From an uncultured bacterium (GTDB lineage: Bacteria; Cyanobacteriota; Vampirovibrionia; Gastranaerophilales; Gastranaerophilaceae), in NCBI GenBank assembly GCA_947073645.1, contig CAMTMK010000021.1, positions 1 to 32,675 on the forward strand: DNA of 32,675 nt, read 5' to 3'. The translations under genes and the position numbers were made by a program. The number at the start of each line of letters is the position of its first letter. Within the stretch, counting starts at the first letter, position 1. Positions 1 through 32,675 of the stretch are shown in pieces. The notes below the pieces were generated by a model. The model was not told where the DNA came from. It saw only the letters and a list, made by a program, of their open reading frames with translations, and ran no database searches.

Positions 1-453
1 ATTCCCGTAATAAACACTAAAGAAATTTATAAACAATACTGCTCAGAAGATTAAAAAGTAAAATTTATTGTTACTACTGACTTATATATGTATGACACAA
101 TTATTATTCCTAAAGATACTGAAATATACGGTTATATCGAAAAAATTAATGACCCCGTTATAGGCACAAATGCCTCTATGAAAATAAGGCTATCCAAAAT
201 ATTATGCAAAGACGGATGCGAAATCCCTATAAAAGGTTATCTTTACAATGCAAACAATAACACATTTGGCGGAGGAATTTCCGAACCCGTAAAATACACC
301 AAAATGTCACACCGCCAAAGCAGATTTCACTATACAACACTACAGGTAAAACCTGTATACGAAAGAAAAATGGGAACCCATACCACAATAGAAACAGGTT
401 CAAACGAAATAGTAGTATTGACTGCTCCGGCTCAAATAATCCATACACCTTAA
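1..453 (+). pseudogene. Envelope protein fragment interrupted by in-frame TAA
   Basis: The frame is open from the window edge, hits TAA at 52-54, and then stays open to the stop at 451-453. The ATG at 88 has no Shine-Dalgarno sequence and lies inside what looks like a continuous domain. Residues read straight after the TAA (KVKFIVTTDLY) align without gaps to NVSLALGSDFY of the next gene product (504-1241), and the similarity continues through the IPI-containing strand and the C-terminal end. The stop replaces a position that is Gln (CAA) in the paralogue, so a CAA to TAA nonsense change is the simplest reading. Function is unknown, probably a secreted or periplasmic beta-rich protein. The 5' end lies outside the window. 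A short protein restarting at 88 remains possible. Confidence 0.6.
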
Positions 454-457
454 CAAA

Positions 458-486
458 TTGACTTTATTTGAGCAGTGTACTAAAAT
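458..486 (+). promoter_or_regulatory. Sigma-70-type promoter for the 504 gene
   Basis: TTGACT at 458-463 and TAAAAT at 481-486 are separated by exactly 17 bases, with the start codon 17 bases after the -10 box. This gives a short leader that retains the GAGG ribosome site. It implies that the 504 gene is transcribed independently of the broken gene upstream. Confidence 0.6.
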
Positions 487-503
487 ATCCACGAGGTTAA
501 ATT

Positions 504-1241
504 ATGAAAAAAATATTATTGGGAACTATTCTTTTAATCGGAACTACAGCTGTTTCAGCACCAAATTTTGACTATTCTCAAAATAATCCTGCTCCGATTT
601 ATAACCAGAATAATTATAATCTTCCGACACAAACAGTCAGTGCAAATCATACTTTAAAAGGAAGCGTAGTTACTGTACCTGCAGGTCAAAATATTTCTGC
701 AGTTGTTACTGCTCCAATAAGTTCCGCAAATGCTATGATGGGTCAAAATGTATCCCTTGCCTTAGGTTCTGACTTTTACCATAACGGAAACTTAATTGCT
801 CCGGCAGGAAGCTCTGTAACAGGCACGGTAATTGAAGTTTCAAAAGCAAAACACGGAAGTATTAACGGGAAATTACTTCTAAGATTTACTCAAATCATAA
901 CACCATACGGAATTCAAATACCAATTTCAGCAGTAGTTAAAACGACTGATAATACTGGAGTTTTGGTAGGCGGAACTAAAATGGATGTTGCAAAAAACTA
1001 CGGTAAAGATGTTGCTGTAGGCGCAAGTGCAGGAGCATTGGCAGGTGTTATAATTTCACCTCTGGCAGGCGGTAATGTCGGTAAAGGTACAGCTCTGGCA
1101 ACAGCAGTAGGTGCAGGAGGCGGAGTTGTCAAATCAATATGGGATAAAGGAAACGATGTTGAAATTCCTGCAAATTCGGCAATTCAACTTGTGTTAACAC
1201 AGCCTATTACGGTTAATCCTGCAATTTATAACAATTATTAG
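504..1241 (+). CDS. Secreted glycine-zipper-containing envelope protein
   Basis: Protein of 245 residues with an N-terminal signal peptide (MKKILLGTILLIGTTAVSA, cleavage near residue 19). Residues 50-150 form a beta-rich region with the pattern IAPAGSSVTGTV followed by ITPYGIQIPISAVV. A Gly/Ala-rich stretch at about 165-210 resembles a glycine zipper that could insert in or pack against a membrane. The start at 504 follows a GAGG ribosome site. It is paralogous to the broken gene at 1-453. The next gene downstream begins the TonB-like/ExbBD operon, so an envelope role is plausible. I do not recognise a named family, and the function is unknown. Confidence 0.7.
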   Translation: MKKILLGTILLIGTTAVSAPNFDYSQNNPAPIYNQNNYNLPTQTVSANHTLKGSVVTVPAGQNISAVVTAPISSANAMMGQNVSLALGSDFYHNGNLIAPAGSSVTGTVIEVSKAKHGSINGKLLLRFTQIITPYGIQIPISAVVKTTDNTGVLVGGTKMDVAKNYGKDVAVGASAGALAGVIISPLAGGNVGKGTALATAVGAGGGVVKSIWDKGNDVEIPANSAIQLVLTQPITVNPAIYNNY

Positions 1242-1253
1242 TAAGTCGGGTAA

Positions 1254-1283
1254 TAATTTTATTTTTGGTTTAAAATAAAATTA
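1254..1283. repeat. AT-only inverted repeat upstream of tonB-like gene
   Basis: Twelve-base perfect arms at 1254-1265 and 1272-1283 flank a 6-base loop. The stem contains only A and T. It lies between the secreted-protein gene and the TonB-like gene, where it could be a weak terminator or an operator. There is no long U run after it, so an operator is at least as likely. Confidence 0.4.
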
Positions 1284-1310
1284 CTTCATATCAGACATTG
1301 GGGAAAGAAA

Positions 1311-2468
1311 ATGTCCTTATTAGGAAAATATATAGACGATACAAAAGAAAATGAGTTAAATTCAAGTTACACACCGCCTGCGGTTTTGAAAAACAAGGAA
1401 GATTTAAGTTTGGAAAAATCAATGGCGATATCAACAGGGTTGCACATTACAATACCTGCATTGATTGCGCTTATAGGTTTGATTTTAACTCTTTTGGGTA
1501 TTAGTATTACCCTATTTGATAAACCAAAACCAAAAATGAACGATATTGAATTTGTACTTGTAGACAAAGAAGATACACCGATTAACAAAAATACACCGTA
1601 TCGTTCTGACAGAAATTCACGTGCAGGCGGACATCATGACCCAACAAGGAAAGTTTCTATGCCGTCACCGACACCTGGTGCACCAACACAGGCTTCTCAG
1701 CCGGCAAAACAACCTGCTAAACAAAATCCTGTACAAAAAATTGTTCAACAGGTAACTCAGCAGCAGCCAAAACCTGCACAAAAACAGACACAAGCACCTC
1801 AACAGGTTCAAAAACCACAGCAGGCAAAACCCGCGCCTCCAACAGCGCGACCATCTATAAAACCGCCGACAACACCAAAACCGGCAGTAAAACCGACTTC
1901 ACCGTTCACAGTTCCGGTTCCAAAAGGCGGAACAGGAACAGGTAAATATACAACAGGACCAATAAGCGGTTCCGGTACTTCTGCAAAAGGCGGAGGGGGA
2001 ACTTCATCTCCAACAGGAGCAGGCAAATATACCCCCGGCCCATCACTCGCACCAACCGGAGGCTCAGGAAGTAAACTTGCGAAAGGCTCAGGCGGAGGGG
2101 GAACAGGCGGAGTTGGCAATCCGGGTCCTGGAAATCCTAACGGCAGACCGGGTATTGATGCTATCAGAGAACCTGATTTCGGCCCATACATGAGAGATTT
2201 GCAAAAACGTATTAAAATGAACTGGGATCCACCAAAAGGCAACGAAAGCAAACGTGTTGTTCTGCTTTTCAAAATTGCAAAAGACGGCAGATTACTGTCT
2301 TGCAGTGTCTTTAAATCATCAGGATTACCGGGAGCAGATAAAGCAGCGATTAATGCAGTTCAGGCAACAGCACCTTTCAGACCGCTTCCGCCTGAATTCA
2401 AAGGACAAAGTATAGATATTCAATTTACGTTTGATTACAACGTATTTGGAGCATCAGGATATAATTAG
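1311..2468 (+). CDS. TonB/TolA-like energy transducer
   Basis: Protein of 385 residues. A cytoplasmic N-terminus of about 44 residues is followed by one membrane helix (about 45-69). A long Pro/Gln/Lys-rich and then Gly/Ser-rich linker (about 110-285) can span the periplasm. The C-terminal domain (about 290-380) has the TonB_C pattern: helix MRDLQKRIKMNW, strands KRVVLLFKIAKDG and SIDIQFTFDY, and the ALQATAPF-like segment NAVQATAPFRPLP. Such proteins transmit proton-motive-force energy from ExbB/ExbD to the outer envelope. Start chosen at 1311 after GGGGAAAG. ExbB and two ExbD genes follow directly. TonB and TolA cannot be separated by sequence inspection alone. Confidence 0.85.
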   Translation: MSLLGKYIDDTKENELNSSYTPPAVLKNKEDLSLEKSMAISTGLHITIPALIALIGLILTLLGISITLFDKPKPKMNDIEFVLVDKEDTPINKNTPYRSDRNSRAGGHHDPTRKVSMPSPTPGAPTQASQPAKQPAKQNPVQKIVQQVTQQQPKPAQKQTQAPQQVQKPQQAKPAPPTARPSIKPPTTPKPAVKPTSPFTVPVPKGGTGTGKYTTGPISGSGTSAKGGGGTSSPTGAGKYTPGPSLAPTGGSGSKLAKGSGGGGTGGVGNPGPGNPNGRPGIDAIREPDFGPYMRDLQKRIKMNWDPPKGNESKRVVLLFKIAKDGRLLSCSVFKSSGLPGADKAAINAVQATAPFRPLPPEFKGQSIDIQFTFDYNVFGASGYN

Positions 2469-2523
2469 GGAGCGTGTTGCTCAAACTTAATAAAGACAAT
2501 TAAAAGAAAAGAGGATAAAAATT

Positions 2524-3171
2524 ATGGAACTATTATGGAACTCAATTGCAATGGACTGGCCTGTATTATTACCGATTTTTGTATGTTCAATTTTGGTAGT
2601 AGCGGTTATTATCAACAGACTTTCTTATTACAAAAAAAATAAAAGAGATGTTATGCTTGTTATCAAAGGGCTGCAAAAAGAATTGATTAACAACAACCTT
2701 GAAGGCGCAAGAAATGTTGCAATGCAATGCGGCGGTGTTATCGGCGGAATTGCCGAAGAAGCTGTAAGAATTCTTGATGAGCAAAAAAGCGGATTTTCAA
2801 GAGCATTTGATATTTCAGCTTCACTTACCACAAGAAACCTTGAAAACCACTTAACAATTCTTGGTACAATCGGCGGTGTAGCTCCATTTTTAGGTTTGTT
2901 CGGTACTGTTGTAAGAATTCTTTTCACCTTCCAAGATTTGGCAGGACAAGGAAACCAATCTGCAGCGGTTGCATCAGGTATCGCATCAGCATTGATTGCT
3001 ACAGCATTCGGTCTTGGTGTTGCGATTGTTGCGGTAATCTTCTACAACTCATTCCAATCAATCGTAAAACGCTACGAAGACGATTTCCAATTAATTAAAT
3101 TGTTATTCTTAAGCTTTGTAGATTCAAAAGACGAATCAACAACTCCGTCTAATGCAAATATTTCATTATAG
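2524..3171 (+). CDS. exbB: ExbB/TolQ family proton channel subunit
   Basis: Protein of 215 residues with three predicted membrane segments (about 13-32, 115-137 and 148-180). The C-terminal part carries the MotA/TolQ/ExbB signature, including TIGGVAPFLGLFGTVVRI and ASGIASALIATAFGLGVAI. It should form the pentameric channel around an ExbD/TolR dimer and drive the TonB-like protein. The start follows GAGGATAAAAATT. It sits 55 bases after the TonB-like gene and 9 bases before the first ExbD gene, so it is clearly in the same operon. The length is typical for TolQ/ExbB proteins. Confidence 0.9.
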   Translation: MELLWNSIAMDWPVLLPIFVCSILVVAVIINRLSYYKKNKRDVMLVIKGLQKELINNNLEGARNVAMQCGGVIGGIAEEAVRILDEQKSGFSRAFDISASLTTRNLENHLTILGTIGGVAPFLGLFGTVVRILFTFQDLAGQGNQSAAVASGIASALIATAFGLGVAIVAVIFYNSFQSIVKRYEDDFQLIKLLFLSFVDSKDESTTPSNANISL

Positions 3172-3180
3172 GTATAAAAA

Positions 3181-3630
3181 ATGGGAATGAAGACTAACAA
3201 GGGCAAAGAAGCTCTTTTTACAGAAATCAATATAACTCCGTTAACAGATATTTTCTTGGTACTGTTAATCATTATGATGGTTGTAGCACCGACATTCCAG
3301 TCAAACGATACATCTATTGCAATGCCTGAGATTAACAGCGGAGTTGCGATAGAACAGCATAATGCAACTGTTTCGGTTACAAAAGAAGGAGATATGTATC
3401 TTAACGGCACCCCTGTAACTGAAGAAAATCTTGTATCGGAACTCGTTGCCCTGAAAGACAAAATTGAAAAACCCGAACTTGTCGTAAAAGCTGACGAAAA
3501 GGTAAAAAGTGCGAAGATAATGGAAATTATGAATTCTGCACAAGATGCAGAATACAAAAAACTTATCGTAGCGGGCGAGCCTTTAAGCAAAAAAGAACAA
3601 AAAGAACTGAAGAAAAATCAAGAGGGATAA
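3181..3630 (+). CDS. exbD: ExbD/TolR family protein (first copy)
   Basis: Protein of 149 residues with one N-terminal membrane helix containing the proton-carrying aspartate of the family (D23 in PLTDIFLVLLIIMM). A periplasmic domain follows (about 45-149) with the usual DGxxYLNG-like element, here EGDMYLNGTPV. The C-terminus is longer and more charged (KKEQKELKKNQEG) than in the second copy. The stop is immediately followed by the start of the second ExbD gene with no spacer, which suggests translational coupling and a heterodimeric ExbD pair. Confidence 0.9.
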   Translation: MGMKTNKGKEALFTEINITPLTDIFLVLLIIMMVVAPTFQSNDTSIAMPEINSGVAIEQHNATVSVTKEGDMYLNGTPVTEENLVSELVALKDKIEKPELVVKADEKVKSAKIMEIMNSAQDAEYKKLIVAGEPLSKKEQKELKKNQEG

Positions 3631-4023
3631 ATGAGCAGAAATCGAGATTCATTCAACGAAATAAATATAACACCTTTGACAGATATCTTTTTGGTTCTGT
3701 TGATTATTATGATGGTAATCGCTCCAATGCTTGACCAGCAGGGGTTAAACCTTACCGTTCCCGAAAATGTTGCAGAGGAACAGGTTAAAAATAAAGAAAC
3801 CAAAATTATGACAATTATGGTTGATGCAAGTGATAATTTTTATCTTGACGGTGAACAAGTTCCTCTTGCCAACCTTGAAAATACAATAAAATCACAGGTT
3901 AAAAATTATCCTGACGGGCTTTTGATTAAGACCGATGCAGATTCTTCCCACGGCGCAATGGTAAAAGTTATGGACAGCGCAAGAAATTCAGGCATAACAA
4001 GCATTTCCGTAGACCAAATTTAA
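3631..4023 (+). CDS. exbD: ExbD/TolR family protein (second copy)
   Basis: Protein of 130 residues. The membrane helix again carries the essential aspartate (D18 in PLTDIFLVLLIIMM), and the rest is a TolR/ExbD periplasmic fold with the segment DNFYLDGEQVP. Its ATG directly abuts the stop of the first copy, and its ribosome site GAGGG is inside the upstream gene. The two copies are almost identical around the helix but differ in the periplasmic part, which argues for separate roles in one complex. The last bases overlap the stop codon of a convergent small ORF. Confidence 0.9.
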   Translation: MSRNRDSFNEINITPLTDIFLVLLIIMMVIAPMLDQQGLNLTVPENVAEEQVKNKETKIMTIMVDASDNFYLDGEQVPLANLENTIKSQVKNYPDGLLIKTDADSSHGAMVKVMDSARNSGITSISVDQI

Positions 4024-4187
4024 TCAGTCCAAATAGAGTTTCCGTCTGCAACATCAAAAAATCTTTTCATTTTATCAGAAACTGTATCTTCAGAAAAAAT
4101 CGGATTTAATTTTGGTGTAACAGGTTTTGCCATTGCATCCAGTTTATTGATACTTTGTTTATAACTTTCAAAATCAACTATCTTCAT
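4020..4187 (-). CDS. Small hypothetical protein, 55 residues
   Basis: An ORF on the minus strand starts at ATG 4187-4185, reads MKIVDFESYKQSINKLDAMA onward and ends FFDVADGNSIWTD. It is preceded by a purine-rich AGAGAG ribosome site 5-6 bases upstream. It overlaps the stop codon of the convergent exbD gene and is divergent from ftsH. The composition is that of a normal soluble protein, with no membrane segment and no motif I recognise. Evidence for coding is the ribosome site, the protein-like composition and the otherwise empty gap. Function is unknown. Confidence 0.6.
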   Translation of the reverse strand: MKIVDFESYKQSINKLDAMAKPVTPKLNPIFSEDTVSDKMKRFFDVADGNSIWTD

Positions 4188-4316
4188 AATTTCTCTCTCT
4201 GTATAAATAAAAACATCACCGTACAGGTGATTTCATAAAATCCTGTTTTATTTACAATTCTTAAAGCAATATCACCGATTTTTGAGATATAATAAGAAAA
4301 AAAGAGAGAGGTATAT
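4188..4316. promoter_or_regulatory. Divergent regulatory region before ftsH
   Basis: The gap between the 55-residue ORF (leftward) and ftsH (rightward) holds two short perfect inverted repeats: ATCACC/GGTGAT at 4215-4231 and ATAAAA/TTTTAT at 4235-4251, each with a 5-base spacer. A TATAAT at 4288-4293 is a good -10 candidate for ftsH, but no convincing -35 box is seen. The repeats are possible operator sites. No heat-shock operator is recognised with confidence. Confidence 0.4.
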
Positions 4317-6209
4317 ATGAAAAAAAATCAATCTGCAGGAATGTATATAGTCTTAGGCATAGTGATACTTGCGTTTGCATCTTCATTTATAATGTCAAGT
4401 CCTGCAACAAAAACTGAAGAAATTTCTTATTCAAACTTTTTGGAAAGACTTGATAACGGAGAATTCAGCAAGATAGAAAAAGCAGATGACTTTTTGATTG
4501 CAATACCTAAAAATCAACCAGAGGCTGAAAAACCAACAGTAACTCCAACTGTTGACAATCCGTTTGGTATCCCGCAGACAAAAGCGCCTGCATTAAAATA
4601 TAAAGTTTTAACACCTGCATATGATCCTGAATTAATGAAAAGACTTGATAATTCAACATCAGACGTTCAGGTTACAAGAGATACCGACCCGTCAAAAGCA
4701 TTCGGCAATGCTTTAAGCTTCCTGCTTTTACCGATATTATTTTTTGTATTTCTTGCAGTTATGGCAAAAAGTATTCAAGCAGGCGGTTCTCAAGCAATGT
4801 CATTCGGCAAGAGCAAAGCAAAAATGCTTCTTGACAGCAAAGTAAAAACAACTTTTAAAGACGTTGCAGGGATAGACGAGGAGAAAAAAGAACTTGAAGA
4901 AATCGTTGACTTCTTAAAAAACGGTGACAAATATATTAAATTAGGCGCAAAAATTCCTAAAGGCGTACTTCTTGTAGGGCCTCCGGGAACAGGTAAAACC
5001 TTGATGGCAAAAGCTGTTGCTGGTGAAGCTGGTGTTCCGTTCTTCTCAATCAGCGGTTCAGACTTTGTTGAAATGTTTGTCGGTGTTGGTGCAAGCCGTG
5101 TAAGAGATTTGTTCGAACAGGCTAAAAAACACCAGCCTTGTATTATATTTATTGACGAAATAGACGCTGTCGGCAGACAACGTGGTGCAGGTATGGGCGG
5201 CGGACACGACGAACGCGAACAGACACTTAACCAACTGCTTGTTGAAATGGACGGTTTTGACGGAAACACAAATATTATCGTAATCGCTGCAACAAACAGA
5301 CCTGACATCTTGGATAACGCATTGTTAAGACCAGGACGTTTTGACAGACAAATTTATATTAATGCACCTGACGTTAGAGGCAGAGAACAGATTTTGAAAG
5401 TTCACGCTAAAAACAAAAAACTTGATGAAGCTGTTGATTTAAAAACTCTTGCAAAACGTACACCGGGCTTTACGGGTGCAGATTTGCAGAATTTACTTAA
5501 CGAAGCTGCATTGCTTGCTGCAAGAAACAATAAAGACTTAATTTCTATGGACGATATTGATAATTCAATCGACAGAGTAATCGCAGGTATCGAAAAGAAA
5601 AGCAAAGTTATGACAGATGAGGATAAAGAATTAACATCTTATCACGAAGTCGGTCACGCGCTTTTGGCAAAACTTTTGAAAGACGCTGATGAGCTTCACA
5701 AAGTTTCTATCATCCCTCGCGGATATGCACTTGGTGTAACTTGGACAAAACCGAAAGACGAAAAAGTTCACACCAATAAAGCGAAATTACTTGCACAGAT
5801 TACCGTATCACTCGGCGGACGTGCAGCAGAAGAAATTATTTACGGTAAAGACCGCGTTTCAACAGGCGCATCACAAGATTTAATCAACGTAACAAATATC
5901 GCAAGAAAAATGGTTACAGCTTGGGGTATGTCTGACAAATTGGGCAACATGGCTTACGGCAAAAACCAAGAAAACGTCTTTATGGGCAGAGATTTCGGAC
6001 ACCAAAGAGATTACTCGGAACAGGTTGCTTTTGAAATTGATGAAGAAATGAAACGCATAGTTGACGAAAAATACGAAGAAGCAAAACGTATGTTGAGCGA
6101 AAACCGCGATATGCTTGAAGCTATTGCAAAAGAGCTTCTCGACAAAGAAACAATCGAAGACAAAGAGTTTGAAGAAATTATGAATAGGGTTAGAGGAAGC
6201 GAGGTTTAA
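4317..6209 (+). CDS. ftsH: ATP-dependent zinc metalloprotease FtsH
   Basis: Protein of 630 residues, usual length for FtsH. Two membrane helices (about 8-27 and 129-152) flank a small periplasmic domain. The AAA+ module has Walker A GPPGTGKT at 221-228, Walker B with D280-E281, and second-region-of-homology arginines R341 and R344. The protease domain has the zinc site HEVGH at 443-447 and the third ligand D521 in TGASQDL. It degrades damaged or short-lived membrane and cytoplasmic proteins. The start follows GAGAGAGG about 6 bases upstream. All key residues are present. A terminator overlaps its stop codon, so it is probably monocistronic. Confidence 0.97.
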
Positions 6210-6223
6210 AACCTCGCTTTTTT
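6199..6223 (+). terminator. Rho-independent terminator of ftsH
   Basis: Nine-base arms GCGAGGTTT (6199-6207) and AAACCTCGC (6209-6217) are followed by six T residues. The left arm overlaps the last codons of ftsH, and the TAA stop lies within the hairpin. Confidence 0.85.
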
Positions 6224-6224
6224 A

Positions 6225-6440
6225 TTACGGAAATATTTTTTTAATATTCCAAGTTGCATCTCCAATAAGTTTTGAAGCATAAATATATGCGTGCGCTTCT
6301 TCATCCAGACTGTTATATTTTAATGCATTAAATAACAAATCATTAACACATTCTATTTTATCTATTTCAATTTTAACAACTTTGAGTTTTGTTTCGTCAT
6401 CAATCTCAATCAAATCATCCATATTCATGTAGTCAATCAT
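6225..6440 (-). CDS. Small acidic protein of regulator module A
   Basis: The protein starts MIDYMNMDDLIEIDDETKLK and has 71 residues. The ATG at 6440 has a clear AGGAG ribosome site in the mRNA; the longer upstream reading has none and crosses the promoter palindrome. It is acidic with a predicted helical C-terminal half (about 30-68) and no membrane segment. It is transcribed divergently from the XRE repressor gene at 6531, and its promoter -10 box lies inside a 38-base palindrome, so repression by that regulator is likely. I do not recognise the family; an antitoxin-like or partner role is speculation. Confidence 0.65.
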   Translation of the reverse strand: MIDYMNMDDLIEIDDETKLKVVKIEIDKIECVNDLLFNALKYNSLDEEAHAYIYASKLIGDATWNIKKIFP

Positions 6441-6459
6441 TTTAGTCTCCTTTCTCAGA

Positions 6460-6511
6460 TATTCAACTATAATTGTATATACAATTATAGTTGAATACAC
6501 ATATTTGTCAA
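6460..6511 (-). promoter_or_regulatory. 38-base palindromic operator overlapping a consensus promoter
   Basis: Bases 6460-6497 form a perfect palindrome with 19-base half sites. On the minus strand TTGACA (6511-6506) and TATAAT (6489-6484) are separated by 16 bases, a near-ideal promoter for the 71-residue protein; its -10 box is in the right half of the palindrome. For the XRE gene on the plus strand a weaker TTGTAT (6473-6478), N17, TACACA (6496-6501) is possible. Protein binding at the palindrome could therefore control both directions. Confidence 0.75.
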
Positions 6512-6530
6512 GTAGTGCAATAATAAAAAT

Positions 6531-6746
6531 ATGGACAAACAAACAGTTCTAAAGAAAATAAGTAAAAACATACAACAAGTCAGAAAAGAAAAAGGCTATA
6601 CTCAAGAAAGTTTTGCTGAAAAAATGGATGTTTCTTGGAGCTATGTTTCAAAATTAGAATCAGGTATATTAAATTTATCATTGGGCAAAATTGTAGAACT
6701 TGCAGATTATTTAGAAGTTGATGTAAAAGTTTTACTTAAATTATAA
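6531..6746 (+). CDS. XRE-family HTH repressor of module A
   Basis: A stand-alone helix-turn-helix protein of 71 residues. The HTH_3 domain covers about residues 9-65, with the typical TQESFAEKMDVSWSYVSKLE scanning and recognition helices followed by LSLGKIVELADYLEV. There is no additional effector domain. The start at 6531 lacks a recognisable ribosome site; an AATAAT 6 bases before it could make the mRNA leaderless. It likely binds the adjacent 38-base palindrome and represses itself and the divergent small gene. The promoter of the downstream RNA/peptide unit begins within its last codons. Confidence 0.88.
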   Translation: MDKQTVLKKISKNIQQVRKEKGYTQESFAEKMDVSWSYVSKLESGILNLSLGKIVELADYLEVDVKVLLKL

Positions 6747-6747
6747 G
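6718..6747 (+). promoter_or_regulatory. Putative promoter of sense RNA, module A
   Basis: TTGATG (6718-6723) and TATAAG (6742-6747) with an 18-base spacer lie across the end of the XRE gene. A transcript starting near 6754 would run about 190 bases to the terminator at 6890-6945. The boxes are near-consensus but not perfect. The RNA could also be made by read-through from the XRE promoter. Confidence 0.4.
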
Positions 6748-6759
6748 GGCAGCCCTGAA

Positions 6760-6809
6760 AACCTCCGACGTCACAACATATAGTGATAGATATGGGCGGA
6801 AAGGAGGTT
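6760..6809 (+). promoter_or_regulatory. Ribosome-site-sequestering leader hairpin, module A
   Basis: AACCTCC at 6760-6766 is perfectly complementary to GGAGGTT at 6803-6809, which contains an ideal Shine-Dalgarno sequence placed 4-8 bases before the ATG at 6814. Pairing would hide the ribosome site in the full-length RNA. Such occlusion is known from many type I toxin mRNAs; here it is inferred from sequence only. Confidence 0.5.
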
Positions 6810-6813
6810 AAAG

Positions 6814-6891
6814 ATGAAACTAAGAGCAATTAAAAAAGCTCTACTGGTAATAGAGCTTTTAATTAAATTGATTTTAGTAGTAATCAATTAA
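6814..6891 (+). CDS. 25-residue hydrophobic peptide (candidate type I toxin)
   Basis: The ORF reads MKLRAIKKALLVIELLIKLI and ends LVVIN: a basic N-terminus followed by an unbroken hydrophobic stretch long enough for one membrane helix. An AAGGAGGT ribosome site, the strongest in this region, lies just upstream. The ORF contains two inverted repeats (6834-6843/6851-6860 and 6866-6873/6882-6889), and its TAA forms the base of the terminator stem. These features match membrane-active type I toxins in general design. The alternative is a purely structural RNA with an accidental ORF. No homologue is recognised. Confidence 0.5.
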   Translation: MKLRAIKKALLVIELLIKLILVVIN

Positions 6892-6939
6892 GGGGTGATA
6901 CAGTTGGTTAAGTTCTAGCGGTGCTTAGCCAACTCCCTT
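6832..6939 (-). ncRNA. Putative antisense RNA, module A (about 108 nt)
   Basis: The promoter at 6946-6973 would start a transcript near 6939 running left. The RNA would begin with AAGGG, contain the complement of the sense terminator stem, and end at the inverted repeat 6834-6860, which on this strand is followed by six U residues (6837-6832), a terminator arrangement. It would be complementary to most of the peptide ORF and to the 3' end of the sense RNA. The layout is like RNAII of par/fst loci. Existence is predicted, not shown. Confidence 0.5.
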
Positions 6940-6945
6940 ATTTTT
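6890..6945 (+). terminator. Terminator of sense RNA, module A
   Basis: The outer stem is AAGGG (6890-6894) with CCCTT (6935-6939). The inner stem is 6902-6912 with 6924-6934, eleven pairs around an 11-base loop, followed by five T residues. One inner pair is U-G in the sense RNA; the same position is C-A on the opposite strand. The structure therefore fits the sense transcript better. Confidence 0.65.
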
Positions 6946-6973
6946 ATTATAACCTATTTTCAAAAAATTTCAA
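6946..6973 (-). promoter_or_regulatory. Antisense promoter, module A
   Basis: On the minus strand TTGAAA (6973-6968) and TATAAT (6951-6946) are separated by 16 bases. The promoter points into the peptide ORF from its 3' side. The same promoter type occupies the same place in module B. To its right, 6974-7086 holds only a GTGCC/GGCAC hairpin at 7003-7015 and the short CGTGCGTAGCAC repeat at 7063-7074. Confidence 0.6.
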
Positions 6974-7086
6974 GCCCTTTCTTGGTTGCTCGCGTTTAAC
7001 GGGTGCCAAAGGCACTTTCCATATAAGATATTGAAAAATTTTACCAATATTTAATATAGCTACGTGCGTAGCACCTCGCAATCCGC

Positions 7087-7866
7087 TTAAACTATATGCG
7101 AATACGAAATAAAGTAATCAGTAATAATATTCACAAGCATTGGCAATATCCAAATCATAATCGCTGCGCCCAAAACAGGTTTGAACAAGAAGCTTAATTG
7201 GAAAACGTTAACCTGTGGCGCTGTCTTTGAAATTACACCTAAAATAATATCCTGTCCCAATGTCGCAAGCAAAATCGGAGATGCAATCTGCAATCCCATG
7301 TACAAAACATTAGACGACATTTTAACTACATAATCCAAGTTTACAAGCTCAGCAAGAGGGATTAAAGTTCCATCCAAAGGAAATACTTCAAAACTATGTA
7401 TTAGTGCGTTTAAAAGCCAATAAACTCCGCCTAATTGCATAAAAATTACCAATCCTAAAAACGAAAACAACTTACCGACAATAGAAACCTGTGAAGACGT
7501 CGTAGGATCTAAAACCATTGCGGAAGAAAGACCCATTTGCATATTCACCATATCGCCGCCAGCATCGATTGCCAGCAAAATTAATTGCGCAACATACCCG
7601 AGCATCGCACCGACTACCATATTTAACACCAATGACAGCATAAATGAATTTTCAATAATTGTCACTTGAGGTTTTACAACACCTGTCAAAATTATCGTCA
7701 TAAGCAATACAAGCGCAATTTTAACCATCCCCGGCATTTCTTTTCTGTTAAACACGGGAGCAAACCTTACAAAGCCCAAAAGCCTTGCAAATATAAAAAT
7801 CCCGCCTGCCAAATAAGCGTTCATCAACGGAAACATATTCATAAGTTCTGAAATTATTTGTTCCAT
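7087..7866 (-). CDS. fliR: Flagellar export protein FliR
   Basis: Protein of 259 residues with about six hydrophobic helices, matching FliR of the flagellar type III export gate in length and pattern. Recognisable segments include ARLLGFVRFAPVF near the N-terminus and the QMGLSSAMVLDP loop near the middle, corresponding to the family's MGL-A-DP region. FliR joins FliP and FliQ to form the export gate in the inner membrane. It is the last gene of the leftward cluster, and its start overlaps the end of the preceding 109-residue gene by 13 bases, which suggests coupled translation. Confidence 0.93.
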   Translation of the reverse strand: MEQIISELMNMFPLMNAYLAGGIFIFARLLGFVRFAPVFNRKEMPGMVKIALVLLMTIILTGVVKPQVTIIENSFMLSLVLNMVVGAMLGYVAQLILLAIDAGGDMVNMQMGLSSAMVLDPTTSSQVSIVGKLFSFLGLVIFMQLGGVYWLLNALIHSFEVFPLDGTLIPLAELVNLDYVVKMSSNVLYMGLQIASPILLATLGQDIILGVISKTAPQVNVFQLSFLFKPVLGAAIMIWILPMLVNIITDYFISYSHIV

Positions 7867-8183
7867 TTTTCCGCCTTATCTAATTTAAAACTTGTAAAAC
7901 CTTCAATATCTTCCACAACTGTTTTATCTTCAGAAACTTCAACGGCTATAAGCTTACTTCCCACATCCGTTTCAATTGTCAAAACAGCTTTACCTTCTTT
8001 TTTCGCCTTAAGAATTATCGTGTTTTTTTTATTATCAATAGTCAACACAGGCACTGCAGAAATCACTTCATCATCACTCCAGCTGATAGAACTTACGGGG
8101 TCATCGGACAAGATAAGATAATCCTCAAACGCTTGCGCTTGAGGGATTAGGAATATTAAAAGTATGAATAATATTTTTTTCAT
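7854..8183 (-). CDS. Secreted protein with pilus/secretin N-terminal-like domain
   Basis: Protein of 109 residues with a signal peptide (MKKILFILLIFLIPQAQA). The mature part has the pattern SISWSDDEVISAVPVLTIDN then KAKKEGKAVLTIETDVGSK, resembling the small beta domain found at the N-terminus of CpaC/RcpA-type secretins (a BIG2-like strand pattern). It is wedged between fliQ and fliR and overlaps fliR by 13 bases, so it is co-translated with the export gate. No such gene belongs to the textbook fliOPQR order. A periplasmic accessory role is inferred and the identity is uncertain. Confidence 0.6.
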   Translation of the reverse strand: MKKILFILLIFLIPQAQAFEDYLILSDDPVSSISWSDDEVISAVPVLTIDNKKNTIILKAKKEGKAVLTIETDVGSKLIAVEVSEDKTVVEDIEGFTSFKLDKAEKWNK

Positions 8184-8671
8184 TATCTACCCATAATTTT
8201 ATTAGTTTCCACAAAATCAGGTTTGGGCATTGGAGTTTGTGCACTCGGAATATATTTTGTTTTCTGCTGATTATCAATAAACGGAACCTTACCAGGATTT
8301 TTCATAATCTCATTTATTGTAGGCTGATTATTAAATCTATCAGACATTTCCTGCTCAAATGGACTTGTATATTTGTAATAGTTAGCAGGTAATACATAAG
8401 AATCGTTTTTTGAAACAAGGTTAAATGCGATTGAAACACCGTCAACAAAGAAACCTTTCAAAAGGTTAATAAACCCGATACCGCCGATAACGATTACGAG
8501 AAATACACCCAAAATTTTTGGAGCTGCCGCAATAGTTTGCTCCTGAACCTGAGTTACTGCCTGCAAAATACCAACAACAAGACCAATACCCGCTGCAACA
8601 AGTACACAAGGCATAGATATAGAAAGCATTAATAAAAATCCTTTTGCTAAATACTCAATTAAAACTTCCAT
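8183..8671 (-). CDS. fliQ: Flagellar export protein FliQ with C-terminal extension
   Basis: The start was set at ATG 8671, giving MEVLIEYLAKGFLLMLSISM, because it has an AAAGGGAG ribosome site; the longer reading runs into fliP. Residues 1-88 have the two-helix FliQ pattern, including GLVVGILQAVTQVQEQTI. FliQ is normally about 90 residues, but this protein has 162: the extra 74 are hydrophilic, Pro/Asn-rich and predicted disordered. The extension starts after NLVSKND. It lies 11 bases after fliP. The core identification is strong; the role of the tail is unknown. Confidence 0.9.
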   Translation of the reverse strand: MEVLIEYLAKGFLLMLSISMPCVLVAAGIGLVVGILQAVTQVQEQTIAAAPKILGVFLVIVIGGIGFINLLKGFFVDGVSIAFNLVSKNDSYVLPANYYKYTSPFEQEMSDRFNNQPTINEIMKNPGKVPFIDNQQKTKYIPSAQTPMPKPDFVETNKIMGR

Positions 8672-8682
8672 TTTTTCTCCCT

Positions 8683-9324
8683 TTAGTTGTAACTTGTTAC
8701 CAAACCTTGTACTATCAGCGCCCAACCGTCTACCGCAATAAATATCAGCAGTTTAAACGGCATTGAAATAATCGTTGGCGATAACATGAACATACCCAGT
8801 GCAAGCAAGATATTTGCAACAACAAGGTCTAATACAATAAACGGTACAAATATGATAAATCCGATTTCAAATGAAGTTTTTAATTCACTGATAATAAATG
8901 CTGGAGCAACCTGCCATACCGTTAATTCTTCAGGATTTGCCGGAGCTTCACCTTTAGACATCTGAACAAAGAACTCAATATCACTCTCTCTTGTCTGTTT
9001 CAGCATAAATTCTTTCAAAGGCTTTGACCCCTCATTTATCGCCTCGACAATATTCTGGTTTTTCTGATATGGAACAGAACCCATTTCATACATTTTTTGA
9101 AATGTTCCACCCATAGTATAAAAAGTCAAAATCATTGCAAGTCCGACAATTACAACAGACGGCGGAACCTGTTGTGTACCCATAGCAGTTTTAAGCATTG
9201 AGAACACAATTACAAACCTCAAAAAACTTGTCATACAGCAAAATACCAACGGCAATAACGAGAAAACCGTCATAACTATCAGCATTTGTAATACAGGGTT
9301 CATATCCTTAATTATTGTATCCAT
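8683..9324 (-). CDS. fliP: Flagellar export protein FliP
   Basis: Protein of 213 residues with the FliP signatures: the N-terminal SFLRFVIVFSMLKTAMGTQQVPPS, split by membrane helices, and the C-terminal SELKTSFEIGFIIFVPFIVLDLVVA region followed by LLALGMFMLSP. FliP forms the pentameric core of the export gate with FliQ and FliR. Unlike enteric FliP it has no separate cleavable signal peptide before the first conserved helix. Its start overlaps the end of fliO by 17 bases. Confidence 0.95.
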   Translation of the reverse strand: MDTIIKDMNPVLQMLIVMTVFSLLPLVFCCMTSFLRFVIVFSMLKTAMGTQQVPPSVVIVGLAMILTFYTMGGTFQKMYEMGSVPYQKNQNIVEAINEGSKPLKEFMLKQTRESDIEFFVQMSKGEAPANPEELTVWQVAPAFIISELKTSFEIGFIIFVPFIVLDLVVANILLALGMFMLSPTIISMPFKLLIFIAVDGWALIVQGLVTSYN

Positions 9325-9676
9325 TATTTTTACCTATATTTACTAAATTTTTAAAAACTTCATCAGCACCTTTTGCTTTGTGGATATTCACAATTGACGG
9401 CAATTCTTCAACTGAAGCAACCGGAGCTTGGGTTTCACCAAGTTTTGAAATTAAATTAGTTCTTTCTGCATCAGATGCTACCAAAAATCTCTCATTGCCA
9501 GCTCTTACAACATAAAGATTTTTACGTGGTGCAAGGCTTATACAATCTTCAACATTCAAAAACTGTGATTTTGAAACCGAATTACAAGAGAATTTTTTAT
9601 ACACGAGAACGGCAAGGAAAATTATTCCAACCATTGCAGTAGTATAAACTATAAAATTAACTAAATATCCTGTCAT
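9308..9676 (-). CDS. fliO: FliO-like flagellar assembly protein
   Basis: Start at ATG 9676, directly after the switch-protein stop, with GAGGAT as ribosome site; a longer reading overlaps the upstream gene out of frame and is rejected. The 122 residues comprise one membrane helix (about 8-28) and a cytoplasmic domain with the FliO-type element LNVEDCISLAPRKNLYVV then GNERFLVASD, the usual hold-your-cofactor-free beta motif of FliO. FliO assists assembly of the FliP ring. Its position between fliN-like and fliP supports the call. The tail ends in NNGYNN. Confidence 0.82.
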   Translation of the reverse strand: MTGYLVNFIVYTTAMVGIIFLAVLVYKKFSCNSVSKSQFLNVEDCISLAPRKNLYVVRAGNERFLVASDAERTNLISKLGETQAPVASVEELPSIVNIHKAKGADEVFKNLVNIGKNNGYNN

Positions 9677-9677
9677 A

Positions 9678-10865
9678 TTAGATATCCTCATCTTCCAATT
9701 CAAAGTCGCTGTAGTCAAATTCATCTTCTTCAGAAGTTTCTTGAACCTGTTCTTGAGGAACTTCCTGTTGAACATATTCATTATCGCTGTTATCAGCAAA
9801 ACCGCCGTCATCAAAGCTTTCGTTTTGTTGTTGAGGTTGTTGAGCAGCACCCTGTGTACCTTTTGCAATAACCTCATCAATCTTAACGCCGTATCTGTCA
9901 TTAACAATAACAAGTTCACCGCGTGCAATTGGTTTATCCTCAACACTTAAAGTTACTTTATTATCATAAATAGAGGTCAAATCAACAACCAATCCTTCCT
10001 CAATCTTTTTGAGTTCGCCAAGAGTAATTTTTACAGTATCAAACTGCGCACTCATTTCAACCTCAATACTATCCCAAAGGTTAGTGTTTTCAGCCATTTC
10101 TTCCTCTCCTTCGTCATCATTATCATAAGGCATTACAAGCCCGAGATTAGGATTAATTTTAATATCTTTCTCATAATCATCAAGCTTTAATACCATATGT
10201 CTTGTATCAGTATTGTCAAAAACAACAATATCATCAATATCAATACTTTTTACATCAATTAATTTTAATCTTGTAGTACCGATTTTTATCGAACCATCAA
10301 GTGTACTTGATGAAAAATCTGAATAATCAAATTTGTCATCAGAACCGGTTACAACATCAGGATTTAAAAGCACATCAGGTAAAGTTACGATAAATTTTCC
10401 GCATGTACCTTTATCCGTATCTTTTATCAAAAAAGTTAAATGAACAACATCAAAATTTGTACGTTTCAATGTTGGCGGGGCGGGGGCAAGAAGCTTTGAT
10501 ACCGCATTATACATATAATCGTTAAATGCAGTAATAATCTTTGCCTCTAAATCGGTTAATCTGTTTAAATTAAATCTGCTTTCAGGTTTTCCAAGAACTC
10601 TTTCCAATATAAGTCCGATAGCTTTTTCAGACGAGCGGAAAAACATATCATGAACCTTATCAATCATAACTTTGGTTACAAAATACGCATCCTTATCCAT
10701 TAATGTATTAATATTTTTGCTAATTCCTAAAAGAACAAATTGAAATCCCGGCAGAAAAAATTCATCACATGCCTGCTGTATAATCGGCGGATATTCCCTC
10801 GAAAACCAATTATACTGGGCGTATAATTCCTTATAATCAGTTGTATTGACTTTTTCCGTTACCAT
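9678..10865 (-). CDS. Flagellar switch protein with two SpoA-type domains (FliM/FliN-like)
   Basis: Protein of 395 residues. The helical N-terminal part (about 1-130) contains YAQYNWFSREYPPIIQQACD. A middle domain (about 135-170) is followed by a degenerate SpoA-like region (about 190-235, IKIGTTRLKLIDVKSIDIDD). A clear SpoA domain (about 270-345) resembles FliN (MSAQFDTVKITLGELKKIEE, then GVKIDEVIAKG). The tail is acidic and Gln-rich. Such proteins form the rotor C-ring or its injectisome equivalent. The two-domain build resembles SctQ or a FliM-FliN composite more than a plain FliN. It is the first gene of the leftward cluster. Confidence 0.82.
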   Translation of the reverse strand: MVTEKVNTTDYKELYAQYNWFSREYPPIIQQACDEFFLPGFQFVLLGISKNINTLMDKDAYFVTKVMIDKVHDMFFRSSEKAIGLILERVLGKPESRFNLNRLTDLEAKIITAFNDYMYNAVSKLLAPAPPTLKRTNFDVVHLTFLIKDTDKGTCGKFIVTLPDVLLNPDVVTGSDDKFDYSDFSSSTLDGSIKIGTTRLKLIDVKSIDIDDIVVFDNTDTRHMVLKLDDYEKDIKINPNLGLVMPYDNDDEGEEEMAENTNLWDSIEVEMSAQFDTVKITLGELKKIEEGLVVDLTSIYDNKVTLSVEDKPIARGELVIVNDRYGVKIDEVIAKGTQGAAQQPQQQNESFDDGGFADNSDNEYVQQEVPQEQVQETSEEDEFDYSDFELEDEDI

Positions 10866-10900
10866 ATCTATCCCTTAAGTCCGGTATTCCCCATAAATAC

Positions 10901-10930
10901 AATATAATAATACCGCCGACTTCACATCAA
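10901..10930 (-). promoter_or_regulatory. Putative promoter of the flagellar cluster
   Basis: On the minus strand TTGATG (10930-10925) and TATATT (10906-10901) are separated by 18 bases, about 36 bases before the ATG at 10865. The ribosome site AAGGGAT follows. The boxes are moderate; no flagellar sigma-28 motif was recognised. Confidence 0.4.
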
Positions 10931-10963
10931 TCATTTAATGGATATTTTGAAAAAATCAATAAA

Positions 10964-10991
10964 AAAAAAGTCCCCTTAAGGGGACTTTTTT
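10964..10991 (-). terminator. Rho-independent terminator of pgk
   Basis: A perfect 28-base palindrome (core AAGTCCCC/GGGGACTT) flanked by A and T runs on either side. It overlaps the pgk stop codon and lies upstream of the flagellar cluster. It is symmetric and could work in both directions. Confidence 0.9.
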
Positions 10992-12192
10992 AAGCTTCGT
11001 CAAGCGCCGCAACGCCAGGTAAAACTTTACCTTCGATAAATTCTAATGAAGCACCGCCGCCTGTTGAAACGTGAGTGAAGTCTTCTGCTTTAAAGAATTT
11101 TTTAGCAGCAGAAACAGAATCACCGCCGCCAATAACAGAAACAGCACCGTTTTTAGTAGCTTCAACAACAGCTTCCAATACAGCTTTTGTACCTTCTGCA
11201 AATTTTGGATTTTCAAACGCACCAACAGGACCGTTCATCAAAATTGTTTTTGAAGATTTCAATACTTCTGCAAACGCTTTTCTTGAATCCGGGCCAGCAT
11301 CAACACCTTCAAATCCATCAGGAATTTCGTTGATAGCAACAAATTTGTTAGTACCGTTACCAGAGAAATCGTCAGTAACAAGAACATCAGTTGCCATAAC
11401 AAGTTTAACGCCTTTTTCTTGAGCTTTCTTTTCAATAGCTTTTGCAACTTCTAATTGGTCGTCTTCGCAAATTGAATTACCGATTTTACCGCCGTTAGCT
11501 TTAACGAATGTATAAGCCATACCGCCGCCGATAATCATATTGTCAACTTTATCCAACAAGTTTTCCAAAACACCGATTTTAGAAGAAACTTTAGCACCGC
11601 CGACAACTGCAGTAAAAGGTCTTACCGGATTGTCAAGCGCCTGTGACAAGCATCTGATTTCTTTTTCCATCAATAAACCTGCAACAGCCGGTTTTACAAG
11701 ATGAGCAACTTTAGCAGTTGAAGTGTGTTTTCTGTGAGCAGCACCGAAAGCATCGTTTACATAGAAATCGCCAAGTTTAGCAAGTTCTTCTGCAAAAGTC
11801 ATATCATCATCTTTAGCTTCTTCTGCTTTGTAGTAACGGATGTTTTCCAATAAAGCAACCTGACCGTCTTTCAAAGCTTCTAATTCTTTTTCTGCGCCTT
11901 CGCCAACAGGTGATTTAACAAATAAAACATCTTCACCTAAAACTTTAGACATATGTTTTGCAACAGGTTCTAAAGTAAATTCAGGATTCCATTCTCCTTT
12001 TGGTCTTCCCAAGTGAGCCATAAGAATAATTTTAGCTCCTTTTTCCTGCAAAGCACGAACTGTAGGAACGATAGCCTGAATTCTTGTATCGTCAGTAACA
12101 TTTTTGTCAGCATCTAAAGGTACGTTAACGTCAACTCTAACAAGAGCGCGTTTGCCTTTAACATCAGCTAAGTCATTAATAGATTTTTTCAT
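10990..12192 (-). CDS. pgk: Phosphoglycerate kinase
   Basis: Protein of 400 residues, typical length. Start at ATG 12192 behind AAGGAG; the upstream extension lacks homology. Signatures include VRVDVNVPLD near residue 20, the LMAHLGRPKG segment, FYVNDAFGAAHRKHTST, the hinge GGAKVSSKIGVLENLLD, and the nucleotide-binding GGGDSVSAAKK and STGGGASLEF. It catalyses 1,3-bisphosphoglycerate + ADP to 3-phosphoglycerate + ATP in glycolysis. It stands alone with its own promoter and terminator. Confidence 0.97.
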   Translation of the reverse strand: MKKSINDLADVKGKRALVRVDVNVPLDADKNVTDDTRIQAIVPTVRALQEKGAKIILMAHLGRPKGEWNPEFTLEPVAKHMSKVLGEDVLFVKSPVGEGAEKELEALKDGQVALLENIRYYKAEEAKDDDMTFAEELAKLGDFYVNDAFGAAHRKHTSTAKVAHLVKPAVAGLLMEKEIRCLSQALDNPVRPFTAVVGGAKVSSKIGVLENLLDKVDNMIIGGGMAYTFVKANGGKIGNSICEDDQLEVAKAIEKKAQEKGVKLVMATDVLVTDDFSGNGTNKFVAINEIPDGFEGVDAGPDSRKAFAEVLKSSKTILMNGPVGAFENPKFAEGTKAVLEAVVEATKNGAVSVIGGGDSVSAAKKFFKAEDFTHVSTGGGASLEFIEGKVLPGVAALDEA

Positions 12193-12219
12193 ATTGCATC
12201 TCCTTCTAATTGCATAACA

Positions 12220-12248
12220 ATTATAAGAAGAACAAAAAACAATTGCAA
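12220..12248 (-). promoter_or_regulatory. Promoter of pgk
   Basis: On the minus strand TTGCAA (12248-12243) and TATAAT (12225-12220) with a 17-base spacer. The -10 box is perfect. The leader of about 20 bases contains AAGGAG. Confidence 0.7.
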
Positions 12249-12250
12249 TA

Positions 12251-12277
12251 AAAAAGGCGGAGGTTTTAACCTCCGCC
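12251..12277 (-). terminator. Terminator of the repeat-rich protein gene
   Basis: Ten-base GC-rich perfect arms (12256-12265 and 12268-12277) are followed on the minus strand by six T residues (12256 downward). It lies 15 bases after the stop of the gene at 12292. Confidence 0.9.
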
Positions 12278-12291
12278 AAATTATGTGTTTA

Positions 12292-13566
12292 TTATTGCTT
12301 TAAACCATAAGTAATATATTGTCTGTATAATTGGGTTATGAACTGGTCATTACCACCGCCTCCGCCAATTTTAAATTCTTCTGACATGTACTGTAATAAA
12401 CCCTTACCTGTCATTTCTCTTAACTGTTTATCAATAGCCCTTGCCTCTGCAGCATTAAATGGTTGTCTACCATGAAGATATTTATCTTCAGTTTTTCTTC
12501 CAGACTTATCTCGTTTAGCTCCAACAGTTACATTATCAATGAACATCCTTTCATCAGTACCAAAACCTCTAGACGCTTTATCAATTAAAAGGGCACGGTT
12601 AGGTACATCTTCTTTCTTAAATCGTAATCCATCTCCTGTTTTAGGTTTTGGTTTTGCTGGCGCAGGTTTACCAGCACCATCGTCAACTTTGGGCGGTACT
12701 TCAGGATTATATTTTTTAGGTGGTTTGGCAGGTTTACCTACTCCATCGTCAAATTTGGGTGGTACATTCGGATTATATTTTTTAGGTGGCTTTGCAGGTT
12801 CACCTACTCCATCGTCAAATTTGGGTGGTACATTCGGATTATATTTTTTAGGTGGCTTTGCAGGTTTATTCGCTCCATTGTCAACTTTTGGCGGCTGTTC
12901 TGCAGGTGTATCTTGTTTTACAGGTTCACCTGCTGCATCGTCAGCTTTTGGGGGTTGCTCTGCAGGTGTATCTTGTTTTACAGGTTCACCTGCTGCATCG
13001 TCAGCTTTTGGGGGCTGCTCTGCAGGTGTATCTTGTTTTACAGGTTCACCTGCTGCATCATCAGCTTTTGGAGGTTGTTGTTCTGTTGACGTATTAGGAG
13101 CAGATTCAGTTTTAGTTTTATCATCAAATTCATTTAACAAAGCTCCAAAACCTGCTTTTATTAATTCTTGTTTAAAATATTCAATATCCGCAGCGTTATA
13201 ATCACCTCTTGTATTTTTAATCAAATCTAATAGCATACGTGCTTCCGGTTCATCAAGTTCTTTTTTATTTGGCATCATCTTCTTAAGACTTTTAACAGCT
13301 TCCCTTGCTGCCGGAGTAACTTCTGCACTTTGTCTTCTTTCTGCAGCTTGAGCTTCCTTTGCTTTAACCTGATTTTGATAATCAATCATCAAGCCAGCAA
13401 CATATTCTTTTTCAGAATTACTGCCTGTTGTTTCAAGTTTTTGACCAAGCTGTTGCAACGCTGCAAATTCATCTGCAGAGTCAATTTTCTTTTTGTTACC
13501 CCCCATTCCAGAAATAGTTTTAATCTCTTGTTGTACTGATGCTGAAATTTTGTTAAAGTCAACCAT
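12292..13566 (-). CDS. Repeat-rich protein with annexin-like C-terminal motif
   Basis: Protein of 424 residues without signal peptide. A helical, charged N-terminal region (1-155) is followed by a low-complexity linker built of three near-identical 20-residue units (EQPPKADDAAGEPVKQDTPA) and three 22-residue units around KPPKKYNPNVPPKFDDG. The C-terminal region (about 320-424) contains KASRGFGTDERMFIDNV, which resembles the GxGTDE calcium-loop motif and following helix of annexin repeats. The start at 13566 has GGAG 7 bases upstream. A cytoplasmic or envelope scaffold is conceivable. Function is not recognised, and annexin homology is only suggested by one motif. Confidence 0.7.
   Translation of the reverse strand: MVDFNKISASVQQEIKTISGMGGNKKKIDSADEFAALQQLGQKLETTGSNSEKEYVAGLMIDYQNQVKAKEAQAAERRQSAEVTPAAREAVKSLKKMMPNKKELDEPEARMLLDLIKNTRGDYNAADIEYFKQELIKAGFGALLNEFDDKTKTESAPNTSTEQQPPKADDAAGEPVKQDTPAEQPPKADDAAGEPVKQDTPAEQPPKADDAAGEPVKQDTPAEQPPKVDNGANKPAKPPKKYNPNVPPKFDDGVGEPAKPPKKYNPNVPPKFDDGVGKPAKPPKKYNPEVPPKVDDGAGKPAPAKPKPKTGDGLRFKKEDVPNRALLIDKASRGFGTDERMFIDNVTVGAKRDKSGRKTEDKYLHGRQPFNAAEARAIDKQLREMTGKGLLQYMSEEFKIGGGGGNDQFITQLYRQYITYGLKQ
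12718..12849. repeat. 66-base tandem repeats within coding sequence
   Basis: Two almost identical 66-base units (12718-12783 and 12784-12849), flanked by degenerate partial copies on both sides, encode the KPPKKYNPNVPPKFDDG linker. The period is a multiple of three, so copy-number change keeps the frame. Confidence 0.9.
12901..13080. repeat. 60-base tandem repeats within coding sequence
   Basis: Three units (12901-12960, 12961-13020, 13021-13080) differ at only a few bases and encode the 20-residue Pro/Ala/Asp-rich units. The near identity points to recent expansion by slippage or recombination. The period again preserves the frame. Confidence 0.92.
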
Positions 13567-13743
13567 ACATTTTCTCCTTATATTTTGTATACTACACTTT
13601 ACAAATTTGTACTACGGCAGATATAAAAGAAAACTTTAAAAAATAAAAAAAACATTAACATTTAGTTACAAACATACCTCTGTCGGGTAATAAAAAAACA
13701 TTCATATTTATCCTAATTTTTAATCAAAGAAAGGATTTATATT

Positions 13744-14211
13744 ATGAAGAAAAAAGTTATCGGAACATTAATTGTCATGAGTGCATTTGCAATCGGTTAT
13801 TCTATAAATAACATCGCAGTATCAAAAGCTTCTCCTGATTATAGAGTTGCAGTTGTTGACATTCAAAAAATTGTTGCAAATTCATCTGAAATAAACACCT
13901 TAAAAAGCGAACAAGAAAAACAACTTCAAAATTTGCAAACAACAATAGACAAAGCAAGAGCTGATATTGCCAAAGAAAAAGACCCCGTAAAAATTGCAAC
14001 TCTTGAAGAAAAATACAGAAAAGAAATTAATGAACAAAAAGTTGCATTAGATGCATCTTATAACAGTAAACTTACAGCAATAGACAACAAAATTAAAACA
14101 GCTGTTGTAGAAAAAGCTCGTTCTATGAATTATAACATCGTACTTCCCAAAAATACCGTATTATTTGGAGGAGATGATATTACAGAACAGGTTTCTTCAA
14201 TCATAAAATAA
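13744..14211 (+). CDS. OmpH/Skp-family periplasmic chaperone
   Basis: Protein of 155 residues with an N-terminal hydrophobic signal or anchor (about 5-25). Then follows the family opening YRVAVVDIQKIVANSSEI, a long charged coiled coil (about 50-120) and the closing strand segment YNIVLPKNTVLFGGDDIT typical of Skp/OmpH. Such proteins hold unfolded outer-membrane proteins in the periplasm. The start follows AAAGGA. It is a single gene converging on the next one with no spacer. The family call is firm; exact function in this lineage is inferred. Confidence 0.9.
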   Translation: MKKKVIGTLIVMSAFAIGYSINNIAVSKASPDYRVAVVDIQKIVANSSEINTLKSEQEKQLQNLQTTIDKARADIAKEKDPVKIATLEEKYRKEINEQKVALDASYNSKLTAIDNKIKTAVVEKARSMNYNIVLPKNTVLFGGDDITEQVSSIIK

Positions 14212-14601
14212 CTACCTCGACATAATATTAAACATCACGGGACTGGTCATTTTATTTGTATCACGCCAAACCTGCGAACTTATTTTTTTGTTTTCAATCT
14301 TTAATCTATATAACTCATTGTCAACTGCCTGCTTTGAACGAACACTATCATAGCAGGCTTCCTTAAAAGCATCAGCCATAAAATCGCATTGTGCAATCGC
14401 ATCATTAAACTCTACACGCCTCTGTGCCCAATAATTATATAATTCCTGACTTGCTCGGGTCCCCTCAGGCCAATACCATTGAACATCTTTATAAACAGCA
14501 TTCTGCAATCCCTGCGGACAATTATCTTCCCACACAGGTCTTTCCATTGCATAAACAACACCGGAATATAAAATTAATACTAATAGCAAAACAACTCTCA
14601 T
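14212..14601 (-). CDS. Small secreted protein of unknown function
   Basis: Protein of 129 residues with a signal peptide (MRVVLLLVLILYSGVVYA) and a charged, aromatic-rich mature part holding three cysteines (in EDNCPQG, AQCDF and EACYDS). The odd number leaves one cysteine unpaired. No domain is recognised. The stop abuts the stop of the OmpH-like gene on the other strand. There is no ribosome site; TATAAT lies 7 bases before the ATG, so the mRNA is probably leaderless. Confidence 0.75.
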   Translation of the reverse strand: MRVVLLLVLILYSGVVYAMERPVWEDNCPQGLQNAVYKDVQWYWPEGTRASQELYNYWAQRRVEFNDAIAQCDFMADAFKEACYDSVRSKQAVDNELYRLKIENKKISSQVWRDTNKMTSPVMFNIMSR

Positions 14602-14608
14602 TACTTTT

Positions 14609-14649
14609 ATTATATCAATAATTTCGTAATAATCAAATTATGTTATAAT
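14609..14649. promoter_or_regulatory. Divergent promoters giving leaderless mRNAs
   Basis: Leftward: TTGATT (14636-14631), N16, TATAAT (14614-14609), then 7 bases to the ATG at 14601. Rightward: TATAAT (14644-14649), then 7 bases to the uvrC ATG at 14657, with only a weak TTTCGT at 14622-14627 as -35. With initiation about 7 bases after the -10 box, both transcripts would begin at or next to the start codon. Confidence 0.65.
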
Positions 14650-14656
14650 AATACTA

Positions 14657-16321
14657 ATGAATGACGGATTAAAACAAACCTTAAAACTGCTTCCATCACT
14701 TCCAGGCTGTTATATTTACTATAACAAAGAAGGTGAAGTTATTTATGTCGGCAAGGCAAAAATTCTAAAACGACGCGTAATGAGCTACTTTAACCGCAAG
14801 CATCACGACAGTGTAAAAGTTAATGTACTAGTATCACAAATCGAACGGCTTGAATACATCATTACAAATACCGAAGTTGAAGCCTTAATCCTAGAAAATC
14901 ATTTAATCAAAAAACATAAACCAAAATATAATATTCTGCTTAAAGATGACAAAAAATATCCGTATTTTTTAATTACAGATGAGGATTTTCCACGAATTTC
15001 AATAGTTCGCAAAAAGAATATGAACCCTGAAAAAGGGCGCTACTACGGACCTTATACAGACATAAGGGCAATGCATGCGACATTGGATTTTTTAAAGAAA
15101 CTTTTCCCGCTTAAACAATGCAGAACCCCGAAACATAAAGACCGTCCCTGCCTGTATTATCATATAGGGCGTTGCCTTGCGCCATGTCAAAACCTTGTAA
15201 CATCAGAAGAATATAAAAAAATTGTAAAACAGGCTGAATTATTTTTATCAGGTAAACAAACCGAATTAATGAAACAGCTTCAAGACCAGATGCAAAAATA
15301 CTCAGACAGCCTGCAATTTGAAAAAGCAGCACGACTTCGCGACAGTTATAATGATTTGAAAAAGACTCTTGAAAAGCAAAAAGTTGTATACGAAAACACA
15401 AAATTAAATGAAGATGTAATTTCATTACTTGCAGATGACGGAATTTTTGCAATTGTAATTTTGATGATACGTGAAGGCAGACTTATTGATAAAAAAGACT
15501 TTGTATACGAAGTTGAAGATGAGGACAGGGCTGAATTTTTTGCAACATTCTTCAAAGAATATTACAGCACTCTTAAACTTGAATTTCCCGATAAGATTGT
15601 ATCAAATGAGTTAGAAGCAATCGGTGAAAAAGCACTTTACGAAGAATGGTTAGAAATCCTTGCACAGAAAAAGGTTAAAATAAGCTATGGCAAATCCACA
15701 CAAGGCAAGGAACTTCAAATGCTTGCCGATAAAAATGCAAATGTAGTTCTTGGTAATGCAAAAATTGCAAAAATGTCAAAAATCAGAGATGATTTCAACG
15801 AAATCGGCTCATACTTGGCAGAGAAATTACAGCTTAAAAACTTTCCTCACAGAATGGAATGCTATGATATTTCGCATATTCAAGGCACAAATACTGTTGC
15901 CTCAATGGTTACATTTATAAACGGCGTTAAAAAAGCCTCGGAATACAAAAAATTTAAAGTAAAATCGACCGAGGGAAAACCGGACGACTTTTTATCTATG
16001 AAAGAAGTTTTGACAAGACGCCTTGAACACCTTGATGACCCTAAATGGGGAAAACCTGATTTAATCATAATTGACGGAGGAAAAGGTCAATTATCAAGTG
16101 TTATGCAAATCATAAAAGAGCTTGGCGTAACGGGTATTGATGTTGTAAGTTTGGCGAAAAAACATGAAGAAGTTTTTCTTCCAAACAAATCTAAACCTGT
16201 AATTTTACCAAGAAATTCCAGTGCATTATACTTATTCCAGCGAATAAGAGATGAAGCTCACAGATTTGCAATCACATATCACAGAAAATTACGTTCAAAA
16301 TCTATGATATCTACTCCTTAG
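14657..16321 (+). CDS. uvrC: Excinuclease ABC subunit C lacking the C-terminal HhH domain
   Basis: Protein of 554 residues. The GIY-YIG nuclease domain is at the N-terminus (GCYIYY 17-22, VIYVGKAKILKRRV 28-41), the UVR motif at about 200-235 (SLQFEKAARLRD), and the RNase-H-like 5' nuclease core follows (MECYDISHIQG, LIIIDGGKGQLSS, the HRKLRSK end). UvrC makes both incisions in nucleotide excision repair. Usual length is about 600 with two helix-hairpin-helix motifs after RSK; here the protein stops at RSKSMISTP, so this DNA-binding domain is absent. The other frames downstream do not encode it. The 3' end overlaps the convergent gene. Confidence 0.93.
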   Translation: MNDGLKQTLKLLPSLPGCYIYYNKEGEVIYVGKAKILKRRVMSYFNRKHHDSVKVNVLVSQIERLEYIITNTEVEALILENHLIKKHKPKYNILLKDDKKYPYFLITDEDFPRISIVRKKNMNPEKGRYYGPYTDIRAMHATLDFLKKLFPLKQCRTPKHKDRPCLYYHIGRCLAPCQNLVTSEEYKKIVKQAELFLSGKQTELMKQLQDQMQKYSDSLQFEKAARLRDSYNDLKKTLEKQKVVYENTKLNEDVISLLADDGIFAIVILMIREGRLIDKKDFVYEVEDEDRAEFFATFFKEYYSTLKLEFPDKIVSNELEAIGEKALYEEWLEILAQKKVKISYGKSTQGKELQMLADKNANVVLGNAKIAKMSKIRDDFNEIGSYLAEKLQLKNFPHRMECYDISHIQGTNTVASMVTFINGVKKASEYKKFKVKSTEGKPDDFLSMKEVLTRRLEHLDDPKWGKPDLIIIDGGKGQLSSVMQIIKELGVTGIDVVSLAKKHEEVFLPNKSKPVILPRNSSALYLFQRIRDEAHRFAITYHRKLRSKSMISTP

Positions 16322-16652
16322 GTTTATCTTTTTTGTCCTTATTTTTCTCTGCATCCATCCAGCACGCTCTCAAATCTGAAATTGTATTTGATTTATCAAA
16401 CCATCTTAAAACATATCTCTCATCAGGCCCAAGTCCACCGCTTGTTTTATCACCTGATTGTAAATCAAATTCAGCCTCAGACATTGCAATAGTAATAACC
16501 ACATGGGGTTTTGGATTTGCTGTAGCATCCATAACCAGTTTAAGATTATTGTATCTTTCCTTCCTCATATTTCCTTTGTTATGAGCGTCTGATTGCAAAT
16601 CTATTATACAAGATTTTAATTCGCCAGCCAGTTCGTTTAATGTTTTTCCCAT
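16311..16652 (-). CDS. Hypothetical protein, 113 residues
   Basis: A soluble, charged protein beginning MGKTLNELAGELKSCIIDLQ and ending with a Lys/Asp/Glu-rich tail. A mid-protein stretch PKPHVVITIAMSEAEFDL looks like a beta-helix segment. AGAGGT precedes the ATG at 16652. It follows the UPF0210 gene by 8 bases on the same strand, so it is probably the last gene of that operon. The 3' end overlaps uvrC by 11 bases. No family is recognised. Confidence 0.7.
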   Translation of the reverse strand: MGKTLNELAGELKSCIIDLQSDAHNKGNMRKERYNNLKLVMDATANPKPHVVITIAMSEAEFDLQSGDKTSGGLGPDERYVLRWFDKSNTISDLRACWMDAEKNKDKKDKPKE

Positions 16653-16660
16653 AATTACCT

Positions 16661-18022
16661 CTAATTATTCAAACTGTGTATCGGAGCAGGAATTCTTCCG
16701 CCGCGTCTTACAAAACCGGTAGAAGAAAGGTTATTTACAGACATAATAGGTGCTTTTCCCAACAACCCGCCAAATACAACTTCTTCTCCTACACATTTTC
16801 CCACAACAGGAATAATTCTAACAGCAGTAGTTTTTTTGTTAATCATACCAATTGCCATCTCATCTGCAATAATCCCTGCAATTGTATCAACAGGAGTATC
16901 TCCGGGGATTGCAATCATATCAAGCCCGACAGAACAAACAGAAGTCATAGCTTCTAATTTATCAAAAGTTAAATAACCTTTTGAAGATGCTTCAATCATA
17001 CCTGCATCTTCCGATACGGGAATAAAAGCTCCAGACAAACCGCCGACATGCGAACTTGCCATAATTCCGCCTTTTTTAACAGCATCATTAAGCATTGCAA
17101 GACAAGCAGTTGTACCATGCGCTCCTGCATGTTCCAATCCCATTGCCTGAAAAATCCCTGCAACACTGTCGCCTTCCGCAGGTGTAGGAGCTAAAGACAA
17201 ATCAATTACGCCAAACGGAATTCCGAGTTTATCAGCAAGTTTTCTGCCTACAAGCTCGCCCGTTGTCGTAATTTTATATGCAGTCTGTTTAATTTTATTT
17301 GCTAAATCGCTTAAACTTGCATCTTTTGGTAAAGATGCTACGGCAGCTCTGACAACTCCGGGACCTGAAACTCCGACATTCAATGCACATTCTGGTTCTC
17401 CAACTCCGCAAAAAGCTCCTGCCATAAACGGGTTATCTCCGGGAGAATTACAGAATACCACAAGTTTTGCGGCTCCCAGTCCGTCTTTATCTTTTGTAAG
17501 TTCTGCCGATTTTTTAATAGTTTCTGCCATTTTCAAAACAGCATCCATATTAATACCCGCTTTTGAAGATGCAACATTAATCGATGAACAAAGTCTTTCA
17601 GTCTGTGCCAATGCCTCGGGAATACTTTCAATTAACAGTTTATCGCCTTTTGTACAACCTTTTTCCACCAATGCAGAAAATCCGCCGATAAAGTTTACAC
17701 CAACATCTTTAGCAGCCCTGTCCAATGTTTTTGCAATTTTCACATAATCGGGATTTTTGCATGCTTCACCGACTAAAGAAATAGGAGTAACCGAAATTCT
17801 TTTATTTACAATAGGTATTGAATATTCGTTCTCAAATTCGTTTGCATACTCTACCAAGTTTTTTGCATAATGTGTAATTTTTTTGTAAATATTATCGCAT
17901 ACTACATCCACATCACTATCCATACAATCCCTTAAACTTATCGCCATTGTAACGGTTCTGATATCAAGATTGTACAATTTAATCATATTTATTGTTTCTA
18001 ATATAAGGTTTTCATTAATCAC
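16661..18022 (-). CDS. UPF0210/DUF711 (PFL-like) family protein
   Basis: Protein of 453 residues matching the UPF0210 family over its full length: N-terminal [15 protein letters not shown], glycine-rich [10 protein letters not shown], and the C-terminal GVDAT/GDTP-type loops ([37 protein letters not shown]). The fold is related to pyruvate formate-lyase-like proteins, but the reaction is unknown. The start is GTG at 18022, which gives the family-like [11 protein letters not shown] beginning and overlaps the end of the upstream stator gene by 8 bases. The overlap links it transcriptionally to the stator pair. No ACT-domain partner is next to it here. Confidence 0.9.
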
Positions 18023-18716
18023 CGTATTGTGCCCCGCTGAATAAAATTTCTGTAATATCTAATTTTTTAGTTTTCAGACGCATTTCAACACGTCTGCTTT
18101 TGCTGTAATCTTCTTTGCCGTTTGTTAAAATCGGTTCAGAATAGCTTTTCCCCTCAACAACAAGAATTTTCTTTAACTTGTCGCTGTATTGCTTGTTATA
18201 ATTTGTGTGAAAAATATAATTTGCAACTGAATTTGCCCTCTCAAGGCTTAATGTCATATTTTTCAGATACTGCTCATCAGGATTTTTAATTCCTGCATAA
18301 GATTGGCTGTCTGTATGCCCTTGTATCATAATATTTTCAATCTGCCCGATTAATTCAGGCTTAGAAAAAATTGTATTAATATAAATCGGAACAAGTTTAT
18401 CTAAATACGCTTTCCCTTTAGGAGAAAGATTATAACTTCCGACTTCAAACAGTTCCAAATCGGAAATTTTCACATCACCTGACAAGGGGTCAACCTGCGC
18501 ATCAATATTTTCCTCTTTAAGCTTTTCAATTAATTCTTTATTAACTTCCATCTGCTGTTGTTTTTGAGATATAGCTTCCGATGAAAAACCCGTAATAGCA
18601 AGAACAAACAGCGTCATAAATACAATAGCCAGACCTAACATAAGGTCGGACATCGTGGTCCAGAATACATTTTCTTCAGCTTCTCCGCCTCCGCCTTTTT
18701 TCGCCATTATTCCCAT
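18015..18716 (-). CDS. OmpA/MotB-type stator subunit, ZorB-like
   Basis: Protein of 233 residues. A short cytoplasmic tail precedes one membrane helix (about 22-44, [20 protein letters not shown]) with an aspartate at residue 24 suited to proton transfer. A coiled linker (about 50-75) leads to an OmpA-like peptidoglycan-binding domain (about 85-215, IQGHTDSQS, then [14 protein letters not shown] and SRRVEMRL). The build matches MotB and ZorB. It is 9 bases after its MotA/ZorA-type partner. In Zorya defence ZorB pairs with ZorA; no ZorC, ZorD or ZorE gene is nearby, so a defence role is unproven. Confidence 0.85.
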
Positions 18717-18725
18717 AAAGCACCT

Positions 18726-19634
18726 CTAAAACAAATCATCAACATCATCACCTTTACCGGCACTTTTTACAACATCTTTCATACCTTTATTCAACTGGTT
18801 TATACCAAAAATAAGGTTTTCTAAATAAGGAACAAGGTTACCTGCGATGCCGGCATTCAAAGCAATCTTGAAATGGTCAGGCATTGCTGCCATTAAATTT
18901 GACAATGCATTATTTTGTATTTTTGTTTCTTTCAAAAGCTCAAACAAGAATTTTTCTGAGGAAATATTATCAAACAAGCGAGAAATCGTTGTCTGAACTT
19001 TACCCAGCTCGCTTTCGCACAACCTGTTGAATGCAATTTTTTCAACCATAATAAAAATAAGAGAAGCTGATACCGCGAATACTGATACCAAAGCGGCAGT
19101 CTGCATTGATGACATCAAACCCGCAACCGAACTCAAAATTGTTTCCTGAGAAGAAAAGTCCAGTTTACCGAATGCAATAGCAATGTTCAAGAACGTAAAC
19201 ATAGGCCCTAAACCTGTCAGAATTGTAGGCAACGCACCTATCAACTTGCTGTTATACTGTGATTTTACAAGTGCTTCTTCATCAAAAAAGTACAAAGGAT
19301 CGACAGTCGTTTGAATGTTTTGAACAGTTGAAGAAACTTCTTTATATGTCAAATCGTTATTTTTGCCTTTAAGAGCAACAGATTCAGAGAATACAAGTGT
19401 GTTTTTAAACTCGAGCCAAATTGTTGAAACATAAGGGTTATAAGACATCCATTCATCAATTTCTTTAAAACGAAAATTCAAATCTGTTTTTTTAAAAGTT
19501 GAAATGAATGCAAAAAACTCTTTCAAGTTTTTATTAACTTTAAAATAAGATTTAAAGCAATAGATTAGTGAAAAAATAAACGTGAATATAACGATTAAAA
19601 TAGGTATATCTGTTAAAATATGTAATATATTCAT
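18726..19634 (-). CDS. MotA/ExbB-type proton channel subunit, ZorA-like
   Basis: Protein of 302 residues with an N-terminal membrane helix (about 8-30), a cytoplasmic loop, two further helices (about 140-165 and 180-205) and a tail of about 95 residues. The segment DPLYFFDEEALVKSQYNSKL followed by GALPTILTGLGPMFTFLNIA recalls ZorA rather than flagellar MotA or ExbB. Known ZorA proteins have a much longer coiled-coil tail; this one is short. The start follows AAGGAG. It leads an operon with the ZorB-like and UPF0210 genes. Likely a proton- or sodium-driven rotary stator. Confidence 0.82.
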   Translation of the reverse strand: MNILHILTDIPILIVIFTFIFSLIYCFKSYFKVNKNLKEFFAFISTFKKTDLNFRFKEIDEWMSYNPYVSTIWLEFKNTLVFSESVALKGKNNDLTYKEVSSTVQNIQTTVDPLYFFDEEALVKSQYNSKLIGALPTILTGLGPMFTFLNIAIAFGKLDFSSQETILSSVAGLMSSMQTAALVSVFAVSASLIFIMVEKIAFNRLCESELGKVQTTISRLFDNISSEKFLFELLKETKIQNNALSNLMAAMPDHFKIALNAGIAGNLVPYLENLIFGINQLNKGMKDVVKSAGKGDDVDDLF

Positions 19635-19651
19635 AAGCTCTCCTTATTGTG

Positions 19652-19697
19652 ATTATAGCATAAGCCCCATTGCAGGGCAACACTTTTGTACTACAAT
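19652..19697. promoter_or_regulatory. Back-to-back promoters for zorA-like gene and hemW
   Basis: Leftward: TTGCCC (19680-19675), N17, TATAAT (19657-19652). Rightward: TTGCAG (19670-19675), N16, TACAAT (19692-19697), then only 6 bases to the hemW ATG. The two -35 boxes share one base, so the two promoters should compete for polymerase. Confidence 0.65.
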
Positions 19698-19703
19698 AAA
19701 CGT

Positions 19704-20774
19704 ATGAAAAATGCTTATATTCACATACCGTTTTGCAAATCAAAATGTAAATATTGCTCATTTGTATCTTACCCTAGAATTGAGTTAAAAGAAAAATACC
19801 TTAATGCCCTTGAACTGGAAATTAAAACAAAATATAAGGGTGAGAAATTGAAAACGCTTTATTTTGGCGGTGGAACACCATCAGTTTTGACAGCAGATGA
19901 ACTCAACAGGCTGATAACTTTATTTAATACTGATGAGAATACTGAAATAACAGCAGAACTAAACCCCGAAACAATTACATTTGAATATTTAAAAGAATTA
20001 AATGCAAACCGATTAAGTTTCGGATGCCAAACATTTGACGATAACATTCTAAAACTTATCGGCAGACGACATAATGCACAAGATGTTGAAAAAACGGTAA
20101 AATATGCACAACTTGCGGGGTTTGAAAACATAAGCCTTGATTTTATCTATGGTCTGCCTGAACAGACAATTGACAGTTTTAAGCACGACTTGGAACATGC
20201 CGTGTCACTCGGTGTTCAGCACATTTCACTTTACGGATTAAAAATTGATGAGGATTGTTATTTCTATAAAAATCCGCCCCAAAATCTTCCTGATGAGGAT
20301 ATGCAGGCAGATATGTATTTGACCGCAATAGAAACCTTAAAAGATTTTGAACACTATGAAATAAGCAACTTTGCACGACAAGGTTACCACTCCCGCCACA
20401 ACTTAAACTATTGGGAAAACAATTCTTATTACGGATTTGGAATTGCATCGCACGGATACGAAAACGGAATAAGGTATTTTAACACCTCAGATTTGAATGA
20501 GTATATAAATAACCCGACAACACATAAAGATGAACACAAACTCTCTATACAAGAGCAATTAGAGGAAGAAATCTTCTTAGGATTTCGCAAAATGTCAGGG
20601 ATAAATATCGAAAAAATAAATAAAAAATTCAATATCGATTTCCACAAAAAGTACGCCAGCACAATTGATAAGTACATTTCCTATAAGTATCTTTCAGAAA
20701 CTAATGCAGGTTTTAAGCTCACTACAGACGGAATATTAGTCAGTAATGTAATACTTTCCGAATTTATCGAATAA
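19704..20774 (+). CDS. hemW: HemW-like radical SAM protein
   Basis: Protein of 356 residues starting MKNAYIHIPFCKSKCKYCSF. The radical-SAM Fe-S site is C11-x3-C15-x2-C18 followed by F20, the HemW pattern rather than the extra cysteine of HemN. LYFGGGTPS and GFGIASHGY elements follow, and a HemN C-terminal-like domain ends the protein. HemW is thought to be a heme-binding chaperone, not a coproporphyrinogen oxidase. Start at ATG 19704 is preferred over TTG 19686 because of family alignment and the -10 box in between; the mRNA is then leaderless. Confidence 0.93.
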   Translation: MKNAYIHIPFCKSKCKYCSFVSYPRIELKEKYLNALELEIKTKYKGEKLKTLYFGGGTPSVLTADELNRLITLFNTDENTEITAELNPETITFEYLKELNANRLSFGCQTFDDNILKLIGRRHNAQDVEKTVKYAQLAGFENISLDFIYGLPEQTIDSFKHDLEHAVSLGVQHISLYGLKIDEDCYFYKNPPQNLPDEDMQADMYLTAIETLKDFEHYEISNFARQGYHSRHNLNYWENNSYYGFGIASHGYENGIRYFNTSDLNEYINNPTTHKDEHKLSIQEQLEEEIFLGFRKMSGINIEKINKKFNIDFHKKYASTIDKYISYKYLSETNAGFKLTTDGILVSNVILSEFIE

Positions 20775-20799
20775 AAAAAGTCCCTTTCGGGACTTTTTT
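20774..20799. terminator. Bidirectional terminator after hemW
   Basis: A stem AAAAAGTCCC/GGGACTTTTT with a TTTC loop (core 20780-20794) begins at the hemW stop and ends in the stop region of the convergent gene at 20798. The A and T runs on both sides allow termination in both directions. Confidence 0.88.
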
Positions 20800-21172
20800 A
20801 AGATTTTTTAGAAATCAATTTTCCGATTGTGTTATCCCAAGCTTTAACCGCATATTCACCAATTGTATATCCAAGATTTTTGGTTTTAGGCCACAATTTT
20901 TTGAAGAAACCTGCTGTTTCGTCAATAATAGGTTTTTCCAAATGACCTTTTTTAACCGCATAGCCTAAACCCGCAAATGCTGCCAATCCGACAAGTAAAG
21001 TTCCGACAAACCCTTTTCCTGACTTTTTCTTTTTTTGACCTTCAAATTCAAAAGAATCCGGCGAAAGTTCCGCAATCTGTGCTGAGGATGCAAATTGCCC
21101 CGGAGAATTAATTAAATCTTGAGCATTCGCTACACCTCCGCGAAAACTAAGATTTTGTACAGAATTTATCAT
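20798..21172 (-). CDS. Small membrane protein with MINS..SFRGG N-terminus
   Basis: Protein of 124 residues starting MINSVQNLSFRGGVANAQDL. A Lys-rich patch (about 47-53) precedes one hydrophobic helix (about 54-74), followed by an amphipathic basic C-terminal part. A strong AAAGGAGG ribosome site precedes the ATG at 21172. No catalytic motif is visible. The N-terminal SFRGG-type opening without a signal peptide may be a lineage-specific pattern; this is from memory and unverified. Function unknown. Confidence 0.7.
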   Translation of the reverse strand: MINSVQNLSFRGGVANAQDLINSPGQFASSAQIAELSPDSFEFEGQKKKKSGKGFVGTLLVGLAAFAGLGYAVKKGHLEKPIIDETAGFFKKLWPKTKNLGYTIGEYAVKAWDNTIGKLISKKS

Positions 21173-21350
21173 GGAAACCTCCTTTTATGCCAATAAGACA
21201 CAATACACACTACTATATAATAGAAAACGACTTATATAATTATTTTGCCTAAAACAGTAAAAGTTTTCAATATTAGTTACAAAAATTTACAGTTAAATTG
21301 GAATATTTTTTAATCCCGTGTCATCTTATTATATGTAAGGAGAGCATGGA

Positions 21351-23810
21351 ATGGAACAAGATATTTTAATTTATATTGATGATAAAGAGAGATTAGATGC
21401 AAGTGCTGCTGCAAATTCATTTGCACATAAGGATGTTAAAAACAGAGCATATATAAACACTTTAGGTGCAGAACTTGCAATGAAATATCTGGTATCAGAA
21501 AATATTGACGTCTCAACTGCAAAAAACATTCACTCTATCAAGAAAATTCTTGAAGAAACCGATATTGCAGATATTATCCTTCCTAATATTCACATTGATG
21601 TGAGAGTTGTGTTTGACGAAAACGCAATATTCATTCCAAAATCACATTTTGAATACAACCTTACACCTGATATTTATCTTGTATTTAACCTTTCACAAAA
21701 CCGTGAATTCGTTAAATTTTTAGGATTTTTTGAACCTAAACTTATTAACAAAAATAATGCAAATTCCGAATATTACTTTATTGAAAAAGAAAAGCTAAGC
21801 CCTGCATTAGATTTAATTAATTATATTAATTCTCATAACGGCAGCACTAACAGAGAATTATCAGATGAAGATATCGAAAATTCAGAAAGATTTATCGTTT
21901 CAATGTCAGATAATGATATTTCTGAAACCGATAAAAAACATTTAATCAAACAACTTATAAAAAGTGCAGAATTGAGAGATAAATTCATTGAATACGAAAA
22001 TTTCGAAACTCTTTCATACAAAGCAATGAATGACCCTATGATTGAGAAAAAAGAAGTTTCTAAATCAATTGAAGAAACTTTTGAACCGCTTGAAGAAATT
22101 TCATTTGACGAGAATATCATTGATACTTTACCTATAGAAGAACCTCTTATTCCAGAAGAAGAACAGGCGAAAGAACAATCCGTATTGGAAGATACTATTG
22201 AAGAAGAAGAAGGAGAAGATGTTCAACAGCCGATTACTGACGGAATTGATTTTGAAGCTTTGGAAATTCCTGAAACTTTAGAAACTTTTGAAGAGCCAGT
22301 TATTGATGCAATATCATTTGACGGAATTGAACTACCTACAGAAGAAGAACAACAGCCGGTATTGGAAGATACTATTGAAGAAGAAATTCCACAACCGATT
22401 ACTGATGGAATCGATTTTGAAGCTTTGGAAATTCCTGAAACTTTAGAAACATTTGAAGAACCTGTTATAGATGCAATATCATTTGACGGAATTGAACTGT
22501 CTGCCCAAGAAGAAACTACAGAAGAACCAATAATTGAAGCAATTTCTTTGGATGCAATAGAACTTCCCGAAGAACAGGTAATTGTTGAACCTGTTGCAGA
22601 TTTGCTTTCATTTGACAAAATAGAACCTTTACAGACAGAAGACTCTGAATCGTCAGAAGAACAACTGACTGTTGAAGAAATGAATTTTGAAACAGAAGAT
22701 TCAGCAGAAAATATTGCTGAAATACCTGATATCATAGAACCAACAGATATTTTTGAGCAAACAATAGAAGAACCTCCGGTTATAGAAGATATCATAGAAA
22801 GTCTACCTTTTGAAACTACCGACGAACCTGTAGAAACTGAAGAATCATCTTTCGGGAAAAATTTATTGGAAAATCTTTCAGCTGAAAATGATGATATTGC
22901 TATAGAAAGCACTGAAGATTATATCTCATCAGATGATAATATTTCATCAAGCGATTTACTTTCTCAAATCGACGATGTTTTAAGCTCATCTTCAACAGCA
23001 GATATTCCTATGGATGAAGATTTAATGCCGACAGACAGCATTGATGATATCTTAAATGAAACAGAAGATTTGAATGTCCTTTATAACGAAGAAACTACAG
23101 CAGAAGAACAACCTGCTATGCCTGAACCGGAAGTAGAAGAACAGCCGCTGCCTCAAGTTCCGGGGTCTGCATTATACAACAACAAAAAATCTGATAAAAA
23201 ATCACTTATTACAGCAGGCGCACTCATTGCAGTACTTGCGGCAGCATCTGCATTTTATTTCTTGAAACCAAAAGATAACACAGCAGATATTGAACCGCTC
23301 CAAGTAAATAACCAAGCTCCTGCACTTCCACAGCAGACAACTTCTGACGACATACTTGCTTCAAATACACCAACTCCGCAAGTCCCTGAGAAAAAAGAAG
23401 TGGAAGCTCCAAAAACCGTAGTAAAAGAATTAAAAAACAATCCGCCAAAACCTGTTAAATCAGAATCCTACATGGACGTAAGCAGATTGGTTTGGGATGT
23501 TCCCGATGCACTTTCATACAGCACAAAAATGCAAAGCTACTTAAGAACAGCAGGAAGAAGCATAAAATTATCCCTATCAGCAGATTTATTGCTTGCAACC
23601 GAATACGCATACACAAATCAAGTTAAAGTCGGCTTAACACTAAGTAAAAACGGCGCAATCCAAGACGCACGAATACTTTCAGGCTCAGGCTCTACTCAAA
23701 TTGATAACATTGTGTTACAATCTGTTAAAGATACTTTAAACGTCGTAAAACCGCCTGCTGACGAGATTAAGACCCCCGATTTCAACTTAAACCTTATCAT
23801 ATATTTTTAA
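21351..23810 (+). CDS. Single-pass protein: long acidic cytoplasmic part and TonB-like C-terminus
   Basis: Protein of 819 residues. Residues 1-165 form a folded domain with NRAYINTLGAELAMKYL, resembling the opening of the cyanobacterial DUF1822 family (tentative). Residues about 170-615 are extremely acidic and low-complexity, with a 55-residue unit repeated almost exactly (from 22187 and 22352, period 165 bases). One membrane helix lies at about 620-640 (ITAGALIAVLAAASAFYFL). The C-terminal domain (about 705-819) is TonB_C-like (VGLTLSKNGAIQDARILSGS). The start at 21351 has AAGGAG 8 bases upstream. It is followed by sigma-like and ATPase genes; a membrane sensor or anti-sigma-like role is inferred. 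Confidence 0.75.
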   Translation: MEQDILIYIDDKERLDASAAANSFAHKDVKNRAYINTLGAELAMKYLVSENIDVSTAKNIHSIKKILEETDIADIILPNIHIDVRVVFDENAIFIPKSHFEYNLTPDIYLVFNLSQNREFVKFLGFFEPKLINKNNANSEYYFIEKEKLSPALDLINYINSHNGSTNRELSDEDIENSERFIVSMSDNDISETDKKHLIKQLIKSAELRDKFIEYENFETLSYKAMNDPMIEKKEVSKSIEETFEPLEEISFDENIIDTLPIEEPLIPEEEQAKEQSVLEDTIEEEEGEDVQQPITDGIDFEALEIPETLETFEEPVIDAISFDGIELPTEEEQQPVLEDTIEEEIPQPITDGIDFEALEIPETLETFEEPVIDAISFDGIELSAQEETTEEPIIEAISLDAIELPEEQVIVEPVADLLSFDKIEPLQTEDSESSEEQLTVEEMNFETEDSAENIAEIPDIIEPTDIFEQTIEEPPVIEDIIESLPFETTDEPVETEESSFGKNLLENLSAENDDIAIESTEDYISSDDNISSSDLLSQIDDVLSSSSTADIPMDEDLMPTDSIDDILNETEDLNVLYNEETTAEEQPAMPEPEVEEQPLPQVPGSALYNNKKSDKKSLITAGALIAVLAAASAFYFLKPKDNTADIEPLQVNNQAPALPQQTTSDDILASNTPTPQVPEKKEVEAPKTVVKELKNNPPKPVKSESYMDVSRLVWDVPDALSYSTKMQSYLRTAGRSIKLSLSADLLLATEYAYTNQVKVGLTLSKNGAIQDARILSGSGSTQIDNIVLQSVKDTLNVVKPPADEIKTPDFNLNLIIYF
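22187..22496. repeat. 165-base direct repeat in the acidic region
   Basis: Two copies, the second starting near 22352, both encode VLEDTIEEE, then PQPITDGIDFEALEI or its equivalent, then PETLETFEEPVIDAISFDG. The copies differ by a short insertion in the first. This is in-frame internal duplication within the acidic cytoplasmic part. Confidence 0.8.
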
Positions 23811-23846
23811 TTATGATATAATGTTGACAAACAGGAAAAATTTAAA

Positions 23847-24413
23847 GTGGAATTAGCTCAAGATAAAATAGACTTAATAGAAAAAATTATCAAAAGCGAT
23901 AGAAAATTCGCTAATAATGAAGATTTGTATGATGATTTCTTTAATGAAACATGCAAACGTTCTTTGTTAATCGTAAAAACAGTAACTTCTGATGCAACAT
24001 TAGAAGCTTATTTGAAAAAAATCGCTACAACATCAATATTAAATGTATTAAAAAGCGAAGGAAGATTGAGAAGAACAAAAAGCGGTTATATGTCAATTCA
24101 AGAAGTTCCTCTTGAAACAACATCGAGCTTAATCGATTATTCGCAAGTGAAAGTAACTTATGAACCCGTTGATATTCAAGATACACCTGAAGATTTGGCT
24201 ATAAAAAAAGATATTCTGCAAAAAATAGTTGATACAGTTTATGAGATTGAACAAAATTCTCCTGAAAAAAACTATTTAAGACTCTATAACTTACGTTATG
24301 AAAACGGTCTGACTCAAAAAGAAATTGCAGATGAAATGAATATTTCTCAATCGGAAGTTTCAAAAAGATTATTTAAACTGATGAATAAAGTGAAACAAGC
24401 ATTTGGTAGTTAA
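23847..24413 (+). CDS. Sigma-70-like RNA polymerase factor
   Basis: Protein of 188 residues from a GTG start with AGGA about 9 bases upstream. The N-terminal half (about 1-90) is helical and fits a divergent sigma region 2 (YLKKIATTSILNVLKSEGRL). The C-terminal part (about 140-188) is a clear region-4 helix-turn-helix: LRYENGLTQKEIADEMNISQ, then SEVSKRLFKLMNKV. It probably directs polymerase to a specific promoter set. It lies 36 bases after the TonB-like membrane gene and 1 base before the ATPase gene. A TATAAT at 23817-23822 may be an internal promoter. It looks like an ECF-type or related factor. Confidence 0.78.
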   Translation: MELAQDKIDLIEKIIKSDRKFANNEDLYDDFFNETCKRSLLIVKTVTSDATLEAYLKKIATTSILNVLKSEGRLRRTKSGYMSIQEVPLETTSSLIDYSQVKVTYEPVDIQDTPEDLAIKKDILQKIVDTVYEIEQNSPEKNYLRLYNLRYENGLTQKEIADEMNISQSEVSKRLFKLMNKVKQAFGS

Positions 24414-24414
24414 A

Positions 24415-27357
24415 ATGATTTGTCCGATATGCAAAAAAGAAGTTCCGGATAATACTTTAAAATGCCCTTATTGCAAAGCTCGTACGGGTTTAGTCTGCAA
24501 GAACTGCAATACGGTAAATTCAATATTTGATTATAAATGCAAAAAATGCGGAACTGAAATTTTAAAAATCTGTCCCAACTGTAAAAGCGTTAATTTTCCA
24601 AATGCTGAAAAATGTCGAAAATGCGGATATGCTTTTTCACAGCCCAAAACAGTTGAACAGTTGGAGTATCCTGCAAATCTTATTTCCCAACAGAGTGCTA
24701 AAAACATTCTTATTAAAGGGATTACATCAAGAGATAAAAAAATATTTTCGCTCAGCGGTGAAAAAGGCTGCGGAAAAAGCGTTGTCTTAAAATCTGTTAT
24801 ACAAGATTTAAAAGGCTATTCTTGGATTTACGGCAAATGTACTCCGATTACTCAAATTACATCAGGCGGAGTTATTCAAGATATCTTATTAAACTTATTC
24901 GGACTGCCGAATTTTTGCCTAAACAATATTCAGTTTAAAAAAGATGCTTCAAAATTCTTTAAAAATGAATTTCCCGAACTTGATAACAATGAAATCTTTG
25001 ACCTTTTAAATTTCTTGTATCCGAATACAGAAGGAACTTTTGAAAATATTGTTGCAAGCAAAAATAATACATTTAGCTTTCTGAATAAAGTCTTTGATAA
25101 AATTACTGCTCATGGAAAATTTGTTATTGTTATTGACAATTTTGATTTTATCGACGGGTTTTCATATGAATTTATCAGTAAGTTTGTAAAAAAAGAAAAT
25201 ATTTGGAAAAATTTAAAACTCCTAATTCTTTATAATGAACCAAAACCCGCAAAAGGATATTTTTACTTTCCGTCACTAAAAGACGAAAATATATATTTAG
25301 ACATAGGTATTGCACCGTTAGAACCAAAACAAATCGGTATTCTCCTTGAACAAAAAACAAAAAAAATTAAAAATTTCCCGACTTTTTCACAAGCCGAACT
25401 TAATGATATTTATAGAATAAGCAGAGGCAACCCATCATACATAAATCAAGCATTATGCCTGAAACATGATTGTATGTTATGTGAACAGGAATTTGAAATA
25501 AGTACAACATTCAAAGGCTTATTGGAGCACAGACTGGCACTGTTGTCACATCTAAACCCGAAAGCATACGAAATCCTTCTTGGTTCTGCAATTATTGGCG
25601 ATAAGATTAACATAAACCTTGTTAAAGAGATTTTTGAAGTCAGCGATACAGAATTTAGAAAAATCATAGTTTACCTTAAAAGAATGGATTATATCAATGC
25701 GGTAAATGAGATTTACTGTGAATTTAATTCACTTCTTTTATGGGAAACAATCCTGAAAACAGCTAAAAACGATGAAAATTACACAAAAATCAACAAACAA
25801 ATTTTCACATATCTTACAGGATTTACCTTAAACTCACATGCAATTCTCGGAATTGTAGCGCAAAACTTAAAACAGCCTGAATTATCACTTGAAATTTGGA
25901 CACGAAACACAAGACTTGCATCGTTTATAGGCGACTTAAACCTTTATGCAATTTCACAAAAACAGTCAATGGCACTGATTAATGAATTTGATGAAAATGA
26001 TACTTTGAAAATCCGCTACAATATCTCAGAAAGATTAGGCAAACTTCTATCCAATTCAAATCCTACAGAAGCTATGGAATATCTTCCCGATGCAATCTCT
26101 AACGCTCAAGCAATAGGCGACAGCCCGAAAGAAGTTGAACTCCTTGCATATCTCGCTTCCTGCTGCCGCAAAACAGGAAATTACTTCGGCGAAGTTGAAT
26201 GTGTTGATGCTGTTTTGGAAAAAGTTAAACCGGAAAATGATATAGATATTGCACTTTTAAAAGCTTCAAAACTCGGCGCACTGCTAAATATCGGAAACTG
26301 CGGACAAATCGTTAATATGGTAGATAATGAAATTATGCCTATTCTCGACAGATATTTCAGCAAAAAACAAAGCGCTCAAGACCCAAAACTCGGATTTATG
26401 TATGAAACCTGGCTCAGAGTTTACCTAATTCTTGCAAACGCACTTGTTATGCAAGGTAATGACAGGTCATTTGAGATTTTAACAATCCTCTTTGATATTA
26501 TCGACAGAAACCAAATTAAAGACGAATTATTCATTTGCAAATGTAAACTTACTCTTGCTTTTGCAAACACAATGAAGGGGAATTTCCAAGCTTCCGAACA
26601 AATGCTCGAAGAAGTTCTTAAACTTTACCGGGAAAACATAATGGATAATGAAACAATCCTTCGCTGGAACTTCATTAACATAATTAATAATTTCTTCAGA
26701 AAACGTTATCACAGAATGCAGGAAGACCTATTCCAAATCGTAACTTTTGCCAACAACAATGGTGACAATTTCACTAAAAATATATTGAAAACATTGTTAG
26801 GCAAAATCTTCCAAGATAACGAAAATTCAAAACAAGCACTGGAAATTTATAACGATCAGGTTGCATATTTTGCAAAAGAAAAAATGGCAATGGGCGCACT
26901 TCTTGCTTGGTATTTAATCGCAGATGCGACATTGGATACAGAAGGCCCGCAAAGTGCAATGGAAATTGCAGAGCAGGCGCTTGAAGTTGCACAAAACCCC
27001 AAAATTAACAATTACTTTTTTACGATATTGCTAAAAACAGTTATCGCAAAATGTGCAATAACAAATTCAGATTTTGAAACAGCAAAAATTCATATTGAAG
27101 GAGCAATCCTAATCGCACGTAAATTCAACCTAAAAGATATGTTATCGAGATTATACCTGCTTTACGGCAAGTATTTCCAAGAACTCGGTTTAATGAAATC
27201 GCCAAAACAGATTGAATATTTACAGGCATCTGATAAATTATACAAACAATCAAAAGAACTTATAGACCAGACAAAAAATAAATATGTTTATCAAGATCTG
27301 AAAAAATCCCAAAGTGTCTTGAGTTCATTCTGCAAATTACATAGTATTGAAATCTGA
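24415..27357 (+). CDS. Zinc-ribbon STAND-type ATPase with TPR-like repeats
   Basis: Protein of 980 residues. Three CxxC-x10-CxxC zinc ribbons are at C3/C6/C17/C20, C28/C31/C42/C45 and C53/C56/C67/C70. A P-loop GEKGCGKS is at 115-122 and a Walker B FVIVIDNFD near 236-244. The winged-helix-like region contains ISRGNPSYINQAL, a STAND/MalT-type sensor motif. The second half (about 480-980) is all-helical with TPR-like units. STAND ATPases act as signal-driven switches. ATG 24415 is chosen over TTG 24403 because it begins right before the first ribbon. It is coupled to the sigma-like gene by a 1-base gap. Confidence 0.85.
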   Translation: MICPICKKEVPDNTLKCPYCKARTGLVCKNCNTVNSIFDYKCKKCGTEILKICPNCKSVNFPNAEKCRKCGYAFSQPKTVEQLEYPANLISQQSAKNILIKGITSRDKKIFSLSGEKGCGKSVVLKSVIQDLKGYSWIYGKCTPITQITSGGVIQDILLNLFGLPNFCLNNIQFKKDASKFFKNEFPELDNNEIFDLLNFLYPNTEGTFENIVASKNNTFSFLNKVFDKITAHGKFVIVIDNFDFIDGFSYEFISKFVKKENIWKNLKLLILYNEPKPAKGYFYFPSLKDENIYLDIGIAPLEPKQIGILLEQKTKKIKNFPTFSQAELNDIYRISRGNPSYINQALCLKHDCMLCEQEFEISTTFKGLLEHRLALLSHLNPKAYEILLGSAIIGDKININLVKEIFEVSDTEFRKIIVYLKRMDYINAVNEIYCEFNSLLLWETILKTAKNDENYTKINKQIFTYLTGFTLNSHAILGIVAQNLKQPELSLEIWTRNTRLASFIGDLNLYAISQKQSMALINEFDENDTLKIRYNISERLGKLLSNSNPTEAMEYLPDAISNAQAIGDSPKEVELLAYLASCCRKTGNYFGEVECVDAVLEKVKPENDIDIALLKASKLGALLNIGNCGQIVNMVDNEIMPILDRYFSKKQSAQDPKLGFMYETWLRVYLILANALVMQGNDRSFEILTILFDIIDRNQIKDELFICKCKLTLAFANTMKGNFQASEQMLEEVLKLYRENIMDNETILRWNFINIINNFFRKRYHRMQEDLFQIVTFANNNGDNFTKNILKTLLGKIFQDNENSKQALEIYNDQVAYFAKEKMAMGALLAWYLIADATLDTEGPQSAMEIAEQALEVAQNPKINNYFFTILLKTVIAKCAITNSDFETAKIHIEGAILIARKFNLKDMLSRLYLLYGKYFQELGLMKSPKQIEYLQASDKLYKQSKELIDQTKNKYVYQDLKKSQSVLSSFCKLHSIEI

Positions 27358-27375
27358 AAACAAATATGTTATAAT
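27347..27375 (+). promoter_or_regulatory. Antisense promoter, module B
   Basis: TTGAAA (27347-27352) and TATAAT (27370-27375) with a 17-base spacer. The -35 box overlaps the stop region of the ATPase gene. It faces the peptide ORF of module B from the 3' side, exactly as in module A. Confidence 0.65.
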
Positions 27376-27379
27376 GAAG

Positions 27380-27422
27380 AAAAGGGCGGAGCAAGTTACA
27401 GCTTGCCCCATTAAAAGCCCCT
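27380..27422 (-). terminator. Terminator of sense RNA, module B
   Basis: Inner arms 27409-27402 and 27395-27388 form an 8-pair stem with a 6-base loop. Outer AGGGGC (27422-27417) pairs with GCCCT (27387-27383) with one bulge, and four T residues follow. One inner pair is G-U in the sense RNA but A-C on the other strand. The peptide stop codon TAG is part of the outer stem. Confidence 0.55.
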
Positions 27423-27475
27423 ATTTTGTTGATTTAAGAGTTAATATTATCGTCAAGATTAATATTAACTCTTTT
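27382..27475 (+). ncRNA. Putative antisense RNA, module B (about 94 nt)
   Basis: From the promoter at 27347-27375 a transcript would begin near 27382 with AAGGG, pass the complement of the sense terminator and end at a perfect 14-base inverted repeat (27436-27449 and 27460-27473) followed by T residues. It covers the 3' two thirds of the peptide ORF. Size, 5' sequence and terminal hairpin match the module A antisense RNA. Predicted only. Confidence 0.5.
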
Positions 27476-27495
27476 GCCGTTATAGCAATTATCAA
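27421..27495 (-). CDS. 24-residue hydrophobic peptide (candidate type I toxin)
   Basis: From TTG at 27495 the ORF reads MIIAITAKELILILTIILTL then KSTK, one hydrophobic helix with a basic end. A purine-rich AAAGGGGGTGG site precedes it by 5 bases. A GTG at 27504 is in frame but too close to that site. The ORF contains a 14-base perfect inverted repeat. The non-ATG start and the repeat weaken the coding case, but the layout equals module A: peptide, stop codon inside the terminator stem, antisense promoter. It could instead be a structured RNA only. Confidence 0.42.
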   Translation of the reverse strand: MIIAITAKELILILTIILTLKSTK

Positions 27496-27582
27496 CGCTA
27501 CCACCCCCTTTCTTTGCGGTTATCCAAATTTATAGTTTGTCCCTCAAAGTATGAAAGATGGATAGAGCTTACCCTCGTTATA

Positions 27583-27611
27583 ATAATATATCACGAGCGA
27601 GAATAAGTCAA
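27583..27611 (-). promoter_or_regulatory. Promoter of sense RNA, module B
   Basis: On the minus strand TTGACT (27611-27606) and TATTAT (27588-27583) with a 17-base spacer. A start near 27576 gives a sense RNA of about 195 bases to the terminator at 27380-27422. The leader contains TATCCA and TGGATA, which can pair. Confidence 0.6.
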
Positions 27612-27621
27612 TATTATTAAA

Positions 27622-27849
27622 TTAGATATCAAAAATAAAAAGCTTGTGAAGCTCGATATCTAAAGCCTTTGCAATCGCACCGACGGTTTCAACGGTGGGC
27701 GACTGAACACCACGTTCAATAGAACTAATAGAATTGGTACCTACGTTAGATAATTCTGCGAGTTTTTCTTGAGAAAATCCTTTTTTTAGTCTTTCTAGTC
27801 TTATTTTTACACCCACTTTATAGGTAATTGTATCTGATTTATCATTCAT
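27622..27849 (-). CDS. XRE-family HTH repressor of module B
   Basis: Protein of 75 residues starting MNDKSDTITYKVGVKIRLER. The HTH_3 domain spans about 13-68 (FSQEKLAELSNVGTNSISSI, then ERGVQSPTVETVGAIAKALD). ATG 27849 is chosen; the longer reading crosses the operator. There is no ribosome site: an extended -10 (TGGTATACT) ends 6 bases before the ATG, so the mRNA is probably leaderless. GTATAC repeats in the intergenic region overlap this -10 and that of the divergent gene, consistent with autoregulation. Confidence 0.88.
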   Translation of the reverse strand: MNDKSDTITYKVGVKIRLERLKKGFSQEKLAELSNVGTNSISSIERGVQSPTVETVGAIAKALDIELHKLFIFDI

Positions 27850-27855
27850 ATTCAC

Positions 27856-27913
27856 AGTATACCAGTTGACAAATAATTTACCATATGGTATACATGTAAT
27901 ATTCACTGTATAC
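27856..27913. promoter_or_regulatory. Divergent promoter with three GTATAC operator-like sites
   Basis: GTATAC occurs at 27857-27862, 27888-27893 and 27908-27913. The first overlaps the XRE -10 box (27861-27856) and the second overlaps the rightward -10. Rightward promoter: TTGACA (27866-27871), N17, TATACA (27889-27894), essentially consensus. ACCATATGGT (27880-27889) is an added palindrome. Likely bound by the module B repressor. Confidence 0.65.
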
Positions 27914-27924
27914 AAGGAGAATAA

Positions 27925-28083
27925 ATGCAAGACGAGATTATTGAAAAAGCATCAAAGATTTTGAAACGAACACAATATCAATTACGATATACTCTTGCCG
28001 ATTTGCATAAGTGCAGTTTGGATATAAATACATTAGAAAACCTTCTCAAAACCGACAAGGACAACAAAAAAGCTCCCCAATAG
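27925..28083 (+). CDS. Small basic protein of regulator module B, 52 residues
   Basis: The ORF begins MQDEIIEKASKILKRTQYQL and ends with DKDNKKAPQ. An AAGGAG ribosome site is 5 bases before the ATG, and a consensus promoter lies upstream, so coding is well supported despite the length. It is predicted helical and has no membrane segment. It is divergent from the XRE gene and occupies the place held by the 71-residue protein in module A, but the two are not visibly related. No family recognised. Confidence 0.68.
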   Translation: MQDEIIEKASKILKRTQYQLRYTLADLHKCSLDINTLENLLKTDKDNKKAPQ

Positions 28084-28095
28084 GAGAGCTTTTTG
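28065..28095. terminator. Bidirectional terminator between module B and GGGtGRT gene
   Basis: The stem AAAAAGCTC...GAGCTTTTT, closed by a CC/GG pair with one mismatch, overlaps the stop of the 52-residue ORF and is followed by T residues on both strands. It also serves the leftward gene at 28118. Confidence 0.75.
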
Positions 28096-28117
28096 TAATA
28101 TTTATTCGTGCGTAGCA

Positions 28118-29122
28118 CTATCTGTTTAACGCACCTGCAACAGCTACTGCAACTGCAACAGTCGCACCAACCATCGGGTTGTTACCCATACCGATTACAC
28201 CCATCATTTCTACGTGAGCAGGAACTGATGATGAACCTGCAAACTGAGCGTCACCGTGCATTCTTCCCATAGTATCTGTCATACCGTAAGAAGCAGGACC
28301 TGCAGCTACGTTATCAGGGTGAAGTGTTCTTCCTGTACCGCCGCCAGATGCTACTGAGAAGTATTTTCTGTCGTTTTCAAAACACCATTTTTTATAAGTA
28401 CCTGCAACAGGGTGTTGGAAACGAGTTGGGTTAGTTGAGTTACCTGTAATAGATACGTCAACACCTTCTTTAATCATAATTGCAACACCTTCAGATACGT
28501 CATCAGCACCGTAGCATTTTACTTTTGCTCTTTCGCCGTCTGAGAATGGAGTTTCTTTAACAACTTTCAATTCGCCAGTTTTGAAATCATATTGAGTTTC
28601 AACAGCTGTGAAACCGTTAATTCTAGCGATAATATAAGCTGCGTCTTTACCAAGACCGTTCAAGATTACTCTCAAAGGTTCTTTTCTTACTTTGTTAGCG
28701 TTTCTAGCGATACCAATAGCACCTTCAGCAGCTGCGAATGATTCGTGACCAGCCAAGAAACAGAAGCATTTTGTTTCTTCTCTCAACAACATAGCAGCCA
28801 AGTTACCGTGACCGATACCAACTTGACGTCTGTCACCTACAGATCCTGGGATTGCAAATGCCTGCAAGCCTAAGCCGATAGCTTCAGCAGCTTCTGCAGC
28901 AGATGCAACTTCTTTTTTAAGTGCAATAGCGCAACCTAAAGTGTATGCCCAAACTGCGTTTTCAAATGCGATAGGTTGAATACCTTTTACAATCGCATCA
29001 ACATCAATTCCTTTTGATACGCATAGTTCGCGTGCTTCTTCCAAGTTTTTGAAACCGTATTCAGGTAAAACTTTTTTCAAAGAAGCTTCACGTCTATCTT
29101 GTCCTTCAAATTTTACTGTCAT
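28118..29122 (-). CDS. GGGtGRT family protein
   Basis: Protein of 334 residues named for the motif found here as GGGTGRT at 260-266, in SVASGGGTGRTLHPDN. Other conserved-looking blocks are GIGHGNLAAMLLREETKCFC, then FLAGHESFAAAEG, and the C-terminal MGMGNNPMVGATVAV-like segment. The family is known from anaerobic bacteria, and its biochemical role is not established. It follows the IscU/NifU-like gene by 31 bases, a pairing that recurs in anaerobes as I recall. The stop TAG overlaps a short CGTGCGTAGCAC repeat. Confidence 0.9.
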   Translation of the reverse strand: MTVKFEGQDRREASLKKVLPEYGFKNLEEARELCVSKGIDVDAIVKGIQPIAFENAVWAYTLGCAIALKKEVASAAEAAEAIGLGLQAFAIPGSVGDRRQVGIGHGNLAAMLLREETKCFCFLAGHESFAAAEGAIGIARNANKVRKEPLRVILNGLGKDAAYIIARINGFTAVETQYDFKTGELKVVKETPFSDGERAKVKCYGADDVSEGVAIMIKEGVDVSITGNSTNPTRFQHPVAGTYKKWCFENDRKYFSVASGGGTGRTLHPDNVAAGPASYGMTDTMGRMHGDAQFAGSSSVPAHVEMMGVIGMGNNPMVGATVAVAVAVAGALNR

Positions 29123-29153
29123 TTTATTTTCCTCTTAATTCTTTTTGTAACGC

Positions 29154-29858
29154 TTATTCTTCTCTTGGGTCAATATATTTAACCGCGTCAGCAAATCTGC
29201 CGTAAGTACCTGTGAATTTTTCCATAGCTTCAGTAGCATCCATACCTTTTTTAACAGCTTCCATAAATTTGCCGAGGTTAACGAATTGGTAACCAATAAC
29301 TTCATCATTTTTATCTAAGCCGAGTTTAAGGATGTAACCTTCTGTCAATGCAAGGTATCTTACGCCTTTTTGTTTAGTTGAGTGAATTGTACCTGTCATT
29401 GAGCATAAGCCTTTACCCAAATCTTCAAGACCAGCACCAACAGGAAGACCGTTTTCAGAGAAAGCTGATTGAGTTCTTCCGTAAACGATTTGTAAGAATA
29501 ATTCTCTCATTGCAACGTTAATAGCGTCACAAACAAGGTCAGTATTCAAAGCTTCAAGGATTGTTTTACCAGGAAGGATTTCGCCTGCCATAGCTGCAGA
29601 GTGAGTCATACCTGAGCATCCGATAGTTTCAACAAGAGCTTCTTGAATAATACCGTTTTTAACGTTAAGAGTTAATTTGCAAGTCCCTTGTTGAGGAGCG
29701 CAGCATCCGCATCCGTGAGTAAGACCTGAAATTTCTTCGATTTTTTTAACCTTTGTCCATTCACCTTCTTGAGGGATAGGAGCAGGTTCACCTTTTACGC
29801 CGCGTTTAACACAGCACATTTGTTCTACTTCGTGTGTAACTTGTATACGATCCAACAT
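29154..29858 (-). CDS. IscU/NifU-like iron-sulfur scaffold protein
   Basis: Protein of 234 residues from ATG 29858 (MLDRIQVTHEVEQMCCVKRG) behind AGGGAG. It is cysteine-rich: C15-C16, C50/C52/C53/C60 in HGCGCCAPQQGTC, and C81 in TIGCSGMTHSAAMAG, which parallels the scaffold cysteine of IscU/NifU proteins. It is longer than IscU because of a C-terminal region with the YGRF motif. It is first in the operon with the GGGtGRT gene. Scaffold function is a family-level inference. Confidence 0.85.
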   Translation of the reverse strand: MLDRIQVTHEVEQMCCVKRGVKGEPAPIPQEGEWTKVKKIEEISGLTHGCGCCAPQQGTCKLTLNVKNGIIQEALVETIGCSGMTHSAAMAGEILPGKTILEALNTDLVCDAINVAMRELFLQIVYGRTQSAFSENGLPVGAGLEDLGKGLCSMTGTIHSTKQKGVRYLALTEGYILKLGLDKNDEVIGYQFVNLGKFMEAVKKGMDATEAMEKFTGTYGRFADAVKYIDPREE

Positions 29859-29890
29859 TTCTATACTCCCTTCGGTTATATACAAGTTTT

Positions 29891-29918
29891 ATTGTACGCG
29901 CTGAAAAGGGTTAGTCAA
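29891..29918 (-). promoter_or_regulatory. Promoter of the scaffold/GGGtGRT operon
   Basis: On the minus strand TTGACT (29918-29913) and TACAAT (29896-29891) with a 16-base spacer, about 33 bases before the ATG at 29858, with AGGGAG in the leader. No regulator site is recognised. Confidence 0.65.
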
Positions 29919-29976
29919 GAATGAACCTAAAAAGTTTATACAAAACCCAATGTGACGGGTAGAGCGGCTACGCTCC

Positions 29977-30507
29977 TTACCAATCTGATGAAACTTCATC
30001 CTCATCATCCTGCAGGGATGACAAATCTTTATGTCCAACTCCGTCAAAATCTTCTGGTAACATATCATCATCAGGCCATACAGTATCTTCATCATATCTT
30101 GCAGAATTCAAGTTAACTGCAGCTGTCAAATCTGAATTTGATAAATCAGTTTCCGACAAAATACATCCTGCCATATCTGCATCAGAAAAATTGCAATATG
30201 TCATCTGAGCGTAACTACAATCTGCACCTGTTAAAAGTGCATCTGTAAAATCACATTCCAAAACACCTGCTCTTGTAAAATCTACTGATGTTAAATCTGT
30301 GTTTGAGAAATTTACAAAAGAAAGACTGCAATCAGCAAAAGAGCTTGAATTCAAATCCGCATCAGAAAAATCAATTTCCGCAAGATTTATACCTGAAAAA
30401 TCTACTTCAGACAAATCAACTTCTTCTTGTTCAAGTTTCCACTCGTTAAATTTTTCGGGATGTTTTCTAAGTAATTCTACTAATTCTTCTTTTGTATAAT
30501 CTATCAT
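29977..30507 (-). CDS. Pentapeptide-repeat protein
   Basis: Protein of 176 residues. About 50-135 is a run of five-residue A(D/N)L/FxX-type repeats (FSDADLNSSSFADCSLSFVN), predicted to form a right-handed quadrilateral beta-helix. The start follows AAGGAG. The acidic C-terminus (DDDMLPEDFDG) is not repeat. It ends a four-gene operon 10 bases after a response-regulator gene. Function is not clear from sequence; DNA mimicry and protein scaffolding are both known for the superfamily. GAGCG-TAGC-CGCTC just downstream (29963-29976) is a small hairpin. Confidence 0.85.
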   Translation of the reverse strand: MIDYTKEELVELLRKHPEKFNEWKLEQEEVDLSEVDFSGINLAEIDFSDADLNSSSFADCSLSFVNFSNTDLTSVDFTRAGVLECDFTDALLTGADCSYAQMTYCNFSDADMAGCILSETDLSNSDLTAAVNLNSARYDEDTVWPDDDMLPEDFDGVGHKDLSSLQDDEDEVSSDW

Positions 30508-30517
30508 TTATTTCTCC

Positions 30518-31096
30518 TTAAATCTGTTTCGCAAGCAATACCGCTTGAGTTCTGTTTGTTACTTTCAGCTTTTTAAAGATACTGTTCAGGTGAGTTTTTA
30601 CCGTAACTTCTCTTACATATATTTTATCTGCTATTTCTTTATTTGAAAACCCTTGTGATACAAGTTCTAATACTTCTTTTTCTTTAGCAGTTAATGGAGT
30701 TAAAGAAATATTTTTCTTGGTTTTCGGCTCACTCTGACGTACGGAACGCCTTAAAACCGCTTCCATTCTCGCAAGTAAATTAGGCAGGATAAACGGTTTT
30801 ACAATATAATCATCCGCACCGTTTTTCAACCCTGAAACCATCTTCTGGTCTTCATTTACAGCGGTAAGCATTATTACAGGTAAATGCTTTGTATCTTCAT
30901 TCGAACGGATTGCTTTTAAAGTTTGCCAACCGTCCATATTAGGCATCATAACATCAAGAAGCACAATGTCAAATACTTTTTTTTCTAAAGCCTTTAATGC
31001 TTGAATGCCGTCGCCTGCCGTTTCTACTTCGTAACCGTAAAATGGCAGAGCATCTTTAAGATATTTGGAATTATCATCAACAAGCAATACGTTCAT
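30518..31096 (-). CDS. Response regulator, receiver plus LuxR-type HTH
   Basis: Protein of 192 residues. The receiver domain spans about 1-120 with phosphoacceptor D48 in VLLDVMMPNMDG, acidic pocket D7-D8 and the YIVKPF lysine near 99. The LuxR/GerE HTH is at about 130-190 (LTAKEKEVLELVSQGFSNKE, then IADKIYVREVTVKTHL). Start follows the previous stop by two bases. No histidine kinase gene is in view. A transcription factor controlled by an unknown kinase. Confidence 0.92.
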   Translation of the reverse strand: MNVLLVDDNSKYLKDALPFYGYEVETAGDGIQALKALEKKVFDIVLLDVMMPNMDGWQTLKAIRSNEDTKHLPVIMLTAVNEDQKMVSGLKNGADDYIVKPFILPNLLARMEAVLRRSVRQSEPKTKKNISLTPLTAKEKEVLELVSQGFSNKEIADKIYVREVTVKTHLNSIFKKLKVTNRTQAVLLAKQI

Positions 31097-31098
31097 TT

Positions 31099-31746
31099 CT
31101 AAACTATCTTATTTTTTAACGCCTTCAATGCAGCTTGAAGTCTGTCATCAACTTCAAGTTTTTGTAATATATTTGCAACGTGAGCTTTTGTTGTATTAAT
31201 ACTTATAACCAGAATTTGCGCAATTTCCATATTACTATAGCCTTCTGTCATAAGTTTCAAAATCTGCGCTTCACGTGCGGTCAAATCATAATCTTTGCTG
31301 TTATTTTCTGTTTCTACAGCAGACGAATTAGCACTCGCCTTTAAAACAATATGAGCGATGCTCGGGTCAAACCATGCAGCACCGTCTGACACTGACTGCA
31401 CGACTTCGATAAGTCTTTTTGGATTAATCTCTTTTGAACAATATGCATTTGCGCCCGCTTTTAAACTGTTTAGGACTTCTTTTTCATCATTGTGAGAAGT
31501 CAATATAACAACTTTAACGTCTTTATTCAAATTTCTGATATGGCGAGTAGCATCAATACCGTTCATATTAGGCAGACCCAAATCCATGATTATAATATCG
31601 ACTTTATTTTCATTAAAAATTTTGATTGCATTTTCAGCAGAATCTGCCTCATAAATATTTTCGACATAATCCACACCTTCAAAAGTGGTTTTAAGTCCAA
31701 ATCTTGTTAATTCGTGGTCTTCTACAATCAAAATATTTTGTTTCAT
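31099..31746 (-). CDS. NarL-type response regulator
   Basis: Protein of 215 residues with receiver D55 in IIIMDLGLPNMNG, acidic pair E9-D10, and a LuxR-type HTH near 150-210 (LTAREAQILKLMTEGYSNME, then VISINTTKAHVANIL). ATG overlaps the stop of the TPR gene by 4 bases (ATGA), a coupling signal. Two different response regulators in one operon suggests a cascade or two outputs of one pathway. The cognate kinase is not in the window. Confidence 0.92.
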   Translation of the reverse strand: MKQNILIVEDHELTRFGLKTTFEGVDYVENIYEADSAENAIKIFNENKVDIIIMDLGLPNMNGIDATRHIRNLNKDVKVVILTSHNDEKEVLNSLKAGANAYCSKEINPKRLIEVVQSVSDGAAWFDPSIAHIVLKASANSSAVETENNSKDYDLTAREAQILKLMTEGYSNMEIAQILVISINTTKAHVANILQKLEVDDRLQAALKALKNKIV

Positions 31747-32675
31747 ATCTTCAATTCCTCTTTAGCAGGCTCATAGTCAGGATTTAAACTCAATGATTTT
31801 TTGAAATAATAAACTCCGTCCTGACCTTGTTTTTTCATAAGCAGTCCTTGATAATAATAATATCTAAAATCATTTTCGTCAATATAATTTGCGATAGCTA
31901 AATATTTTTTTGCATCTTTAAAATTTTGACTTTCAATAGCGCATCTGCCCAAATCTATCCAAGCATCCTTGAAAGTTACATTTATTGCAATTGCTTTTTT
32001 CAAATATGCAATCTCTTTTGATTTATCCGCAAGTGCTATTTTATAATATGCCATATAGCAGTTGTTATAAGTTTTTAAAAGCCGTTCATAAATTTCAAGT
32101 GCTTTTTTCTGTTTTCCTAACTGCTCATAAGTTTGAGCGATTTTTACGGAACTTTCAATACCGCCGGTTTCGGCATTTTTGTAATATTTTAACGCAGTTT
32201 TATAATCTTTTGTTCTATAGCTTAAATCTCCGAGCACTAAAAGTGCCTGCTGGTTATTTCCATCAACCTTCAAAGCTTTTTGAGCATTATCCTGAGCTTT
32301 TTCAAAATCATTCATATCAAAATAGACTCTTGAAAGAAGCGCGTGAACATCTTTGTTAAACTTTTTCTTTGCAGTAAATGCTCCCTGCAATGTTCTTACA
32401 GATTTTGCGAGTTCATTTTCATAATAATAATAGTATCCCAGATGATACATTTTATCAGAGTAGTTTTTCTTTGATTTGTATAAAACGTATTGTTCCAAAG
32501 AGTTAATTTTTCTTGTAAAATCAGTAGAATAAAGTCTTTGAGTTTTAATATAATCAACCATTTTCAAAGCGTTCTGCGGTTTTTTACCCTGAGATAAAAT
32601 TTCTGCCTTTAATTTTTTATAATTAAGGTTTTGTTCATTCATCCCTATTGCTTTGTTTATGTATGTTTCTGCACT
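31743..32675 (-). CDS. TPR protein, 5' end outside window
   Basis: At least 310 residues of TPR units such as YYYENELAKSVRTLQGAF and DLSYRTKDYKTALKYYKNAE. The frame stays open to the window edge, reading SAETYINKAIG before the ATG at 32642, and this also looks like a TPR helix. The ATG has no ribosome site. The true start therefore lies beyond 32675. It is the first visible gene of the operon with two response regulators and a pentapeptide protein, and may act as their scaffold or sensor partner. Confidence 0.85.
   Translation of the reverse strand, partial: SAETYINKAIGMNEQNLNYKKLKAEILSQGKKPQNALKMVDYIKTQRLYSTDFTRKINSLEQYVLYKSKKNYSDKMYHLGYYYYYENELAKSVRTLQGAFTAKKKFNKDVHALLSRVYFDMNDFEKAQDNAQKALKVDGNNQQALLVLGDLSYRTKDYKTALKYYKNAETGGIESSVKIAQTYEQLGKQKKALEIYERLLKTYNNCYMAYYKIALADKSKEIAYLKKAIAINVTFKDAWIDLGRCAIESQNFKDAKKYLAIANYIDENDFRYYYYQGLLMKKQGQDGVYYFKKSLSLNPDYEPAKEELKI

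What the first reader, a model, noticed from the sequence alone, without database searches (positions are those of the whole stretch)
27347..28095. Module B: mirror-image second copy of the same architecture
Seen: 52-residue ORF, GTATAC-bearing divergent promoters, XRE repressor, then a promoter for an RNA of about 195 nt with a 24-residue hydrophobic ORF, and a convergent TTGAAA-N17-TATAAT promoter for about 94 nt of antisense RNA. The order is the same as in module A on the opposite strand, yet the small proteins and peptides differ in sequence. Two independent occurrences of one layout make chance unlikely and suggest a modular system with exchangeable parts.
Basis: partly seen in the sequence, partly recalled or inferred. 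Interest (0 to 1): 0.85.

Follow-up and report, generated by a model that had tools for sequence, protein, structure and literature searches.

The report
Swappable toxin-peptide/antisense-RNA gene unit
A 270-base DNA unit that encodes a 24-residue membrane-type peptide and an opposing small RNA, probably a toxin and its RNA antidote, is scattered in gut bacteria of the order Gastranaerophilales, and relatives have exchanged the peptide gene at the same genome site while leaving the rest of the unit almost unchanged; the repressor gene next to it is a separate, independent passenger.

Summary
A 75-aa XRE gene and a divergent 52-aa gene share a promoter region with three GTATAC sites. Downstream lies a separate ~270-bp unit: promoter, ~195-nt RNA with a 24-codon hydrophobic ORF, and a convergent promoter for a ~95-nt antisense RNA. 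The unit is homologous to module A at nucleotide level and belongs to a family (111 near-full-length units) found so far only in the order Gastranaerophilales. The peptide is under coding constraint, both promoters are conserved, the RNA structure has compensatory changes, and the antisense terminator hairpin lies inside the peptide ORF. At this same locus relatives have XRE without the unit, or the unit without XRE; about 81% of units have no XRE within 500 bp. Exchangeable parts are real, but inside the unit: orthologous loci keep leader, 3' end and antisense promoter at 90-100% identity while the peptide ORF is replaced (50-57%). [quoted passage not shown] pylori AapA/IsoA; B. subtilis TxpA/RatA and BsrG/SR4). 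Toxicity and both transcripts are inferred, not shown. No Rfam, Pfam or NCBIfam match.

The parts
27347..27618 (-). The conserved mobile unit: from the toxin-side promoter to the antisense promoter
   Evidence: Profile of 111 units; information content falls to background (~0.2 bits) outside the antisense -35 box and shortly upstream of the toxin -35 box
27583..27611 (-). Promoter of the peptide mRNA, TTGACT-N17-TATTAT
   Evidence: Read directly; -35 TTGAC(T) conserved in most of 37 units
27379..27576 (-). Predicted ~195-nt peptide (toxin) mRNA; leader sequesters the SD; 5' AGGGUAAGC pairs with its own 3' half
   Evidence: Covarying consensus structure; z = -5.35
27501..27508 (-). Shine-Dalgarno sequence GGGGGTGG
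   Evidence: Read directly; GGAGGTGAT/GGGGGTGAT conserved in the family
27421..27495 (-). 24-codon hydrophobic ORF, MIIAITAKELILILTIILTLKSTK (predicted toxin)
   Evidence: Family ORFs: 101 of 101 distinct sequences open in this frame, stops in both others in most, pN/pS 0.50, codon position 2 most conserved
27436..27473 (.). Inverted repeat inside the ORF; on the + strand it is the antisense RNA's terminator (T run 27471-27475)
   Evidence: Compensatory changes at 5 of 10 pairs of the stem (helix 6)
27347..27375 (+). Convergent antisense promoter TTGAAA-N17-TATAAT
   Evidence: TATAAT or close variant in 110 of 111 units
27381..27477 (+). Predicted ~95-nt antisense (antitoxin) RNA
   Evidence: Promoter and terminator positions; z = -4.97; not shown by transcript data
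27388..27409 (.). Hairpin that is the mRNA's 3' terminator and the antisense RNA's 5' stem-loop; occurs in at least two forms in the family
   Evidence: Helix 8: 7 of 8 pairs with double-sided changes
27622..27849 (-). XRE/Cro-CI repressor, 75 aa; separate cassette
   Evidence: HTH_3 E=1.8e-15; present without the RNA unit in L052, L053, L056
27857..27913 (.). Three GTATAC sites over the divergent promoters of XRE and the 52-aa gene (probable operator)
   Evidence: sites largely kept in relatives
27925..28083 (+). 52-aa small protein gene, partner of the XRE gene; no family known
   Evidence: Homologous ORF in L052 and L053; no Pfam or NCBIfam match
6703..6973 (+). Module A RNA unit, same family (peptide MKLRAIKKALLVIELLIKLILVVIN at 6814-6891)
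   Evidence: Profile match E=5e-18

Best explanation
[quoted passage not shown] One promoter makes a ~195-nt mRNA for a 24-residue hydrophobic peptide; a convergent promoter makes a ~95-nt antisense RNA covering the 3' part of the mRNA, from its terminator into the ORF. The mRNA is predicted to be poorly translatable as made: its leader pairs with the SD, and its 5' end pairs with its 3' half. The antisense RNA probably pairs with the 3' half and leads to cleavage or blocking of the mRNA; if antisense supply fails, leftover mRNA is activated and the peptide damages the inner membrane. The XRE/52-aa cassette next door is a separate, self-repressing element. Inside the unit, recombination among copies replaces the peptide ORF (with the antisense terminator it contains) or the terminator hairpin while the rest stays. 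Shown by sequence: homology, coding constraint, promoter conservation, structural covariation, independence from XRE, ORF replacement. Inferred: transcription, antisense action, toxicity, recombination mechanism.
For: Family of 111 near-full-length units with coding constraint (pN/pS 0.50, no Gly or Pro, mean GRAVY 1.83, 19-25 aa). Antisense -10 box kept in 110/111. Structure: 121 cells with double-sided changes, 0/500 shuffles reach it. Antisense terminator hairpin and mRNA terminator hairpin both covary. SD mean P(unpaired) 0.20 in full-length mRNA, 0.45 after loss of 28 nt at the 5' end. Conserved block ends at the antisense -35 box and just upstream of the toxin -35 box. Locus comparison separates unit and XRE cassette. 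ORF replacement at orthologous loci. No match to known families. Known type I systems share the layout (PMC4147584, PMC6733600, PMC8309996).
Against: No transcript, toxicity or antitoxin data exist for these uncultured bacteria in the tools used. The antisense RNA does not reach the SD, so translation block would have to be indirect. Predicted SD exposure does not change with 3' truncation or with the antisense region blocked, unlike AapA3. The family was not found in the phage, plasmid or IMG/VR searches made, so an addiction role on mobile elements is not supported. Short hydrophobic peptides can also be non-toxic membrane proteins.
Confidence: 0.8

Rival explanations
1. One three-part system: the XRE repressor and the 52-aa protein control the RNA unit.
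For: XRE genes lie within 500 bp of 22/115 units against about 1-2% of random positions; A and B share the order.
Against: XRE cassette and unit occur apart at this same locus in relatives; 81% of units lack an XRE neighbour; orientation of XRE to unit varies in all four ways; no GTATAC site at the toxin promoter; each unit has its own promoters.
Confidence: 0.08
2. A regulatory small membrane peptide (not a toxin) controlled by an antisense RNA, for example tuning a membrane complex.
For: The peptide is conserved and coding; no toxicity data.
Against: Multiple diverged copies per genome, patchy presence (24/33 genomes in the genus), arrays, ORF replacement and decayed copies fit a selfish or addiction-type element better than a housekeeping regulator.
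Confidence: 0.1
3. A non-autonomous repeat element (MITE-like) whose ORF and promoters are incidental.
For: Short dispersed repeat with inverted-repeat character (TTGA...TCAA ends), many intergenic places.
Against: Coding constraint with start codon and SD kept, compensatory changes in hairpins, two conserved promoters; no target-site duplication was seen in the alignments inspected, though it was not searched for systematically.
Confidence: 0.02

Closest known systems
AapA/IsoA type I toxin-antitoxin family of Helicobacter pylori (PMC6733600)
   Same: ~200-225-nt structured toxin mRNA with SD sequestration and 5'-3' long-distance pairing; short antisense RNA (80 nt) from the strand opposite the ORF; small hydrophobic peptide; several module-specific copies per genome.
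   Different: AapA3 is 30 aa; no sequence relation was seen. IsoA3 masks the SD region, while here the antisense RNA ends inside the ORF; 3' truncation is not predicted to free the SD here.
TxpA/RatA and BsrG/SR4 of Bacillus subtilis (PMC4147584)
   Same: Convergent transcripts overlapping at their 3' ends (75 and ~120 nt there, ~95 nt here); antisense thought to act largely through mRNA degradation or indirect translation block.
   Different: Toxins are longer (TxpA 59 aa); RatA does not overlap the coding region, here the overlap reaches far into the ORF; here the antisense terminator is built from codons of the toxin.
Fst / par RNAI-RNAII of Enterococcus faecalis (PMC4147584, PMC8309996)
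   Same: Convergent RNAs, small hydrophobic peptide.
   Different: RNAI/RNAII share one terminator and interact through direct repeats outside the ORF; the Fst-type motif APxxxGxxx needs Gly and Pro, which are absent here; no Rfam match.
Ibs/Sib of Escherichia coli (PMC4147584, PMC8309996)
   Same: Very short hydrophobic peptide (19 aa) with an opposite-strand RNA; multiple copies.
   Different: Sib covers the whole ibs coding region and its ribosome-binding site; the pattern ...TEKAL...LK of this family is not in Ibs (from general knowledge); no family match.

Membership tests
Type I toxin-antitoxin systems (general class) | Short ORF for a hydrophobic peptide under coding constraint | tested here: met
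   109 of 111 units carry a 19-25 aa ORF, GRAVY 1.83, pN/pS 0.50
Type I toxin-antitoxin systems (general class) | Antisense RNA gene overlapping the toxin mRNA, own promoter and terminator | tested here: met
   By sequence only: -10 box in 110/111 units, covarying terminator hairpins; transcript itself not shown
Type I toxin-antitoxin systems (general class) | Peptide toxic when expressed | not testable with these tools
   Needs an experiment
Type I toxin-antitoxin systems (general class) | RNA neutralises the toxin by base pairing | not testable with these tools
   Needs an experiment
Fst/Ldr family (par, RNAI/RNAII, fstAT) | Sequence match to Pfam/NCBIfam/Rfam models; APxxxGxxx motif | tested here: not met
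   No matches; no Gly or Pro in family peptides
AapA/IsoA family | 5'-3' long-distance interaction with SD sequestration in the full-length mRNA | tested here: met
   Helices 1-3 paired in 90-97% of cells; pairs mostly invariant or changed on one side only, so covariation support is weak for helices 1-3
AapA/IsoA family | Antisense RNA pairs over the SD; 3' trimming activates | tested here: not met
   Antisense ends inside ORF; SD accessibility unchanged by 3' truncation in silico
TxpA/RatA, BsrG/SR4 (Hol_Tox-type) | Toxin homology (Pfam/NCBIfam) | tested here: not met
   no match at E<0.1
Type II toxin-antitoxin with XRE antitoxin (for the XRE/52-aa cassette) | XRE antitoxin paired with a toxin protein in one operon | tested here: inconclusive
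   Best NCBIfam hit Y4mF-type antitoxin 43 bits, below cut-off 71.65; partner gene is divergent, not co-directional, and matches no family

The most novel reading that the evidence does not exclude
A lineage-specific type I-like toxin-antitoxin family in which the antisense RNA's terminator is written in the toxin's own codons, so toxin and antidote specificity travel together as one ~75-base cassette that is exchanged between loci; genomes carry sets of orthogonal pairs that are reshuffled by recombination.
Probability: 0.4. Interest if true: 0.72.

Novelty: new variant of a known kind. Interest (0 to 1): 0.6.

Why it matters
It would be a type I-like toxin-antitoxin family in the non-photosynthetic gut relatives of Cyanobacteria, where the searches made here found none described, with more than 100 aligned natural variants. 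Because parts have been exchanged at fixed sites, the set is a natural experiment on which piece sets toxin identity, antidote recognition and cross-talk. It also shows that one hairpin can serve as protein code, mRNA structure and terminator of the opposite transcript at once, with compensatory changes at several of its pairs.

Tried and rejected
Promoter pattern TTGAA-N18-TATAAT over the own genome: most of the 24 matches are ordinary gene promoters, so the pattern alone does not find units. Rfam with loose threshold: only chance matches. Alignments of 3-4 units from the own genome were too poor for a model, so homologues from the genus were used instead. Alignments A4/A5 shift one hairpin type by a base; A3 was used for pair counts and R1 (built on A4) is therefore a weaker model than it could be. 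First typing of hairpin forms used a faulty expression and is superseded (toxin type against hairpin type: chi-square p = 0.58, with many units unclassified). One search read the minus-strand loci in the wrong orientation and is superseded for those. Phage matches are 30-60 base AT-rich chance matches at E 0.08-1. Peptide strings are in no held paper. The idea that 3' truncation frees the SD, as in AapA3, was tested and not supported.

Full report
What is there. Reading the minus strand: XRE gene (27849-27622), then a promoter TTGACT-N17-TATTAT (27611-27583), a leader, SD GGGGGTGG, a TTG-start ORF of 24 codons (27495-27421), a GC-rich hairpin and T run (terminator, to ~27379). From the other side a TTGAAA-N17-TATAAT promoter (27347-27375) drives an RNA that first forms the complement of that terminator hairpin and ends at a long AT-rich hairpin (27436-27473) lying inside the ORF. 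Three GTATAC sites lie in the XRE/52-aa divergent promoter region.

The unit is a family. A DNA search in the genus showed that query positions ~480-754 (the RNA unit only) match as a block in many genomes, separately from positions 1-475 (XRE and 52-aa genes). Iterated profiles gave 111 near-full-length units (83 distinct by flank) and none in 400 kb of control DNA from the same genome. Module A in the window is a member (E 5e-18). A covariance model of the 3' half (R1) finds it in 24 of 33 genomes of the genus, 70 of 192 of the order, 21 of 45 genera, and in 57 of 292 genomes drawn over the phylum, all inside the same order. An exact-pattern scan of 84,980 species genomes returned 25 stretches; the named records are mostly Candidatus Gastranaerophilales/Melainabacteria MAGs, and those listed under other names include FR900439.1 ('Fusobacterium sp. 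CAG:439'), whose contig equals G001:C39 of this genus by length. No match in IMG/VR for two patterns. Tandem arrays occur, e.g. four units ~305 bp apart in G078 (L120).

Evidence for function at sequence level. 109 of 111 units have a 19-25-codon ORF behind an SD; starts are GTG 47, ATG 41, TTG 21; 101 of 101 distinct ORFs are open in frame, while frame +1 always and frame +2 in 87 have stops; changes fall 1528/659/1796 on codon positions 1/2/3 and pN/pS is 0.50 against 0.79 and 1.82 in the other frames; Leu and Ile make half of the residues, and Gly and Pro are absent. The antisense -10 box is present in 110/111. The consensus mRNA structure pairs 92.4% of cells with 121 double-sided changes (shuffles: mean 39; 0/500 reach it), strongest in the ORF hairpin and the terminator hairpin; relatedness can inflate such scores, but slid versions give at most 45. 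The SD-sequestering helix and the 5'-3' helices are well kept but vary on one side only, so they are weaker evidence. Single-sequence folds are far below shuffles. In silico the SD is mostly paired (0.20 unpaired) and opens on loss of ~28 nt at the 5' end (0.45), not on 3' truncation. The conserved block stops at the antisense -35 box and begins a few bases before the toxin -35 box, which is what selection on two promoters plus the RNAs between them would give.

XRE is a separate cassette. At the orthologous locus (between the TPR/ATPase gene and the GGGtGRT gene) G027, G007 and G018 carry XRE with a divergent small gene and no RNA unit, G030 carries the RNA unit with the 52-aa gene's terminator but no XRE, and the window carries both. 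In the own genome 4 of 26 XRE hits have a unit within ~420 bp, one of them in the opposite orientation (L004). Of 115 units 22 have an XRE within 500 bp, in all four relative orientations; random positions give 1.2% in the control sample, or about 2% if the 26 XRE hits are spread over the whole genome. So the neighbourhood is enriched but not the rule; orthologous loci are not independent, which inflates the count.

Exchange of parts. Segment identities of unit pairs are nearly uncorrelated (leader-ORF r=0.16, ORF-3' end r=0.03). At orthologous sites: L059/L072, flanks 82-100%, leader 98%, 3' end and antisense promoter 100%, ORF 57%; L066/L067, leader 95%, 3' end 90%, ORF 50%. The replaced ORFs match ORFs found at other loci (MIFTVNVKELALLLMIILTLKSTK in L059 and L064; MVINTEEL/MVINTQEL types in L067, L072, L178), which favours recombination over divergence in place. 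Window against L054: same locus and nearly the same peptide, but a different terminator hairpin. Toxin type and hairpin type are not associated among classified units (p=0.58; many units were not classified by hairpin).

Comparison. Known type I systems with 3'-overlapping or ORF-opposite antisense RNAs (PMC4147584, PMC6733600, PMC8309996) have the same logic. None of the Pfam, NCBIfam or Rfam models match, and the papers searched give no type I system from this lineage, although the library holds open-licence papers only. [quoted passage not shown] Transcription, toxicity and neutralisation remain to be shown.

Noticed in passing
own genome, e.g. G000:C6:2735, C16:28118 region (L033, L043), L199, L202, L216, L220: Dozens of G9-G12 tracts in this AT-rich genome; of 29 sampled about half lie after codon 7-14 of genes for prepilin-like proteins (...FTLAEVLITLGIIGVVAA), in or out of frame: looks like large-scale phase variation of pilin-like genes.
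   Followed up: partly
window 7064-7074 and 28108-28118: Exact palindrome-like repeat GTGCGTAGCAC next to both modules (expected 0.12 with one mismatch allowed); also seen near some G tracts (L241, and with one change L211).
   Followed up: no
window 6225-6440 (-) and 27925-28083 (+); L058, L063, L080, L092: Small XRE genes repeatedly have a divergent small protein gene (52-92 aa) of no known family.
   Followed up: partly
L004, downstream of the XRE gene (G000:C1 ~14.5 kb): An AbrB/MazE-like 56-aa ORF (MIKKKFTPIGNSWGIIIPKAILEG...) lies between an XRE gene and an RNA unit in opposite orientation; assignment from reading, not tested.
   Followed up: no
L194 (G000:C9), L090, L129, L093, L073 1318-1446: Decayed or truncated units without an intact ORF, as expected for turnover of such modules.
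   Followed up: no
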